Assembly: GCF_003286915.1 (NCBI RefSeq)
Contig: NZ_QMFY01000015.1
Coordinates: forward strand, 62,001 to 126,000
From: Pseudochryseolinea flava
GTDB lineage: Bacteria; Bacteroidota; Bacteroidia; Cytophagales; Cyclobacteriaceae
Reading direction: 5' to 3'
DNA: 64,000 nt
Shown here piece by piece: positions 1 through 64,000 of this stretch (the first letter of the stretch is position 1; each line of letters opens with the position of its first letter). The notes beneath the pieces are model-generated. The model did no database searches, had not been told where the DNA came from, and saw only the letters and a program-made list of their open reading frames with translations. Both the position numbers and the translations under genes were made by a program.

Positions 1-1
1 C

Positions 2-1135
2 GGGTTCTTAGCCATTGAACCACAAACGGGTGCCGTTAAAGCATGGGTTGGAGGTATCGATCATGATTTCTTTCAATACGATCACGTAAAGACAAGTACA
101 AAGCGTCAAGTCGGTTCGATCTTTAAGCCAATTGTGTATGCGATGGCGATTGAGAACGGCGCTTCACCCTGCGAATACGTTTCTGCAGAACGCCAAACTT
201 ACATCGACGACGAAGGAGAGAAGTGGACACCGAAGAACATGCAGAACGACTATCAAGTGAAATATTCGATGCGTGGAGCGTTGGCGTATTCGGTAAATAC
301 AATCGCAGTGAAGATGATTCAACGTGCGGGCGTTTCCAATACAGTTGAGCTTGCACGAAATATGGGAATACTGAGCGAGATGCCGAATGTGCCATCTGTC
401 GCTTTGGGCTCGTCGTCCATTTCATTGATGGAAATGACCACCGCGTATGGTTGTATCGCCAATGAGGGACTAACAACACCGACACACTACATTACATCGG
501 TGAAAGATCAATACGGAAATTCATTTACGGATTTGATCAGTGACAAGAAACCGAAACAAGTTATTTCGAAGGAGACCGCGATGCTGGTTCGTCGAATGCT
601 TCAAACTGTGGTGCATGAAGGCACAGCATCTCGACTACGCTGGAAGTATGGCGTGTATAACGACGTCGCTGGAAAGACGGGTACAACACAGTCAAACGCT
701 GATGGTTGGTTTATGGCCATCACGCCAAATTTAGCTGTTGGTACGTGGGCGGGAGCTGATGATCCGCGTATTCACTTTAAGAGTACGGAACTCGGACAAG
801 GATCGAACACAGCACTTCCTATGTTTGGCTATTTTATGGAGCAAGTGAACAAAGACAAAGCGTTCGCGACGTTATCCAAAGCGACCTTCCCAGCGATGCC
901 GTCAACATTACAACAAAAACTCGATTGCGATTTGTATGAGCTCGATGAATCATTACAACTTGATATTGCACAGATGATTCAGCAGGCGGATTCCCTGATG
1001 AAAGCTGATACCCTTGCGCCTCCACACAAAGAAACATTCCTCGAAAAATTGTACAAACGTAAACTCAAAATGCTTCAGGCAAGCATGCCGCAAGATAGTA
1101 CGGATGCGGAGGAGATGGAGGGAGTTGAATTGTAA
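2..1135 (+). CDS. Class A penicillin-binding protein (PBP1A type), 5'-truncated
   Basis: The 3' part of a bifunctional peptidoglycan glycosyltransferase/transpeptidase that polymerises and cross-links murein at the outer face of the inner membrane. The reading frame is open from base 2, so the gene begins outside the window and the glycosyltransferase domain is missing here. All three transpeptidase motifs are visible: SIFK (SxxK, nucleophile Ser codon at 116-118), SVN (SxN) in AYSVNTIAVK, and KTGTT (about 674-688). The flank RQVGSIFKP is typical of class A enzymes. The tail is acidic and ends EGVEL. Family assignment is firm. Which of the PBP1 paralogues this is cannot be decided from the fragment. 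Confidence 0.93.
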   Translation, partial: GFLAIEPQTGAVKAWVGGIDHDFFQYDHVKTSTKRQVGSIFKPIVYAMAIENGASPCEYVSAERQTYIDDEGEKWTPKNMQNDYQVKYSMRGALAYSVNTIAVKMIQRAGVSNTVELARNMGILSEMPNVPSVALGSSSISLMEMTTAYGCIANEGLTTPTHYITSVKDQYGNSFTDLISDKKPKQVISKETAMLVRRMLQTVVHEGTASRLRWKYGVYNDVAGKTGTTQSNADGWFMAITPNLAVGTWAGADDPRIHFKSTELGQGSNTALPMFGYFMEQVNKDKAFATLSKATFPAMPSTLQQKLDCDLYELDESLQLDIAQMIQQADSLMKADTLAPPHKETFLEKLYKRKLKMLQASMPQDSTDAEEMEGVEL

Positions 1136-1234
1136 TAGCTCTCGACAAGCAAACTTTTTTATCTATTGAAGTGCAGAATAGTCCTCGCAAATTTGGGGCT
1201 ATGGTATTAATATTTTTTAACCATAATTGAATTA

Positions 1235-1711
1235 ATGAAACAGCTTATGAAAAAAGTAATCTTGTTCGCGTGTTTGGTCGTACTATTTTCTTGTAAAGAT
1301 GACGACAGTGGCCCAGGTTATGATTTTGAAGATCAAGATGCTATGGGCGAGATTGATGGCAAAGAGTGGCGATATCAAGATGGCTACGCCGACGTGAGTA
1401 ATAACGAAGTCAGAGTAACATTGATGGTAGCGCAAGATGGTGAATCCGGATGTGATGTGTTTCTGGCTGAAGGTGATCAAGTTTTCTTCACTGTTCCTGC
1501 AGAGAAAGGGATATACAAGCTTTCACTTGGAGCGGACTCAAGAACGGTAACACTTTTGAGCGATGAAGAGATTCCTGATAACCATATCGCGAGTGAAGGC
1601 GCAGTTGAAATTGTAAGTATTTCCAGCACGGATGTGAAAGGGAAAATAGACGCGCGCAGCAGTGACGATAGTTTTGTAAACGGTGACTTTAGAGTGCTGA
1701 TTTGCAAATAG
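1235..1711 (+). CDS. Small secreted lipoprotein, unknown function
   Basis: A 158-residue protein with a short hydrophobic signal peptide ending in the lipobox LFSC (Cys at residue 20 from the first Met). The residues after the Cys are KDDD, which resembles the acidic lipoprotein export signal described for Bacteroidota surface lipoproteins, so surface exposure is plausible (inference). The mature part carries IDGKEW, a motif often seen near the start of small Bacteroidota beta-rich lipoproteins, and looks like a beta-sheet protein. No catalytic motif is seen. A second Met at residue 5 (1247) is an equally possible start. The gene stands alone, followed by a strong bidirectional terminator. 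I do not recognise a named family. Confidence 0.8.
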   Translation: MKQLMKKVILFACLVVLFSCKDDDSGPGYDFEDQDAMGEIDGKEWRYQDGYADVSNNEVRVTLMVAQDGESGCDVFLAEGDQVFFTVPAEKGIYKLSLGADSRTVTLLSDEEIPDNHIASEGAVEIVSISSTDVKGKIDARSSDDSFVNGDFRVLICK

Positions 1712-1725
1712 GTTTGTGCTCGCTC

Positions 1726-1763
1726 AAATAGAAAAAGCTGAGATTACTCAGCTTTTTCTATTT
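1726..1763. terminator. Bidirectional intrinsic terminator
   Basis: A perfect 17-bp inverted repeat (1726-1742 and 1747-1763) with loop ATTA. The outer arms are A-rich on the left and T-rich on the right, so each strand reads a GC stem core followed by a U-rich tract. It lies between the convergent lipoprotein gene (ends 1711) and the esterase gene (ends 1784) and can serve both. Confidence 0.9.
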
Positions 1764-1783
1764 ATAACGGAGCGTACGATGAT

Positions 1784-3796
1784 CTATTTGACTACCATCC
1801 TGTGTGTGACTATTTTCTCGCCACTCATCAGTTTGTAGTAATACGTGCCGGAGATATTTCCAGTTGTAGCGATCTTGTCACTGCTAACTTCGACAGTGTG
1901 TTCCCCAGCACTTAATTCTTCATTCAAAATAGTGGCAACCTCGATTCCTTTTTCATTAAAGATTTTGAGTACCACATGCTGGTCGCGATCTAATGTGAAA
2001 GGGATCGTTGTACTGGCAGAGAACGGGTTAGGGTAATTCTGTCCAACGCCAAATTCAAACAGAGATTCCTCCACCGATGTTTCATCCGCGGACGAAACTT
2101 CCGTTGACATACGCGCAGACGTGTTCGTAATGCCCGGTTTTACGGCGAGCCTAACAATAGAACTCGCAGTCGCACCTTTGTTGTCTTTCACCGTCACTTG
2201 GAAAACGTAGGTACACTCCACTGCATTCGATAATGAAAGCTTCGCTGTGGTAGCTCCGGACATGGTAATCGTACCGCCACCAATTTTCGTCCATTGATAC
2301 GAAACAATGCTGCCATCCGGATCTAATGCTGTTGCTGTGAATGAGGCATAGTTAGTTGGTAGATAGATGTATTTTTTTTCGCCCGCACTAACCACTGGAG
2401 ATTGATTTGTGTTAGAAGTTGTATTGACGACCAAGTCGACTACGTCGCTACTGGTAGCGCCTTTGTTATCGGTGACCGTAATTTTGAAAGAATATGTTCC
2501 TGCTAATGCCTGTGTCAGCTTTAATGTTTGTGATGTCGTACTGCTCATGGTGATGGAACCGCCACTGACTTTAGTCCATGCGTAAGAGACGATTGATCCA
2601 TCACTATCTTTCGCAGTCGCCGTGAATTGGGCAGAACTCGAGGGTAGCAGAATAGTTTTATCTGCTCCTGCATTCACAGTTGGTGTAACATTCGGTGTGC
2701 CCGAACTTTTCACAGTGAGTTGTACATCGTCTTGCCCTTGCAAATTGTGATTGTCTTTAACCACTACGCGAAATACATATGTACCTGATTGTGCATTCGA
2801 CACAAACAATGTGTTGGTTGCTGTATTAGACAGGGTAACAGAAGGGCCCGACACCTTTGTCCAGTTGTATGAACTCACTTCTCCATCGGCCGTAGCACTC
2901 GCGGTGAATGATGTATTTGCAGTAGGCAGTGTAATGGTTTTATCTGCGCCAGCGTTGGCCACTGGTGGATCAGGATTTGAGATTGGCGGAGGAGGCTGAG
3001 GTACAGGTGCGCCGTTTCTTCTTTTCGTTAAAAACCATTCGTACACGTTAGGATTATGATACGTGTGGTCGGTGCGATATGCGCGATCCCAACATCCACC
3101 GTGACCTACACCAGGATATACTGTCCATAGTGGTGATGGATTCGCGCTAAGATTCAACATGCCAGTGATTGGAAGTAGTCCACCGCCGATGCCCAAAGCT
3201 GTATCAGCGTCACCATGAAATGCCCAAACATTGATTTTTCTCAAGGCTGTATTAATGCCATGCTCTAAAGTACCGCGGCCCGCCATCACAGCGATTCCAG
3301 CCAAGAGGTTCGGGTTGTTGTCGTCTAGCCCAGACGTTAGCCATGCGCCTTCGCCACCCATGCTGAGACCGGTAACAAAAATTCTATCAGGATCTATTTT
3401 ATAGTTAGCCACCGCCCATTTAATGAACGGAATCACATCATGCTTCCATGACCAGTCGATAGTTTGTGGAGAGAGCACCACGAAGCATTCTGTTTTTCCA
3501 TTGACTGTGAAACACATATTATGTCCTTCAGCAATGTATTTTGGAGGGCCATTGCGCTTTACCTTTTCGAGATCTGAAGCTGACCCTGTGCCACGCTCAC
3601 CGGAACCATGTAAAAAAATGATGGCAGGATATTTTGAGGATGACGATGCGTAACCGCTAGGAAGGTATTCAAGAAATCCGCGACCATCGGGTGTCATCTT
3701 AGCTTTTTGAGGATCTTGCCCTTGAGCAATGACGGAGGCAAACAAGAAGAGTAGGAAAGGCAGCATCTTGAATGTTGACTGTACAGGTTTAGGCAT
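1784..3796 (-). CDS. Secreted alpha/beta-hydrolase (esterase-like) with three PKD domains and T9SS sorting domain
   Basis: A 670-residue modular exoenzyme. A signal peptide (about 1-26, ending AQGQ) is followed by an alpha/beta-hydrolase domain of the feruloyl esterase/PHB depolymerase-like type (about 30-265). It shows an oxyanion-region HGSGERG, a nucleophile elbow GLSMGG, an acid-site candidate in HGDAD and a His in GVGHGG. A proline-rich linker (PVPQPPPP) leads to three PKD-type domains (about 278-363, 371-456, 463-548), each starting with a NAGADK/SAGEKK-like motif. The last roughly 85 residues are a type A T9SS sorting domain (YPNPF, then a C terminus in HRMVVK). It is probably cleaved and anchored or released at the cell surface. 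Substrate is unknown; polysaccharide esters are a reasonable guess from the architecture. Confidence 0.9.
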   Translation of the reverse strand: MPKPVQSTFKMLPFLLFLFASVIAQGQDPQKAKMTPDGRGFLEYLPSGYASSSSKYPAIIFLHGSGERGTGSASDLEKVKRNGPPKYIAEGHNMCFTVNGKTECFVVLSPQTIDWSWKHDVIPFIKWAVANYKIDPDRIFVTGLSMGGEGAWLTSGLDDNNPNLLAGIAVMAGRGTLEHGINTALRKINVWAFHGDADTALGIGGGLLPITGMLNLSANPSPLWTVYPGVGHGGCWDRAYRTDHTYHNPNVYEWFLTKRRNGAPVPQPPPPISNPDPPVANAGADKTITLPTANTSFTASATADGEVSSYNWTKVSGPSVTLSNTATNTLFVSNAQSGTYVFRVVVKDNHNLQGQDDVQLTVKSSGTPNVTPTVNAGADKTILLPSSSAQFTATAKDSDGSIVSYAWTKVSGGSITMSSTTSQTLKLTQALAGTYSFKITVTDNKGATSSDVVDLVVNTTSNTNQSPVVSAGEKKYIYLPTNYASFTATALDPDGSIVSYQWTKIGGGTITMSGATTAKLSLSNAVECTYVFQVTVKDNKGATASSIVRLAVKPGITNTSARMSTEVSSADETSVEESLFEFGVGQNYPNPFSASTTIPFTLDRDQHVVLKIFNEKGIEVATILNEELSAGEHTVEVSSDKIATTGNISGTYYYKLMSGEKIVTHRMVVK

Positions 3797-4292
3797 AAAG
3801 TGAACAAAGTTTATCCATGCTCAACATTAGTTCTGAAGCTGATGTTGAGTAAGGGAGTGAAACAAAATTTGTATTTGCGCTAGTGGGCTACTAACAAGAC
3901 GAGTGCAAAGGAAGAATAAAAAATTTTCTCACTGCTTAAAATGCAAGTTTAGTAGTGTTGTGAAAAATTTTAAAAGAAGTAACCGGCTGTAATGCATGCT
4001 TCACATCGAAACGATCATGTGAAGCATTGTATTGATCATCATACTAATCGACTCACTGCGATGTCGTTCATCTGCACTATCAGAATTTCGTGGTAACAAT
4101 AAACGTTTACGATCGTCGATAATTGATTTGTGTAAGCTTTGTATGGTCCGCGAAATGCCAGAAGGTAAAACTTTACTCATGTGCGGGTATTTTTCCCCTT
4201 TCGTGATGTAAGGTATTTCGAGAAAAGTTAAAATATCGCTGCTTGTTCATCCCCCAAACCAGGCGGTCGCGCAGTAGACCGACCGTTGCAAG
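3797..4292. other. 496-bp intergenic region with one clear inverted repeat
   Basis: No credible gene is seen on either strand. The region holds the upstream side of the esterase gene and the downstream side of the repeat-protein gene. The only strong structure is a perfect 11-bp inverted repeat, ATGCTTCACAT at 3996-4006 and its complement at 4017-4027, with a 10-base spacer. It is not followed by a T-run on either strand, so it is not an obvious terminator. A weaker CGGTC/GACCG stem lies at 4264-4281, just downstream of the repeat-protein stop. Confidence 0.6.
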
Positions 4293-5855
4293 CTAACGGA
4301 GGAGCATTACATTTCCTTTAAAGTTGTTTTTATTAGAGCTCATCCCAAGATCGATCGTGTAATAATAATTGTCGGTCGGTAATTTTTCACCATGGTAGTT
4401 TCCGTCCCATTCGTTGGTTATGCCCACAGCACGGTATACTAAAATGCCGCGACTATTGTAAACACTCACCACGGCAGTCTTGAGTCGCTCGCTATCTTTA
4501 ACGGCCTGAATCCTCCACGTGTCGTTTGCAAGATCACCATTTGGGGTAAATGCGTTTGGAATGTCGAGCGCAATCTCTTCACCCATAATAATCTCGCGAT
4601 GGTAAATTTCGCTCACCATTTTTCCATCATTCAACTTGATGTACAAAGTTCTGTTCTCTTGCTCTAGTGGAATTTCTTCGTTGTATCGGTAGCGTATTGA
4701 ACGTAATGCATCTTGATACTGCCCAAGTGACGCTACACCGATCAGGGACAATACACCTTCCTTTGGGTCGAACACGCCGCGGATGCTTTCGGTGTTCGCG
4801 AATTCGAGCAGGTCGCCGTCGGGTGTATAAGTTTCAGAAGTGAACCCTACTTCCGCTAACACGATCTGCTGATCGTCAGGGTCAGTTACTTGTACAGTGC
4901 TTGAGATGTTAACGGCCTCCATACCGACCATGTGACGGAGCGCAGTAGTCTCCAGGTCGATAAGCTGAGGTGGATCGTTAATAGGATTGATCGTGACCTG
5001 AAACGCATACACGTTACTCGCATCCGGCCCTTTCTGTACCGAGACGTTCACAATCAAAGTACCACTAAAATCAGGCGATGGAGTAATGACTTGATTGTCC
5101 ACTTGGTAATTCTCTCCTGCACTTATATTTAGCGAAAATCCGTTTGGATACGTGTTACTTGGATCGAACACAACCAAATCAGCGAGCTGTATGCTAAAAT
5201 TTTCTCCCTCATTTGAAGCAAGGCTCTTTTGGCCGGTAATTCGAAGCGATTTCGTAACATCGATTCGAAGGTTAAAGGGCGGACTATCTGCTCCACCATC
5301 GTTAACAACGGTTGGCACAGACAGTGCGCCCGAATAATTTGGCGATGGTGTCACGGTCGTGCCCGACACGGTATAGTTTGCGCCTGCTCCCAATCGCATC
5401 GTAAAACCAGTTGGGTATGTGTTATCGGGATCAGAAACTTTTAAGTCCGCTAACTTGACAGTCAATGAGCCATTCATGCCAATGCTCAACGCATTTTGTC
5501 CCGTAATTGCCGGCGGCGTGTTGATGTCAACAACGTCAATAATCAAGTTGAATGGATCACTACTATGTTCACCGTCATTGACAGTAACGGGGACGGTCAG
5601 CTTTCCATGAAAGCCTCGCTCAGGCGTAACTGTTTTGTCAGCAAACGTATAATGCTGACCGGCGTAGAGTGTCATCGTGAATCCTAGTGGATAAAACCAA
5701 TCATCACGATCTCTTACATCCAGATCGTTAAAAGTAATGGTGATGGGCTGATTTTCATTTGTACTGAGAGGTCGCTGCCCGCGAATGACGGGAGCATTAC
5801 GCTGTGCAAACGTCGACGTTGAAGCGAGGCAAAACAGGATCAACAATATCCGCAT
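4293..5855 (-). CDS. Secreted protein with cadherin/Ig-like repeats and gliding-type (type B) T9SS C-terminal domain
   Basis: A 520-residue secreted protein. A signal peptide (about 1-17, ending TFAQ) precedes three tandem beta-sandwich repeats of about 90 residues. Each follows the pattern ITGQ.. S.NE ..I.L.DL.V.D..., ending in an NDG-type strand, and they resemble cadherin-like/Ig-like repeats of surface adhesins. A fourth, more diverged domain covers about 290-415. The C terminus (about 430-520) is a gliding-motility/CHU_C type B sorting domain: IPNAFTPNGD, VYNSRGILVY, WDGNYHGEKLP, then NFKGNVMLLR. Secretion through T9SS and surface retention follow from the family. The ligand is unknown; adhesion or gliding are candidates. 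It is transcribed in the same direction as the esterase gene but separated from it by 496 bp. Confidence 0.88.
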   Translation of the reverse strand: MRILLILFCLASTSTFAQRNAPVIRGQRPLSTNENQPITITFNDLDVRDRDDWFYPLGFTMTLYAGQHYTFADKTVTPERGFHGKLTVPVTVNDGEHSSDPFNLIIDVVDINTPPAITGQNALSIGMNGSLTVKLADLKVSDPDNTYPTGFTMRLGAGANYTVSGTTVTPSPNYSGALSVPTVVNDGGADSPPFNLRIDVTKSLRITGQKSLASNEGENFSIQLADLVVFDPSNTYPNGFSLNISAGENYQVDNQVITPSPDFSGTLIVNVSVQKGPDASNVYAFQVTINPINDPPQLIDLETTALRHMVGMEAVNISSTVQVTDPDDQQIVLAEVGFTSETYTPDGDLLEFANTESIRGVFDPKEGVLSLIGVASLGQYQDALRSIRYRYNEEIPLEQENRTLYIKLNDGKMVSEIYHREIIMGEEIALDIPNAFTPNGDLANDTWRIQAVKDSERLKTAVVSVYNSRGILVYRAVGITNEWDGNYHGEKLPTDNYYYTIDLGMSSNKNNFKGNVMLLR

Positions 5856-5985
5856 AAGGCTGTCCGGTTAAAAATTTGAGGCCAATCATCGGTGCGTTGA
5901 TTCCAGGGGTAATCTTCAAATTTAAGCCATTCTTAAACTCAAGTTTCATTTGCTGTCAACCACAAGTGACCATGAACTTCTACAT

Positions 5986-6249
5986 CTAACGCGTCGCATA
6001 CTTATCGAAAGCTTCGTAAAGTTTGTCCTTGATTTGATTACAAGAAATGAAAAAACTCTTTTCAACAATTTCGATTTCGAGAACACTTGTTGGTTGATTC
6101 CAGGCGTAACGAATGACTATCCCGAAAGGTCCATCTACCGTGCCGGAAGTACCAGTAAGGTTAAATCCCGCTGCAGAGAGATCTCTTTTTACATTGTTAA
6201 AAATTTCCTCTGATATATCGCTCAAAACGATCGGTTCACATGCTGCCAT
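5986..6249 (-). CDS. Small conserved-looking protein, unknown function
   Basis: An 87-residue soluble protein starting MAACEPIVL. It has alternating charged and hydrophobic residues compatible with a small alpha/beta fold and contains one clear beta-rich stretch (IVIRYAWN, then VLEIEIVEKSFF). No signal peptide or TM segment. An opposite-strand ORF of the same length overlaps it, but the minus-strand product is more protein-like (balanced composition, few rare residues, ordered hydrophobic pattern). I do not recognise a family. It is divergent from the DUF4407 gene, with an inverted repeat between them. Confidence 0.6.
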   Translation of the reverse strand: MAACEPIVLSDISEEIFNNVKRDLSAAGFNLTGTSGTVDGPFGIVIRYAWNQPTSVLEIEIVEKSFFISCNQIKDKLYEAFDKYATR

Positions 6250-6325
6250 AGCTTAATAGTTAAAAAATCGGTGCCCACACAATTGAACACTTTACTGTTC
6301 GTAAATGTACAATCTTTTACAAAAG

Positions 6326-6352
6326 CCTTGCAATTTTCTTTCCATTGCAAGG
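6326..6352. promoter_or_regulatory. Inverted repeat in divergent promoter region
   Basis: A perfect 9-bp inverted repeat: CCTTGCAAT at 6326-6334 and ATTGCAAGG at 6344-6352, with 9 bases between. It lies between the divergent 87-residue gene (start 6249) and the DUF4407 gene (start 6414). There is no T-run, so an operator or a 5'-UTR hairpin is more likely than a terminator. Confidence 0.45.
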
Positions 6353-6413
6353 ATAGGAAATGGCATGATGTTGCGTGGTAATAATTTGATGGCGTTTGCC
6401 GTTGTATTGTTTC

Positions 6414-7457
6414 ATGAATAGAATAACCTCTTTTTTTTGGATCTGCTCCGGTGCCGATAGAAACCTGCTGCAAAAATGCCCAACCGAATCCAGCAAATAC
6501 GCTGGGATAGGCGCTACGATTTTTTTTACCGGACTATTCGCTGCTATCGCTGCTGGCTACGCACTGTTTACAGTGTTTGACCACCTTGGGCTGGCAACTG
6601 CTTTCGGTTTGTTGTGGGGACTCATGATCTTCAATCTCGATCGATATATTGTGTCGTCCATGAGGAAAGAAGGACGTACAAAGTCGGAACTTCTGATGGC
6701 ATCACCCCGACTAATTTTGGCTATCATTATTTCAATTGTAATCGCAAAACCCTTAGAGCTGAAGATCTTTGAAAAAGAGATTGAACCGGAACTCGTGATG
6801 ATGGAACAGGAGACTTATGCACGACAGGAAAAGGAATTTTATGCGCGTGTCAATCCATCACGAGATAGTTTGGGTAGGCAAATCGATATTCTTAAAAAAG
6901 AGATTGCGTTGAAAGTGCTCGAACGAAACTCACGTGTGAGGGCCGCGCAAGAAGAAGCCGACGGTACAGGTGGAAGCAAAAAGAAGAATCTGGGGCCCAT
7001 CTATAAAATCAAGAAGGCCGATGCTGATGCTGTTGAGAAAGAGTTGCAAGAACTATCAACACGGAATAATAAACGTATCAACGAACTACAAGACGCTGTT
7101 GATCGTAAAGATTCACTTATTGCGGGCGAATATAATTTACTCGAGAAAAAGAAAATGAATGGGCCGGCTGCGCGTATGGAAGCACTGGATCGAATTTCTG
7201 ACAAGAGCAGCGCCATTGCTTGGGCCAATTGGTTTATCATGTTGCTTTTTATTGCGATTGAAATTTCTCCCGTGTTGGTGAAGTTGATGTCACCACGTGG
7301 ACCGTATGATAATCTACTGCGGCAAACTGAGCATGAGTTCAAAGTTCAAGAACTAGAAAGTGTTACGAAACAAAATGCCGAGGCCAAAGAGAAAGCCTCG
7401 ACATTACCGACACATGAAAAGAATTTTCTATCTGACAAACTAGATGCGTCGCTGTAG
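6414..7457 (+). CDS. DUF4407 membrane protein
   Basis: A 347-residue inner-membrane protein of the DUF4407 family, whose function is unknown. The start MNRITSFFWICSGAD matches the family's usual N terminus; an upstream in-frame TTG at 6396 is less likely. Two TM segments at about 30-52 and 57-75 are followed by the conserved NLDRYIVSS motif, a third TM at about 97-113, a long charged coiled-coil region (about 120-240), and a fourth TM segment at about 250-273. The central region is predicted to be outside the membrane and helical. The neighbour DUF4349 protein is convergent (3-bp gap), also with a coiled coil and a membrane segment; no functional link is shown. Confidence 0.85.
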   Translation: MNRITSFFWICSGADRNLLQKCPTESSKYAGIGATIFFTGLFAAIAAGYALFTVFDHLGLATAFGLLWGLMIFNLDRYIVSSMRKEGRTKSELLMASPRLILAIIISIVIAKPLELKIFEKEIEPELVMMEQETYARQEKEFYARVNPSRDSLGRQIDILKKEIALKVLERNSRVRAAQEEADGTGGSKKKNLGPIYKIKKADADAVEKELQELSTRNNKRINELQDAVDRKDSLIAGEYNLLEKKKMNGPAARMEALDRISDKSSAIAWANWFIMLLFIAIEISPVLVKLMSPRGPYDNLLRQTEHEFKVQELESVTKQNAEAKEKASTLPTHEKNFLSDKLDASL

Positions 7458-7460
7458 TAA

Positions 7461-8297
7461 CTAAACTGATTTTACTTGCTGTTTAGTCTTCTTTGTTACA
7501 CGGCGAATCAAGAAATACACAATAGGGCCGACAATGAAAAGCGGCCATAGGTAGAGTAGGGCGATTAATACTTTCGTAATACCGTTCCAGCCAGCGCCCA
7601 ATGCTTCAGCTGAATCTGACCAAAAGGTGTTTTCTATTTTTGCAATCTCTTGCGTGATTGTTTGATAATATTCTAGTTGAAGTGTACTGTACGTAACCTG
7701 ATCTTTTAAATAATTCAAACGACTAATGGTCGCTTCAATTTCTTCGTGGAGATCTCCAATCTTTTCCTCGGCTTCCAGTAGCTCTTCAATACTACCCGCT
7801 TTACTTCGCAAGATTTCCATGTAACGTTGCTCAACTTCACGTTTTGTTTTCAGCCTCGACTCCAGGTCAACAAAATCTTTCGAGATGTCGTCGGTTGTGA
7901 TGTTTCTAAAATTTACAAACACAGACTGTTGATCGATCTCCTTTAACAGGTCTGCAAATGATTCATTAGGAACCCTGATGGTAATTTTGTTTTCGAGGAT
8001 CGGATTTTCTAACACCAGTTGAGAGGTTTCTATATACGCACCGAATTTTCTGGCTGCGCTTTCAATCGCTTCCGTTGTTGTTTTTACGTTGTTGACTTCA
8101 AATCGGTAATGTGCTTTTTTGATAACCTTCTTTCCGTTCGAATAAATGTCAGGTATCGGAGCGTTGATCGAAACCTGCTGAGATTCAGTTTTTTGCTCTA
8201 GTTCCATTACATCGGCCGTAGCCTCGCTTTTCATCGATTGACCACAAGAAACGAGCATGATGCACGCGACAAAGCATGCAAATAGTTTTGCATTCAT
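7461..8297 (-). CDS. DUF4349 lipoprotein
   Basis: A 278-residue envelope protein of the DUF4349 family. An N-terminal lipoprotein signal ends in LVSC (Cys 18). The conserved core (about 60-235) includes the pattern KKAHYRFEV..., KITIRVPNESF, and an alpha-helical coiled coil starting LESRLKTKREVEQRY. A C-terminal TM helix (about 243-267, VLIALLYLWPLFIVGPIVYF) is followed by a basic tail. Having both a lipid-anchor signal and a C-terminal TM suggests it spans or bridges envelope layers, though some family members are known only as putative lipoproteins. Function is unknown. The small lipoprotein gene lies upstream on the same strand, separated by two hairpins. Confidence 0.87.
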   Translation of the reverse strand: MNAKLFACFVACIMLVSCGQSMKSEATADVMELEQKTESQQVSINAPIPDIYSNGKKVIKKAHYRFEVNNVKTTTEAIESAARKFGAYIETSQLVLENPILENKITIRVPNESFADLLKEIDQQSVFVNFRNITTDDISKDFVDLESRLKTKREVEQRYMEILRSKAGSIEELLEAEEKIGDLHEEIEATISRLNYLKDQVTYSTLQLEYYQTITQEIAKIENTFWSDSAEALGAGWNGITKVLIALLYLWPLFIVGPIVYFLIRRVTKKTKQQVKSV

Positions 8298-8331
8298 AAA
8301 TGATAAAAGTTTTAGTAAAAGAGAAGAAAGG

Positions 8332-8386
8332 GGCCGTCCAAAGAACGAGGGACGGCCGGAGGAGGAAATGCTAACGAAGTGTTAGC
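8332..8386 (-). terminator. Two hairpins between small lipoprotein and DUF4349 genes
   Basis: Two perfect stems: GGCCGTCC (8332-8339) with GGACGGCC (8350-8357), and GCTAAC (8370-8375) with GTTAGC (8381-8386). On the minus strand they follow the stop of the small lipoprotein gene (8392). The first is followed by a pyrimidine-rich tract (CCCCTTTCTTCTC) rather than a pure T-run, so partial termination or mRNA-end protection is possible. Confidence 0.5.
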
Positions 8387-8391
8387 CAGTA

Positions 8392-8583
8392 TTATTTAGC
8401 GATAACGCTATCTTGCGCGAGAGAGTCAGTAGAAACGGTGGTTGTAGTATCCACAGGTGTTGCTTCAGGTGCAACAGTTGCTGAATCTGAATCTGCTGCT
8501 GTTTTTTCAGATTTTCCACTGCATGAAACGGCCGCAAAAACGATTACCATCAATGCAAAAAGTGACTTAACGTTGTTTTTCAT
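8392..8583 (-). CDS. Small Thr/Asp-rich lipoprotein
   Basis: A 63-residue lipoprotein. The signal peptide MKNNVKSLFALMVIVFAAVSC ends in lipobox AVSC. The mature peptide of about 42 residues is low-complexity, rich in Asp, Thr, Ala and Val (for example ATPVDTTTTVSTDS), with no fold-forming core. An upstream in-frame start at 8610 adds nine residues before the signal peptide and is less likely. Such short lipoproteins are common in Bacteroidota, often with no assigned role. It is divergent from the sigma factor gene, and the shared upstream region carries an inverted repeat. Confidence 0.75.
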   Translation of the reverse strand: MKNNVKSLFALMVIVFAAVSCSGKSEKTAADSDSATVAPEATPVDTTTTVSTDSLAQDSVIAK

Positions 8584-8626
8584 ATGCTTTTGGTTAAAAT
8601 TTTCCTTCATACCAAAAAACTTTGTG

Positions 8627-8663
8627 GGTAACCCAATCAGAAATACTTTTCTTTTGGGTTACC
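8627..8663. promoter_or_regulatory. Inverted repeat between small lipoprotein and sigma factor genes
   Basis: A perfect 10-bp inverted repeat, GGTAACCCAA at 8627-8636 and TTGGGTTACC at 8654-8663, with 17 bases between. It sits in the 135-bp gap between the divergent lipoprotein (start 8583) and sigma factor (start 8719). Half-sites about 27 bases apart centre-to-centre would fall on nearly the same DNA face, so a two-site operator is possible. Confidence 0.45.
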
Positions 8664-8718
8664 TTCTCACCACCTTTGTATAAAGTCCGCCTGTGCAAGG
8701 GCGACGTCTAACGTATCG

Positions 8719-9279
8719 ATGAATTATAATTCCGACGATCTCATTATCGCCGAAATCCGCAAACATAACCAAATGGCCTTGCGAGAGTTGTATCGCGCAC
8801 ATTATCCAATGGTGAGAAATCTCATCACGAATAATAGTGGCTCGGAACAGGAGGCAAAGGATGTTTACCAAGAGGCTGTTATCGTGTTTTATGAAAAGCT
8901 TCAGCGAGCGGATTTTGTTCTTACCTGCAAAATCAAGACCTACTTGTATGCGGTATGCAGAAGGCTGTGGCTGAAAAGGCTAGCTGAAAAGAAGATGTAT
9001 ACTGGGAACATTGAATCTTTGGAAACGTTTTTGGGTGTTGAGGACGAAGTAAATGACGTCGAAGAAAAGGCGCTTGCTTTTAAGAAAATGCAGGTTGCAC
9101 TAGGAGGCTTAGGAGAACCTTGTAAAACCATTATCACAGATTTTTATATCGGTGACCTAGGCATGGAAGAGATCGCGATAAAATTCGGATATACAAATTC
9201 CGATAATGCAAAGAATCAAAAATATAAATGTTTGCAGCGGTTAAAGAAATTATTCTTCGCTGACGACAAAAGGAATTAA
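8719..9279 (+). CDS. ECF-type RNA polymerase sigma factor
   Basis: A 186-residue sigma-70 family protein of ECF size. Region 2 is seen at about 18-85 (ALRELYRAHYPMVRNL, then DVYQEAVIVFYEKL and KTYLYAVCRRLW). Region 4 is at about 130-180 with a helix-turn-helix in LGMEEIAIKFGYTNSDNAKNQKYKCLQRL (positions about 148-178). No region 1 or 3 is present. It is followed after two bases by a membrane protein that combines a short soluble head with a protease domain, which is the position normally held by an anti-sigma factor. It probably answers an envelope signal. The target regulon is unknown; the inverted repeat upstream may be part of its own control. Confidence 0.92.
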   Translation: MNYNSDDLIIAEIRKHNQMALRELYRAHYPMVRNLITNNSGSEQEAKDVYQEAVIVFYEKLQRADFVLTCKIKTYLYAVCRRLWLKRLAEKKMYTGNIESLETFLGVEDEVNDVEEKALAFKKMQVALGGLGEPCKTIITDFYIGDLGMEEIAIKFGYTNSDNAKNQKYKCLQRLKKLFFADDKRN

Positions 9280-9281
9280 AT

Positions 9282-10328
9282 ATGAGTGAACGAGACTTGA
9301 TCGAATTATTGGATAGGCAATCTCGTGGCGACCTGTCGCACCAAGAGACTATACAACTTGAGGAAGCTTTGAAGCATCCTGAGATGCGAGCTGCTGCTGA
9401 AAAGCATGGCGTGTTATTATCGCAACTGCACGCTTATGGAAAAAGGCAAGCGTTGCACACCATGATGGATTCGCTCCACGAAACCATCGACGAGCAAAAA
9501 CCAAAAGGCAAACGTGTATTCTTACGAAAAGCATATTGGCCCATCGCGGGAATAGCAGCGTCGATAGCACTCATCAGCGTTATTTTTACGTGGTCATTGA
9601 ACCAATCGGTTCAAGATAAAATGGAAGAATATAAAGAACTTCGGTTGGAGGTACAGCGCATCGAAAAATCACAGAATGCCATCGTTAAAGAAATAAAAGA
9701 AAAGGAGAAAGCTATTCAACCAAGTCGCTATAGCGGTACGGGATTTTTTATTTCGAGCAAAGGCTACTTAGTGACGAGTTATCACGTGGTTAAAGACGCC
9801 GACTCCGTGTACATTGAAAATGGCGCCGTTGGCAACCACAAGGCGGAGGTGATATACTTAGATGCACTGTCTGATCTTGCTTTGCTGAAAGTTGTGAGCG
9901 ATACATTTGAAATGAAAACGAGTATTCCATTTCTTATTAGAACTGCTGAAGCTGATCTCGGAGAAGAGGTTTATACGTTAGGGTTCCCACGAGAAGATAT
10001 CGTATTCGGAGAAGGTTCCATTAGTGCACTCACGGGTTATCGACAAAATCCAACGGCATATCAAATTTCAATTCCTGTAAATCCAGGTAATAGTGGGGGG
10101 CCATTGCTGAATTCGAAAGGAGATCTAATTGGGGTGATCAGCGGTATACAAACCAAGTTAACCGGAGCAGCTTTTGCTGTAAAGTCAACGTCGTTGTATG
10201 AAGTAGTGAAAAACGATTCCATTCATGAGACGATACCGTTGCCACGTCAAAATACAATGCGTGGCAATCGAGTTGATCAGGTGAAAAAATGGAAAGACTT
10301 GGTGGTGATGGTTCGAGTTTATAATTAA
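9282..10328 (+). CDS. Single-pass membrane trypsin-like (HtrA-type) protease with anti-sigma-like N-terminal head
   Basis: A 348-residue protein in three parts. Residues 1-80 are a helical soluble head (DLIELLDRQSRGDLS..., QLEEALKHPEM) in the place an anti-sigma domain would occupy. A TM helix lies at about 86-106. After a short coiled coil (110-145) comes a chymotrypsin-fold S1C protease (about 148-312) with a complete triad: His168 (SYHVV), Asp198 (SDLALLKV) and Ser271 (GNSGGP). No PDZ domain follows, unlike HtrA/DegP. The head should be cytoplasmic and the protease periplasmic. It starts two bases after the sigma factor stop, so the two are surely co-transcribed. Sigma factor control by the head, with the protease as sensor or self-cleaving switch, is an inference. 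Confidence 0.88.
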   Translation: MSERDLIELLDRQSRGDLSHQETIQLEEALKHPEMRAAAEKHGVLLSQLHAYGKRQALHTMMDSLHETIDEQKPKGKRVFLRKAYWPIAGIAASIALISVIFTWSLNQSVQDKMEEYKELRLEVQRIEKSQNAIVKEIKEKEKAIQPSRYSGTGFFISSKGYLVTSYHVVKDADSVYIENGAVGNHKAEVIYLDALSDLALLKVVSDTFEMKTSIPFLIRTAEADLGEEVYTLGFPREDIVFGEGSISALTGYRQNPTAYQISIPVNPGNSGGPLLNSKGDLIGVISGIQTKLTGAAFAVKSTSLYEVVKNDSIHETIPLPRQNTMRGNRVDQVKKWKDLVVMVRVYN

Positions 10329-10340
10329 ACAGAAGGAGAT

Positions 10341-11297
10341 TTACCCGACGTATTTTGTTACGCGATCGTGAATAAATGTTTTAAAATCATCAGGGCCTTC
10401 TACTTTTATTTCGTCGATAAGTCCCATGGTAAATCTACCTGCACCTTCAAAGCTCACCACAGGAGCGTGGAATTGATAATGATCCTCACGTTTTTCCAAA
10501 TAAGGTATCGCGAGTGGATATTCTTCGCGGAGCAGTAGGTAGGCTCGCATCGTCATTCGAAGTGTAATCCAAGTATCTGCATCACCCGTGTAACCGAAAA
10601 TGTCGGTCTGCGTTTTCTTGTGCAGATTTTCAAATGCATAAGATTTGTTCATTTCCACGATATCGCCGATCCGGTCTAGTTTGAATTGCTTGCAAACTTT
10701 GTCTTGTGTGTCTAATGCCATTACCGATTGATAATTGTCGCCAAAGTGAATCGGCTCAACGAGTCTATCGCGAATCTCGTTACTATTTGCTGAGTGATAA
10801 TTTTTGAGTACAATCTGCTTCTTACCGCGAATGGCTTCAGAGACTTGTTCGACAATCTTACTAAGACGTGCTTTAACGAAGAGTTGTGGAACGCTATCCA
10901 ACTCAGAGTTGAGGGATAGCTTTCGTAAAAGTGAATTTTTTATCGGTGTATCTGTGGCGGCTGATTTGATCAACTTTTTAATGAGACTCATCTCATCAAG
11001 CGTGAACTGGGCTTGAATTGGGTCGTCGTCGGAGGTGACGATGAAATAACGATTATTAAAGTCGGTTTCCACGAGAAATTCAACCTGCTCCAAAATTTTC
11101 ATGTAACGATACATGGTGCGCTTACTGGTGTCAAATCTATCGGCAAGTTGTTGGATTGTCCAATGCCCAGATTTAAGCACGGCTATGATTTGAAATAAGC
11201 GGAGAAGCTTGGTTTGAGGAATGAAAGCATCATCGGTGGCTTTAACGGTTTTCGCCTTTGCCTTTGCCTTCGGTTTTGTTTTCGCTGCTTTGGCCAT
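10341..11297 (-). CDS. HTH-WYL domain transcriptional regulator
   Basis: A 318-residue regulator. A lysine/alanine-rich N-terminal tail (KAKAKAKT) precedes a winged helix (about 25-85; TIQQLADRFDTSKRTMYRYMKILEQ), a middle helical region (about 95-165) and a WYL-type domain (about 170-255; VEPIHFGDNYQSVMALD) plus a C-terminal extension. I chose the ATG at 11297 because the upstream 44 codons to 11429 are not protein-like. WYL proteins bind DNA and often sense nucleic acid or nucleotide ligands; many control DNA-repair or defence genes. It is divergent from the DUF2130 gene with 146 bp between, so it may regulate that gene (inference). Confidence 0.87.
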   Translation of the reverse strand: MAKAAKTKPKAKAKAKTVKATDDAFIPQTKLLRLFQIIAVLKSGHWTIQQLADRFDTSKRTMYRYMKILEQVEFLVETDFNNRYFIVTSDDDPIQAQFTLDEMSLIKKLIKSAATDTPIKNSLLRKLSLNSELDSVPQLFVKARLSKIVEQVSEAIRGKKQIVLKNYHSANSNEIRDRLVEPIHFGDNYQSVMALDTQDKVCKQFKLDRIGDIVEMNKSYAFENLHKKTQTDIFGYTGDADTWITLRMTMRAYLLLREEYPLAIPYLEKREDHYQFHAPVVSFEGAGRFTMGLIDEIKVEGPDDFKTFIHDRVTKYVG

Positions 11298-11432
11298 ATA
11301 GAATCTCTGAGTAGCAATGTTACGCAATTCCAACTTTACAGCACAATTGTTTTTTGCGACCAATATTTTTAGCGGCCCGTGGCAAGTGACAGCCATTGAC
11401 ACTGGGCGCCCATACTTTCGAGCTATCAATTC

Positions 11433-11440
11433 AAGGAGGA
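11433..11440 (+). promoter_or_regulatory. Strong Shine-Dalgarno sequence of the DUF2130 gene
   Basis: AAGGAGGA ends three bases before the ATG at 11444. Such a perfect ribosome binding site is unusual in this window, where most starts have none, and it fixes the start at 11444 rather than at the upstream in-frame codon at 11396. Confidence 0.7.
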
Positions 11441-11443
11441 CTT

Positions 11444-12703
11444 ATGAGCACCATTAGCAATCCATCGTTATTAGTAAAATGTCCGCATTGTAGTGGCACA
11501 TTTACACCTGAAGATGCCATTGGCCATGATATTCGTATTCAACTGGAGAAGGAATTTGAGCAAAAACTGCATTCAGCAGCGAAGGCAGTAGAGGCGCGCG
11601 TTGTTAAGCAAGAAAGTGACCGCTACCGCGAGAAATTTCTAATGCTGGAGGAGGACCGTAAGATAAAGACGCAACGGCTGCAGGAGTTTGAACGAAATGC
11701 CTTGGCGCTTGCGGAACGGGAACGTCATCTAAAGGATAAAGAGGAAACGATGGAGGTTGACATGAAGCGACGTCTGTTAGAGCGTGAAAAATTACTACGC
11801 GAACAGGCGGATAAGTTTGCATATGAAAAAGCAGCACTAAAGATTCGAGAAGAAGAACAAAAGCTTAAGCTAGAGCGGGAGCAAATGGAATTCATTTTGA
11901 AGAGACGTGTACAACTTGAGGCGGATAAGGCGAGGGACGAGGAACGGATGAAGCAACTGGAACTACAAAAAAAACTAGACGATCAGGCGAAACTCATCAA
12001 CGAGATGAAGCGAAAGTCCGAGCAAGGTAGTATGCAGACGCAAGGGGAGGTGCAGGAATTAGCCATCGAGACATATTTAGAAACAACGTTTATGCGCGAT
12101 GAAATTGAAGAGATTTCGAAAGGGAAACGTGGCGGCGATTGTATTCACGTTGTAAAAGATCACTATGGAAATCGATGTGGAAGTATACTCTACGAAAGTA
12201 AGCGTACGAAACACTTTAGTAACGAATGGATTCCCAAAATCAAAGATGATCAGCGTTTAAAGCAAGCAGATATTGCTGTCATTGTTACCGAGGCGCTACC
12301 AGAAGGGATGAGTCGATTCGGTGAGTTGGACGGCGTATGGGTCTGTTCCTTTTCTGAATTCAAAGCGCTTGCTGTACTTCTCCGCCAGAATTTGGCGCGT
12401 ATTGGTGAGGTATTAGCAGCGCAGGAAAATCGCGGCGATAAAATGCAACTCATCTACAGCTATGTGACCAGCAATGAGTTTAAACAGAAGTTGGAAGCGT
12501 CGTTCGAGTCTTATCATGGTATGCAGGAAGATTTATTAAAAGAAAAAACAATGATCACTGCACAATGGGCGAAACGAGAAAAGCGATTGCTGAAAGCTAT
12601 GGAGAATCTGGTCTCGTTGTATGGAGACGTTCGTGGCATAGCGGGCGGCGCTGTGCAAGAAATTAAGGCGCTCGAAATACCCGACCTTCTACTCGAGGAA
12701 TAA
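11444..12703 (+). CDS. DUF2130 coiled-coil protein with PD-(D/E)XK-like nuclease motif
   Basis: A 419-residue protein of the DUF2130 family (COG4487). The N terminus has one CxxC (KCPHC, 13-16) that may bind metal with a partner. Residues about 30-195 are a long, highly charged coiled coil. Residues about 203-320 form the conserved domain: an early acidic helix (GEVQELAIETYLETTF), then Asp232 in RGGDCIHVV, a beta hairpin, and Glu251-x-Lys253 in LYESKRT. This order (acidic helix, D, ExK) fits the PD-(D/E)XK nuclease core. Biological role is unknown in the literature I know. It is divergent from a WYL regulator and is followed by a strong terminator, so it is probably monocistronic. Confidence 0.85.
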   Translation: MSTISNPSLLVKCPHCSGTFTPEDAIGHDIRIQLEKEFEQKLHSAAKAVEARVVKQESDRYREKFLMLEEDRKIKTQRLQEFERNALALAERERHLKDKEETMEVDMKRRLLEREKLLREQADKFAYEKAALKIREEEQKLKLEREQMEFILKRRVQLEADKARDEERMKQLELQKKLDDQAKLINEMKRKSEQGSMQTQGEVQELAIETYLETTFMRDEIEEISKGKRGGDCIHVVKDHYGNRCGSILYESKRTKHFSNEWIPKIKDDQRLKQADIAVIVTEALPEGMSRFGELDGVWVCSFSEFKALAVLLRQNLARIGEVLAAQENRGDKMQLIYSYVTSNEFKQKLEASFESYHGMQEDLLKEKTMITAQWAKREKRLLKAMENLVSLYGDVRGIAGGAVQEIKALEIPDLLLEE

Positions 12704-12761
12704 AAAGAATTGAATAACAAACGATAAAAACGTTAGCTGTAATTTTGCCATAGTGTTTGGG

Positions 12762-12792
12762 GAAGACTGCGTCAATGCAGTCTTCTTTTTTT
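12762..12792 (+). terminator. Intrinsic terminator of the DUF2130 gene
   Basis: Perfect 9-bp stem GAAGACTGC (12762-12770) and GCAGTCTTC (12777-12785), six-base loop, followed by seven T residues (12786-12792). It can end transcription of the plus-strand DUF2130 gene. Confidence 0.92.
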
Positions 12793-12815
12793 ATCGGTAG
12801 CGAGAACTAGACAAG

Positions 12816-14075
12816 CTATTTAAATGCATGCTCCTTCTGGTGCATTAACGGTAAGGATATAATGAACGTAGATCCTTCATTGATCTTACTCCTTGCTGAG
12901 ATGTAGCCATTGTGCTGTTCAACAATTTTTTTGCAAAGCGCTAGGCCAATACCAGTACCTTCAAATTCTGCATGACGGTGAAGTCGTTTGAACATACCGA
13001 AAATTTCTTCAGCATATTTTTGATCGAAGCCAATGCCATTATCCTCTATGTAAATTCTGCAATAACGATTATCAACGGTTCCACCATTCCTTGTGCTGGT
13101 CGTCATAGACAGTTCGGATCGGATTTTAATGATCGGTGTAATATCTTTTTTGGAGTACTTTAATGCATTGTTGATGAGGTTATAAAATAGGGGGCGTATC
13201 AGTCCTGGGTTGCCTTGTATTGTGTACATATCATCGACTTCAATTTGCGCATGGCGTTGTCTTACTTCCTCGTCGACATCGGCAAGTATATCGTTAATCA
13301 CTTCCTTCAAATTGCATTCTGAAAAGGTCATTTTTTCGGCTGATACTTTCGAGAACGTGAGGATGTCTGTGATAAGCGCTTGCATTCTTTCCGCGGCCTG
13401 CTGAATCCGATTCAAGTTGCTTTTACCATCATCATCCAGAAGCTGCTGATATTTGTGGAAAAGACGATCACTGAAAACACGAATTTTTCGGAGAGGCTCT
13501 TGTAGGTCATGAGACGCCATGAATGCAAATCGATCGAGATCGCGGTTAGCTGACTCTAGGTTGCTAATGTTTTCGAGTAAACGGTGATTAAGCATTTTCA
13601 CTTTCTCTTCGGATGCCTTTCGTTCCTTGATCTCATTCTCCAAGCTTCTGTTGATCGCAACCAACTTCTGCTCCTGCAAAATGAGTTGCTGATTTTTTCG
13701 ATATAGGTCAATGAGTACAGAAACCTTGGCACGCAATACGTTCGGGTTGATTGGTTTGTAGATGTAATCCACGGCACCGGCCTGATATCCCTTGTATGCG
13801 TTTTCGTCGCCAAAATTGTTTGCAGTAATGAAGATGATCGGAATATGCTTTAGCTTTTCACGCTCGTAAATTAACGACGCTGTCTCGAAGCCATTGAGGT
13901 TAGGCATTTTTACGTCCATCAATATGAGTGCGAAATCGAATTCTGTCAATAGGATTTTTAGCGCCGAACGGCCAGAGTTTGCTTTAACAAATCGGTATCC
14001 GTCCGGCTCAAAAATGGCCTCGATAGAAAGGAGATTATCCTCCCGGTCATCAACAAGTAAAATCTTCGGTTGCAT
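12816..14075 (-). CDS. Response regulator-histidine kinase hybrid (REC-coiled coil-HisKA-HATPase)
   Basis: A 419-residue soluble signalling protein with a receiver domain at the N terminus (about 1-120; phosphoacceptor Asp54 in LILMDVKMP, acidic pocket DD9-10, Lys108 in YKP). A coiled coil (about 125-180) leads to a HisKA domain with His189 (FMASHDLQEPLRKI) and a HATPase_c domain with NNALKYS, DNGIGF and GTGIGLALCKKI. No TM segment. The first in-frame codon (14078) is TTG; the ATG at 14075 is the better start. It begins just downstream of the stop of the giant poly-HAMP kinase (14086), so both are in one operon and the receiver is a likely phosphorylation partner of that kinase. Confidence 0.92.
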   Translation of the reverse strand: MQPKILLVDDREDNLLSIEAIFEPDGYRFVKANSGRSALKILLTEFDFALILMDVKMPNLNGFETASLIYEREKLKHIPIIFITANNFGDENAYKGYQAGAVDYIYKPINPNVLRAKVSVLIDLYRKNQQLILQEQKLVAINRSLENEIKERKASEEKVKMLNHRLLENISNLESANRDLDRFAFMASHDLQEPLRKIRVFSDRLFHKYQQLLDDDGKSNLNRIQQAAERMQALITDILTFSKVSAEKMTFSECNLKEVINDILADVDEEVRQRHAQIEVDDMYTIQGNPGLIRPLFYNLINNALKYSKKDITPIIKIRSELSMTTSTRNGGTVDNRYCRIYIEDNGIGFDQKYAEEIFGMFKRLHRHAEFEGTGIGLALCKKIVEQHNGYISARSKINEGSTFIISLPLMHQKEHAFK

Positions 14076-14085
14076 CAAGCCAATA

Positions 14086-17000
14086 TTATTTACAGAACCA
14101 CAATCTCATTAAAGACAAGAGTTGATCAATCTTTAAAGGTTTTGTGATATAATCGGAAGCGCCTGCTTCAATACATTTTTGCCTGTCGCCCTTCATCGCT
14201 TTCGCGGTTACGGCAATGATAGGCAGAGAGCTGTTTTTGTGTTCTCTTCGGATTTTTTGCGTGGTTTCATATCCGTCCATCTCCGGCATCATGATATCCA
14301 TGAGCACCATGTCTATCCTTGGATTGTCGTTCAAAATCTGGATTGCTTCTTTACCACTTTCTGCTGTAATCGCGTTGATGTTAAAACGTTCGAAGACGGT
14401 CGTGAGTGCGAAGAGATTTCTGACGTCATCATCGACGACCAGAATCGTTTTTCCGCTAAGGATATCTTCTTTGCTTCTAACGTTTTCAATAATTCGTTTT
14501 TTCTCCGGCGCTAAATTCTTATGGTTGATGTGCAGCAATGAAACGGTTTCTTCAAGCAGTTGATCGAGAGAATTCACGCCTTTGGTGAGTACTGCATTGC
14601 TATTATGGTTTACATAATTTAGTTCGTTTTTGTTGAAGTCTTTTGCGGAGTATACAATCAATGGCGTGAGACGTTGCTTGGCTTTACTCGTCTTACTTAT
14701 TAAATCAGTACCAGAAATGTCTGGCAAAGTATAATCGAGAATGATACAGTCGAAATCTTTTGATTCGATCTGGTGGAGTCCTTCTTCCCCGGTCTTCGCA
14801 ATCGTTATTCCAATGTTGTCGTCAGTCAGAATTTTAGCGATTTGAGAGGCGTCAAGTTCGTTGTCTTCTACGACGAGTACGTTACGCATTTCTTTTTTGC
14901 TATACTCGATAATATCCTTAAATACTTCATTCAAAGATTCATTGTCGAGTGGTTTTAATAAGAAGTTTCGTGCGCCTCGTTTAAGGGCCAATGACTTATT
15001 CTCTTCTCCAGAGATCACATAGATTGGGATATGGCGATAGGTGAGATCGTTTCGTAATAGGTCAATCACTTTCCAACCACTCGTGTCTGGTAGTTTTACA
15101 TCGAGTGTGATGGCGATTGGGTTGAATCGATTTATAAAATCAAACACCTCAAGATAGTTGGTTGCGACGACAGCTTTCATGTCCATGCTGTGCGCTTTCT
15201 CGACAACAATTTTTCCAAAGCGAAGATCGTCTTCAACGACTAACACTACCTTATCGTTGGATTGGATATTGTTTCGGTCATCGCCGGAGTCATTGATCAT
15301 CTCATTCACGATTTCCAGATTACGATTTTCGATGCCTTCGTTCGTGATACGAAGTGTATTCAGCAACGAGTCGATTTCTTCGGATTCTTTGTCGAGCTGT
15401 AATTTCTGAATCGCTTTGATGCTTTCGGATGCTTCGCGTGTAGGGGTTACGTTAGTGTGGCTATCCAATGGTAGGTAAAGGGTAAAAGTACTACCTCTGC
15501 CAGACACACTTTCAAGTTCAATTGTTCCACCGAGTAGCTCCGCTAATCCGCGACTAATCGACAGGCCAAGACCCGTACCGCCATATTTGCGACTGGTTGA
15601 TCCTTCGGCTTGTTGGAAAGCTTCGAAAATAATTTGCTGTTTCTCAAGCGGGATACCGATGCCGGTGTCGCTGATCGAGAAAGCAATCACTTTTGAGGCA
15701 TTGTCTAAGTTCAAGTTGCCCGCCTTCCAGCGGCGTTCGGCTTGATAGATACTTAGTGATACTTCTCCTTTTTCAGTGAACTTGAATGCGTTAGACAGCA
15801 AGTTCTTCAGGATTTGGTTGAGACGCTGGATGTCGGTTTCAACATTCACCGGTAAAGCGGAATCGGTTTCAATCTTGAAGCGTAAGTTTCGTGCCTCTGA
15901 AATCGGTTTGAACGTTGTTTCGACAAAGCTGGTGATCTCAGAAAGTGAAACAGGAGAGATGTTCGCTGAGATGAAACCAGATTCGATTTTTGAAAGATCC
16001 AGAATGTCATTAATCAATTGGATCAAGTCGTCGCCGCATGAGTGAATTGTTTTTGCGTAGCGGATTTGCTTTTCGGTTAAGTTACCTTCGAGGTTTTCGT
16101 AGAGCTGTTGCGCTAAGATTAGCAAACTGTTGAGTGGTGTTCGCAACTCATGAGACATGTTCGCCAAAAATTCCGACTTGTATTTTGATGTAAGTGTTAA
16201 TTGTTCGGCCTTTTCCTCCAGTGACAAACGCGCTTCTTCTACTTCTTTATTTTTTGCTTCTACTTCGTTTTTCTGTTTAACGAGTAGAAGGGCTTTGTCT
16301 TGCAGTTCATCATTTGTTCTTCGGAGTTCTTCTTGTTGACTCTTTAATTCACTCGCAAGCGATTGTGATTGAGCTAGGAGTTCTTCTGTTCTTGAGTTAG
16401 CCTCAATCGTATTCAATACGATACCGATACTTTCTGTTACCTGCTCAAGGAAGTCAAGGTGAGTTTCGTTAAACGGTTCAAGCGAAGCGAGTTCCATTAC
16501 GGCTTTCACGTTACTCTCGAATAGTACAGGCAGAATAATCAAGTTGGCAGGAGTCGCTCTACCAAGTCCAGAATTTATCTTAATATAACCATGGGGAATG
16601 TTCGTTAGTAAGATGCGTTCTTTTTCAAGTGCACATTGTCCGACGAGGCCTTCGCCGATGGCAAATTCTTTTGGTGTGTTTTTATCTTCTTTATAAGCGT
16701 ATGCGGCAAACAAGTTCAATTTCACCTGAGGGGTTTCTTCATCTTGTTTGAGAATATAGAACGCTCCGTAGTGTGCATTTACAACTTGTGCGAGTTCCGA
16801 AAGGATGCGTTTTGTTACCGTGTTTAGGTCGCGTTGGCCTTGAAGCATTTGTGTGAACTTCGCGAGGTTAGATTTTAACCAATCTTGATCTTGGTTTCGA
16901 AGTGTTGTGGCGCGAAGGTTTGCGATCATTTGGTTGATAGTATCTTTCAATGCCTCTACTTCGCCTTTTGCTTCGACGCGAATCGTTCTTGTTAAGTCTC

Positions 17001-20000
17001 CCTTTGTTACCGCAGATGCCACTTCTGATATCGAACGAACTTGTGTTGTTAGATTCTGTGCGAGCTGGTTTACGTTTTCGGTTAGATTTTTCCAGATGCC
17101 CGATGCACCCGGTACGTTTGCTTGACCTCCCAATCTTCCTTCGACACCTACCTCGCGGGCTACTGTTGTTACTTGATCTGCAAATACAGCAAGCGTCTCG
17201 ATCATTTCGTTGATTGTTTCAGTCAGCTGTGCCACCTCGCCTTTTGCATTGATGGAAAGTTTTTGACGGAGATTTCCTGTAGCTACAGATGTTACCACCT
17301 TTGCAATACCACGCACCTGTGATGTTAAGTTGGAAGCCATCATGTTTACCGAGTCGGTGAGGTCTTTCCAAGTACCAGCAACGCCCTTCACTTCAGCTTG
17401 GCCACCAAGTTTACCCTCTGTACCTACTTCTCTCGCTACCCGCGTAACTTCAAAGGCGAATGAGTTCAATTGCTCCACCATGGTGTTGATGGTGTTTTTT
17501 AACTCAAGGATTTCACCCTTTACGTCGATGGCAACAGTCTTCGATAAATCACCAGAAGCAACTGCTTTCGTAACCTGGGCAATGTTTCGTACTTGCGCAG
17601 TGAGATTTCCTGTCATCTGGTTTACGGAGTCAGTAAGATCTTTCCATGTTCCAGCGACACCGGGTACAAACGCCTGTCCACCGAGTTTACCATCCGTTCC
17701 TACTTCGCGTGCCACACGCGTTACTTCAGAAGCAAATGCGCGCAACTGATCCACCATCGTGTTCAGGGTTTCTTTCAACTGGAGAATTTCTCCACGAACA
17801 TCTACAGTGATTTTTTTCGAAAGGTCACCATTGGCCACCGCGATAGCCACGTCAGCGATATTTCGAACTTGCGCTGTAAGGTTCCCTGCCATCTGGTTAA
17901 CTGAATCGGTGAGATCTTTCCACGTACCTGCTACACCTGGCACGTTAGCTTGGCCACCGAGTTTACCTTCAGTACCAACTTCACGAGCAACACGTGTAAC
18001 TTCTGACGCGAAGCCACGCAATTGATCCACCATCGTATTGATCGTATTTTTTAGTTCGAGGATTTCACCTTGAACATCTACTGTAATTTTTCGCGACAAA
18101 TCTCCGTTTGCAACAGCTGTTGTTACTTCGGCAATGTTGCGCACCTGTGACGTGAGGTTCGAAGCCATTTTGTTGACCGAATCTGTCAGATCCTTCCAAG
18201 TACCACCAACGCCTGGTACATCAGCCTGGCCTCCAAGTTTTCCTTCTGAACCTACTTCGCGGGCAACGCGTGTTACTTCAGATCCAAAAGAGTTGAGCTG
18301 ATCAACCATTGTGTTGATCGTATTTTTCAACTCAAGAATTTCGCCCTTAACGTCTACCGTTATTTTCCTTGACAGGTCACCCTTCGCTACTGCGGTAGTT
18401 ACTTCCGCGATGTTACGAACCTGGCCCGTGAGATTAGAAGCCATTTGGTTTACCGAGTCGGTAAGATCCTTCCAAACACCACCGACACCAATAACCGTTG
18501 CTTGTCCACCGAGTTTCCCTTCTGAGCCTACTTCTCTTGCAACCCTTGTTACTTCCGATCCAAAAGAGTTGAGCTGATCCACCATGGTGTTGATGGTGTT
18601 CTTCAACTCTAAAATTTCGCCCTTCACATCTACAGTGATTTTCCGCGATAAGTCACCATTCGCTACGGCCGTTGTTACCTCAGCGATATTACGCACTTGC
18701 GACGTTAAGTTACCGGCCATCTTGTTCACCGAGTCGGTCAAGTCTTTCCAAGTACCGCCAACGCCGGGTACATCGGCTTGTCCACCCAATTTTCCTTCTG
18801 AACCCACTTCGCGTGCCACACGCGTTACCTCTGAAGCAAATGAATTTAATTGATCCACCATTGTATTGATGGTGTCTTTTAATTCAAGGATTTCTCCTTT
18901 TACGTCCACAGTGATTTTTCTACTGAGGTCGCCGCGTGCCACTGCTGTAGTCACTTGCGCGATATTTCGAACTTGTCCTGTGAGGTTAGAGGCCATCTGG
19001 TTTACGGAGTCAGTAAGATCCTTCCACACACCACCGACACCTTTCACGGTAGCTTGGCCACCAAGTTTCCCTTCGGAACCTACTTCGCGAGCAACGCGTG
19101 TTACTTCCGATGCAAATGAGTTTAGTTGATCCACCATCGTGTTGATGGTATCTTTTAACTCAAGAATTTCACCTCTCACATCTACTGTGATTTTTCTGCT
19201 GAGGTCACCCCGTGCTACCGCTGTTGTTACCTGTGCAATATTTCGAACTTGGCCGGTGAGGTTCGAAGCCATTTGATTTACGGAGTCTGTAAGGTCTTTC
19301 CACACACCTCCAACACCCTTTACTGTAGCTTGTCCTCCAAGTTTACCTTCTGAACCAACTTCTCTTGCTACACGAGTCACTTCCGCTGAGAAGGAGTTCA
19401 ACTGATCTACCATCGTGTTGATGGTATTTTTTAATTCTAGGATTTCGCCTTTAACGTCGACGGTAATTTTTTTCGATAGGTCACCTTTCGTCACGGCCGT
19501 CGTAACGTCCGCGATATTTCTAACCTGACCAGTGAGGTTTGATGCCATCTGATTCACGGAGTCGGTAAGATCTTTCCACGTTCCCGCCACACCTTTCACT
19601 TGTGCTTGGCCTCCGAGCTTTCCTTCGGTACCAACTTCAAGCGCTACACGCGTTACCTCAGAGGAGAAAGAGTTAAGCTGATCCACCATCGTGTTGATGG
19701 TATTCTTCAACTCAAGGATTTCTCCTTTTACATCCACCGTGATTTTTTTGGAAAGGTCCCCTTTCGCTACGGCGGTTGTTACTTCGGCAATATTTCGTAC
19801 CTGTGCCGTAAGATTGCTTCCCATCTGATTCACAGAGTCCGTCAAATCTTTCCACACACCGGCAACGCCTTTTACTTTTGCTTGACCTCCGAGTTTACCT
19901 TCAGACCCTACTTCGCGCGCCACACGGGTTACTTCCATGGAGAACAGGTTAAGCTGTTTTACCATGTCATTTACTTCTTTTGCAATTTGTGCGAACTCAC

Positions 20001-20532
20001 CCTGCAACGTATGACCACCAATTTCAAGCGGCATTTGTTGGGATAGATTTCCTTTTGCTACAGAACTGATAACGTGTGCAATCTCTATGGTAGGGTGTAC
20101 AAGGTCGGAGATTAGCACGTTCAATGAATCAACGCCTGTGCTCCACGCGCCCTTTGCTTTTGGTACTTCTATACGCTGATTTAACTTCCCTTGCTTACCA
20201 ATGATATGTCCTGCGCGTGTAAACTCCAACATCATTTTTTCATTGAGCGAAATGACTTCATTCAATGTGTCGCACACCTTTCCACTTAAGCCAACTTGGT
20301 CGAACGGCATCCGCGCTGAGAAATTTCCGTTACGGACTTCCGTCAGCACGCGTAGCAGTTCTCGGTTATCGATGAAGTCTTGATTTTGTACGGAGAACGA
20401 AGGAACAATTTCTTTGTTTTTCTTCGCGACTTTTTTTGCAGACCGACTCGGTGGTGTCAGCGTTGCTATTGTCTGCTTAGCGGTATCGTGGTTTTTCTTT
20501 CCATTCGTACCTGATGAAGCCTTCTTATTCAT
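14086..20532 (-). CDS. Giant soluble poly-HAMP hybrid histidine kinase (HAMP array-GAF-HisKA-HATPase-REC x3)
   Basis: A 2148-residue sensor kinase with no TM helix. After a basic, low-complexity tail (1-45), HAMP-like units fill residues about 55-1212. Ten consecutive 92-residue repeats (252-1171) each hold two HAMP units: one with [23 protein letters not shown], one with [25 protein letters not shown]. Counting the flanking diverged units gives about 25 HAMPs. A GAF domain (about 1220-1375), a coiled coil (1380-1450), HisKA with His1461 ([10 protein letters not shown]), HATPase ([22 protein letters not shown]), and three receivers follow; the last has Asp2079 ([13 protein letters not shown]). 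No HPt domain is present. Related architecture occurs in cytosolic fungal group III kinases and their bacterial counterparts, which respond to osmotic or cytosolic stress. Signal unknown. Confidence 0.93.
17020..19779 (-). repeat. Ten tandem 276-bp coding repeats (double-HAMP units)
   Basis: Residues 252-1171 of the kinase consist of ten units of exactly 92 residues (276 bp) each. The protein sequences are almost identical while the DNA differs widely at third codon positions, so they are old duplications held by selection, not recent copies. The first units and the last (from residue 1172) are more diverged. The repeats also create long antisense open frames on the plus strand. Confidence 0.92.
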
Positions 20533-20830
20533 AGAAAATGTTGATTCAAAGTAGTGATGAAATCAGTACACTAAATGTAGACATAAAATGCTGAGCGCTG
20601 AGAGAAGTTCATTGCTAAATCGTGTGTTAACAAAGAAAAAAAATGTCAGTGATGATAATCATCCACACGCGATCCTTCGTAAAATCTTATGCCAGCTTGA
20701 CCGCTATAGATTTGTCAATCTTGGATTCGAGAAGGGAACAGAAAGTGCGTGAAAAAGATGCTACTCACTACGATCTCTTGATAAACAAGAAAGAGCGGTA
20801 TCTACTCAATTAACTAACTTTTAAAACATC
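20533..20830. other. 298-bp intergenic region, no feature recognised
   Basis: Upstream of the poly-HAMP kinase and downstream of the M48 protease gene, both on the minus strand. I see no open frame, strong hairpin or repeat here. It should hold the promoter of the kinase operon, but no convincing TTTG/TAnnTTTG pair was found. Confidence 0.4.
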
Positions 20831-21628
20831 TCAGGGGAGCGCACTCTTCAAACTGGCGTAGCCTGTATCGTTGCTCAGACTTGTATCACAATCAAGTTCT
20901 TCTGCTTTTTTGTTGATGTCTTCGATTCTGTTTTCGGGATTTGGATGTGTACTCAAAAATTCGGGAGGTTGGCCTCCGCCTTGTTCTTCTAATTTAATGA
21001 AAAATGTAGCCGCACCGTTGCAAGCGTATTTCGTTTGAGAAAGATATTCTACAGAGTTTGCGTCAGCTTCGCGTTCAAAATCACGACTGAAACTCAAGCC
21101 AGCAAGAGAACCGGCTATCTGAGCTGCGATTTCTTGAAGGGCGGAAGGATTTTGTCCGAGCGCGATCGCCAGAAGTGCATTAACACCATACGCCTTTTGC
21201 AAATTTCGCACAGTATGTCTTTCGTCCGCGTGCGCTAATTCATGCCCCAATACGCCCGCGAGATCGTCAGCGTTATCAAGATATTTAATCAATCCAGTAT
21301 AGATGTAAATATATCCGCCCGGCGTGGCAAACGCGTTAAGGACGTTGTCGTCATGAATGACATGTAATTCCCACGCGAATTCCTCTTTATAGGCCAGCTT
21401 TCCCGAATTTAGTATTTCGTTTTTCATGCCGTTTAGGTAAGCGTACACTTGCGGATACTGACTTTCTGAAAGGATTTTATATTCCGGATTTGCCATGATT
21501 TCTGCTTTCACCTGTTGTCCCAGGGCGACATCATCTTGAACCGAGAATACAATGAAATTATTGTTCTCATCACAGCTTGTTGCAAGTAGGAGAGAACTGA
21601 AGACAAATAAACAGATCAGACGTTTCAT
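20831..21628 (-). CDS. M48-family zinc metalloprotease lipoprotein
   Basis: A 265-residue Peptidase_M48 protein (HtpX/BepA-like). The signal peptide ends in the lipobox ATSC (Cys19), followed by acidic residues DEN, so it is an outer-membrane lipoprotein, possibly surface-exposed. The catalytic motif is HELAH (about 130), with the third zinc ligand Glu in FEREAD and the conserved N terminus FATPGGYIYIYTGL. The TPR tail of BepA is absent, so it resembles the shorter LoiP/YcaL type. Such proteases remove misfolded outer-membrane proteins. It is a single gene; a large mixed intergenic stretch lies upstream. Confidence 0.93.
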   Translation of the reverse strand: MKRLICLFVFSSLLLATSCDENNNFIVFSVQDDVALGQQVKAEIMANPEYKILSESQYPQVYAYLNGMKNEILNSGKLAYKEEFAWELHVIHDDNVLNAFATPGGYIYIYTGLIKYLDNADDLAGVLGHELAHADERHTVRNLQKAYGVNALLAIALGQNPSALQEIAAQIAGSLAGLSFSRDFEREADANSVEYLSQTKYACNGAATFFIKLEEQGGGQPPEFLSTHPNPENRIEDINKKAEELDCDTSLSNDTGYASLKSALP

Positions 21629-22414
21629 AATCTAAGTTTGTATACAATCTCAATACCAGCGGCTATTCCAGGATTTTTCCCCTTCTACACATTGTTTCGA
21701 AACTTCCTAGTGCCACTTTCCGAAAACGACTTCGATAAATGTTTATCGTTGGCATACGATTTCTATAATCGATTATCGCCGAGTTAATGTCGGAGGATTA
21801 TGGAAGTTATGAAAAGTATAGCGAAAGATTCCACCAATTGTATGCTGAGCTATATGTTATCGCAGCCGGTGGAAATTGATTTGATCATGTTGTTATTATT
21901 CATTCTCGAATATGTTGGCGTATTGCGTGTAGGTGAGGCGTTGCGTAGTGTAAGGTTGATGTTCGATTTGACACTTAAAGCGTTCAAACATTTTTTGTAC
22001 TACGCCGGAAATCTAACGGTATATGGACGGTCGCGCGAATGATGTGGGATGATGTAGGCAACCGAAGATAAATGTGCAGTATGAATAATTTCCTACAATA
22101 AATTCTTCTCCTCTGAGTCAATGAGCTTCTCCACCCACGAAGTTATCATCAATACAAAAAAACATTTTGTTGTGCATCGGTTGGAGGTGTTCGTCACAGT
22201 AATCGTTCGCGGTGATTTTTCTTTATCATCCTTATGATAATTGCAGTGCAATGTGAAACTTCGTAGTAAAGCTTTCGTATTGAGAGTCGAAACGATGTAA
22301 GAAAACAAGCGCAAAGAAATAGGATCGCTTGATCGTAAAAAGAAACGTTATAAGGCAAACCGGCTAACTGACAAAACTTTTTAAACTTAAACTAAGCCGG
22401 GGCAATTTTTAAAA
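21629..22414. other. 786-bp region with palindromes and only weak ORFs
   Basis: Between the M48 protease start and the 109-residue gene. It holds two close palindromes: CGATAAA-TG-TTTATCG (21733-21748) and ATAATCGATTAT (21765-21776), about 25 bp before a weak ORF at 21800. A second weak ORF on the minus strand (22093-22314) looks random. An imperfect CCGGCT/AGCCGG pair (22360-22400) precedes the 22415 start. No RNA gene was recognised. Confidence 0.45.
21800..22042 (+). CDS. Possible small membrane protein, doubtful
   Basis: An 80-codon ORF with a GGAGG sequence three bases before its ATG and one hydrophobic segment (about 29-42, LIMLLLFILEYVGV). The rest is not clearly protein-like and no family is recognised. 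It sits right after the two palindromes at 21733-21776, which could be operator or promoter elements. A 30-codon ORF in another frame starts at 21787. It may equally be non-coding. Confidence 0.25.
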   Translation: MEVMKSIAKDSTNCMLSYMLSQPVEIDLIMLLLFILEYVGVLRVGEALRSVRLMFDLTLKAFKHFLYYAGNLTVYGRSRE

Positions 22415-22744
22415 ATGAATATGAATTGGAACACAATATACATTACGGGTAAACCTGGTTTTCAGCAGGAGTTGCGTCGTAAACTTGAGCACACTGATTT
22501 AGAGTGTATGCCGGGTTACGTAGATAATTCCACAGCAGATGTTAGCCATGATTTGTACTGGCTCGATGAGCGTACTGAAATTCGTGAGCTAAAAGAAGCG
22601 ATTGGAAGCAAAATGGTTTGGAAGTACAGGTTGAAATTCTATGCGTCGCTGGAATCATTTCTCGAAGCGCAAGAGCGTGGAAAGCCGAAGGGATTAACAA
22701 AGGACGAAATGGACCTCATGGCGCACATGAGAGAAGTGGCATAA
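22415..22744 (+). CDS. Conserved-looking 109-residue protein, unknown function
   Basis: A 109-residue soluble protein, starting MNMNWNTIYITGKPGFQ. It has charged helices (ELRRKLEHTD, EIRELKEAIG) and strand-like segments (DLYWLDE, WKYRLKFYASL) and looks like a small alpha/beta protein that could bind a partner. No motif for an enzyme is seen. No signal or TM segment. Composition fits a real gene and no good competing frame exists on the other strand. I do not recognise a domain family. The sulfite reductase leader lies downstream. Confidence 0.75.
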   Translation: MNMNWNTIYITGKPGFQQELRRKLEHTDLECMPGYVDNSTADVSHDLYWLDERTEIRELKEAIGSKMVWKYRLKFYASLESFLEAQERGKPKGLTKDEMDLMAHMREVA

Positions 22745-22897
22745 GCGCCTTTATCGTTAGCCACCATTTATTTTTTGGAACTTCATCGTCTACCGAACTG
22801 TTAGGGATAATTATTGCTGGTAGGCGTCTCTATCGATTGAAACTCATCACAAACACTTGTTTGGACTTTTAAGTGGAGAGAAAATATCTCGGAATGA

Positions 22898-22928
22898 TTT
22901 GAATTGATGAATAATATCTATAATATTG
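22898..22928 (+). promoter_or_regulatory. Candidate promoter of the sulfite reductase operon
   Basis: TTTG at 22898-22901, then 19 bases, then TAATATTG at 22921-22928. This fits the Bacteroidota housekeeping promoter (TTTG, 19-21 bases, TAnnTTTG) with one mismatch. A start near 22935 would give an untranslated leader of about 220 bases. Confidence 0.6.
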
Positions 22929-22934
22929 ATCGAT

Positions 22935-23120
22935 ATTTAGGACAATGAGAAACAATAAGACCTGTTCGAGCAAGAAGTTTGCAGCCAAGATGTGGTGCTG
23001 TAAACAGGTACGCCGTGCAGGAATTATGGATTCGTGATGATCTCTGATAGACTAACACAGAAATTAATAGCATAACGAGCCTTTCCTGCACCGAAACACG
23101 GGGAAGGCTCTTTTATTTTA
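22935..23120 (+). promoter_or_regulatory. Putative transcription-attenuating leader (riboswitch-like)
   Basis: Three pairings are seen. ACCTGTT (22960-22966) pairs with AACAGGT (23003-23009) and encloses a CAGC/GCTG stem (22982-22985, 22997-23000), forming an upstream domain. GTGCAGGAA (23015-23023) is perfectly complementary to TTCCTGCAC (23083-23091). The latter overlaps the 5' arm of the terminator (23077-23086), so the two pairings exclude each other as in antiterminator/terminator switches. I do not recognise a known riboswitch class. The ligand, if any, is unknown; a sulfur metabolite or tetrapyrrole would fit the genes. Confidence 0.5.
23077..23114 (+). terminator. Intrinsic terminator inside the sulfite reductase leader
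   Basis: GAGCCTTTCC (23077-23086) pairs with GGGAAGGCTC (23101-23110), with one T-G wobble, and is followed by TTTTATTTT (23111-23119). It lies only 36 bases before the sulfite reductase ATG and no gene ends just before it, so it points to attenuation rather than to the end of an upstream gene. Confidence 0.75.
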
Positions 23121-23154
23121 TAAACATATACCCGAACTAACAGCCCTTAGCCAT

Positions 23155-25272
23155 ATGCAAAGCTTTCGTTCTGAACTTGAAGATTTAAATAACCCGGTTG
23201 TCGCGCGCGATATTATCGATCTGGAAAAGAAGATCAGGTTATTTCGTGAGGGAAAAATTGATGACGATAAATTTCGCAGCCTTCGCTTAGCGAGAGGAAT
23301 TTACGGCCAGCGTCAGTCGGGTGTGCAAATGATCCGCATAAAGCTTCCCTTAGGACGCGTATCTACGAAACAACTTCGTACCATCGCCAATATTTCAGAT
23401 GAGTACGCGAGCAAGAATCTGCACGCCACTACGCGTCAAGATATTCAAATTCACTTTGTGAGTTTAGATCGTACACCAGAGCTGTGGGCGCGACTCGAAA
23501 AAGATGACATCACAACGCGTGAAGCTTGTGGTAATACTGTTAGAAATATCACAGCGTCTGACTTAGCTGGTATTGACCCGAAAGAACCATTTGATGTGTC
23601 GCCGCATGCTTATGAGATGTTCCGTTATTTCTTGCGCAATCCGATTTGCCAAGAGATGGGTAGAAAATTTAAGATCTCTTTTTCATCTAGTGAAGACGAC
23701 TCTGCTTTCAGTTTTATCCACGACCTTGGTTTTATTCCCAAGATCGTTGACGGTAAGCAAGGCTTCAAGGTAATGATTGGCGGCGGGCTTGGTGCAAATC
23801 CATACCTCGCGCTCGTTGCCTATGAGTTTTTGGAAAGCGATCAAATCATTCCATTTGCAGAGGCTGTGCTTCGCGTATTTGATCGTTATGGAGAACGCAA
23901 TCGCAGGATGAAAGCACGATTCAAATTCTTGCTTGATGATCTCGGATTGGAAAAAACGATGGCACTTGTCGAGGAAGAAAGACTAGCGATAAAACACAAA
24001 TCTTACGCGATCGATTTGAATGTTCTTCCGCAGTCTACCAGCCCAGTGTTTAGAGGTGTAGATCCTTTTATAGCAGACCAAACCAAATTCGAGCGCTGGA
24101 GAAAGACCAATGTGTTTGAACAAAAGCAAAAGGGATTTTACGGTGTCTATGTTAAACTTCCGTTAGGAAACATGTCATCAGACCTGGCGCGTACATTTGC
24201 AGACATTGTTGATCAACATGCGTCAGAAGAGCTTCGCATTACAGTGAATCAAGGTTATTTGATACGTTACGTACGTCCCGAAGCGTTGAAATCATTGTAT
24301 GTCGCGTTAGATCAATATGCGCTTGCAGAACCTGGTTTTGATAGTGTTGCTGATGTTACTGCATGTCCTGGAACTGAGTCGTGCGCGTTAGCAATTTCTG
24401 ACAGCACGCATATTTCGCTTGCGCTTGAGAAGGTAATACGCGAAGAATTCCCTGACATGATTTTTAATACTGATATTAAGATTAAGATCAGCGGATGCCC
24501 TAATTCATGCGGCCAACATGGTTTAGCTGCGATAGGGTTACATGGCAGTACAATCAAGGATAAATCTGGTAAACTCCTACCAGCATTGGTTGTCTTGTTA
24601 GGGGGCGGAAATCTGAAAGACGGAAATGCGATAATCGCGGATAAAGTTGGTGTGAAGATTCCGAGTAAGCGTGGTCCAGATGCGTTGCGTTTAATCTTAA
24701 ATGATTACGAAGCAAATGCAATTGATGGCGAATATTTTCACGATTACTACAAACGACTTGGGCAAAAGTATTTTTATGCGATGCTTAAGCCATTGGGAGA
24801 TTTGACGACGGTGACGCCAACAGATTATATCGATTGGGGTGAAGATCATAATTTTATTCTTCATACGTCGGTAGGAGAATGTGCTGGTGTGATCATCGAT
24901 TTAGTTGCTACGTTGCTTTACGAATCAGAAGAGAAGATCGGATGGGCAAATGAAGCGATTCAGCAGAAGCAGTATGCTGATTCAATTTATCACAGCTACA
25001 ATACGTTCATCAACACGGCAAAGGCAATGTTGTTAACCCGCGAAACAAAACCAAGCACACAAATCCAAGTGTTGAATGACTTTCAAAAAGAGTTTGGTGC
25101 GAGTGGTATTTTTGGCGCTGCAGATTTTAAAGAATTTGTACTGCGGATTAACAAGCAGGAGCCATCAGAAGAATTTGCGATAGCATTTTTAGAAGATGCG
25201 AAACGCTTTTTAGCAGAAGTTTCTGCCTATAGAAAACAAGAGACAACAGAGAAAGAAGCAGTAGCGAAATGA
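23155..25272 (+). CDS. Siroheme-dependent sulfite/nitrite reductase with C-terminal HEPN-like domain
   Basis: A 705-residue ferredoxin-type reductase that makes sulfide from sulfite or ammonia from nitrite. Two ferredoxin-like half domains (about 60-120 and 340-390) and two core domains are present. The four Cys that hold the 4Fe-4S cluster and siroheme are Cys404 and Cys410 (CPGTESC) and Cys448 and Cys452 (CPNSC). A helical extension (about 575-690, YADSIYHSYNTFINTAKAML) resembles a HEPN domain, a feature of Bacteroidota members. The next two genes make siroheme, its cofactor, in the same operon (4-bp overlap with the next gene). Sulfite is the likelier substrate given no nitrate genes nearby, but this is not proven. 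Confidence 0.9.
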   Translation: MQSFRSELEDLNNPVVARDIIDLEKKIRLFREGKIDDDKFRSLRLARGIYGQRQSGVQMIRIKLPLGRVSTKQLRTIANISDEYASKNLHATTRQDIQIHFVSLDRTPELWARLEKDDITTREACGNTVRNITASDLAGIDPKEPFDVSPHAYEMFRYFLRNPICQEMGRKFKISFSSSEDDSAFSFIHDLGFIPKIVDGKQGFKVMIGGGLGANPYLALVAYEFLESDQIIPFAEAVLRVFDRYGERNRRMKARFKFLLDDLGLEKTMALVEEERLAIKHKSYAIDLNVLPQSTSPVFRGVDPFIADQTKFERWRKTNVFEQKQKGFYGVYVKLPLGNMSSDLARTFADIVDQHASEELRITVNQGYLIRYVRPEALKSLYVALDQYALAEPGFDSVADVTACPGTESCALAISDSTHISLALEKVIREEFPDMIFNTDIKIKISGCPNSCGQHGLAAIGLHGSTIKDKSGKLLPALVVLLGGGNLKDGNAIIADKVGVKIPSKRGPDALRLILNDYEANAIDGEYFHDYYKRLGQKYFYAMLKPLGDLTTVTPTDYIDWGEDHNFILHTSVGECAGVIIDLVATLLYESEEKIGWANEAIQQKQYADSIYHSYNTFINTAKAMLLTRETKPSTQIQVLNDFQKEFGASGIFGAADFKEFVLRINKQEPSEEFAIAFLEDAKRFLAEVSAYRKQETTEKEAVAK

Positions 25273-26048
25273 TTCCTACGGTATTTACTTTTCATAAAGA
25301 ACCTCGTCTGACCTTAGTAGGTGCAGGGCCTGGTGATCCTGAGCTGATCACCGTGAAGGCAATAAATGCGCTGAAGGAGGCAGATGTGGTTCTGTATGAT
25401 GCCTTGGTGTCGCCTGAAATACTACGGCTGATTCCGAATGGCATTCCTGCATTTTCCGTGGGGAAACGTGCTGGGGAACATTCGCATACGCAAGATGAAA
25501 TCAATCAGCTCATTGTTGAGTTTGCTTTTCTTTATGGCCATGTGATTCGATTAAAAGGTGGAGATCCTTTTGTGTTTGGACGCGGATCAGAGGAGATCGA
25601 GTTCGCAGAATCGCATGGTATTGCCACGCGTGTGATTCCTGGAATCACGAGCGCACTTGCTGTACCTGCAAGTTTGAAAATACCGGTGACTGCGCGGGGT
25701 GCCAGCGAAAGCTTTTGGGTAGTGACGGGTACTACTAAGGCAGGAAAGATTTCTGGTGATATTGAATTAGCGGCACAGTCTACCGCTACCGTTGTGATAT
25801 TGATGGGATTACATAAAGTGGATGAGATCATGGCAAGCTTTTGCAGACATGGCAAGCATGACATGCCTGTCGCTGTGATTCAAAATGGAACCTTACAGAC
25901 CCAGCGTAGCGTTATTGCTACAGTAGAAACTGTAACGGAACAAGTGAAGGTCAATAAAATTGAAGCGCCGGCTGTCATCGTCATTGGTGAAGTCGTTCGA
26001 TATGCAGAAACGCTTCGCCACATCATGACCAAGGTCAAATCGGCCTAA
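25269..26048 (+). CDS. cobA: Uroporphyrinogen-III C-methyltransferase
   Basis: A 259-residue SAM-dependent methyltransferase that adds two methyl groups to uroporphyrinogen III to give precorrin-2, the first step of siroheme synthesis. Family motifs are complete: VGAGPGDPELIT near the N terminus, DVVLYDALVSPEIL, GKRAGEHSHTQDEIN, RLKGGDPFVFGRG, and VIPGITSALAVPA. The start codon overlaps the sulfite reductase stop (ATGA at 25269-25272), so the two are translationally coupled. Length is that of a monofunctional SUMT; the dehydrogenase/chelatase part is a separate downstream gene instead of a CysG fusion. Confidence 0.95.
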   Translation: MIPTVFTFHKEPRLTLVGAGPGDPELITVKAINALKEADVVLYDALVSPEILRLIPNGIPAFSVGKRAGEHSHTQDEINQLIVEFAFLYGHVIRLKGGDPFVFGRGSEEIEFAESHGIATRVIPGITSALAVPASLKIPVTARGASESFWVVTGTTKAGKISGDIELAAQSTATVVILMGLHKVDEIMASFCRHGKHDMPVAVIQNGTLQTQRSVIATVETVTEQVKVNKIEAPAVIVIGEVVRYAETLRHIMTKVKSA

Positions 26049-26103
26049 TTTCTTTCGCATTTTTTCTAAAAACGAATAATTTACAAATGACAATGCACGA
26101 GGT

Positions 26104-26691
26104 ATGGAACGCAACAATCTTTTTCCGGTTTTCTTAAAGTTAGAGTCGCTTGAGACTTTAATTGTTGGTGGTGGACATGTTGGTTTGGAAAAACTGACAG
26201 CGCTTTTGAAGAACAGTCCATCAGCGAAAATTACATTGGTAGCACGCGCTATTGGTGAGCCGATAAAGGAACTTGCACGAAAACATACCCAAGTCAAATT
26301 GTTCGAGCGAAATTTTAAGTTGTGGGATCTTTGGGATAAAGATCTTGTGTTGCTTGCGACTGACAATCGTCAACTTCACGAGACGATTCGGAATTTTGCG
26401 CGTACGCGTCGTTTACTTATCAATGTAGCCGACACACCCGATCTCTGCGATTTCTATTTAGGTTCTGTGGTTACTAAGGGTAATTTAAAGATTGGTGTTT
26501 CGACCAATGGAAAATCACCGACGATATCGAAAAGAATTCGAGAGTATCTAGAGGATGCGCTTCCTGATAATACCAACGAGTTGTTGGATAACATGCAAAA
26601 AATTCGCGACCAAATTAAAGGCGACTTCAGCAAGAAGGTGCAAGTGCTCAACGATGTTACGGCAAGTTTCCTAGAGCGCGGCGGCGCTTAG
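26104..26691 (+). CDS. Precorrin-2 dehydrogenase/sirohydrochlorin ferrochelatase (CysG N-terminal type)
   Basis: A 195-residue Met8p-type enzyme that oxidises precorrin-2 with NAD+ and inserts Fe2+ to give siroheme. The N-terminal Rossmann fold has LFPVFLKLE then VGGGHVGLEKL (NAD-binding glycine motif). Later motifs are LVLLATDNRQLH, INVADTPDLCDFYLGSVV and KIGVSTNGKSPTISKRIREYLE, all characteristic. It follows cobA after 55 bp in the same direction. Together with the two upstream genes it forms a compact module giving both the apoenzyme and its cofactor. Confidence 0.93.
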   Translation: MERNNLFPVFLKLESLETLIVGGGHVGLEKLTALLKNSPSAKITLVARAIGEPIKELARKHTQVKLFERNFKLWDLWDKDLVLLATDNRQLHETIRNFARTRRLLINVADTPDLCDFYLGSVVTKGNLKIGVSTNGKSPTISKRIREYLEDALPDNTNELLDNMQKIRDQIKGDFSKKVQVLNDVTASFLERGGA

Positions 26692-26776
26692 GGATACCGT
26701 TGTATTGGTTCACAGTTCACGTTGATATTGTGGCTCATGTTAGTCGATGTGGCGTGCGTTGTGAACCTACATTTGT

Positions 26777-27043
26777 CTATCGTTTTGCACGTGCCGTTTT
26801 TTTCGAACGCTTTGCCATTCGTTTTGTAGGCTTGCGTCTGGCTGATTTTTTTGCGCGTGTTTTTGAAGGTGTTTTCTTGCTCGGCACCTTCGCTCCTTTC
26901 TGTCGTGCTTCCGACAGACCGATTGCAATGGCTTGTTTACGACTTGTGACTTTCGCACCGCTGCCGCTTCTCAGGGTGCCCTTTTTTCTGCGCTTCATCG
27001 CACTGCGTACAGTACTTTGAGCCTTCTTTCCATACTTTGCCAT
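26777..27043 (-). CDS. Small, very basic histone-like protein (DUF6496-like)
   Basis: An 88-residue protein. The N-terminal half (MAKYGKKAQSTVRSAMKR, then SGSGAKVTSRKQAIAIGLSEARQKG) matches a small family seen in many bacteria and annotated as DUF6496. The C-terminal half is Lys/Arg/Ser/Thr/Pro-rich like a histone H1 tail (KKTPSKTRAKKSARRKPTK). It probably binds DNA and may help compact the chromosome; that is inference from composition. An in-frame start at 27082 adds 13 residues; the ATG at 27043 fits the family start better. It is convergent with the siroheme gene and followed by a long gap-free antisense ORF, which I reject. Confidence 0.8.
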   Translation of the reverse strand: MAKYGKKAQSTVRSAMKRRKKGTLRSGSGAKVTSRKQAIAIGLSEARQKGAKVPSKKTPSKTRAKKSARRKPTKRMAKRSKKTARAKR

Positions 27044-27258
27044 AGTTGTAGTTTTGGAAAGAGGCCGAAAATGTGATGCCATATTAGTTCAGGCACCACG
27101 TCTAAGTATAAAACAACGGAGCGTTTATTTCCACAGCGTGATGATGTTATCGGAAGTTCACGCGTCGAAGAGAACGATGGTGCAATATCTGACAACAGTA
27201 TAAGGTCGTTGTTTAGCGTAAACTTTTATTAGAGGCTGCCTTGGTGTTACTGATCTTG

Positions 27259-28428
27259 TTAAGAGACGGTGGACATTAAAATTTGTGCGACGAGTTCTCC
27301 TAACGCGGGTCCATGCTTGAATCCGTGACCCGAGCCACCTCCGAGGAAGATAACGTTCGAGGCGTTGGGGTGGGCTTCTAGAATGAAATTTCCGTCGACG
27401 GAGTTTTCATATGGGCAGACACGATTCTCTAGGAGTGGAGCGTTTTTTAAAAGCGGAAAACGATGTGCGATAAAGTTTCTCGCTTTTGATAGTACCTCTT
27501 GGTTAATGATTCGCTCTCCATTACTAGGATCGAAAATTTCTCCTCTAATATCAACGCCGATTTTGAATCCACGATTCGCATTACCTGGGATGCCGTAGTA
27601 AAAGTCTTTGCCATCGACATCAATCCACACAGGTAAATCATCGAAAGCTTTCGCGGAGGTTTGTGGTGTGCCGAAGTAATATACTTCTTGTTTTGTGCAG
27701 GTGATAGTTTGTGCGAGAACCTCCGGAAACATTTTACCGAGCCAAGCGCCACAAGCAAAAATATAAGCGTCAGCGTACAGCGATTGCCCATCGGAGAGTT
27801 TAATGTTCTCAATTTTGCCATTGGTAATACGTCCAGGCTGTGCCGCGGCATTAATCAATGTGCCGCCTTCTTTCACAAATGCTTCTACCACGGCTTGTGT
27901 TGCTTCACGAGCTTTTAAATAACCGCCGAAAGGATCGAAGAAGGCATGGTGAAGGTCGTTGCTGTTAATGACCGGAAACCGTTTCTTCAGCTCCGCGGTT
28001 GAGAGATACTCAAGCGGCATATTGTGTTGAGAAGCAAATGGCAGTGATTGATCAACGATAGGTGTTTTTTCGTCGTAGCAGAGCCAGAGCACGCCCGTGT
28101 TGAAAAAAAGCTTTCGCTTAAAGATAGCTTCATTTTCCTTCCACAGTGAAAACGCCCTTACATTCAAGTCGAAATAGAATTGGTTGTTGCCGTACGTTGA
28201 GCGAATGACGCGTGTTTCATCGCCTGAGCTTGATCGTGCATTTCCTGGTCCCCAAGCATCTACGAGCGTAACTTTACATCCGAGACGTAGAAGGTATAGG
28301 GCAGTCCAACCACCAAACGCGCCCGCACCAATTACAACGATAGGGCTACTGGCGTTTATCTTTGCAATATCCTTATTGTGAAAAGGATTCTGAGCAGGTG
28401 CAAAGGTGTTGATGTTTGGACTGGCCAT
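27259..28428 (-). CDS. FAD-dependent amine oxidase (sarcosine oxidase/N-methyltryptophan oxidase family)
   Basis: A 389-residue DAO-fold flavoprotein. The dinucleotide motif is VIGAGAFGGWTA (about 32-43), followed by the family signature SSGDETRVIR, which matches monomeric sarcosine oxidase and SolA relatives. Near the C terminus RVCPYENSVDGNF matches the segment in which a Cys holds FAD covalently in this family (CPY Cys), and GGGSGHGFKHGPALGELVA is the conserved FAD-contact loop. Substrate is probably an N-methyl or secondary amino acid; it cannot be named. Its ATG abuts the pyrE stop (28426-28431), so it is in the pyrE operon, a pairing with no obvious pathway logic. Confidence 0.9.
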   Translation of the reverse strand: MASPNINTFAPAQNPFHNKDIAKINASSPIVVIGAGAFGGWTALYLLRLGCKVTLVDAWGPGNARSSSGDETRVIRSTYGNNQFYFDLNVRAFSLWKENEAIFKRKLFFNTGVLWLCYDEKTPIVDQSLPFASQHNMPLEYLSTAELKKRFPVINSNDLHHAFFDPFGGYLKAREATQAVVEAFVKEGGTLINAAAQPGRITNGKIENIKLSDGQSLYADAYIFACGAWLGKMFPEVLAQTITCTKQEVYYFGTPQTSAKAFDDLPVWIDVDGKDFYYGIPGNANRGFKIGVDIRGEIFDPSNGERIINQEVLSKARNFIAHRFPLLKNAPLLENRVCPYENSVDGNFILEAHPNASNVIFLGGGSGHGFKHGPALGELVAQILMSTVS

Positions 28429-29079
28429 TTATTTTTTCCAGTTCGAAGGATCAACGCGCCACGCTTTTAGCGAAGTTAGCTGATCGTCGTTAATGTAATT
28501 TTTACTTTGTGCGTAATTCAACAAAGAGCTGTAGTCAGAGAGACTGATGAGTGACGTGTTTGCTTCGTAGAAGTTCCGTTTGGCGATATCGAATCCGTAA
28601 TTGAAGATTGACACCATTCCAAGTACTTCGAATCCGGCGTCGCGAAGGGCTTGCACGGCTTTTAGAGAGCTGCCTCCGGTAGAGACTAGATCTTCGACAA
28701 CGACTACTTTTTGATTTTTTACAATGCGGCCCTCAATCAAATTCTCCATGCCATGGTCTTTCGGTTTAGGTCGCACGTAAAGAAAAGGCAGTTCCATGTC
28801 TTGTGCCACCAGTGCACCTTGCGCAATACCTGCCGTAGCCACGCCGGCGATTGCTTCAACGGTGAAGAAGTTTTCGCGAATGGCTTGAATTAAGCCCGCT
28901 TTAATGGCCGTACGAATAGCCGGGAATGATAATGAAAGTCTGTTATCACAATAAATCGGCGATTTCCAGCCGGAAGCCCATGTGAAAGGTTTTTCTGTGT
29001 TGAGTTTAATGGCTTCTATTTGCAACAGCATATCAGCGATTTTGCCGGCTGTTTCATCTTGAACTTTAATGATAGGCAT
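28429..29079 (-). CDS. pyrE: Orotate phosphoribosyltransferase
   Basis: A 216-residue phosphoribosyltransferase converting orotate and PRPP to OMP in pyrimidine synthesis. It shows the N-terminal substrate region FTWASGWKSPIYCDNR, the central LVAQDMELPFLYVRPKPKDHG (catalytic Lys/His loop, split here across positions about 90-115), and the PRPP loop VVVEDLVSTGGSS. A second Met at residue 17 (MLLQIEAI) is the start in many homologues, so the first 16 residues may be extra. It is the first gene of a pair with the FAD oxidase and is divergent from a NUDIX gene (165 bp apart). Confidence 0.95.
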   Translation of the reverse strand: MPIIKVQDETAGKIADMLLQIEAIKLNTEKPFTWASGWKSPIYCDNRLSLSFPAIRTAIKAGLIQAIRENFFTVEAIAGVATAGIAQGALVAQDMELPFLYVRPKPKDHGMENLIEGRIVKNQKVVVVEDLVSTGGSSLKAVQALRDAGFEVLGMVSIFNYGFDIAKRNFYEANTSLISLSDYSSLLNYAQSKNYINDDQLTSLKAWRVDPSNWKK

Positions 29080-29244
29080 ATGCCGAAAGTTAGGACTAAA
29101 AGTTGACCAGAGAAAAGCGATCGATGTGATTCCTGTAGATTGAAAATATTATTGAAAATAGAAGCCTAAAATCTTACCTTGCCCTTGACTGCAAGGGATA
29201 ATTTTATTCTTTTGCGAACCTCGTATCGTGTAAATGCCATTCGA

Positions 29245-29931
29245 ATGATCATTTTTATCAACGACATTCCTGTCAGGATTTGGAAGGCCGGAAATGAACC
29301 TGAAAGTGGGCGGATCAATCATGTAGTGGATGCTGCAACGGAGCCAGTAACACAATCGAAGATGATTCACCATGTGTGGGTGAAAAATGCCGAGGCAAAA
29401 GACCTTGATGCACTTTTAGCGCTTTTGGATTCGAAGGTTCCCACGAACTTACTTTCGCTGGATATTACCGCTAAAGATTACGACACGGCTAAAGATTATC
29501 TCTTAAGCAAATTTAAAGTTGTAAAGGCTGCAGGCGGACTTGTTCGCAAGAAGGAAAAGTTTCTCATGATTTATCGCATGAAGAAATGGGATCTTCCAAA
29601 GGGGAAGAAAGAAAAAGGGGAGAACTACAAAGAGGCTGCGGTGCGTGAAGTAGGTGAAGAGTGTAATATTACTGTGAAGCGCGGTGGAAGAATTTGCACC
29701 ACTTGGCATACCTATACAATGAATAAAAACGCCATGATCAAGAAGACCAAATGGTATATCATGGATGTTATTGACGATACGCGCTTGAAGCCCGCATTGG
29801 AAGAAGATATTGAAGAAGCTCGTTGGATGAGTCAGAAGGAAGTGTACCATGCACTGGAGCATTCTTACAAATCTATCCGCTATGTGGTGGAGCAGTATTA
29901 TTCTTTGCGCGAACTGAAGTCCACGAAATAG
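29245..29931 (+). CDS. NUDIX hydrolase with Bacteroidota-specific N-terminal domain
   Basis: A 228-residue protein. I chose the ATG at 29245 (MIIFINDIPVRI) because the open frame above it begins with TTG and is not protein-like. The N-terminal half (about 1-105) is a conserved-looking alpha/beta domain. The C-terminal half is a NUDIX fold with the box G-x5-E-x7-REVGEE (GKKEKGENYKEAAVREVGEE, about 137-156), with Asn in the usual Gly place after EEC. The substrate is unknown. It is divergent from pyrE. Homologues with this two-part layout are common in Bacteroidota. Confidence 0.88.
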   Translation: MIIFINDIPVRIWKAGNEPESGRINHVVDAATEPVTQSKMIHHVWVKNAEAKDLDALLALLDSKVPTNLLSLDITAKDYDTAKDYLLSKFKVVKAAGGLVRKKEKFLMIYRMKKWDLPKGKKEKGENYKEAAVREVGEECNITVKRGGRICTTWHTYTMNKNAMIKKTKWYIMDVIDDTRLKPALEEDIEEARWMSQKEVYHALEHSYKSIRYVVEQYYSLRELKSTK

Positions 29932-29946
29932 TGTTTTGAATAGCCT

Positions 29947-29974
29947 CAAGTTGCAGGTTACAAGTTACAAGCAT
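29947..29974. repeat. Imperfect 7-bp tandem repeat
   Basis: Four heptads in a row: CAAGTTG, CAGGTTA, CAAGTTA, CAAGCAT (29947-29974), just after the NUDIX stop at 29931. Similar 7-bp arrays occur at 47998-48032 and 55237-55264. Confidence 0.6.
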
Positions 29975-30012
29975 GCGCAAAAGATCATAAGGCTTTGCAG
30001 CTTGAAGCCTCT

Positions 30013-30468
30013 CTACAAAGTATATGGGAGAAACTTTGACACGTCGCCGCCATAGCGATGTACTTCGCGAACGATCGATGAACTGATCCATGCCAGAGTC
30101 GGCGTTGTGATAAGGAATACGGATTCAAGTTCGGCGTTCAACTCCCGGTTTACCTGGCTGATGCTGTTCTCGTATTCGAAGTCGGTGGTGTTACGCAATC
30201 CACGGAGTAAAAATTTAGCACCATGTTTCTTGGCCAGGCCCGCGGTGAGCTCTGAATAGGTGATCACCTTAACAGGGCGATTATTGAATGTTTGCTCGAT
30301 GTAACCGAGCATCTTATCTATGGGAAAATAGCGAGCATTTTTTTGACTATTGAATCCAACTGCGATAATAATCTCGTCGAACACTTCAAGTCCTCTGAGC
30401 ACAATGTCTTCATGTCCTTTCGTAAATGGATCAAAAGAACCCGGGAAAAGTGCAATGCGTTTGCTCAT
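30013..30468 (-). CDS. coaD: Pantetheine-phosphate adenylyltransferase
   Basis: A 151-residue nucleotidyltransferase that makes dephospho-CoA from 4'-phosphopantetheine and ATP. Family motifs are complete: FPGSFDPFTKGHEDI (T/HxGH motif), GLRNTTDFEYEN, and the C-terminal ISSSIVREV motif. Length is normal. It follows the DUF3822 gene by 11 bp on the same strand, an order often seen in Bacteroidota, and is convergent with the NUDIX gene. Confidence 0.97.
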   Translation of the reverse strand: MSKRIALFPGSFDPFTKGHEDIVLRGLEVFDEIIIAVGFNSQKNARYFPIDKMLGYIEQTFNNRPVKVITYSELTAGLAKKHGAKFLLRGLRNTTDFEYENSISQVNRELNAELESVFLITTPTLAWISSSIVREVHRYGGDVSKFLPYTL

Positions 30469-30479
30469 AAATGTGGCCG

Positions 30480-31370
30480 TTAGGCTTGAATGAGATGTAT
30501 CGAGTACAGATCGAAGAAGTGATGTTCTTGGATCTCATCGAAAATGTAATTGAATTGAAGATGGTCCGGACGATTTCCAAAAACGACGTTGCTAACGTAT
30601 TTGTAAAATTCGTGGTAGTGCGGCGAGTTCTTACCGATATATCCCCATAAAACAACCTTGCTAGACTGTTGATCCATGTTCAGTGACTTCATCACGAGCA
30701 TGATATATTTTACGTAGTCAGAAAATTGTTTGATCGCGAATTGATTATAGTACAAAAGCTTACCGTCGCGACATGCCAACAGGTGGAGTTTGAATCGATC
30801 GACGTAAATGTATAACGGTTCGTCTTTTCGATTGCCAGCAAATTGCATCATGCCTTCGATTAGAGCCGCGGCTTGGTGTGTATAGATCGGCGGGTTGTTA
30901 GGATAAACGCTGTCGAGCCAAAGTTTAAGGTCCTTGTTAATGGCGAAAATCGTAACCGCATGCGCGCGTTTATTGACGGTTGATAAGAATACTTCTTTGT
31001 CGGGATCAACTTGGGCGTTGAAGCGGAGGTATTCTTCCATTGCTTCTTCGGCAAACAAAGCCTGTGGAACTTGAACGAACTTCAGGTTTTTGATCGAGAC
31101 TTTTATTTGTTTCCAGAAGCCTGCTTTCAGCAATGCGTGAGAGTCGAACAGTTGATCTAACATGTTCATCAACTCTTCGTGCGAGGTGAGGTTGGGCAGA
31201 ACGAAATCTTCGAGAAGCAGTATTTTATTATCGCTCGGGTCGACAACCAGAAGTTGGAAGTCGCGGGTGCCCAGTTGAATCAAGAGATGGTAGTGATGCA
31301 GGAACTCTTCATCAAAACGTTCGTCCTTGATTTTCTTGATGAGCTTGTAGTTGAGCGAGGTTGTTTGCAA
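30480..31370 (-). CDS. DUF3822 family protein, TTG start
   Basis: A 296-residue Bacteroidota-specific protein (DUF3822). Family members are thought to have an actin/ASKHA-like fold; the repeated pattern of strands (LLIQLGTRDFQLLVVD, AHAVTIFAIN, EPLYIYVDRFKLHLLAC) is compatible. Function unknown. The only possible in-frame start near the family N terminus is TTG at 31370, since a stop lies four codons upstream and the next ATG is far inside. It is followed 11 bp later by coaD, its usual partner, which suggests a link to CoA synthesis or its regulation (inference). Confidence 0.85.
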   Translation of the reverse strand: MQTTSLNYKLIKKIKDERFDEEFLHHYHLLIQLGTRDFQLLVVDPSDNKILLLEDFVLPNLTSHEELMNMLDQLFDSHALLKAGFWKQIKVSIKNLKFVQVPQALFAEEAMEEYLRFNAQVDPDKEVFLSTVNKRAHAVTIFAINKDLKLWLDSVYPNNPPIYTHQAAALIEGMMQFAGNRKDEPLYIYVDRFKLHLLACRDGKLLYYNQFAIKQFSDYVKYIMLVMKSLNMDQQSSKVVLWGYIGKNSPHYHEFYKYVSNVVFGNRPDHLQFNYIFDEIQEHHFFDLYSIHLIQA

Positions 31371-31456
31371 GACTTTTGATTAACGGTCCAATTGCAATAA
31401 TAAAAAATAAAAGCCGAAAGCAGAAAGCGAAGCGGGTAAAGCACTTTCTGGTGTTT

Positions 31457-31557
31457 GCGTGAGCGATAGGAGCGGCACCCCGCAGTGGCGGAGGGTGTGC
31501 TGTGGCACGAGGAGTATAGCGGATAGCGCGACCCCGAGTTTTCGAGGGGGCACGCCC
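31457..31557 (+). ncRNA. Structured intergenic element, possibly flavo-1-like
   Basis: About 100 bases, GC-rich against its surroundings, with nested complementarity. An outer GCGTG (31457-31461) pairs with CACGC (31551-31555). A first hairpin has arms GCACCCCGC / GCGGAGGGTGTGC, a second has CCCC / GGGG around GTTTT. Between them is AGTATAGCGGATAGCGCG. The start GCGTGAGCGATAGGAGCGG and this GCGGATAGC block resemble an element I know from Flavobacterium intergenic regions, which may be the flavo-1 RNA motif. The identity with flavo-1 is from memory and unverified. Strand is assigned from that resemblance. Confidence 0.45.
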
Positions 31558-31576
31558 AATGGAAACGTAGCGAAAT

Positions 31577-32044
31577 TTATATCTTGTAGAACCCTTGGAG
31601 CTGGGAAAGGTCGGTAATGTTGCTGACGAGGCTGAAAATGCCGTGGCGTTCATCCTTTACAATGCGGAAGATTTCGTCGTTAGAAAGGAGGGCAACGGCC
31701 TGAATGATGTTGTATTCTGGATCGTGGCCTACGCCGATGGACCCTGATTTTACCGATACGTTGTAGAACAATTCGACGGCGTGTAGGGGCGGCTGAATGA
31801 ATTCGACGCCAAAAGCAAATGAGCCGACATTGATGGTGAGGCCAGTTTCTTCAAGAAATTCTTTTTTTAGGGTTTCTTCGATGGAAAAACCAAAATCGAC
31901 ACCGCCGCCGGGTGGCGCCCAAAAGTTGCCATTTTTTATGCCGGAATGATTGACCATCAGCATTTTACCCTCGTTGATCAAGAGCCCACAAGCACGGATT
32001 CGCACCTTGTTTCCGTATATTTTGTCGATTTCAGGGTCGGTCAT
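31577..32044 (-). CDS. NUDIX hydrolase
   Basis: A 155-residue single-domain NUDIX protein. The box is GGGVDFGFSIEETLKKEF then LEETGL, fitting G-x5-E-x7-REUXEEXGU with one change (Lys-Glu-Phe in place of the usual Arg-Glu-U). The N terminus has RIRACGLLINEGKMLMVNH, a typical first strand. It probably hydrolyses a nucleoside diphosphate derivative, which cannot be specified. It stands alone on this strand, followed downstream by the structured element at 31457-31557. Confidence 0.9.
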   Translation of the reverse strand: MTDPEIDKIYGNKVRIRACGLLINEGKMLMVNHSGIKNGNFWAPPGGGVDFGFSIEETLKKEFLEETGLTINVGSFAFGVEFIQPPLHAVELFYNVSVKSGSIGVGHDPEYNIIQAVALLSNDEIFRIVKDERHGIFSLVSNITDLSQLQGFYKI

Positions 32045-32137
32045 TGATCAGGTGCTTGGTTATGGCTTGATTTCTCGCGAATTCTGGTAGTTGTCAGAAT
32101 TTTCGTTTTTCTGGCAATATACTTGCAGCGAGGTGCT

Positions 32138-32145
32138 TAAATTTG
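32138..32145 (+). promoter_or_regulatory. Candidate -7 promoter element of the DUF1573 gene
   Basis: TAAATTTG is an exact match to the Bacteroidota -7 element TAnnTTTG and lies 16 bases before the ATG at 32162. No clear TTTG -33 box is seen at the right distance, so the call is tentative. Confidence 0.4.
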
Positions 32146-32161
32146 TAAAAAATTTTCTGTT

Positions 32162-32569
32162 ATGAAGAAATATCTGTTTTTATTGTTTGTGATTGGACTA
32201 TGCGCGCCGGCTTTTGCTCAACAGGCAAATCAGAAGGGTCCAGTGATCACATTTGAAAAGAAGACCTTCGATTTCGGTGACATCAAGCAAGGTGATAAAG
32301 TTGAACACACCTTTACGTTTACGAATACTGGTACAGAGCCTTTGATCATTACAAATGTTGAGGTGACTTGTGGTTGTACGACACCAAAAGGTTTTACGCG
32401 TGATCCGATAGCACCAGGCGGTAAAAGTGAAATCACCGTGGCCTTTAATAGTGCGGGCAAACTTGGACGTCAGAACAAAGTAGTAACGGTTGTGTCGAAT
32501 GCCGTGAATGCTGGCGGAAATAAAATTTCATTCACAGCAAACGTGTTGGCTGGCGAAAGCGTGCAGTAG
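32162..32569 (+). CDS. DUF1573 secreted protein
   Basis: A 135-residue exported protein. A Sec signal peptide (about 1-19, ending AFAQ) is followed by one DUF1573 domain: TFDFGDIKQGDKVEHTFTFTN (positions about 35-55), GTEPLIITNVEVTCGCTTP, APGGKSEITVAFN. The family forms a small Ig-like domain with a conserved CGC pair, and occurs in many Bacteroidota envelopes; the function is not established. The gene is single and is followed by a terminator. Confidence 0.93.
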   Translation: MKKYLFLLFVIGLCAPAFAQQANQKGPVITFEKKTFDFGDIKQGDKVEHTFTFTNTGTEPLIITNVEVTCGCTTPKGFTRDPIAPGGKSEITVAFNSAGKLGRQNKVVTVVSNAVNAGGNKISFTANVLAGESVQ

Positions 32570-32591
32570 CACTGTTTCGAAAGAGATTATT

Positions 32592-32627
32592 AGGTCGTTA
32601 ATCAAGGATTTGGTTAACGACCTTTTT
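32592..32627 (+). terminator. Intrinsic terminator after the DUF1573 gene
   Basis: Perfect 10-bp stem AGGTCGTTAA (32592-32601) and TTAACGACCT (32614-32623), 12-base loop, followed by TTTT (32624-32627). Confidence 0.88.
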
Positions 32628-32642
32628 ATTTGGTAAGTGCGT

Positions 32643-33029
32643 CTATCGTTTGTTGGTGTTAAACAAGGATAGGAGCATAAGGAGCCACGCTACAATCAGC
32701 AGTAACCCTCCGATTGGTGTGATGAGTCCGAAGCCGCCGCCTATTTTTACAAAAGACATGGTGTAAAGACTGCCACTAAAACACACCACGCCGAGTACAA
32801 AGAATAGTGCTGCATAGCCAAGGCGATTGGCGTTAAAATTATTCATGAGGATACCTGTAGTGAGAAGCGCAAACACGTGAAAGAAGTGGTAGCGATTGGC
32901 GAGTTCGAACATTTCGGTGGTTTGATTTGCGGCGAGCTGTGCCTTAAATCCGTGGGCGCCAGAAGCCCCCAAGACAACAGCGGTTAACCCAAGTATTGCA
33001 GCGGCGGCGAGCGTGATTCGTTGATTCAT
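32643..33029 (-). CDS. DUF423 inner-membrane protein
   Basis: A 128-residue four-TM protein of the DUF423 family (YwdK-like). The conserved start ITLAAAAILGLTAVVLGASGAHGFK and the motifs ANRYHFFHVFALL and CFSGSLYTM are present. The function is unknown. It is convergent with the DUF1573 gene (terminator between) and lies 14 bp downstream of the YggS-family gene in the same direction, so the two are probably co-transcribed. Confidence 0.93.
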   Translation of the reverse strand: MNQRITLAAAAILGLTAVVLGASGAHGFKAQLAANQTTEMFELANRYHFFHVFALLTTGILMNNFNANRLGYAALFFVLGVVCFSGSLYTMSFVKIGGGFGLITPIGGLLLIVAWLLMLLSLFNTNKR

Positions 33030-33043
33030 TCTATGCGTACTTT

Positions 33044-33715
33044 TTAATGATAATTACGTTCTCCAAATAAAGCGGTACCAATTCTAATCATCGTACTTCC
33101 TTCTTCGATAGCAATTTTATAGTCGCCACTCATGCCCATGGAAAGTTCCTTCAAATCAACATTGGCTGGAAGCGATAGCGTTTTGAGGTCGTCGAAAATT
33201 TTTCTTAATGATTTGAATTCTCTTCGAACTTGATCGTGGTTGTCGGTGAATGTGGCCATGCCCATGAGTCCGTGAATTTTAATGTGCTTATATTTTTCAA
33301 ACGTTGGCTCAAGTAGGAGTGATCTGATTTCATCTGCTGAGAAACCAAACTTTGTTTCTTCTGTGGCGATGTGTACTTGTAAAAGGCAGGCGATAACGCG
33401 TTGTGCTTTGTTTGCTTGTTTGTTGATTTCGTCAAGAAGTTTTACGCTGTCGACGGCGTGAATCCAATGCACAAAGGGTGCGATGTATTTCACTTTATTG
33501 GATTGCAGATGGCCGATCATGTGCCATTGGATGTCTTTTGGAAGGGCTTCAAACTTAGGGACAAGTTCTTGCACCTTGTTTTCGCCAAAAACGCGCTGTC
33601 CGGCATCGTACGCTTCTTGAATAGCGCTGATGGGTTGGGTCTTGCTTACCGCGATAAGGTTACAACGTTCGGGTAAGTTTTGGCGGAAATTATTGATGTT
33701 ATTCTTAATATTCAT
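33044..33715 (-). CDS. YggS-family PLP-binding protein
   Basis: A 223-residue member of the YggS/PROSC (PLPBP) family, which handles pyridoxal 5'-phosphate homeostasis. The Lys that binds PLP is in LIAVSKTQP (about Lys27). Further motifs are FGENKVQELVPKF, WHMIGHLQSNKVK, and the C-terminal LSMGMSGDYKIAIEEGSTMIRIGTALFG (positions about 190-217), which contacts the phosphate. Length matches the family. The gene precedes DUF423 on the minus strand and is divergent from the GH3 gene with only 41 bp between. Confidence 0.95.
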   Translation of the reverse strand: MNIKNNINNFRQNLPERCNLIAVSKTQPISAIQEAYDAGQRVFGENKVQELVPKFEALPKDIQWHMIGHLQSNKVKYIAPFVHWIHAVDSVKLLDEINKQANKAQRVIACLLQVHIATEETKFGFSADEIRSLLLEPTFEKYKHIKIHGLMGMATFTDNHDQVRREFKSLRKIFDDLKTLSLPANVDLKELSMGMSGDYKIAIEEGSTMIRIGTALFGERNYH

Positions 33716-33756
33716 TCCTATTTTAGCCCCTTAAAATCCACCAAAGCTAATTGAAT

Positions 33757-35295
33757 ATGGCGATACTCGGAACATTGCTAAAAAAAGGGATACGCATACG
33801 TGAGATGTTGGAGCAGGAGTATACCTCGCCATATGATCTGCAGAAGAAAGAGCTGAAAGAATTGTTGATTACCGCAGCGCAGACGGAGTTCGGCAAGCAT
33901 TATAACTTCTCTGATATTCTTGGGAAGTTTCGCCGTGGCGACAAGGGTTTTTATAATCAGTTTAAGACGAATGTGCCGATCCATGCCTATAACAAAATGT
34001 ATAGCGATTGGTGGAACATGGCGTTGAAAGGAGAGAAGAATATCTGCTGGCCGGGGCGCGTAAAATATTTTGCGTTGAGTTCAGGTACATCGGAAGCGTC
34101 GTCGAAATATATTCCGGTAACGAAGGATATGACGAAGGCAATTCAGAAGACAAGTATTCGTCAGATCTTAACGTTGTCAAAGTATGATCTTCCGCCGGAG
34201 ATTTTTGAATCCGGGATTATGATGCTTGGCGGAAGTACACACTTAAATAAACGGGGTAGTTTCTTCGAAGGCGATTTAAGTGGTATTCAAGCGGCGCGTC
34301 TACCTTTTTGGTTTCAACATTTTTACAAGCCAGGAAAAAAAATCGCGAAGACGCGAAACTGGGATGCGAAGTTGGACGAGATTGCGGCGAAGTCGAAAGA
34401 TTGGGATATCGGAATCATTGTCGGAGTTCCCGCGTGGATACAAATTTTGATGGAGAAGGTGGTGAAGTACCACGAGGTGAAGAACATTCATGAAGTGTGG
34501 CCAAACTTGATGGTGTACGTTCATGGCGGTGTGTCTTTTGATCCATATCGAAAGGGATTTGAGAAGTTGTTGGGACGTCCAATACACTACATCGAAACCT
34601 ATCTCGCATCAGAAGGATTTATTGCGTTTCAAGCTTATCCCAATCGCAGGTCGATGCGTTTGGTGTTGAACAATGGAATTTTTTATGAGTTCGTTCCATT
34701 CGATGAAAAGAACTTTGATGCCAATGGTGAGATCAGGCCAGATGCTGAAACATGTTTGATCGACGAAGTGGAAGAAGGAAAGGAGTATGCGATTCTATTG
34801 TCGAGCTGCGCGGGTGCATGGCGTTATTTGATTGGTGACGTTATTAAATTTACATCGCTGGAGGAGAGCGAGATTGTGATCACTGGCAGGACGAAACACT
34901 TCCTGAGTTTATGCGGCGAACACCTTTCTGTTGATAATATGAACAAAGCGGTGGAGCTAGCAACGAACGACTTTAATATTAATATTCCTGAATTCACGGT
35001 TGCGGGTATTCCGCATGGCACTTTGTTCGCGCACCACTGGTACATCGGCACCGATGATCCTGTAGATGAGAAGGCTTTAAAGGAAAAAATTGATTTTCAC
35101 CTGAAGGCATTGAATGATGATTATGCTGTTGAAAGAAGCGCTGCCTTAAAAGAAGTGATTGTTGAAGTACTTCCGGTAAGAAGGTTTTATGATTACATGG
35201 AATCGAAAGGGAAAGTTGGCGGTCAGAATAAATTTCCTCGCGTGATGAAGAGCGCACAGCTTAGCGATTGGAAGAGCTTCCTTGAAAAGAAATAA
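33757..35295 (+). CDS. GH3-family acyl-amido synthetase (bacterial)
   Basis: A 512-residue GH3 auxin-responsive promoter family protein. Plant GH3 enzymes adenylate an acid and couple it to an amino acid. Visible motifs are the ATP-binding ALSSGTSEASSKYIPVT (about 104-120) and the later ALLSSCAGAWRYLIGDVIKF (about 345-365), plus the hinge GEHLSVDNMN. The ATG at 33757 is used; the frame above starts with TTG at 33751. The downstream LysE exporter starts two bases after its stop, so a coupled synthesis and export of an acyl-amino acid or amino acid is plausible. Bacterial substrates are unknown to me. Confidence 0.92.
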   Translation: MAILGTLLKKGIRIREMLEQEYTSPYDLQKKELKELLITAAQTEFGKHYNFSDILGKFRRGDKGFYNQFKTNVPIHAYNKMYSDWWNMALKGEKNICWPGRVKYFALSSGTSEASSKYIPVTKDMTKAIQKTSIRQILTLSKYDLPPEIFESGIMMLGGSTHLNKRGSFFEGDLSGIQAARLPFWFQHFYKPGKKIAKTRNWDAKLDEIAAKSKDWDIGIIVGVPAWIQILMEKVVKYHEVKNIHEVWPNLMVYVHGGVSFDPYRKGFEKLLGRPIHYIETYLASEGFIAFQAYPNRRSMRLVLNNGIFYEFVPFDEKNFDANGEIRPDAETCLIDEVEEGKEYAILLSSCAGAWRYLIGDVIKFTSLEESEIVITGRTKHFLSLCGEHLSVDNMNKAVELATNDFNINIPEFTVAGIPHGTLFAHHWYIGTDDPVDEKALKEKIDFHLKALNDDYAVERSAALKEVIVEVLPVRRFYDYMESKGKVGGQNKFPRVMKSAQLSDWKSFLEKK

Positions 35296-35297
35296 GG

Positions 35298-35918
35298 ATG
35301 GACATTATTTCAAAAGGCGTTGTATCAGGTTTGGTATTGGCCCTTATGATCGGGCCTGTCTTCTTTACCATTATTCAGACAAGCATTGAGCGCGGCTTTT
35401 CAAATGGCGTATTCGTTGCCATTGGTGTATCGGTAAGTGATGCCATGTACATTCTAATCTCCTACTTCGGATTAACACAGTTTTTGAGTCAGCCTGATGT
35501 TCGTCTTTATATGGCGTACGTTGGCGGAGCCGTGTTGATGGCTTTTGGTCTTTACTATTTGTTTGTGAAAAGTCGAAAGCTAGGGAAAACAGATTATGGG
35601 AGCTTGCCGGCGAAAAGTTGGCGACGTTTAGCGGTGAAAGGTTTTATCATTAATGGTCTTACACCAACAGTATTTTTCTTTTGGCTGGGTGTGGTTAGCG
35701 TGGCCACAACAGAATTTGGATATCGAACCAATGCGCAAGCGCTAACATACTTTGCAACGATTGTGGGTACTGTCTTTATCACCGACGTGATCAAAGCGAA
35801 GCTTGCAGACAAACTTCGTGTGGTGATGACGCCGCGATTTATTCAGGTGATGAACATCGTGTTGGGTGTCGTGCTTGTGGTGTTTGCGGGCAAGCTAATT
35901 CTCTATCCTGAGATTTGA
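35298..35918 (+). CDS. LysE/RhtB-family amino acid exporter
   Basis: A 206-residue inner-membrane protein with about six TM helices. The N terminus VLALMIGPVFFTIIQTSIERGF carries the GP signature of the LysE/RhtB superfamily, followed by GVSVSDAMYILISYFG and a C-terminal TM pair. The family exports amino acids or related molecules using the proton motive force. It is translationally adjacent to the GH3 gene (2-bp gap). Substrate is unknown; GH3 products contain an amino acid, which may be relevant. Confidence 0.9.
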   Translation: MDIISKGVVSGLVLALMIGPVFFTIIQTSIERGFSNGVFVAIGVSVSDAMYILISYFGLTQFLSQPDVRLYMAYVGGAVLMAFGLYYLFVKSRKLGKTDYGSLPAKSWRRLAVKGFIINGLTPTVFFFWLGVVSVATTEFGYRTNAQALTYFATIVGTVFITDVIKAKLADKLRVVMTPRFIQVMNIVLGVVLVVFAGKLILYPEI

Positions 35919-36044
35919 GTTAGCATTTACTACATGCATTCAAGGATCTTATGATATGGATGAAATGGAAGATGATTACGGTTTGCTTTCTCGCGATAAC
36001 GGTGAGTCGTTTCTGAACGATACAATGGTCATCAAAAAAGCCGG

Positions 36045-37088
36045 TTAATCTTGCAATACGTTGCTTATAAATGTGCTCTTCAATAACAGCCACAGCAAGA
36101 AAAAAGCAATGGCCCATTGCAGGTAGATTGTGTAGAAGTCGGAAGTGTTTTTGAACCGCGTTTCTTTGATCTCTGCTTTTTCATATTGATCGATTTTGGC
36201 AAACACTTGCGACAGTGCGCGGTTATCGGTTACACGAAAGAATTCGCCTCCACCAATGCTGGCCATTTTGCGCATGGTTGTTTCATCTACAGTGTTGTCG
36301 TAGTACACTGGCCTTCCAAAGAAATCTTTCCCCATGGGCACACGTCCTTCTTTTCCAACAATAATAGAATAGATTTTAATGCCGTATGCAGACGCCAATT
36401 CTGCCGCCGTGACAGGATCAATATTGCCCGCGTTGCTGTCGCCGTCGCTAAGGAGAATACAGACTTTTGATTTCGCTTCCGATTCACGCATACGATTGGT
36501 AACTACCGCCATCGCGCTCCCAATGGCCGTTCCTTTCGCATCGATCATTTCGAAGTTGATGTCTTTGAGATAGTTTTTCAGTAGATCATAGTCTGTGGTG
36601 AGCGGTGCGAGCGAAAATGCATCGCCGGAGAAAACGACAAGTCCGATGCGATCTTGGATTCTACCTTCAATAAATTTCTTAGCAACCTCTTTGGCTGATT
36701 CCAAGCGATTCGGACGGAAGTCTTCCATCATCATGGATTCAGAAACGTCCATGGCAATCATGATGTCGATACCTTCTGCCCACTGCTCTACTTTTTCGTT
36801 GCTATGTTGAGGACGCGCAAGACAAACGATGATCAAAGCCGCGGTGATCATTAACAGTAATTCTGGTATGAGCGCGAGTAGAATAATGGGTGAGAGTTTT
36901 AGATCGCGACGTACTACAGCGATAGGCACTTTTTGATCGTTGAAATATTGTAAGACGTGGCGAATGACAAAGACCACAGGCACTGCAAGGAGAAGATATA
37001 AAATCCATGGTGTCTCCCAGTTGTAAGCCTTCAAGGTTGAAGGTTCGAACCATTCCAGTGAATACCAGGGTGTAAGATCCTTATCCAT
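36045..37088 (-). CDS. VWA domain membrane protein, BatA-like
   Basis: A 347-residue membrane protein. Two TM helices lie near the N terminus (about 27-45 and 68-92), a von Willebrand factor A domain occupies about 105-300, and a third TM is at the C terminus (about 322-342). The MIDAS motif is DVSES with later Thr and Asp sites (SDGDSN). This is the Bat (Bacteroides aerotolerance) type. It overlaps the upstream membrane-protein gene by 8 bp and is the last gene of a three-gene operon. Role in the periplasm and stress tolerance is from family knowledge; direct function is unclear. Confidence 0.92.
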   Translation of the reverse strand: MDKDLTPWYSLEWFEPSTLKAYNWETPWILYLLLAVPVVFVIRHVLQYFNDQKVPIAVVRRDLKLSPIILLALIPELLLMITAALIIVCLARPQHSNEKVEQWAEGIDIMIAMDVSESMMMEDFRPNRLESAKEVAKKFIEGRIQDRIGLVVFSGDAFSLAPLTTDYDLLKNYLKDINFEMIDAKGTAIGSAMAVVTNRMRESEAKSKVCILLSDGDSNAGNIDPVTAAELASAYGIKIYSIIVGKEGRVPMGKDFFGRPVYYDNTVDETTMRKMASIGGGEFFRVTDNRALSQVFAKIDQYEKAEIKETRFKNTSDFYTIYLQWAIAFFLLWLLLKSTFISNVLQD

Positions 37089-37989
37089 GCTTCACTTCCT
37101 CCAATTTCTTGTTGAATCTGTTTTGCGCGAAAGTTTTTAAGCTCTCGAATAGCACAGTAGTCTGCGTGTTATGTCCATAGATCGCTTCGTCGATTCCGTG
37201 TAAAGTTTTTCCAAGCTGATCATCTTTCTGGATGCGTTGAATCTCACGGCTCGTAAGTTTAGTGTATGGAAGGCGCTCGAGCTGTTCCAGGTATCGCTTC
37301 CAATACACTAAGGTGGCTTCTGTTGAAAGCGGCGAATACTGTTTTTGTAAGCCTGATATATTTGAATCGAATCCCACCAGGAATGCCTGATGCGCTTTCA
37401 TCATGCGTTTGATCTTGAAATGTTTTCGAACAGGCTTTCCAAAGAAGAACCAACCGAGGGCGACTAATACGAGTGTAATACCGACAACAAAAATCAGTAA
37501 TGGGTAGTTGAATAGTTTATCCGTAGGTTGATAGGTGGCTTGATGTTTCAAGTCTAACCGTGCAATAGAGACGGTGTCGACGTTGGGCGTTGTCAACGTT
37601 AGTTTGATACTGTCGATATTCGAAACGTGCAGCGTACAATCGTTGGGGTTAATTTGAAATATTGGGAGGCTTAAGGTTTGGATTGGGTCGATGCTAAATG
37701 AAGCGAGATGATATACAACGCTATCGTAGCTGATGTCATTTTTTGTTTCTGTATCGAAGTACTCTTTGCTTCGAAATTCCAAAGAGGCGAAATCAAAAGT
37801 CGAGTCAGGAAAGAGTATGTTTATCTTGCTTGGATAACGTGCGGCAAGGTAGAAGCGCGCGGGTTCTCCCACTTTAATGCTGTCTTCAAAAAATCCACCT
37901 GTCACTTTAATTTCTTGGCAGAAGCTTTCTGAAAAAACGAGTAGGAATGGAAGGAGAAAGAGTCCTTTAATTTTCGTCAGCCGCATCAT
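37081..37989 (-). CDS. Secreted/membrane protein of the Bat locus, BatD- or DUF4381-like
   Basis: A 302-residue protein with a signal peptide (about 1-25, ending SFCQ), an extracytoplasmic beta-rich domain (about 26-155) and a single TM helix (about 163-185, YPLLIFVVGITLVLVALGWFFF minus one end), then a cytoplasmic helical region (about 190-302; YWKRYLEQLERLPYTKLTSREI). Such proteins sit between DUF58 and VWA genes in Bat operons. The conserved cytoplasmic helices resemble the DUF4381-type tail. Overlaps both neighbours (4 bp with DUF58, 8 bp with BatA), so the three proteins are translated together and likely form a complex. Confidence 0.75.
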   Translation of the reverse strand: MMRLTKIKGLFLLPFLLVFSESFCQEIKVTGGFFEDSIKVGEPARFYLAARYPSKINILFPDSTFDFASLEFRSKEYFDTETKNDISYDSVVYHLASFSIDPIQTLSLPIFQINPNDCTLHVSNIDSIKLTLTTPNVDTVSIARLDLKHQATYQPTDKLFNYPLLIFVVGITLVLVALGWFFFGKPVRKHFKIKRMMKAHQAFLVGFDSNISGLQKQYSPLSTEATLVYWKRYLEQLERLPYTKLTSREIQRIQKDDQLGKTLHGIDEAIYGHNTQTTVLFESLKTFAQNRFNKKLEEVKHG

Positions 37990-38864
37990 GATGTTTTCAT
38001 CGATTTGTTTCTGACTTTGAAAAGACGAAGGAGTTTCGGCACATAATCTTCATCGGTATCTAAAGAAATAAAGTTGATCTCATGCTTTCTCGATAATTGC
38101 GTGAGGTAGTCCTGACGTTGTCGATGGTGTAAGCCTACGTTATTTCGAAACTCGCCAAAGGAAGTATTCACCCAAACAGTTTTTTTAGTTTCCTTGTCAA
38201 TCACAGGAATGATGCCCAGTCGCGGTAAATCAGTTTCGCGTTTATCGCTGATGTGAATTACAACAAGGTCGTGTCGTTGTGCCAGTGCTTTAAGGTTATG
38301 TTCGTACCCTTCGTCAATAAAGTCTGAAATGAGAATGACGACACTTCTTCTGCGGATGGCGTTTAGTGCAAAGGCCATCGCTTTTGTCAGGTTTGTACCT
38401 GTTGACGTAGGCTTCAGAGACGTTAGCGTACTAATGATCTCGTATGCTTGAGAATGACCTTTCGTTGGTTTGATGTAACGTTCGCGGATGTCGGAGTAGC
38501 AGATTAGTCCAACGTGACTTGACTCTTTCACGGCAGCGAGGGACAATACACCGCAGATTTCTTTGCCAATATCAACTTTTGTTTTTCCGGGAGCGCCGAT
38601 ATCTTTTGATGCGGATACGTCAAGGATAAAAAATACGGTTTGCTCCTTTTCTTCGCGAAAAGTTTTCACGTACATGCCGTGGCCTTTTGCCGATACGTTC
38701 CAGTCGATGGTGCGAATGTCGTCGCCATACTGGTAGGGGCGTACGTCATCAAATTCCAATCCTGTACCTTTAAAAACCGAATGGAAGTCACCTTGCATTT
38801 GGCTGTTAATCGCCTTGCGGATTTGGATCTCGTATTTTCGAAGCTTCTTTAGTAACTCTTTCAT
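37986..38864 (-). CDS. DUF58 domain protein (Bat operon)
   Basis: A 292-residue cytoplasmic protein of the DUF58 family, a VWA-like fold. The signature is GLEFDDVRPYQYGDDIRTID then WNVSAKG (about 33-60), followed by FFILDVSASKDIG, a MIDAS-like segment. Usually a MoxR-type AAA ATPase gene precedes it; here none is found in the 230-bp upstream gap. It is the first gene of the three-gene operon, overlapping the next gene by 4 bp. Confidence 0.93.
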   Translation of the reverse strand: MKELLKKLRKYEIQIRKAINSQMQGDFHSVFKGTGLEFDDVRPYQYGDDIRTIDWNVSAKGHGMYVKTFREEKEQTVFFILDVSASKDIGAPGKTKVDIGKEICGVLSLAAVKESSHVGLICYSDIRERYIKPTKGHSQAYEIISTLTSLKPTSTGTNLTKAMAFALNAIRRRSVVILISDFIDEGYEHNLKALAQRHDLVVIHISDKRETDLPRLGIIPVIDKETKKTVWVNTSFGEFRNNVGLHHRQRQDYLTQLSRKHEINFISLDTDEDYVPKLLRLFKVRNKSMKTS

Positions 38865-39094
38865 TGCTCCTTAACTTTTTTTCCGCCGTTCGACAGCAGC
38901 TTGGGTTAAGTTGATTGACACTGGCCAAATTATTGTTTGATGGACAGCGTTTCTGATGTGACACTCCTGTTAGAGAGTACCTCAACATCCAAAAATATAA
39001 CAATTATGATTATTTTGCCCACCCTTTGCAGTGGAGGACCGACAAAAGTGAGATGAGGTTGATACACCCTGTAAATGGTAGATTAGAACGAGCG

Positions 39095-39448
39095 ATGACC
39101 ATGAGAACATTCTTGATAATCGGATTGATCCTGTTCGGCTGTGCCAGTAAGGAGGCTGTTCCGGCTGGGATCCTAACGTCCGAGGAGATGGTGGAAATGT
39201 ATTCAGAGATGTATTTGGCTGAGGAGAAGGTCAACCGAATGGGCCTTCCCCGCGATTCAGCTGTAAAAGTCTTCAAGATCATTGAGCGGAAAGTATTTGA
39301 GAAGACTAAGGTTTCGGATACTGTTTTTCGCCAATCCATTCATTATTACATGGATCGTCCGCTGGAAATGGAACAGATTTACACGGCTGTCGTTGATTCA
39401 CTGAATCTGCGTGAACAGCGCACGACCGTGAAGAGTGTGAAAGAATGA
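39095..39448 (+). CDS. DUF4296 lipoprotein
   Basis: A 117-residue protein: signal peptide ending in lipobox LFGC (Cys16), then a DUF4296 core (about 25-105) with the helical pattern MVEMYSEMYLAEEKV and FRQSIHYYMDRPLEMEQIY. DUF4296 is restricted to Bacteroidota; function unknown. ATG at 39095 is used; another ATG follows two codons later at 39101. The TTG at 39026 gives an N terminus without a signal peptide and is rejected. Its stop overlaps the start of mutS2 by 4 bp (ATGA), a translational coupling with no clear reason. Confidence 0.87.
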   Translation: MTMRTFLIIGLILFGCASKEAVPAGILTSEEMVEMYSEMYLAEEKVNRMGLPRDSAVKVFKIIERKVFEKTKVSDTVFRQSIHYYMDRPLEMEQIYTAVVDSLNLREQRTTVKSVKE

Positions 39449-41817
39449 TTTATCCCGAAACTTTTGAACAGAAATTAGGCTTCGACCAAATCAGGCAGAA
39501 GCTTGTAGCGTATTGCTTGTCGCCAGCGGGTGCCGCTTGGGTAGATAAGATGCGTTTTAGCAGTGAAGTAGATTTTGTAAAGATACTCCTGAAACAAAAT
39601 TTAGAATTCCGGCAGATTTTAGAGAAAGGTGAGCCTTTCCCATCGCAGCATTTTTTCGATGCCACTGACTGGATCAAAAAGATTTCACTCGAGGGAAATT
39701 GGTTAGAAGCTGAGGAGTTTTTGCATTTGGCCTATGGATTGGAAACCATATTAGCATGCAAAACCTTTCTCGTGAAATCCGCAGAACTCTACCCTGAGTT
39801 GCATAAACTTTCGCAGCCTGTAACGATCACGAGTCAATTGTCGCAGAAAATTTTTACGACGATTGACGATAAGGCGCAGGTAAAGGACAGTGCGAGTGCT
39901 GATCTTGGAAAAATCAGAAAGAGATTGCGTGATGAGCAATCACGACTGCGGCGATTGGCAGAGCAAATATTTCGTATGGCGGTGCAAGAGTCATGGGTTC
40001 CTGAAGGTGCACTTCCGACGATTCGCGAGGGAAGGTTAGTGATTCCTATTCAAGCGGAGCATAAACGCAAAGTGAAGGGTTTCATTTTAGATGAGTCTGC
40101 AACTGGGCAAACCGTGTTCATGGAGCCAACGGAGATGCTAGACGCAAACAACGAGATCCGCGATCTTGAACATGCCGAGAAGCGTGAGGTCATACGAATT
40201 TTACGCGATTTAACCGGCGACTTTAGAACTCAGCTTCCTGTTTTGAATGCTGCATTTCAGTTTTTAGCCCAGATAGACTTTATCAGGGCCAAGGCTAAAT
40301 TTTCTTTGGAGATTGGCGGTGATCATCCGGTGATCGAAAAACATCCTGAGTTGATTTGGTATCAGGCGAAGCATCCCTTGCTTTTTCTGAGTTTGAAAGG
40401 TAAACGAGATGTAGTTCCGTTAAATATCGAACTTGATCAACAGGATCGATTGCTGTTGGTGTCGGGGCCGAATGCGGGCGGTAAATCTGTTACACTCAAA
40501 ACCGTGGGGTTGCTTCAGTACATGTTGCAATGTGGGATGTTGATTCCGCTTTCAGACCGGTCGCGTGTAGGGATTTTTAAAGACATCTTCATTGATATCG
40601 GTGATCAGCAGTCTATCGAGAACGACTTGAGTACCTATAGCAGTCACCTTCGAAATATGAATGCGTTTATACAGCATGCCGGTGATCGTTCTTTGGTTTT
40701 GATGGATGAGCTTGGTTCTGGTACAGATCCAAATTTTGGTGGTGCCATTGCTCAAGCTATTTTGGAATCGTTGTTGAAAAAGCGCGTATGGGGTGTAGCC
40801 ACAACACACTACTATAACTTGAAGTTATTTGCGGGACAACGGCAAGGTGTGAAAAATGCGGCGATGCGTTTTGATGACAAGAATCTGGTGCCGCTTTATG
40901 TATTGGATATTGGTAAACCGGGGAGTTCGTTTGCGCTGGAGATCGCACGTAAAACAGGGTTACCACAGTCGGTATTGATGGAGGCGGAGAAACTTGTCGG
41001 AAAGGATCTGGCTGGGTTTGAAACGTTGGTTCGTTCGTTGGAGAAGGAGCGTGTGCAGCTTGCGGAAAAGATCAAAAAGATGGAGCGACAAGAGGCAGAT
41101 TTAAAACAATCGCTTGCGAAATATCAGACACTCTCATCAGAACTTGAAACGAAGAAGAAGGAGATTATAGGCAAAGCAAAAGAAGAAGCAGCGAATCTCT
41201 TAAAGGACACAAATCGGGAGATTGAAAAAACGATTCGACATATTCGCGAGAATCAAGCTCAGAAAACAGAAACACTTCGCGTTCGCAAGGGGCTGGAGAA
41301 TCTCACCAAGAAAGTGAATACGCAGCAGGTGCAAAAAGAAAAACCTGTTCAGCAAAAGGAGGAATTGAAAGAAGGTGATCGTGTAAAATTGCTAGGTCAG
41401 GATAGTAGTGGCGTAATTCTAGCGATCCAAGGAAAAAATGCGACGGTTCAATTCGGTGAATTGAAATCGGTAACAAAACTTGATAGGCTTGAAAAGATTA
41501 CGGGTGCCGTAGCAAAAGAGATGGCGTCGCGTCTGACTACATCGAGTTTGAATGTTCATGAAAAAAGATCAACGTTCAGTAACACACTGGATATCCGCGG
41601 ACGTCGTGTCGATGAGGTTCTATCCTTGGTAGATCAATTTATGGATACGGCAATTTTATTAGGGCAAAGTGAATTGAAAGTGCTTCACGGGAAAGGAGAG
41701 GGCGTCTTACGAAAAGTTGTGCGCGATCATTTACGTCGCTACAAGGAAGTCGCGTCCATAAGCGATGAGCATATTGAAAGGGGAGGCGATGGGATTACTG
41801 TGGTGGTCTTGAAGTGA
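39445..41817 (+). CDS. mutS2: Endonuclease MutS2 with Smr domain
   Basis: A 790-residue MutS2. The ATPase domain carries the Walker A motif GPNAGGKSVTLKT (about 340-352), Walker B LMDELGSGTDP and the conserved TTHYYNLK. A coiled-coil region (about 520-640) precedes the C-terminal Smr nuclease domain (about 715-790) with LDIRGRRVDE and LHGKGEGVLRK. The mismatch-recognition N-terminal domain of MutS1 is absent. MutS2 is known for suppressing homologous recombination or rescuing collided ribosomes; which applies in Bacteroidota is open. Translationally coupled to the DUF4296 gene and followed by a terminator. Confidence 0.96.
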   Translation: MIYPETFEQKLGFDQIRQKLVAYCLSPAGAAWVDKMRFSSEVDFVKILLKQNLEFRQILEKGEPFPSQHFFDATDWIKKISLEGNWLEAEEFLHLAYGLETILACKTFLVKSAELYPELHKLSQPVTITSQLSQKIFTTIDDKAQVKDSASADLGKIRKRLRDEQSRLRRLAEQIFRMAVQESWVPEGALPTIREGRLVIPIQAEHKRKVKGFILDESATGQTVFMEPTEMLDANNEIRDLEHAEKREVIRILRDLTGDFRTQLPVLNAAFQFLAQIDFIRAKAKFSLEIGGDHPVIEKHPELIWYQAKHPLLFLSLKGKRDVVPLNIELDQQDRLLLVSGPNAGGKSVTLKTVGLLQYMLQCGMLIPLSDRSRVGIFKDIFIDIGDQQSIENDLSTYSSHLRNMNAFIQHAGDRSLVLMDELGSGTDPNFGGAIAQAILESLLKKRVWGVATTHYYNLKLFAGQRQGVKNAAMRFDDKNLVPLYVLDIGKPGSSFALEIARKTGLPQSVLMEAEKLVGKDLAGFETLVRSLEKERVQLAEKIKKMERQEADLKQSLAKYQTLSSELETKKKEIIGKAKEEAANLLKDTNREIEKTIRHIRENQAQKTETLRVRKGLENLTKKVNTQQVQKEKPVQQKEELKEGDRVKLLGQDSSGVILAIQGKNATVQFGELKSVTKLDRLEKITGAVAKEMASRLTTSSLNVHEKRSTFSNTLDIRGRRVDEVLSLVDQFMDTAILLGQSELKVLHGKGEGVLRKVVRDHLRRYKEVASISDEHIERGGDGITVVVLK

Positions 41818-41835
41818 ACCTGTTATATGAAAATA

Positions 41836-41866
41836 AAAAAGGGCTTCCGACGAGGAAGCCCTTTTT
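41836..41866. terminator. Bidirectional intrinsic terminator
   Basis: AAAAAGGGCTTCC (41836-41848) and GGAAGCCCTTTTT (41854-41866) form a 13-bp perfect stem with a 5-base loop. It lies between the convergent mutS2 (ends 41817) and the lipoprotein gene (ends 41883). Confidence 0.92.
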
Positions 41867-41882
41867 GTTATTCGATTGCGAA

Positions 41883-42350
41883 TTAATTCTTGGTAAGTGT
41901 GAATTTCCAGTCACCCTCAACAACAGCAACGCGTGCTTCGTGATCGTAATTTTCACCGGTATAGTTGTTCAAGTCGATTGATAATGTGTTACCTGACACG
42001 CTATACGTAGCAGGAATGTTGTCACCATTCCCATGAACAAAAGTCAACTGAGAAGTAATGTCTGATCCAAATTCAAAAGTTCCGCTGGTTGGCCAAGGGC
42101 TTGCAACGATGGTACTTGCAGCGTCAAAGGCGAAAGTTTTGCCACTTGTGATAGAAAGTGTTGAATTTACGAATTCGGTTTTAGCAGCGCCCTCAAAAGA
42201 CGCGGCTGTGATTTTCCATGTACCCACGAGTAACTCGAGTTGTTTGTCAGCAGCAGATGGCTCATCGCCCCCGTCAGATCCGCAGTTAGTTAAAAACAAA
42301 GCTGTGCAAACGAGCACGAGTAATGAAAGAATTCTTGAAAGATGTTTCAT
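41883..42350 (-). CDS. Lipocalin-like lipoprotein, unknown function
   Basis: A 155-residue lipoprotein. The signal peptide ends in LTNC (Cys22) and is followed by GSDGGDEP, a Gly/Asp-rich linker. The mature part begins ELLVGTWKITAASFEG, the pattern of lipocalin-like/DUF-type beta-barrel lipoproteins in Bacteroidota, and ends EGDWKFTLTKN. The ATG at 42350 gives this signal; the in-frame codon at 42419 does not. Ligand is unknown. It is a single gene. Confidence 0.82.
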   Translation of the reverse strand: MKHLSRILSLLVLVCTALFLTNCGSDGGDEPSAADKQLELLVGTWKITAASFEGAAKTEFVNSTLSITSGKTFAFDAASTIVASPWPTSGTFEFGSDITSQLTFVHGNGDNIPATYSVSGNTLSIDLNNYTGENYDHEARVAVVEGDWKFTLTKN

Positions 42351-42535
42351 GGGATTTAATTGTTGTTTTTGGCTTCCTCCCGCCCCGATGTCTATCCTTG
42401 CCGGAGCAGTGACTTCCAATTGGGGACGGTTCTTGTCAAACCAGTTCTAACTACGAATATGTGGGTAAAAATTATCAAAGTCAACTGTGATAACCCGCCG
42501 GTATTGTTAATCTGCGAAAACGAGATTGTGTAACC

Positions 42536-43195
42536 TCATTTAAACTGCATAATATCAATTTTATGAGCACTTTCTGGGTATTCGGAAGATTGATTGCTGG
42601 CAATGAGCACCATACACGTGGGGGGCAGCAAATGGAGCTGTTTCCTGTACCATTCAAACGCTTGTTGATCGAGGTTTGTACTCGGCTCGTCCAGGAAAAT
42701 AATGTCGGCCTCAGTAAAAAAGGCTAGCCCTAACTTCACCCTTTGACGCATGCCAGAGGAAAAATTGGAAATGAATTTATGTCTTGCTTTACCGAGGTAT
42801 AACGTATCAATCATTTCATCGATGGATAGTCCGCGGCTCTTTCGAAGACTAAAATGGAATTTGAGTTGCTCTTCGAGTGTAAACTCTTCGATCAAATCCA
42901 TGTAGGGTGTAGCGATCGTTAGCGATTTAAAAATTTGTTCGCCATCAAGTTCCTCGGTGCAGCGGTAGTATTTGATCTCCCCGGAAGTAGGTGGTGTTTG
43001 ACCCCAAAGGATTTGAAGCAATGTCGATTTTCCGGAACCGTTCGCGCCCGTAATAGCGTAGGTGTTTCCGGAAGAAAATGTATGCGTGAAGTTTCTAAAA
43101 ATCCATTCGCGGTTAAAGCGTTTAGAAAGTGATGTGGTTACGATGGAAATCGGCTCTAAGGCTTTCGGCTTTTCGCTAGTGGCTCTAGAAATCAT
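42536..43195 (-). CDS. ABC transporter ATP-binding protein
   Basis: A 219-residue ABC ATPase. Walker A is GANGSGKST (about 49-57), the signature FSSGMRQR (about 145-152), Walker B DIIFLDEPSTNLDQ. No membrane partner is encoded next to it. The short length and the reduced helical region are like the CcmA-type or LptB-related soluble subunits, but substrate cannot be assigned. It lies downstream of lpxA on the same strand with a 110-bp gap, so a role in envelope lipid or polysaccharide transport is possible (inference only). Confidence 0.9.
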   Translation of the reverse strand: MISRATSEKPKALEPISIVTTSLSKRFNREWIFRNFTHTFSSGNTYAITGANGSGKSTLLQILWGQTPPTSGEIKYYRCTEELDGEQIFKSLTIATPYMDLIEEFTLEEQLKFHFSLRKSRGLSIDEMIDTLYLGKARHKFISNFSSGMRQRVKLGLAFFTEADIIFLDEPSTNLDQQAFEWYRKQLHLLPPTCMVLIASNQSSEYPESAHKIDIMQFK

Positions 43196-43305
43196 GATGA
43201 GCTTGATGTCTGCGCTTGCGCGACGCGTTGTTTTTTATCACCGTAAATACATGACCTTCAAAACGCTGAAGCTATGTTGAACATTGACAGGATTGTGTTG
43301 TTGCG

Positions 43306-44094
43306 CTAGTCGTTGCCGCCGTATCCTTTCATTATGCCACGCTCTGAGGTGCGAATAAATTCGAGGATGTAATCGCGTTCCGGACTTGGCGCTACTTCCT
43401 TTTCAACTAATTCGATAGCCTTTGAGTTGTTTAATCCCTTTAGGAAGATGAACCGATAGATTTCTTGGATCTCTGAAATTTTCTCAGAAGTAAAACCTCT
43501 GCGACGGAGTCCTACTGTATTAATGCCGGCATACGTGAGTGGCTCGCGTGCTGCTTTTGTGAATGGCGGAACGTCTTTACGAACGAGTGATCCCCCTGAA
43601 AGCATAACGTGCGCACCGATTTTTACAAATTGGTGAAGGGCGCTTGCACCACCTACGATTGCCCAATCATCGATCGTTACGTGCCCTGCGACTTGCACTG
43701 TATTCACGAGGATACAATGGTTTCCAATAATACAATCGTGCGCCACGTGTACGTAGGCCATCAACAAACAGTTCTTACCGATAACGGTCTTGTATTTATC
43801 GGTTGTTCCACGACTGATGGTTACCGATTCACGGATAACCGTATTGTCGCCGATGTGCGTTTCAGTTTGCTCACCTGCAAATTTCAAATCCTGCGGGACT
43901 GACGAAACTGAAGCGCCAGGGTATATTTTTACATTTTTGCCGAGACGAGCGCCATCCCAGATGATCGCGCCTGGACCAATCCAGCAACCATCATCGATGA
44001 CAACATCTTTTTGAACTGTGGCAAAAGGCTCGATGATAACATTGTTACCAATCTTAGCCTCGGGATGTACGTTAGCTTGTGGGAATCTGCTCAT
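43306..44094 (-). CDS. lpxA: UDP-N-acetylglucosamine acyltransferase
   Basis: A 262-residue acyltransferase adding the first acyl chain to UDP-GlcNAc, the first step of lipid A synthesis. The left-handed beta-helix hexapeptide repeats are visible (IGNNVIIEPFATVQ, LGKNVKIYPGASV). The catalytic His is in YVHVAHDCIIGNHC. The C-terminal helical region (GLRRRGFTSEKISEIQEIYRFIF) is typical. Start overlaps the lpxC/fabZ stop by 4 bp, giving coupled translation of a pathway pair. Confidence 0.97.
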   Translation of the reverse strand: MSRFPQANVHPEAKIGNNVIIEPFATVQKDVVIDDGCWIGPGAIIWDGARLGKNVKIYPGASVSSVPQDLKFAGEQTETHIGDNTVIRESVTISRGTTDKYKTVIGKNCLLMAYVHVAHDCIIGNHCILVNTVQVAGHVTIDDWAIVGGASALHQFVKIGAHVMLSGGSLVRKDVPPFTKAAREPLTYAGINTVGLRRRGFTSEKISEIQEIYRFIFLKGLNNSKAIELVEKEVAPSPERDYILEFIRTSERGIMKGYGGND

Positions 44095-45488
44095 GAATCT
44101 TTTCGAACTATACTTGCTGTCATAGTACCTTCACATACCAACGTGTTGCCAACATAAGCTCTGCCGCTCATTTTCGCGATACCACGTTTGATTGGCGCCA
44201 ATAAGTCACATTGAATGACCATCGTGTCGCCAGGAAGAACCATCTTTCTGAATCTCATATTTTCAATGCCCAAGAAGTAAGTCCAGTAGTTTTCAGGATC
44301 AGGCACTGTGTTCAATACTAAAATACCACCAATTTGAGCCATGGCTTCTACTTGGAACACACCTGGAAATACGGGATTCCCTGGGAAGTGTCCTTGGAAG
44401 AAATACTCATTCGCGGTTACGTTTTTCACCCCTGCGACACTTTCATTGTCGAGGTAAATAATTTTGTCAATCAACAAAAAGGGATAGCGATGCGGAAGCG
44501 TCGCCGTGATCTTGTTGATGTCCATTACTGGCGGAAGGTTCGGGTTATATTTCGGTCTTCCTTTTTTGTCGGCTTCAGCCATTGCGCGCTTAAGCTTTTT
44601 GGCGAACGCAACGTTAGCAGCGTGTCCAGGACGTGCTGCAAGTACTTGGGCTTTCAACGGTCTTCCCGCAAGCGTGAGGTCTCCAACGATGTCCAGCAGT
44701 TTGTGACGCGCTGGTTCATTTTTGTAACGGAGCTCGATATTATTAAGGATACCTTCTTGCTTCACTTCTACTTTTGGTTTGCCGAGCATCTTGGCGATGT
44801 TCGCAAGCTCGTCGTCCTTCACAACACGGTCAACAATAACGATGGCGTTGTTCAAATCTCCACCACGAATAAGGTTGTTGTTATACAACATCTCCAATTC
44901 GTGGAGGAAGCAGAAGGTTCTACAAGAGGCAATCTCTTTCTCAAATTGTCTGATGTCAGTAATCGATGCATGTTGACTGCCGAGTACGGGCGAGTTGTAG
45001 TCGATCATTACCGTTACACGATAGTCATCGAGTGGGAGTGCGGCAATTTCGACATTGCGTGCGGCCTCACGATAGAAGATCGGCTCTTGTACTTCAAAGA
45101 AATCGCGAAGGGCGTTTTGCTCTTCCGTGCCGGCCTCTTTTAAAACTTCAACAAACTGGATTGAGCTTCCATCCATAATCGCGCACTCAGGGCCGTCAAG
45201 TTGGATCAACACATTGTCGATCTCGAGACCCGTGAGGGCAGCCAATGTATGTTCGATAGTGCTTACACGAGCACCACTTTGTTCGATAGTCGTTCCCCTC
45301 GATACGTCGGTTACGTTATCGCAATCTGCGTCGATGATCGGAGAACCCGGAATGTCTATCCGCTGAAACTTAATACCGTGATTAGGCTTCGCGGGAAGGA
45401 ATGTCATGTTCGTCTGAACACCGGTGTGAAGGCCAACGCCGGAGATGGTTACAGACTTCTGAATGGTTTGCTGTTTGATGTTAAGCAT
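44091..45488 (-). CDS. lpxC/fabZ: Bifunctional UDP-3-O-acyl-GlcNAc deacetylase / (3R)-hydroxyacyl-ACP dehydratase (LpxC-FabZ fusion)
   Basis: A 465-residue fusion typical of Bacteroidota. The N-terminal LpxC part (about 1-305) has the zinc-binding His in STIEHTLAALTGLEID and the later HKLLDIVGDL (His and Asp). The C-terminal FabZ part (about 320-465) has HRYPFLLIDK and GNPVFPGVFQVEAMAQ, with catalytic His and Glu. LpxC commits the cell to lipid A; FabZ supplies unsaturated acyl-ACP, so joining the two balances lipid A with phospholipid synthesis. Overlaps lpxA by 4 bp. Confidence 0.97.
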   Translation of the reverse strand: MLNIKQQTIQKSVTISGVGLHTGVQTNMTFLPAKPNHGIKFQRIDIPGSPIIDADCDNVTDVSRGTTIEQSGARVSTIEHTLAALTGLEIDNVLIQLDGPECAIMDGSSIQFVEVLKEAGTEEQNALRDFFEVQEPIFYREAARNVEIAALPLDDYRVTVMIDYNSPVLGSQHASITDIRQFEKEIASCRTFCFLHELEMLYNNNLIRGGDLNNAIVIVDRVVKDDELANIAKMLGKPKVEVKQEGILNNIELRYKNEPARHKLLDIVGDLTLAGRPLKAQVLAARPGHAANVAFAKKLKRAMAEADKKGRPKYNPNLPPVMDINKITATLPHRYPFLLIDKIIYLDNESVAGVKNVTANEYFFQGHFPGNPVFPGVFQVEAMAQIGGILVLNTVPDPENYWTYFLGIENMRFRKMVLPGDTMVIQCDLLAPIKRGIAKMSGRAYVGNTLVCEGTMTASIVRKDS

Positions 45489-45574
45489 GATCTGGAAAAG
45501 TGGGCAAAGTTAACCTCATTATCCAGATAATCCAATAGTGGCCGGTTTGGCCCGCTAAAACGATTGTACGCGCT

Positions 45575-46636
45575 CTAATCAACCGATGAGTGGGCATTAT
45601 TATGCTTGAGCACTTTCGATTCCAGTTCGCGCAATCGGTAATTCAAATCTGGTAGTTTCTTAAATACGGCGTACGACTTAAAATACTCTTTTATGTCGAA
45701 TACAGGGTAGCCAATTAATTTCTGACCTTCTTCTTTGATTGATTTCGAAACACCTGCTTGTGCGCCAAGGCTCGTATTGTTGGCGATCACTAAGTGTCCA
45801 GCAATTCCTACCTGGCCGGCGAGTAAACAGTTTTCGCCGATTTTTGTAGACCCCGATATCCCGGTTTGGGCAGCAATTACGGTGTGCTTACCAACTTCAA
45901 CGTTGTGAGCGATTTGGATGAGATTATCGAGCTTCACACCCTCGCGAATAATGGTCGCGTCTCCGAACATCGTAGCACAGTCGATTACAGTGTTGCCGCC
46001 AACGGTTACGTTATCTTCTATGATCACATTTCCAAGCTGTGGAATGGTCTTGTAAGAACCATCTTCTTGGGGAGCAAAGCCAAAGCCATCGCTCCCGATT
46101 ACAGTGCCCGAATGGATTACGCAGTTGTTCCCGATACGGGTACCGCTATAGATTTTTACACCTGGATGAATGATTGTATTGTTTCCGATCTGGACATCGT
46201 CACCAACAAAAGCCTGCGGATGAATTTTAACATTATCACCGATCTTGACATTCGTGCCGATGTAGGAGAACGCTCCGCGATAGATATTTTTACCGGTAGT
46301 TGAATTGTCGCCGATAAAACTTGGTTGCTCAATTCCTGATTTTTGGAAACTGATGAGCTTATGATATTCTTCAAGCAATGCCGTGAAGCTGCTATAGGGG
46401 TCATCAACGAGAATAAGTGTTGATGTCACTTCTTTGCGCGCCACGAAGTCTTTCTTCACGATCACAGCCGAGGCTTGCGTTGTATAAATGTATTGCTCGT
46501 ATTTAGGGTTCGACAAGAACGCGATCTGTCCAGGTTTTGCATCCTGGATTTTAGAAAGCATTTTAATCTTTGCTGATCCATCTCCTTTAACTTCGCCGCC
46601 AAGCATGGCTGCTACTTGTGCTACGGTAAATTCCAT
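45575..46636 (-). CDS. lpxD: UDP-3-O-acylglucosamine N-acyltransferase
   Basis: A 353-residue enzyme adding the second acyl chain in lipid A synthesis. It has the N-terminal uridine-binding domain (about 1-100) and a beta-helix of hexapeptide repeats with the conserved GSDGFGFAP and the catalytic His in [11 protein letters not shown]. The C-terminal helix is present ([19 protein letters not shown]). Part of the lpxD-lpxC/fabZ-lpxA cluster, 86 bp upstream of lpxC/fabZ and downstream of the HD gene. Confidence 0.96.
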
Positions 46637-46771
46637 TCGTTAGGTATTTTGCATTGGCATCAGGCATTCGTTCCTTCTCACAATAAATGTCTAAATGCTC
46701 CCGCGGTTTGGTCTCAAAAAATAGGCCGGCATTGTTGGACCTGAATACTTGGTTGGCCAATGCCGGGAAAG

Positions 46772-47992
46772 TCACAAAGATACATTTTTAGGCCAGCAGA
46801 GATAGTTTTTTTTAACGATTTTACTGATTGCCTGGATGTTGGGGAGATCGGATGCCTGAGCGATGTCAAGTAGCTCGCCGCTCCGCATGTAAATATTGAT
46901 TTGCTTCCCTAGTGCGTAAGCCTCATTGGTCACTTGCCCGTGCGAAAAAAGGTATGACGTTTCAGCTCTAAGTGTATTGAAGTCGCGCGAAATAGCGTCG
47001 CGAATTTTCTCTACAAATTCTCTGCTGATCGGATCGGCGCTGAGCCTGATCTGGAAGAGCTTACGCTCCAATAGCATGCGCGACAGCATCGATAAAATTC
47101 TATCGGGATGATCGCACCACAACTTGATCGCGCCCCAAATATCGTGGTCGTCGAGTTGGCCATAGGCATCTAGCAGTTCAACGCGCTCGGTAAAATTCGC
47201 CAACGTAAATTCACCCTTCAGGAAGGTCTTCAACGGATTACTCGCTGGGATATTTTCATCTGCACGCATTAGGGTTTGCGAGCGGCGTATAACATTCACC
47301 AACATGCGCTCAGCGCTCACCGAGGTTTTATGAAGGTAAACTTGCCAATACATGAAACGACGCGCGTTCAAAAAGTTCTCGATATTGAGAATACCTTTTT
47401 CTTCAACGACGAGTTCTTCTTTGTGAACATTGAGCATGGCAATGATGCGCTCCACGCCGATGTTTCCCTCTTGAACGCCCGTGAAAAAACAATCACGGTT
47501 TAGATAGTCAAGACGATCGATATCGAGCTGGCTGGATACCAATTGATGGAAAAATTTTCGTTCGTAACTATTCTGGAAAATTCTAATCGTTAGGTCGAGT
47601 GCATTATTAAATTCTTGATTAAGCCGTTTCATGAATAGAAATGAAAGGCTTTCATGGTGAATGCCGGGTAATAAGCTTTCTTCTAGCGCGTGCGAAAATG
47701 GTCCATGGCCAATGTCATGAAGGAGGACGGCTAGTTGGGCAGCTTCAAACTCTGTGGCGCTGATTTCTACATTCTTCGTCCGCAGACTTTCCAAGACTTT
47801 GCCCATCAGGTGCATAGCACCAAGGGCGTGTTGGAAGCGTGTGTGGAGGGCTGCTGGATAGACTAGGTCAGTCAGTCCGAGTTGTCGAATATGTCGAAGG
47901 CGTTGGAAATATGGATGCTCGATAATATCAAAAGCAAGCGACCCAGGGATGGTGATGAAGCCATAGACGGGGTCGTTGATGATTTTCTTCAT
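46772..47992 (-). CDS. HD-domain phosphohydrolase, dGTPase/SAMHD1-like
   Basis: A 406-residue metal-dependent phosphohydrolase. The HD motif is visible as RFQHALGAMHLMG (first metal His), then LLHDIGHGPFSHALEE (HD), as in the YdhJ/dGTPase group. The C-terminal helical region is normal. Homologues are usually found beside lpxD in Bacteroidota, although the metabolic link is not known. A dNTP triphosphohydrolase or a nucleotide phosphatase activity is suggested by the family. It is divergent from porX with 227 bp between. Confidence 0.92.
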   Translation of the reverse strand: MKKIINDPVYGFITIPGSLAFDIIEHPYFQRLRHIRQLGLTDLVYPAALHTRFQHALGAMHLMGKVLESLRTKNVEISATEFEAAQLAVLLHDIGHGPFSHALEESLLPGIHHESLSFLFMKRLNQEFNNALDLTIRIFQNSYERKFFHQLVSSQLDIDRLDYLNRDCFFTGVQEGNIGVERIIAMLNVHKEELVVEEKGILNIENFLNARRFMYWQVYLHKTSVSAERMLVNVIRRSQTLMRADENIPASNPLKTFLKGEFTLANFTERVELLDAYGQLDDHDIWGAIKLWCDHPDRILSMLSRMLLERKLFQIRLSADPISREFVEKIRDAISRDFNTLRAETSYLFSHGQVTNEAYALGKQINIYMRSGELLDIAQASDLPNIQAISKIVKKNYLCWPKNVSL

Positions 47993-47996
47993 GGGA

Positions 47997-48213
47997 GTCG
48001 TTAATCGCTATTCGTTAATCGTTAATCGTGAAATGCAGGTAAACGGACGAAAACGGTCTTGGTAAGATGTTTGTGTCAGGTATCAATATTTCTATGTAAT
48101 TATCGGATTAACTTTTTTGTTTTCAAGATTAAACGGTAAAATTATTGGCTTTTGCCATTCAGCAAAGGCACGGATACGATTAACGTTTAAAAAAACGTTT
48201 AACGATTAACGAC
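47997..48213. repeat. Intergenic region bounded by 11-bp inverted repeats
   Basis: GTCGTTAATCG (47997-48007) is the exact reverse complement of CGATTAACGAC (48203-48213), so the 227-bp gap between the HD gene and porX is bounded by terminal inverted repeats. The right end also holds CGATTAACG at 48177-48185 and an ACGTTT repeat pair. It could be a MITE-like or palindromic element or simply a two-sided heptad array; no target duplication is evident. Confidence 0.5.
47998..48032. repeat. Five 7-bp tandem repeats
   Basis: Five heptads: TCGTTAA, TCGCTAT, TCGTTAA, TCGTTAA, TCGTGAA (47998-48032), immediately upstream of the HD gene start. A related inverted set occurs at 48177-48213. Confidence 0.7.
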
Positions 48214-48219
48214 TAAAAA

Positions 48220-49779
48220 ATGCAGCGCTACAACATACTTTGGGCCGACGACGAGATTGATCTTCTGAAGCCACATATACTCTTCCTCGAGCAACGAGGC
48301 TATGACATTACGCCAGTGAACAACGCTTCGGATGCCGTTGAACTTAGTGATGAAAAACATTTCGATGTAGTTTTCCTCGATGAGCACATGCCGGGTATGT
48401 CGGGACTTGAAGCTTTGGCATTGATCAAAAGCAACAAGCCCAATCTTCCGGTGGTGATGATCACCAAAAACGAAGAGGAACATATCATGGAAGAGGCCAT
48501 CGGTTCCAAGATTGCCGACTATCTTATTAAACCTCTTAATCCAAGTCAGATCCTATTGTCCGTTAAAAAAATTCTTGACAACAAGCGATTGGTGCTTGAG
48601 AAAACGAATCTGAACTATCAGCAGGAGTTCCGGAAAATTAGTATGGCGTTCATGGATGACATGAATCATGAGCAGTGGGCTGACATTTATCGCAAGTTGG
48701 TACACTGGGAGCTTCAGATGGATCAGCCCGATAATCAGGAGATGGGCGACGTGTTGGATATGCAAAAGACTGAGGCAAATGCCAACTTCGCAAAGTTTAT
48801 CATTCGCAACTATGAATCTTGGTTGAATAACCCAAGTTCCGACAAGCCGATGATGTCGCATCAGTTGATGAAGAAGAAGGTCTTCCCAGAACTCGGAACA
48901 AAACCGGTATTCATGATATTGATCGATAACCTTCGCATTGACCAATGGAAGGTAATTGAGCCAGAGTTACTAGAGTATTTTACCCTCGACAAGGAAGAAT
49001 CGTATTATTCGATCTTGCCAACAACAACGGCGTATGCGCGAAATGCAATTTTCTCTGGACAGCTTCCTTTAGAGATGGCGAAGACGAATCCTGACTTATG
49101 GGTAGGTGAAGATGAAGAGGAAGGTAAGAACAACTTTGAAGATGAATTCTTGGCGAAGCAGCTACGCCGTAACAACCTCAATGTAAAAATGTCTTATCAC
49201 AAGATTAAAAACTTGGAAGAAGGGCGGAACCTTGCAGATACGGTTAATAATCTTTTCAAGAATGATCTTAACGTTATCGTCTACAACTTTGTGGATATGC
49301 TTTCGCATGCGCGCACCGACATGGCGATGGTTCGCGAGCTAGCGCCGGATGAATCTGCCTATCGATCGATTACGAAATCATGGTTCTTACATTCGCCGTT
49401 GTATGATATTTTGAAGAAGATCGCCGAGAAGGATGTAAAGGTTATCATTACCACCGATCACGGCACGATACGGGTGAAGAGACCTTTCAAGATTATTGGT
49501 GATCGGAATGTAAATAGCAATCTACGGTATAAACAAGGTAAGAATTTGGGGTATGAGGGGGAGAAGGTGATGACGGTAGCCAAGCCGGAGAAGTTGTTTT
49601 TACCAAAGCCCAACGTGTCTACAACCTACGTTTTTGCAATTGAAGACCAGTTCTTTGCTTACCCCAACAACTACAACTATTACGTTAATTTCTATAAAGA
49701 TACTTTTCAGCACGGCGGTGTGAGTATGGAAGAGATGATCATTCCTATAATTTTCCTATCTTCGAAGAATGTATCATGA
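48220..49779 (+). CDS. porX: PorX, response regulator with PglZ domain (T9SS regulator)
   Basis: A 519-residue T9SS regulator. The receiver domain (about 1-125) has Asp54 (VVFLDEHMPG), acidic residues DDE at 10-12 and the conserved Lys in LIKPL (about 104). A helical linker follows, then an alkaline-phosphatase-superfamily PglZ domain (about 225-515) with LIDNLRIDQW, SILPTTTAYARNAIFSG (nucleophile Thr region) and ITTDHGT, ending HGGVSMEEMIIP. PorX controls expression or assembly of T9SS and degrades cyclic or linear oligonucleotides, by known work on homologues. No PorY kinase gene is in the window. Its stop overlaps tsaE by 4 bp. Confidence 0.95.
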   Translation: MQRYNILWADDEIDLLKPHILFLEQRGYDITPVNNASDAVELSDEKHFDVVFLDEHMPGMSGLEALALIKSNKPNLPVVMITKNEEEHIMEEAIGSKIADYLIKPLNPSQILLSVKKILDNKRLVLEKTNLNYQQEFRKISMAFMDDMNHEQWADIYRKLVHWELQMDQPDNQEMGDVLDMQKTEANANFAKFIIRNYESWLNNPSSDKPMMSHQLMKKKVFPELGTKPVFMILIDNLRIDQWKVIEPELLEYFTLDKEESYYSILPTTTAYARNAIFSGQLPLEMAKTNPDLWVGEDEEEGKNNFEDEFLAKQLRRNNLNVKMSYHKIKNLEEGRNLADTVNNLFKNDLNVIVYNFVDMLSHARTDMAMVRELAPDESAYRSITKSWFLHSPLYDILKKIAEKDVKVIITTDHGTIRVKRPFKIIGDRNVNSNLRYKQGKNLGYEGEKVMTVAKPEKLFLPKPNVSTTYVFAIEDQFFAYPNNYNYYVNFYKDTFQHGGVSMEEMIIPIIFLSSKNVS

Positions 49780-50213
49780 TCATGACGGAATATGTGTTTA
49801 CTGCTGTGTCCGCTGAAGGACTGGAAGCAGTCGCGGAAAAGGTAGTGGAGCACATTGACCGGTACAAGGTCTGGATCTTTCACGGTGAAATGGGGAGTGG
49901 CAAAACAACTCTGATTAAAGAGATTTGCCGGAAGCTAAATGTTTCAGATGTGATGAGTAGTCCAACCTTTTCGATCGTGAACGAGTACGCAACAACGGGT
50001 CATGGTAAAGTTTTTCATTTTGATTTTTACCGGATCCGTCATGAGGCTGAAGCTTTTGATATCGGTACTGATGAATATTTTTATTCGGATTATCCATGCT
50101 TCGTGGAATGGCCCGAGAAAATACCGTCACTTATTCCATCAGCACATGGCGTTGTAAGCGTAACCATCACTAGCAAAACTGAACGCACTATAGCGATTTC
50201 TTTACATGACTGA
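49776..50213 (+). CDS. tsaE: tRNA threonylcarbamoyladenosine biosynthesis ATPase TsaE
   Basis: A 145-residue P-loop ATPase required for the t6A modification of ANN-decoding tRNAs with TsaB and TsaD. The Walker A is GEMGSGKTT (about 38-46), followed by SSPTFSIVNEYA and FDFYRIRHEAEAFDIG, then FVEWPEKI, all family hallmarks. The ATG lies within the porX stop (ATGA overlap), and its own stop overlaps ald by 8 bp, so porX, tsaE and ald are in one tightly coupled operon. Confidence 0.96.
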   Translation: MIMTEYVFTAVSAEGLEAVAEKVVEHIDRYKVWIFHGEMGSGKTTLIKEICRKLNVSDVMSSPTFSIVNEYATTGHGKVFHFDFYRIRHEAEAFDIGTDEYFYSDYPCFVEWPEKIPSLIPSAHGVVSVTITSKTERTIAISLHD

Positions 50214-51432
50214 GAAGAAGAAAAAACCTGGGTTTGAAGCATTGGCTAAAACCAGCTTAATTACCCAGGAGAAGTTACTAGAAGTAAGAAAGCGCCGACA
50301 CGCTTTTTTTATAGGTCTTCCCAAAGAGATCTCCCTTCAAGAGAACCGTATTAGCTTAACACCTGACGCTGTTGAATTGTTAGTCAATAACGGACACGAT
50401 GTTTGGGTGGAAACAAAAGCTGGTGTTGGCTCTAAATTTAGCGACAAGCAATACAGTGACGCGGGTGCTAAAATTGTTTACTCTCCGCAAGAAGTCTATC
50501 AGGCCGATGTAATCCTGAAAATTGAGCCACCGACATTAGAAGAAATAGAGTTGATGCACTCGGGGCAAACACTCATTTCGGCTATGCAACTTGGTCACAT
50601 GAAAGTTGAGTGTCTTCAAGCGTTGCTGAAGAAAAAAGTTACGTCGCTTGCCTACGAGTTTATTGAAGATAAAGTTGGAGGTATGCCGATCATCCGTGCG
50701 ATGAGTGAAATCGCTGGAAGTACGGTGCTACTCATTGCGTCTGAATTTTTGAGTACAGCCAATAATGGAAAGGGAATTATTCTCGGTGGAATTACCGGTG
50801 TGCCACCGACGAAAGTTGTTATTATCGGCGCAGGAACAGTAGCCGAGTATGCCGCCCGTGCTGCGCTCGGACTAGGTGCCGACGTTCAAATTTTCGATAA
50901 CCATATCTACAAGCTGCGAAGAATTAAACATCTCCTCGGTCAGCAAGTGTATACGTCTACAATCGACACGATTACGTTGAGTGATACGTTGAAGACTGCC
51001 GATGTAGTAATCGGTGCGTTGCGCGCTGAAAAGGGAAGAGCACGCCATGTGATTACGGAAGATATGGTTGCGCAGATGAAGCCGGATTCGCTGATCATCG
51101 ACTTAAGCATCGATCAAGGAGGTTGTGTTGAAACTTCGGAGATCACAACGTTGAGTAAGCCAGTTTTTAGAAAACATGGTGTTATCCATTATTGTGTGCC
51201 GAATGTTGCTTCTCGCGTGGCGCACACCGCGACCAATGCGTTGAGCAATATTTTCACGCCTACCATTTTGCGCGCAGCTGAGGAAGGTGGCGTGGAGGCG
51301 ATGATATTCTCACACAAGTGGTTCATGAAGGGTGTGTACACCTACAAGGGGGGCCTTACCAACGAATACGTCGCAAGAAAATATGGATTGAAGTACCGAA
51401 GCATCGAACTGTTGATGGCGGCTAGATTTTAA
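50206..51432 (+). CDS. ald: Alanine dehydrogenase family protein
   Basis: A 408-residue alanine dehydrogenase. It converts pyruvate, NH4+ and NADH to L-alanine (or the reverse). After a basic N terminus, the substrate-binding part shows IGLPKEISLQENRI and EPPTLEEI; the NAD fold has VVIIGAGTVAEYAARAALG, and the C-terminal signature HGVIHYCVPNVASRVAHTAT is complete. Members in Bacteroidota are longer at the N terminus as here. The gene overlaps tsaE by 8 bp. The order PorX, TsaE, Ald is seen in related genomes by my memory. Confidence 0.94.
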   Translation: MTEKKKKPGFEALAKTSLITQEKLLEVRKRRHAFFIGLPKEISLQENRISLTPDAVELLVNNGHDVWVETKAGVGSKFSDKQYSDAGAKIVYSPQEVYQADVILKIEPPTLEEIELMHSGQTLISAMQLGHMKVECLQALLKKKVTSLAYEFIEDKVGGMPIIRAMSEIAGSTVLLIASEFLSTANNGKGIILGGITGVPPTKVVIIGAGTVAEYAARAALGLGADVQIFDNHIYKLRRIKHLLGQQVYTSTIDTITLSDTLKTADVVIGALRAEKGRARHVITEDMVAQMKPDSLIIDLSIDQGGCVETSEITTLSKPVFRKHGVIHYCVPNVASRVAHTATNALSNIFTPTILRAAEEGGVEAMIFSHKWFMKGVYTYKGGLTNEYVARKYGLKYRSIELLMAARF

Positions 51433-51525
51433 GTATCGTTCGTAACCTTGGTTCGGCATTCTATTGTTTGTTATTGTAAAATCAGTTTTTCTATTTACGT
51501 ACCCCAACGCTCAGGTGAGCTTATT

Positions 51526-52503
51526 ATGATTAGACCTTTATTCCTTTTCGTCGTGTTTTTGTTTGCAACTGTTGGTGCATTATCAGCGCAAACTTATAAA
51601 CAATTGATCAGGCAGGCAGATTCACTGTACCGTGCCAAGGATTATAAAAAATCACTTGGAGTTTATCAGCAAGCCATAAAACTCGATGCGAAAAATTATA
51701 ATGATTTGTACAATGCAGCATGTGCCGCGGCACTAGCAGGAGATAAAACGAATGCACTGAAATTTCTCAGCGCGTCCATTGATAATGGCTGGACGAATAT
51801 CAGTCATATGAAGCAAGATTCAGACCTCAATGCGCTTCATGATGACAAACGTTGGGCTGCACTGGTAAATGAACTTCAAAAAAAAGTAGATGCAATTGAG
51901 GCCCGATATGATAAGCCTCTACAAAATACGTTGTTGGAGGTTTTGAAAAGCGATCAGGATATCAGACAGGTATTTATGAAGGCTTCGAAGGAATTTGGTT
52001 ATACACATCCAAAAGTTGATAGTTTGGGACGAGTGATGAATGCCATCGATAGCGTTAATTTGATTCGGGTGCGCCAAATTTTAGATGAACGAGGTTGGGT
52101 AGGAGAGGAAATCGTTGGACCAAGAGCAAATCAAGCGCTTTTTCTCGTCGTGCAGCATGCTGATTTAGCGACGCAAGAACAATATCTTCCCATGATGCGC
52201 GACGCCGTGAAAAAAGGAACTGCGAAAGGTGATGCGCTTGCACTATTGGAAGATCGGGTTGCGCTACGAAAGGGGGATAAACAAATTTATGGTAGCCAGA
52301 TTTACCGTGATCAAAATAAGAATGTTTTTTACGTTGCGCCATTACTTGATCCTGACAATGTAGACAAGCGCCGGGCATCAGTTGGATTAGAGCCGATATC
52401 GGATTATGTGCAGCAATGGCAAATCGTTTGGGATGTCGTACAATACAAAAAGAATTTGCCTGAATATGAGCAATTATTAAATGCACGCACGAAGGCGAAA
52501 TGA
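51526..52503 (+). CDS. Secreted TPR-containing protein, unknown function
   Basis: A 325-residue exported protein. Signal peptide about 1-22 (LSAQ) from ATG 51526; the upstream frame from 51448 begins TTG and lacks a signal. A TPR-like pair follows (about 28-90; SLYRAKDYKKSLGVYQQAIKL, NDLYNAACAAALAGDKTNAL), then a helical domain with the pattern YLPMMRDAVKKGTAKGDALALLEDRV and a C terminus QWQIVWDVVQYKKN. This DUF6624-like pattern occurs in many Bacteroidota exported proteins and may bind a peptide. The name DUF6624 is tentative. It follows ald after 93 bp and ends before a terminator. Confidence 0.82.
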   Translation: MIRPLFLFVVFLFATVGALSAQTYKQLIRQADSLYRAKDYKKSLGVYQQAIKLDAKNYNDLYNAACAAALAGDKTNALKFLSASIDNGWTNISHMKQDSDLNALHDDKRWAALVNELQKKVDAIEARYDKPLQNTLLEVLKSDQDIRQVFMKASKEFGYTHPKVDSLGRVMNAIDSVNLIRVRQILDERGWVGEEIVGPRANQALFLVVQHADLATQEQYLPMMRDAVKKGTAKGDALALLEDRVALRKGDKQIYGSQIYRDQNKNVFYVAPLLDPDNVDKRRASVGLEPISDYVQQWQIVWDVVQYKKNLPEYEQLLNARTKAK

Positions 52504-52529
52504 TTTCTTGTCAATGCCTGTAAAAAAAG

Positions 52530-52563
52530 ATGGCTGTCTTTACAAAAGGCAGCCATTTTTTTT
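52530..52563. terminator. Bidirectional intrinsic terminator
   Basis: ATGGCTGTC (52530-52538) pairs with GGCAGCCAT (52548-52556), one wobble, with A-rich flank on the left (52522-52528) and T-run on the right (52556-52563). Lies between the convergent TPR gene and valS. Confidence 0.88.
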
Positions 52564-52573
52564 GTGGAAGCGT

Positions 52574-55207
52574 TTAAAGTCTCGCTAATGATTCTTCGAT
52601 CGCTTTAATTTTTGCTTCGGCGTCAGCTCTCTTCTTACGTTCGCCAGCCACTACTTCTGGTTTTGCATTGGCTACGAATTTTTCGTTTAGTAGTTTTTTA
52701 TCGACTGAAACGATGAACCCTTGATGGTATTCTAATTCTTTCTGTAACGTTTCGCGCTCTTTCGCCGTATCGAGTTTTCCTTCCAATGGGATGTAGAATT
52801 CTGTCGTTCTAACCATGAAAGACGTCGACGTAGTAGTTGGCGCTTCATTTACAAAAACTACCTCGTTGATGTTGGAGAGTTTTTTTACAACGGGCCAAAA
52901 ATGTTTGAGTGGCGTTTGATCACCATTGCGCACAAATAGTTTCAAAGCTTCTTTCGGTGATAGACCTTTTGTATTGCGCGTGTTTTTTACTGCGGTAACA
53001 ACATCGAAAGCAATTAAACTTTCATCTAAAATAGATTGTTCGAATTTGCCGGCTTGTGGCCATGGTGCTGTAATGATGCAATCTTTTTCGTCACGCTGTT
53101 GAAGTTCATGCCATAGCTCTTCGGTAATGAATGGCATAAATGGGTGAAGCGCTTTCAAAATAGTCTCGAAATATGCGATCGTTTTGTTGTAGGTTGTTAC
53201 ATCGATTGGCTTCTCAAACTCGGGCTTGATAATCTCCAAGTAAGCAGAACAGAAATCTGTCCATACAAGCTTGTAGATTGTATGAAGCGCGTCAGAGATT
53301 CGGAACTTATTGAGGTGATCGTTGTATTCTGCGAGCCCTGCATTTAGCTGGCTATCAAACCACGTTACACTCGTTTTGTTTTCTTCAGGTGTTTCAATAG
53401 GTGCAGTTTTCCAGCCTTTCACCAACCTGAATGCATTCCAAATCTTGTTCGCGAAATTTCTACCTTGTTCGATCAACTTCTCATCATACAACAGGTCGTT
53501 TCCAGCAGGCGAACTAAATAACATGCCGGTGCGAACGGCGTCTGCACCATTCACGGCGATGAGGTCTAATGGATCTGGCGAGTTGCCTAACGATTTTGAC
53601 ATTTTTCTTCCCTGGTTGTCGCGAACAATACCTGTAAGGTATACATTCTTGAACGGCATTTGGCCGCGGTACTCATAACCGGCTATGATCATTCGAGCAA
53701 CCCAGAAGAAAAGAATTTCTGGTGCTGTTACGAGATCGTTGGTAGGATAGAAATAATTCAGATCAGCATTCCCTTTATTACCATCTTTGAAAATACTAGC
53801 ATCAAAAACTGCGATTGGCCATAGCCAGCTTGAGAACCAAGTGTCCATTACATCTGGATCTTGTGTTAGCCTTTGATTGCTCGCCGAGGGCTTTTTATCC
53901 TTCAGTTGTTGTCTTGCTTCTTCTTCTGTTCTGGCAATGTAATGGTCACCATCTTCGTCATACCACGCGGGTATACGATGCCCCCACCAGAGTTGACGAG
54001 AGATACACCAGTCGCGTACGTTCACCATCCAATGGTTATAGGTATTCTTGAACTTTGCTGGAATGAGCTGGATGTCATCGTTCATGACATGTTCGAGCGC
54101 AGGTTTTGTAATGGTATCCATTTTCAAGAACCATTGCAATGAAAGTCGAGGTTCGATAACAGCATCCGTACGTTCGGAGAACCCAACGCTTGAGTTATAA
54201 TCTTCAACTTTTGCCAAATGACCCTTTGCATCTAATTCTTTTGCGATCTTCTTGCGTGCGATGAATCGATCGTCGCCAACGAAGATTTGCGCTTTATCAT
54301 TGAGCGTGCCGTCTTCATTAAGTATGTCGAGTACCGGAAGATTGTGTTTTCTTCCGAGCTCATTATCATTCATGTCGTGAGCAGGCGTGACTTTCAAACA
54401 ACCTGTTCCGAAGTCCATCGCGACATAGTCGTCTTCAATGAAAGGAATCGCGCGATTGATTAGTGGAATCAGTGCTTTTTTTCCTTTGAGATGTTTATAA
54501 CGCTCATCATTTGGATTCACACATATCGCGCTATCGGCCATGATTGTCTCCGGTCTTACGGTAGCGACAGTTACGAAATCAGAACTTCCTTCAATTTGAT
54601 ATTTGATGTAATAAAGTTTCGATTGAACTTCTTTGTGAATTACTTCATCATCGGAAAGTGCAGTTTTTCCGAGCGGATCCCAATTTACCATTCGAAGTCC
54701 GCGATAGATATAACCTTTTTGATACAAGTCGACAAAAACATCAATCACAGCATCGTAGTATGCTTTGTCCATCGTGAACGTGGTGCGATCCCAGTCACAC
54801 GATGCGCCAAGTTTTTTGAGCTGTTCGAGAATAATTCCGCCGTACTTCTCTTTCCATTCCCACGCATACTTTAAGAAATCCTCACGTGATAAGTCTGATT
54901 TCTTAATCCCTCTTTCACGAAGCATCGCTACAACTTTGGCTTCTGTTGCAATAGATGCGTGATCCGTTCCAGGAACCCAACATGCCTCTTTACCTTCCAT
55001 GCGCGCCTTACGGATTAGCACGTCTTGAATTGTATTATTCAACATGTGCCCCATGTGAAGTACCCCAGTGACATTCGGCGGAGGAATGACGATCGTGTAG
55101 GGCTCCTTGTTCGGATTTGGCTGTGAACGAAAAAATCCATTATCCATCCAGTAGCGATACCATTTGCCTTCGACTTCCGATGGATTGTATTTGGTTGATA
55201 GAGACAT
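52574..55207 (-). CDS. valS: Valyl-tRNA synthetase
   Basis: An 877-residue class I aminoacyl-tRNA synthetase. The ATG at 55207 (MSLSTKYNPSEVEGKWYRYW) is the normal N terminus, against a TTG at 55231. The HIGH-like motif is HMGHM (TGVLHMGHML), the KMSKS motif is GRKMSKSLGNSPDPLD; the CP1 editing domain lies between (about 190-360). The C-terminal coiled-coil arm (EYHQGFIVSVDKKLLNEKF onwards) is present. Enzyme makes Val-tRNA(Val) and edits mischarged Thr. Single gene, terminator shared with its convergent neighbour. Confidence 0.97.
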   Translation of the reverse strand: MSLSTKYNPSEVEGKWYRYWMDNGFFRSQPNPNKEPYTIVIPPPNVTGVLHMGHMLNNTIQDVLIRKARMEGKEACWVPGTDHASIATEAKVVAMLRERGIKKSDLSREDFLKYAWEWKEKYGGIILEQLKKLGASCDWDRTTFTMDKAYYDAVIDVFVDLYQKGYIYRGLRMVNWDPLGKTALSDDEVIHKEVQSKLYYIKYQIEGSSDFVTVATVRPETIMADSAICVNPNDERYKHLKGKKALIPLINRAIPFIEDDYVAMDFGTGCLKVTPAHDMNDNELGRKHNLPVLDILNEDGTLNDKAQIFVGDDRFIARKKIAKELDAKGHLAKVEDYNSSVGFSERTDAVIEPRLSLQWFLKMDTITKPALEHVMNDDIQLIPAKFKNTYNHWMVNVRDWCISRQLWWGHRIPAWYDEDGDHYIARTEEEARQQLKDKKPSASNQRLTQDPDVMDTWFSSWLWPIAVFDASIFKDGNKGNADLNYFYPTNDLVTAPEILFFWVARMIIAGYEYRGQMPFKNVYLTGIVRDNQGRKMSKSLGNSPDPLDLIAVNGADAVRTGMLFSSPAGNDLLYDEKLIEQGRNFANKIWNAFRLVKGWKTAPIETPEENKTSVTWFDSQLNAGLAEYNDHLNKFRISDALHTIYKLVWTDFCSAYLEIIKPEFEKPIDVTTYNKTIAYFETILKALHPFMPFITEELWHELQQRDEKDCIITAPWPQAGKFEQSILDESLIAFDVVTAVKNTRNTKGLSPKEALKLFVRNGDQTPLKHFWPVVKKLSNINEVVFVNEAPTTTSTSFMVRTTEFYIPLEGKLDTAKERETLQKELEYHQGFIVSVDKKLLNEKFVANAKPEVVAGERKKRADAEAKIKAIEESLARL

Positions 55208-55236
55208 GCTAGAATTTTCTTGAATCGGCAAAAATA

Positions 55237-55264
55237 GTTATCTGTTATCAGTTATCCGTTATCG
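55237..55264. repeat. Four 7-bp tandem repeats
   Basis: GTTATC followed by a variable base, four times in a row: GTTATCT, GTTATCA, GTTATCC, GTTATCG (55237-55264), just upstream of the valS start at 55207 and upstream of the MFS gene. Confidence 0.75.
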
Positions 55265-55431
55265 CGCTTGGGTCGAAAATGAAAAAAAATAGGTATGCTC
55301 TATATTGCTGAAAGTCAGTGAGTTTTATGCTATCATACACGGGTCTTGGGAAAAGGAATCTTGGAAATGAGTACTTCCTCAAATCCGGGATGGGCTTGCG
55401 CTGCGTAGATGAAGGTGTAACCCACACAGAA

Positions 55432-56568
55432 ATGAACACATTCTCAATACCCCAACAGCATTTGACATCGTCATCGACAGCGCGTTGGAAACAACTTTGG
55501 AGTTTGGTCGCGCTCTACGCATCGGTAGTCATTGGTTGGATAGCCTATCAAAACTATCAGCCAAAGCTTCTGGTTAAATTCAATTTTACCGATTTTACAA
55601 TCTTACTGGTTGCTGTTGAAGCGATCATTTTGGTTATCACACCACCATTGGCAGGAAGACTTGGTGATCGATACCGTTTCAAACAAGGTCATCGAATACC
55701 GGTGATCATGGCGGGAATTAGTTTTGCCGCGATGATTTTTATGGCAGTAGCCTTCACGTTGTTCAGTAATCCTGGTGAAATTTTTAAGTGGATACTACCT
55801 GTGTTGATCGTGCTTTGGCTCATTGCGATGAGCATATTCACGAGTCCAGCGCTTTCAACGATGGAGCTATTTGTGCCTGTGGACAAACTCCCAAAGGCGA
55901 TGGCGATTATGACCATCGTTGCTAATTTGATTTATGCCATTGAACCGGTTATTGTCGACATCATTGATACACTAGGCGCACCGTTGACATTTATTACGGG
56001 TGGCGTTGTTGTGTTGCTCTCAGGATATGCATTGAAGAAAAACTTATTTGATCTGTTCAGCACAACGAACAACAAAGAGTCGTTTCCAGTAGATTCTTTT
56101 CAAAAAGATAACCGAAAGTCGAGGTATGGTATGATCATGTTACTTGGAACTGCCCTGGGATTATGCACCACAATTCTGTTCAATGTATTTCCGCAAACAC
56201 TCGATGCAAAGCTGTCGGACGTTACGGCACTCGATGGTAAGTTACAAGTGGTTATGGTCTTGCTGTTGTCTGCTGTTCTTTCACTACCGGTTAGTACTTG
56301 GGTAAATAAACTCGGACTGGAGAAATCCTTTTATGCAAGTGCTATCGTAAGTCTGTTGAGTATGGCGGGGATCATTTGGTTGCCAGGCGTGTGGGTTGTG
56401 TTGCTGGCAAGCGTGGTGTTCGCCATCTCTTTTACTGCATTGTCGATTAGTGCATTGCCTCTGGCTTTGAAGAATTCGAACTACTATGAAAAGGTGTTCT
56501 GCGTTGGGATATTTTTTAGTGGTGTGGCTCTACCGGATGGTGTAGTAGAACTCTTACAAGTCATTTGA
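55432..56568 (+). CDS. Major facilitator superfamily transporter
   Basis: A 378-residue inner-membrane protein with about 11-12 TM helices. The loop 2-3 region holds GRLGDRYRFKQGHRIPVIMAG, the MFS motif A variant seen in SLC45-like and sugar/proton symporters. A large central cytoplasmic loop with NNKESFPVDSFQKDNRK separates the two halves. ATG at 55432 (MNTFSIPQQ) is taken, since the extra 38 codons from 55318 are not protein-like. Substrate unknown. The region downstream carries a three-hairpin stretch ending in a terminator. Confidence 0.85.
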   Translation: MNTFSIPQQHLTSSSTARWKQLWSLVALYASVVIGWIAYQNYQPKLLVKFNFTDFTILLVAVEAIILVITPPLAGRLGDRYRFKQGHRIPVIMAGISFAAMIFMAVAFTLFSNPGEIFKWILPVLIVLWLIAMSIFTSPALSTMELFVPVDKLPKAMAIMTIVANLIYAIEPVIVDIIDTLGAPLTFITGGVVVLLSGYALKKNLFDLFSTTNNKESFPVDSFQKDNRKSRYGMIMLLGTALGLCTTILFNVFPQTLDAKLSDVTALDGKLQVVMVLLLSAVLSLPVSTWVNKLGLEKSFYASAIVSLLSMAGIIWLPGVWVVLLASVVFAISFTALSISALPLALKNSNYYEKVFCVGIFFSGVALPDGVVELLQVI

Positions 56569-56609
56569 AGGTTAGCTAGATAAATTTTTTAGGAGAAAGA
56601 TTTTTAGGA

Positions 56610-56694
56610 GAGTTGCCTTCTGTCTGGCAACTCGGTGCTTGATGCACTGTGAGGTTGGTTCCTTAGGCCGGTCTACGAAAGTAGCCGGCTTTTT
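56610..56694 (+). ncRNA. Three-hairpin stretch ending in a terminator (possible small RNA or 3' UTR)
   Basis: GAGTTGCC (56610-56617) and GGCAACTC (56626-56633) form a perfect 8-bp stem. Next is a short GTGC/GCAC hairpin (56635-56648). Last, GCCGGTCTAC with GTAGCCGGC (56667-56676 and 56681-56689, one bulge) closes with loop GAAA and is followed by TTTTT. It lies between the MFS gene stop (56568) and the convergent rRNA methyltransferase stop (56718). Either it is a long 3' UTR terminator of the MFS gene or a separate small RNA; no promoter was identified. Confidence 0.5.
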
Positions 56695-56717
56695 CTTTAG
56701 ACACGATCAAGCGATCA

Positions 56718-58073
56718 CTATTTCATCCTGATCCGCCACTCTGCAGGATAAAGATTGTTGATTCTGTTAGACAATACATTCGCCCAGCCGAGCGGTGTAT
56801 GTTGGTAGGTGATTAGATTAAATCCAAGATTACTGCCATCCGACGGTAATGTCTCCTTTCTGAGATACTTCAGAGCTTGATCTAACGGCATATCGATCTT
56901 TCCAAAATGATCGCCATTTAGTGCATTCGACATGGCAAGTGCGTGCTCGGGAATGAGTTTTTCTTGTTTGACGTTCGCTGTAAACGTACCCGCGATGACG
57001 AGCTTGAAATTTTTGGAGAAGAATGCGATCTCATCGGTAAATGCTTTCGGGAAAAATTGAATGAGTTCGTCGCGTTGAATGAATTGTTTTTCTTCCGCAT
57101 GACGGATCCATTTCACCAGCGAATCCATTACTTTCTTCGTTGGTGTGCCGAACGTGTTCTTAGACGCCTTTATTTTTGTGGTGTCTTCAGACTCCTTTTT
57201 TCGAATAATAGACATGAAGAATCCTTCTCCAGCTACTTTGTGTGGATAAAATCTATATCCTTTGACTTTGTCTTCAATAATTTCTTGGACACCCCAAGAT
57301 GAGTCTGTGTCAACAGCAAGAAACTCGACATCATGTTCGTTTTTTATCCATTGGAGATTTTCTTCGTTCTCAAGCCTGTTGTATGTACAGGTCGAGTAAA
57401 TCAGGATACCGTCTTGTTTCAGTGCAGGCCAAATGTCTGCAACAATTCGTCGTTGACGTTTCGAACAGAGGTCAACATTTTCTTCCGACCACTCTTTCAT
57501 CGCGTCAGGATCTTTTCGGAAAAGTCCTTCCCCAGAGCAAGGCGCATCAACAACAATGACATCAAAGAATCCATTCAACGTTTGAAAATCTTCGGGATCG
57601 TTGTTGGTAACCACGATATTGTCATTACCCCATTTCTGGAGATTTTCCGCCAGTATAGACGCGCGCGATCGGATAACTTCGTTTGAAATCAATAGACTAT
57701 TTTCGTTTATAAGGCTCGCAAGTAATGTAGACTTTCCGCCAGGCGCAGCGCAGAGGTCAAGTACATTTAATCGCTTTTGAAAATCTACATTTTTTTTCAG
57801 TGCATGTTCGATAAACATACTGCTTGCTTCTTGCACGTAATATGTTCCCGCGTGAAAAAGAGGATCGAGCGTAAATAGAGGACGTTCGGAAAGATAAAAT
57901 CCAAGGGATGTCCAAGGAATAGGTTTTAGATTGGGGACCGATTCTATTTTTGAAGGATTGAATCTAATGCTAATCGGAGATGGTTTTTGAATCGCTTCTG
58001 CAAATTGCTTCCAGTTCGAACCAAGCTGCTGTTGCATAGTCTGCGCAAAAGCTGCCGGAAGAGTATCACTCAT
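56718..58073 (-). CDS. rRNA cytosine-C5 methyltransferase (RsmF/Nop2/Sun family)
   Basis: A 451-residue SAM-dependent methyltransferase. The catalytic fold shows VLDLCAAPGGKST (about 95-110, SAM site), VVDAPCSGEGLFRKDP (motif IV Cys), and YSTCTYNRLENEEN (motif VI nucleophile Cys). A C-terminal extension (about 320-451; the RsmF-type tail) is present. It methylates C5 of a cytidine in rRNA; C1407-type activity of RsmF is the nearest model. Overlaps the upstream MarR gene by 8 bp, so its expression is tied to the regulator, which is unusual. Confidence 0.92.
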   Translation of the reverse strand: MSDTLPAAFAQTMQQQLGSNWKQFAEAIQKPSPISIRFNPSKIESVPNLKPIPWTSLGFYLSERPLFTLDPLFHAGTYYVQEASSMFIEHALKKNVDFQKRLNVLDLCAAPGGKSTLLASLINENSLLISNEVIRSRASILAENLQKWGNDNIVVTNNDPEDFQTLNGFFDVIVVDAPCSGEGLFRKDPDAMKEWSEENVDLCSKRQRRIVADIWPALKQDGILIYSTCTYNRLENEENLQWIKNEHDVEFLAVDTDSSWGVQEIIEDKVKGYRFYPHKVAGEGFFMSIIRKKESEDTTKIKASKNTFGTPTKKVMDSLVKWIRHAEEKQFIQRDELIQFFPKAFTDEIAFFSKNFKLVIAGTFTANVKQEKLIPEHALAMSNALNGDHFGKIDMPLDQALKYLRKETLPSDGSNLGFNLITYQHTPLGWANVLSNRINNLYPAEWRIRMK

Positions 58074-58551
58074 GATGTTCGCGTTGTAATTTCTGATCTG
58101 TGTACTCCAAAATACGTAATAATGTCTGTAATGTCTTGTCGTAATCTTCAGCGCCGATTAAAATTCTGTATTCATCCATTAAGTCCTTGACACACAAGCG
58201 CGCTTCAATCACTAATTTTTTTCCTTTTTCTGTAAGAATAAAGATGGTACTGCGCTTATCTGTCGGATCTGTTTTCGTCTTTATAAATCCCAGGTCGATC
58301 AACTCTCGTGATACTTTGCTCATCGCTTGTTTTGTTACGCGCGCTAACTTCGCCAACTCATTGTTGTTGGTACCATCGAGACTGATATTCATCAACACAG
58401 GCATATAACCGGTTTTGAATTCGTCGTAACCGTTTTCGGTGAGCTTTAGTGTTGCCCAATGATCAAACTGACGTTTTAGCAACGTGATTAGTTTGCCCCA
58501 ACTATGGGTTCTTAAATACTCCGTATCCCTTAATTTCTGATCCAGACTCAT
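58066..58551 (-). CDS. MarR-family transcriptional regulator
   Basis: A 161-residue regulator with a MarR winged helix: NNELAKLARVTKQAMSKVSRELIDLGFI (recognition region about 65-95) and the wing TKTDPTDKRSTIFILTEKGKKL. No ligand can be deduced. It is divergent from an EmrA-EmrB-TolC efflux operon and a clear inverted-repeat operator lies between them, so it is the likely repressor of that efflux system. Its stop overlaps the start of the downstream methyltransferase gene. Confidence 0.93.
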   Translation of the reverse strand: MSLDQKLRDTEYLRTHSWGKLITLLKRQFDHWATLKLTENGYDEFKTGYMPVLMNISLDGTNNNELAKLARVTKQAMSKVSRELIDLGFIKTKTDPTDKRSTIFILTEKGKKLVIEARLCVKDLMDEYRILIGAEDYDKTLQTLLRILEYTDQKLQREHHE

Positions 58552-58587
58552 TTTTCAATCGCTTGTGACAAAAGTAGTAAAAAAAAT

Positions 58588-58620
58588 TTAGTCAATAAAG
58601 TTGACTAAAATAGTCAACTT
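58588..58620. promoter_or_regulatory. MarR-type operator
   Basis: AAGTTGACT (58598-58606) and AGTCAACTT (58612-58620) form a 23-bp perfect inverted repeat with spacer AAAAT. A further half-site TTAGTCAA (58588-58595) pairs with TTGACTAA (58601-58608), giving three alternating TAGTCAA-type half-sites. It lies 37 bp from the MarR start and 45 bp from the emrA start and overlaps the promoter of the efflux operon. Confidence 0.8.
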
Positions 58621-58632
58621 GGTTTACCTTTG
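58601..58632 (+). promoter_or_regulatory. Promoter of the efflux operon
   Basis: TACCTTTG (58625-58632) matches the Bacteroidota -7 consensus TAnnTTTG exactly. TTG at 58601-58603 lies 21 bases upstream and serves as -33 element (consensus TTTG, here GTTG). The operator half-sites sit between them, so bound MarR would block RNA polymerase. Confidence 0.75.
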
Positions 58633-58664
58633 TCCGTATAACGGTTCAGAAAAGCAAAAAGTTT

Positions 58665-59705
58665 ATGGAAAATACTACCCCTCCAAAAAAGAAAAGCCCA
58701 GCAATTTTTATCGTGCTTGGCGTATTGGCGATTGGAGCCTTCTTTGGCGTTCGATCATTAATTCACCGCATGCAATACGAGTCGACCGACAATGCACAGA
58801 TTGAATCGCGGTCAGTTCCGGTCATCTCGCGTGTTCCTGGTTTTATCGATTCTCTGCAAGTAGATGACTATGGGCACGTACAGGCGGGTACTACCTTAAT
58901 TAAAATAGACGATCACGAATATCGTCTTGCGGTTATGCAAGCAAAAGCAGACTTGATGAATGCCGAAGCAGATTTGGCGAATGCACAGGCTGCGTATCAA
59001 AATAGTTTAGCAGCGAAACGTGTTGCTGCAGCAAATGCCGCGGTTCAAAAGACGAGACTTGATAAAGCGCAAAACGATCTTAAACGCGATGAGGCACTCG
59101 TAAAAGAAGGGGCAATCACGCAAAAACAAAGTGAAGATTCACAATCGAATTTTGATGCAACAAGCAAACAATACGCCGTAACTTTGGAGCAGGTTAACTT
59201 AGCATCTACACAGGTTGCTACAGGAGAAGCACAGATCAAGAAAGCACAAGCGTTGATTGACATTCGTCGTGCGGCATTAGAAACAGCAACGTTGAAACTC
59301 ACCTATTGCACCATTACGGCGCCAGTGTCAGGAAAAATCGGAAAGCGTAATGTTGAACGTGGACAATACATTAATCCTGGTGCGCCGTTGTTCTCTATCG
59401 TAAATGATGAACGCTTTTGGCTTGTCGCGAATTTTAAAGAAACGCAGCTCGAGAAAATGAAAGAAGGTCAGCATGTATCCATTAAACTTGATGGCTATCC
59501 GGACCTCGACATTGAGGGGAGCATCAGTTCGTTTAGTCAGGCAACGGGTGCAAAGTTTTCTTTATTACCACCAGACAACGCTACTGGGAATTTTGTGAAA
59601 GTAACCCAACGTGTTCCTGTTCGGATTGATATTGTACATCCTGAAAAATATAAAAGATTGCTTCGTGCCGGACTGAGTGCAGAAGTAGAAGTTAAAGTTA
59701 ACTGA
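58665..59705 (+). CDS. HlyD-family membrane fusion protein (EmrA-like)
   Basis: A 346-residue periplasmic adaptor. One N-terminal TM helix (about 10-28, IFIVLGVLAIGAFFGV), a lipoyl/biotinyl half domain (RVPGFIDSLQVDDYGHVQAGTTL), a long hairpin coiled coil (about 90-200), the second lipoyl half (CTITAPVSGKIGKRNVERGQY) and beta-barrel domain (NDERFWLVANFKETQLEKM). It bridges an EmrB-type pump and TolC, and forms a three-gene operon with the next two genes. Matches EmrA/VceA for DHA2 pumps. Confidence 0.94.
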   Translation: MENTTPPKKKSPAIFIVLGVLAIGAFFGVRSLIHRMQYESTDNAQIESRSVPVISRVPGFIDSLQVDDYGHVQAGTTLIKIDDHEYRLAVMQAKADLMNAEADLANAQAAYQNSLAAKRVAAANAAVQKTRLDKAQNDLKRDEALVKEGAITQKQSEDSQSNFDATSKQYAVTLEQVNLASTQVATGEAQIKKAQALIDIRRAALETATLKLTYCTITAPVSGKIGKRNVERGQYINPGAPLFSIVNDERFWLVANFKETQLEKMKEGQHVSIKLDGYPDLDIEGSISSFSQATGAKFSLLPPDNATGNFVKVTQRVPVRIDIVHPEKYKRLLRAGLSAEVEVKVN

Positions 59706-59706
59706 T

Positions 59707-61281
59707 ATGGCCGTTAAAGGTTTTGCAAGGGTTATCATCGTACTCACAACGATTTCGGCAGCGATCATGGAATTGATCGATACGTCGATTGTGAACGTTG
59801 CGCTTGCGCAAATTAGCGGTAACCTCGGTGCTACCATCGAGGATACATCATGGGTGATTACCGCTTACGCTATCGCGAACGTGATCATCATTCCTTTGAC
59901 CGGATTTTTTGCACGATTGTTCGGTAGAAAAAATTACTACCTCTATTCGATCATCTTGTTTACGATCGCATCTTACATGTGTGGAAATGCGGGAAGCCTA
60001 TTGTCATTGATCATCTGGCGATTTGTACAAGGTGTTGGTGGCGGCGCATTGCTTTCGACATCACAAGCAATTTTGTTTGATGCATTTGAGCCAGAAAAAC
60101 GTCCGATGGCAGCAGGCATGTTTGGAATGGGCATTGTACTCGGCCCAACGATTGGTCCAACATTGGGCGGTATCATCGTTGACAACTACTCATGGCCATT
60201 GATCTTCGATATCAATATTCCTTTTGGAATTGTTGCAGCGCTGTTAACCTTACGTTTTGTTCCGAACGATACAGAAGAACAACTGGCGGCGCGGAAAGAT
60301 GTTTACATTGATTACCTGGGAATAATATTCTTGGCTGTGGGCATTGGAAGTTTACAGTATGTGTTGGAGCGCGGTGAAGCAGAGGATTGGTTTCAAGATA
60401 CAGGAATCATTCTCTTAACGGCAGCGGCAATATTTGGACTGGGTTCTTTTATCTATCGCCAACTTACAGTAGCCCAACCGTTGATCAACTTACGGGTATT
60501 GAAGAGCCAGAACCTGATCGCGAGTAATATCCTGACATTTGTTTTGGGATTCGGTTTATTCGGCTCTGTTTTCATCTTCCCAGTGTTGGTGCAACGTATC
60601 CTTGGATACACGCCAACGGATGCTGGGTTTGGATTGGTACCGGGGGCAATTGTTGCAATCTTTTGCATGCCCATTATTGGCAAAACATTGCAGAATGGCT
60701 TGTCGCCAATTTATTATGTCGTGGTCGGTTGTATTTGTTTCATTCTTCATGGTTATACTTCTTCGTTAGCGGACTTAAATGCTGGCTTAGAATTTTTCAC
60801 CATGCCGCAAATATTTCGTGGTATCGGTACAGCATGCTTAACCGTTCCGCTGATTAACCAAGCTGTAATTGGTATCAATCCGAAGGACTTGCCATCGGGT
60901 ATCGCGCTCACCAATATGATTCGTCAACTCGGCGGTGCTTTTGGTATCGCAGTGATGAACACCTACGTAGCACACCGCTACATTGCGCATCGCACTGACC
61001 TCGTGAGTAACCTTCAGGAATCAAGTCCCGAAATGTTAGAGCGACTTGCCGGTTATCAGGCGAATTTAGGTGTGCAAGGTTTCGATCCGTCGTCGGCACA
61101 ACGGTTGAGCTATGGGATTTTAGATTCGGTGGTGATGAAACAGAGTTACTTGCTTTCATACCTCGATGGATTTAAACTCATTAGTATATTTTTCTTGGCT
61201 GCCATTCCAATCATGTTCTTGCTGAAGCGGCAGAAGATGGATAAAGCCACCATGCAGAAAATTTCAGAAGAAAGTCATTAG
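59707..61281 (+). CDS. DHA2-family drug:H+ antiporter (EmrB-like)
   Basis: A 524-residue pump with about 14 TM helices. Motif D1-type ELIDTSIVNVALAQISGNL near TM1, motif A GFFARLFGRKNYY, and motif C region GMGIVLGPTIGPTLGG identify a DHA2 drug efflux MFS protein. Starts one base after the stop of the adaptor gene, so translation is coupled. Exports lipophilic toxins, bile-acid-like compounds or antibiotics in homologues; the substrate here is unknown. Confidence 0.95.
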   Translation: MAVKGFARVIIVLTTISAAIMELIDTSIVNVALAQISGNLGATIEDTSWVITAYAIANVIIIPLTGFFARLFGRKNYYLYSIILFTIASYMCGNAGSLLSLIIWRFVQGVGGGALLSTSQAILFDAFEPEKRPMAAGMFGMGIVLGPTIGPTLGGIIVDNYSWPLIFDINIPFGIVAALLTLRFVPNDTEEQLAARKDVYIDYLGIIFLAVGIGSLQYVLERGEAEDWFQDTGIILLTAAAIFGLGSFIYRQLTVAQPLINLRVLKSQNLIASNILTFVLGFGLFGSVFIFPVLVQRILGYTPTDAGFGLVPGAIVAIFCMPIIGKTLQNGLSPIYYVVVGCICFILHGYTSSLADLNAGLEFFTMPQIFRGIGTACLTVPLINQAVIGINPKDLPSGIALTNMIRQLGGAFGIAVMNTYVAHRYIAHRTDLVSNLQESSPEMLERLAGYQANLGVQGFDPSSAQRLSYGILDSVVMKQSYLLSYLDGFKLISIFFLAAIPIMFLLKRQKMDKATMQKISEESH

Positions 61282-61291
61282 TCAAAAGATT

Positions 61292-62572
61292 ATGAAAAAA
61301 ATATTGTTTTCAATTGTCGCGCTAGCTTTTACAACCCATGTGTTGGCACAGACCAACGCAGAATTGCGAGCGCTTATTCAAGAGTCATTTCAATATCAAC
61401 CGAAGCTGCAAGAGCTTAGCAAAGCTTCTGAGATCGGGGAGATTCGTGTAGGAATGGCAGAGAGTGGATATCTCCCCGTAATCAGTGGCAATGCATCGTA
61501 TAGTTACATTGATCCGGTGGGTGAAACGAAATTCCCAGTGAGTGCAACGGAAACACGTACAATACAATTTCAGCCGAACAACAACTACAATGTTAATGTT
61601 GGTTTGAATCAAGTGATCTGGGATTTTGGTAGAACACAAGCTCAGATTGAAAAAGCAAAAGTTGATTTACTTGTTACGAAGCAAAACACAGAGGCCGCAA
61701 AGCTGCAACTCGCCACACAAGTTGTTAATATTTATTATTCGCTTGTTTACTTGAAGAAGGCGGTGATTCTTCAAGACTCAGTAATCGCGTCCTATACTAA
61801 GAACAGAACGCTTATCGAGAACAAACTTAAGCAAGGGGATGCGCTGAAAGTAGATCTTTCTAATATTGATAATACTATTCACCAAGAGTTGAATCGCAAA
61901 GTGGATTTTCAACGTCAGTACGATCGTCAGCAAGCGCTGCTACAGTATACAACAGGCAGAACTGCGGAACTTTCGGGCGTTGAGTTTGATTTTCAATTTG
62001 CATCCACTACTGAATTTTCGGCGGTTGCCAACCCTGATCTCATCGCCGCAGATCAGCGAATCACAGCATCTTCAGCGGATTTTAAATTAGCACAGCGTAA
62101 CCGCATGCCCAGCTTAAATTTTCAAGCGAGTGCAGGTATGCGTAACGGATATCAACCCGATATCGACGAGTTCAGGTTCAACTACTTGGCGGGCGTCACC
62201 TTGTCGATTCCTATTTTCCAAGGAGGCCGTATTCGTCAGAATGTTTCGCTTGCGAGAAAGTCGATGGAGTTAAGCGAGATTTCAAAACAAAATCTGAATG
62301 CGACACTGCTAAAAGATTGGCAATCGGCCAATGCAGATCTGTGTGCTTATAATGAACAATTAAAAAATGCGATGATACAAATTGAAACCGCGCAAGAGGC
62401 GCAACGTCTTACCCAGGTGCGTTACGACCGCGGCGTGGCAACGTCTGTTGACCTGGTGTTTGCAACCACAAATTTGCAGCGCAGTCAGTTAAATCAATTG
62501 CAATATCAATATCAAGCTTGCCTTGCCAATGCGGAGTTGGCGAGAGTTGAAGGGCGAAAGTTTTGGGAATAG
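61292..62572 (+). CDS. TolC-family outer-membrane channel
   Basis: A 426-residue OM efflux protein. Signal peptide (about 1-19, ending VLAQ). Two outer-membrane efflux protein repeats, with the helix patterns LGLNQVIWDFGRTQAQIEKAK (about 105-125) and GGRIRQNVSLARKSMELSEISKQN (about 308-330), and AQRLTQVRYDRGVATSVDLV near the C terminus. Third member of the efflux operon, 10 bp after the pump gene. Completes a tripartite EmrA-EmrB-TolC type system. Confidence 0.95.
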   Translation: MKKILFSIVALAFTTHVLAQTNAELRALIQESFQYQPKLQELSKASEIGEIRVGMAESGYLPVISGNASYSYIDPVGETKFPVSATETRTIQFQPNNNYNVNVGLNQVIWDFGRTQAQIEKAKVDLLVTKQNTEAAKLQLATQVVNIYYSLVYLKKAVILQDSVIASYTKNRTLIENKLKQGDALKVDLSNIDNTIHQELNRKVDFQRQYDRQQALLQYTTGRTAELSGVEFDFQFASTTEFSAVANPDLIAADQRITASSADFKLAQRNRMPSLNFQASAGMRNGYQPDIDEFRFNYLAGVTLSIPIFQGGRIRQNVSLARKSMELSEISKQNLNATLLKDWQSANADLCAYNEQLKNAMIQIETAQEAQRLTQVRYDRGVATSVDLVFATTNLQRSQLNQLQYQYQACLANAELARVEGRKFWE

Positions 62573-62697
62573 GGATAGCACATGCAAGGTGCGCTTATTA
62601 CTAACAAGAGCGATTGTAAGTTGAAGAAAAGCAGCGGAATGTTGTACGAACCGTTAAAAGTTTGGAAAGCGCTCGCTGCTTTTTTCTATCTTTCCAA

Positions 62698-63969
62698 ATG
62701 CTTTCATCAAACGATCCAAACCGCAAAAGCTGGGTGGAGGTACCACCGCTGTCTGATTTTCCTATTCAAAATCTTCCCTTCGGAATTTTTAAAACTTCCA
62801 ATCGCAGTCCAGTTGCTGGTGTTGCGATAGGGGAGTACGTTGTTGATCTTGCTCATTTGCAAGACCATGGATTCCTAGATTCTGTGGATTTGCCCAATAA
62901 AGTTTTCCATCAAAAATACCTCAATGATTTTCTTTCGCTGGGAAGAAAAAAAATCCGAGAAGTTCGGGAATGTCTTAGCAATTTATTGAAGGCAGAGAAT
63001 CATATTCTGCGCGATCATGCGTCACGAAAGATTGCCTTGGTTCCCATGCACGATGTAGAAATGATAATGCCGGTGCGCATTGGAAACTATACAGACTTCT
63101 ATAGTAGCGAGGAACATGCTACCAACGTCGGCTCGATGTTTCGTGATCCTAAAAATGCGCTGTTACCAAACTGGAAACATTTACCGGTGGGATATCATGG
63201 GCGTGCGTCGTCAATCGTCGTTACAGGTACACCAGTTCGTAGACCGAAAGGACAAATTAAACCACCTGATGTAGCCTCGCCAATCTTTAGTCCTTCTCGG
63301 AAATTGGATTTTGAATTGGAGGTTGCATTCATTACCTGCGGCGAGAATGCACTGGGCGATCGCGTTACAACGGAAGGCGCGGAAGATATGATTGCTGGCT
63401 TGGTGTTATTCAACGATTGGTCTGCACGCGATATTCAGCAATGGGAGTACGTTCCGCTTGGCCCATTCCTTTCTAAAAACTTTGCGTCGACGATCTCCCC
63501 GTGGATAGTCACACTGGATGCGCTCGAACCTTTTCGTGTTGAAGGGCCAACACAAGATCCTCCTGTATTACCATACTTAACTTTTACCGGTATACGGAAT
63601 TTTGATATTCATCTCGAAGTATTTGTTCTACCGAAAGCAGGGAAAGAGACCTCGATCAGCAAATCGAATTTTAAGTATATGTATTGGAACATGGCGCAGC
63701 AATTAGCGCATCATACCGTGAATGGTTGCAATATACAAGTCGGTGATTTGTACGCATCGGGAACCATTAGTGGACCAACACCGGGATCGTATGGATCGTT
63801 GCTTGAACTGAGTTGGAATGGTGAAAAGCCTTTGACATTGTCGGATGGCACGTCGAGAACATTTCTTCATGACAACGATACGTTAATCATTCGTGGCCAC
63901 GCTGAAAAGAATGGTGTGCGTATCGGGTTCGGTTCGTGTTCGGGTAAGGTACTTGCTTCGCATGAGTAG
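62698..63969 (+). CDS. fahA: Fumarylacetoacetase
   Basis: A 423-residue FAH enzyme cleaving fumarylacetoacetate to fumarate and acetoacetate, the last step of tyrosine/homogentisate degradation. The catalytic region NYTDFYSSEEHATNVG (Asp and His), metal ligands in LDFELEVAFI (two Glu) and LFNDWSARDIQ (Asp), and the substrate loop GPTPGSYGSLLELSW are all present. The N-terminal SH3-like domain (about 1-110) is seen. ATG 62698 (MLSSNDPNRKSWVEV) is the usual start. No other gene of the pathway is in the window; the end of the gene lies 31 bp before the window edge. Confidence 0.95.
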   Translation: MLSSNDPNRKSWVEVPPLSDFPIQNLPFGIFKTSNRSPVAGVAIGEYVVDLAHLQDHGFLDSVDLPNKVFHQKYLNDFLSLGRKKIREVRECLSNLLKAENHILRDHASRKIALVPMHDVEMIMPVRIGNYTDFYSSEEHATNVGSMFRDPKNALLPNWKHLPVGYHGRASSIVVTGTPVRRPKGQIKPPDVASPIFSPSRKLDFELEVAFITCGENALGDRVTTEGAEDMIAGLVLFNDWSARDIQQWEYVPLGPFLSKNFASTISPWIVTLDALEPFRVEGPTQDPPVLPYLTFTGIRNFDIHLEVFVLPKAGKETSISKSNFKYMYWNMAQQLAHHTVNGCNIQVGDLYASGTISGPTPGSYGSLLELSWNGEKPLTLSDGTSRTFLHDNDTLIIRGHAEKNGVRIGFGSCSGKVLASHE

Positions 63970-64000
63970 CGTGATAATGTAAGTTGTATGAAAAATAGAT

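Follow-up and report, generated by a model that had tools for sequence, protein, structure and literature searches.

Which signal is read by the leader that precedes the sulfite reductase-siroheme operon of Pseudochryseolinea flava? The leader lies in a 64,000-nt stretch of contig NZ_QMFY01000015.1 (hereafter the window), whose numbering is used throughout. The first-pass annotation saw in it a transcription-attenuating riboswitch, possibly a new ligand-sensing RNA for sulfur or tetrapyrrole supply. Comparison with orthologous leaders and folding models lead us to a different sensor. The leader is very probably a ribosome-mediated transcription attenuator, in which translation of a short cysteine-containing leader peptide would sense Cys-tRNA.

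Results

The locus and its operon

Three genes follow the leader:

23155 to 25272, + strand: sulfite/nitrite reductase, 705 aa, first gene of the operon (Pfam NIR_SIR, NIR_SIR_ferr)
25269 to 26048, + strand: tetrapyrrole methylase, presumably uroporphyrinogen-III methyltransferase-like (Pfam TP_methylase)
26104 to 26691, + strand: siroheme synthesis protein, presumably precorrin-2 dehydrogenase-like (Pfam NAD_binding_7, Sirohm_synth_M)

From these domains, the operon products look like enzymes of sulfite reduction and siroheme synthesis, in agreement with the link to sulfur made earlier. Sulfite reduction is a step toward cysteine. The closest sulfite reductases by identity belong to a metagenome genome labelled Chitinophaga (82%), to Chryseosolibacter (74%) and to Chryseolinea (73%). 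Elsewhere in the P. flava genome, a search for copies of the leader gave just eight matches of 15-26 bases. No Cys leader was found at its cysD-like and cysH-like genes or at cysE-cysK (ORF listings for L096-L097; detector on L189, L099 and L275). The window also encodes, at 14086-20532 on the - strand, a hybrid histidine kinase of 2148 aa, in which similar repeats give 11-12 HAMP matches beside GAF, HisKA, HATPase and three receiver domains.

Elements of the leader

The following elements were located ahead of the sulfite reductase gene:

22898 to 22928, + strand: candidate Bacteroidota-type promoter, TTTG-N19-TAATATTG, from the sequence and the Bacteroidota consensus, with a predicted start site
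22945 to 23037, + strand: predicted leader-peptide ORF of 30 codons, MRNNKTCSSKKFAAKMWCCKQVRRAGIMDS and a stop; a Cys-rich ORF is kept in 7 of 7 aligned relatives
22960 to 23009, + strand: upstream helix ACCTGTT/AACAGGT (arms 22960-22966 and 23003-23009), present in the window, not conserved
22963 to 22965, + strand: Cys7 codon, TGT
22996 to 23001, + strand: tandem Cys18-Cys19 codons (TGC TGT) after Trp17, the stalling site proposed from the sequence and from the runs of relatives
23015 to 23023, + strand: antiterminator 5' arm GTGCAGGAA, inside the ORF, 13 nt downstream of Cys19 and 11 nt upstream of the stop codon
23077 to 23120, + strand: predicted intrinsic terminator (arms 23077-23088 and 23099-23110, T-rich tail 23111-23120)
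23083 to 23091, + strand: antiterminator 3' arm TTCCTGCAC, overlapping the 5' arm of the terminator

TTTG at 22898-22901 and TAATATTG at 22921-22928, separated by N19, form what we take to be a Bacteroidota-type promoter. This element had been proposed before; it is present in the sequence and recurs in relatives. TTTG-N19-TACTTTAG/TACTTTCG stands at the equivalent place in L009, L091, L092 and L093, and in relatives such as these the pattern TTTG-N19-TAnnTTnG is found ahead of the leader ORF. A looser -7 pattern occurs in 63 of 74 real leaders, but chance gives it in half of the shuffled ones. No call was made by a simple promoter scan, which does not cover this promoter type. In the leaders of the genus, the ORF starts 8-16 nt past the -7 element, and the ORF would therefore be nearly leaderless. 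To our knowledge, reliance on a Shine-Dalgarno sequence is not expected in Bacteroidota.

The short ORF with its Cys codons spans the leader and ends at the stop codon 23035-23037; the first-pass annotation overlooked it. Its peptide holds three Cys in all, one pair and one distant residue, and is thus weaker than many other leaders. Where the window has Cys18-Cys19, relatives show CCC, CWC or WCC runs. An ORF with such a run is kept in seven relatives (six of the same genus and L010), for example as KKCCCKHLL, KMCWCKRFL or ACWCCKHG, and in the same seven the arm CAGGA and a terminator lie downstream of it. Four close members have leaders of the same length, and the reading frame is kept among them. 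Four of their comparisons show more than three changes, and in these codon position 3 is the one that changes most often; L009 and L092 differ by 6, 4 and 10 changes at positions 1, 2 and 3. Counted by codon, the same pair shows 11 non-synonymous against 5 synonymous changes, and this excess among close relatives counts against the leader-peptide reading.

The two antiterminator arms, GTGCAGGAA and TTCCTGCAC, are complementary at 9 of 9 positions by Watson-Crick pairing, and the terminator arms, which are followed by TTTTATTTTA, do overlap the antiterminator 3' arm, both as described in the first-pass annotation. From the end of the T-rich tail to the sulfite reductase start codon there are 34 nt. 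A simple terminator scan with a loop limit of 8 found no terminator here; the loop of this hairpin is 10. The fold of the leader is better than that of shuffles (z -2.86), none of 200 being as good. In an alignment of 11 sequences (the window and 10 relatives), antiterminator pairs are kept in 92% of cells and terminator pairs in 99%, mostly through invariance. One antiterminator pair is changed on both sides, a result reached by 41 of 500 shuffles, and no terminator pair is. Covariation is thus weak, and it neither proves nor refutes the structure. The upstream helix, said to close a separate domain, is present in the window, but its pairs are kept in 48% of cells as compared to 49% in shuffles and 27-42% in slid versions. 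Because it is not conserved, this helix probably lies outside the mechanism, although it is compatible with the antiterminator in the stalled-leader fold.

Cys codons in orthologous leaders

We examined the 400 nt upstream of the gene in 86 regions, namely 80 loci, five loci of the genus and the window. A dense Cys cluster (at least 3 Cys in 5 codons) in an ORF was found in 28 of the 86 regions, while shuffles gave one in 0.8% and reverse complements in 2 of 86; a looser cut (2 Cys in 5) gave 56 of 86, with 17% and 17 of 86 in the same two controls. When all 20 amino acids were treated alike, Cys deviated most (28 vs. 0.9 expected, and 56 vs. 13.9 with the looser cut). The next excesses were far smaller: Val (10 vs. 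2.9) and Ala (7 vs. 2.6) with the stricter cut, and Met (46 vs. 23.8) with the looser one. The Cys hypothesis came from reading the 80 loci within this set, and these figures are thus drawn from the data that suggested it.

A further 67 upstream regions, taken from family genomes and partly overlapping the first set, provided a partly independent check. Of the family genomes, 107 carry the gene: three had already been included (that of the window and two from the genus), 67 supplied a region each and the other 37 were left out. A Cys ORF followed by a terminator was found in 31 of the 67 regions, 23 of these being dense. The 153 regions of the two sets were then reduced by eight duplicates (identical last 200 nt) to a pool of 145; L089 and L090 were omitted because they duplicate the window and L009. 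With a detector that accepts only ATG starts and terminators of fixed form, 74 of the 145 leaders carry a Cys ORF with a terminator, whereas shuffles gave a mean of 0.6 (ten rounds, at most 1) and reverse complements 1. The dense cut gave 46 of 145, with none in shuffles or reverse complements. The sensor is therefore most likely a translated Cys leader peptide rather than a ligand-binding RNA. Across families, the Cys codons and terminator persist while the surrounding nucleotides change, as codon-based sensing predicts. Sequence and comparison thus establish the parts of the element, their spacing, their conservation and their specificity for Cys.

In a class-wide sample, the gene occurs in 48 of 198 genomes; of the 47 besides that of the window, 29 were examined and 18 left out. 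A slightly looser detector matched within 1500 nt upstream in 13 of the 29, one of them (L309) at 1.4 kb. Some of these 29 loci repeat the first set, the peptides of L314 and L315 being those of L078 and L065.

Some of the peptides are extreme. L133 has 11 Cys (MFESISMICNQPARQCCCCCCCMCHTWVTRGNRCC), and L130 (MHAKNIHMIYKLFNRCCYVCCCCCMCCKNYCYVRMGNS) and L146 have 10. Met is the residue that most often follows the Cys run directly (19 of 74 peptides, against 6% overall); perhaps a second sulfur amino acid is sensed. A separate candidate operator, CTA(C/T)(T/C)-N5-8-TATA(G/C), picked after reading sequences related by descent, occurs in 53 of the 145 regions, against 1.9 in shuffles (e.g. L026, L036 and L094). 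It is seen both in regions with the Cys leader (29 of 74) and in regions without it (24 of 71), and the window lacks it.

Leaders without the element

Using the same ATG-only, fixed-form detector, no Cys ORF with a terminator was detected in 71 of the 145 leaders. These include close relatives, L011/L107 (74% sulfite reductase identity) and L012/L110 (70%). In 21 of the 71, no more than 120 nt separate the gene from the end of a long open frame, which probably places the gene inside an operon. Twelve genomes (L290-L301) were chosen for having CysD close upstream of the sulfite reductase gene. Their gene is preceded by frames of the size of PAPS reductase, CysD and a CysN-like GTPase (confirmed by Pfam in L293, and for PAPS reductase also in L299), and nothing resembling a Cys leader was found in any of the twelve. 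Ten of them, all except L290 and L299, carry an upstream frame of 138 aa starting MLSKKTKYA(F/L)HA, which is Rrf2 in L293, the one tested. The Cys leader has apparently been exchanged for an Rrf2-like regulator in this group.

Search for a riboswitch

No Rfam family matched the window at gathering scores, and a known riboswitch class was rejected on this ground. The first-pass annotation, which recognized no known class, agrees with this. A relaxed search near the leader gave five matches far below the cut-off, to snoRNA-, miRNA- and lncRNA-like families, which we took as chance. Rfam was likewise empty for 20 further loci, taken from L104-L130. It was also run on 20 of another 40 leaders, among which L159 and L170 matched the SAM riboswitch.

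In favor of a new riboswitch that binds some sulfur or tetrapyrrole metabolite, with the short ORF incidental, are the terminator, the antiterminator and the leader fold that beats its shuffles. A SAM riboswitch does precede the same gene in two relatives (L159 and L170). We built a covariance model from 10 genus-level leaders (172 positions and 17 pairs, mostly of the terminator) and searched 50 chosen sources. At E up to 1, there were 19 matches, spread over 18 sources, and those at leaders were the window, L104 (E 7e-8) and, weakly, 16 others (E 0.004 to 0.7). The 16 weak matches suggest that something is shared among the leaders, perhaps a structure, though common Cys codons and terminators may be enough to produce them. 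Against a riboswitch, blastn of the window leader reaches just 10 of the other leaders in the pool of 145, while clustered Cys codons with a terminator occur in 74, and the helix that would enclose an aptamer, the upstream one, shows no conservation. A ligand-sensing RNA is thus unlikely, and we consider a new riboswitch very improbable.

Folding models

For each of the 74 leaders, a ribosome was set either on the final Cys codon of the run or on the stop, and only the RNA past it, as far as the terminator loop, was folded. Upstream RNA captured the terminator 5' arm with a mean probability of 0.69 for the Cys position and 0.14 for the stop position, and of 0.49 when the stretch between the two was shuffled. 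The window gave 0.89, 0.20 and 0.48, respectively. In 34 of the 74 leaders, at most 2 of 40 shuffles matched the real capture; in some others, such as L028, L031, L062 and L165, the model showed no advantage over shuffles. The overall p of 2e-12 is inflated because the leaders share descent.

With the window ribosome stalled and the terminator 3' arm still to be made, the antiterminator is the predicted fold of the RNA (-21.5 kcal/mol). A ribosome at the stop leaves almost no fold at this point (-0.4), and the terminator is predicted once the RNA is complete (-19.8). In the complete stalled RNA, the minimum is the terminator fold (-27.3). Antitermination must therefore be kinetic and rest on the order of synthesis. 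Both this and the antiterminator that also forms before 3' arm synthesis when no ribosome is present, the untranslated state, count against the model. The conserved pairs and these models support the logic of terminator against antiterminator that had been proposed before.

Discussion

Proposed mechanism

RNA polymerase would initiate a short way ahead of the 30-codon ORF, with a ribosome following to translate it. A shortage of charged tRNA-Cys would stall this ribosome at Cys18/Cys19, leaving GTGCAGGAA free just downstream. This arm could then pair with TTCCTGCAC before the 3' arm of the terminator exists, and transcription would continue into the sulfite reductase-siroheme operon. Given ample cysteine, the ribosome would instead run to the stop at 23035-23037 and cover the end of GTGCAGGAA; the terminator would then form, and transcripts would end near 23120. 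Four elements of this scheme are predictions: where transcription starts, that the ORF is translated, that the ribosome stalls and that readthrough changes.

The trp and his attenuators of enterobacteria likewise have regulatory codons for the end product, the same antiterminator/terminator geometry and a stop codon that masks the antiterminator arm; the amino acid, operon and phylum differ. As in such leader-peptide attenuators, a predicted short ORF with clustered codons for the pathway end product is found here, with an intrinsic terminator between it and the first gene. In the folding model, antiterminator and terminator exclude each other, the antiterminator arm being freed by the stall and hidden at the stop.

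Other roles for the Cys ORF

The peptide itself might be the sensor, a Cys-rich chain that arrests the ribosome upon a ligand (metal, sulfide, heme or oxidant) and not upon shortage of tRNA-Cys. The many Cys and Met residues in some peptides (L133, L130) and the Met after the Cys run in 19 of 74 would suit this idea. However, the window peptide has just three Cys, and codon-starvation attenuators are typically recognized by a run of end-product codons. Known arrest peptides are unlike the leaders here, whose peptides vary widely between groups outside the Cys run. We find arrest by the nascent peptide hardly credible.

Polycysteine leaderless short ORFs ahead of mycobacterial cys operons have reportedly been described by Canestrari in 2020, and they resemble the present ORF in having a Cys run near the transcript start, before cysteine-related genes. 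If attenuation here were likewise translational, the hairpin would act in some other way. In the passages cited, Seliverstov and others describe Cys-run leader ORFs before mycobacterial cys operons that lack obvious terminators (PMC1262725), and such leaders are reported to control downstream translation in the cited part of PMC9031893. Here, in contrast, a conserved intrinsic terminator competes with an antiterminator, and control is predicted at transcription. Of the 145 leaders, 74 have a Cys ORF with a hairpin and T-rich tail behind it, and the tail of the window leader stops 34 nt short of the sulfite reductase start codon; translational attenuation is scarcely to be expected.

Relation to known Cys leaders

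Transcription attenuation by a Cys leader peptide has a close counterpart in the uORFC-8-2 motif, which, in the cited portion of PMC8632094, is found before cysS in Rhodobacterales and combines tandem Cys codons with an intrinsic terminator. Both have a tandem Cys short ORF and a U run after the terminator stem, and a stall on uncharged tRNA-Cys is likewise proposed for that motif (PMC8632094). That motif, however, belongs to Alphaproteobacteria and cysS, its Cys are usually codons 14-15 and its two-stem RNA is conserved, whereas the window element precedes the sulfite reductase-siroheme operon of a member of Bacteroidota, has Cys at codons 18-19 and leaves its nucleotides free to vary between families. 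Tandem Cys codons and a terminator are thus shared, but the location before cysS in Rhodobacterales is not, and the window element is not a member of uORFC-8-2 as defined by gene and order.

No report of a Cys leader in Bacteroidota was found in the open-licence literature. For Flavobacterium psychrophilum, the cited text gives strong clues of leader-peptide attenuation before amino-acid operons and does not mention cysteine there (PMC9723704); a Cys leader may be listed in its supplements. Short ORFs reminiscent of leader peptides are mentioned for Bacteroides in the cited part of PMC7366714, and no term beginning with Bacteroid occurs in the accessible portion of PMC2965389. Cys-codon attenuation with a terminator is thus familiar in kind, and the phylum and operon are ones for which we found no report.

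Variants and significance

Tandem Cys ORFs, each with a terminator called by the detector, precede sulfite reductase in L065/L315, L078/L314, L304, L308, L324 and L328. Other cys genes were searched in family genomes with one detector over 30 loci per gene. For cysD, none of 30 loci had a Cys leader, and the single match for cysS (1 of 30) was on the opposite strand. The one match for cysK (1 of 30) was genome G036 (L233/L276), where the cysE of a cysE-cysK pair follows two Cys leaders that have terminators and are arranged in tandem. The three matches for cysE (3 of 30) were this same place, one on the opposite strand and one downstream of its gene. Several of the cysK loci and all of the cysE loci in this search lie below family cut-offs, so that some are other enzymes. 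In L025, positions 74-178 hold a Cys leader MKNFQHISTKDSSKGVNFIDSYVTCMCCCCCCTY and a terminator-like hairpin 1.5 kb upstream of sulfite reductase; because of this distance, it probably serves another gene.

The SAM-I riboswitch RF00162 likewise controls sulfur genes and is absent from the window. In L159 and L170, it is present (77.6 and 69.4 bits) and is followed by two poly-Cys ORFs, with a terminator after the second only; those of L159 read MNLQ...MSCCCCCCK and MPFKF...MSCCCCACVCCICCICT. From this arrangement, two-input control is possible, and a single transcript would then be gated by SAM and charged tRNA-Cys together.

We suggest, tentatively and at somewhat less than even chance, that poly-Cys leaders are a major and repeatedly reinvented control of sulfur assimilation in Bacteroidota. 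Such modules would be doubled in tandem, transferred to cysE-cysK, swapped with Rrf2-linked control and lined up behind a SAM riboswitch. Natural examples of multi-input attenuation would be provided by the tandem forms and by those combined with the riboswitch. The reading of the leader as a Cys attenuator corrects the riboswitch reading and would extend Cys-codon attenuation with intrinsic terminators to a phylum and operon for which no report was found. It also offers a testable account of how many Bacteroidota could match sulfate assimilation to cysteine supply.
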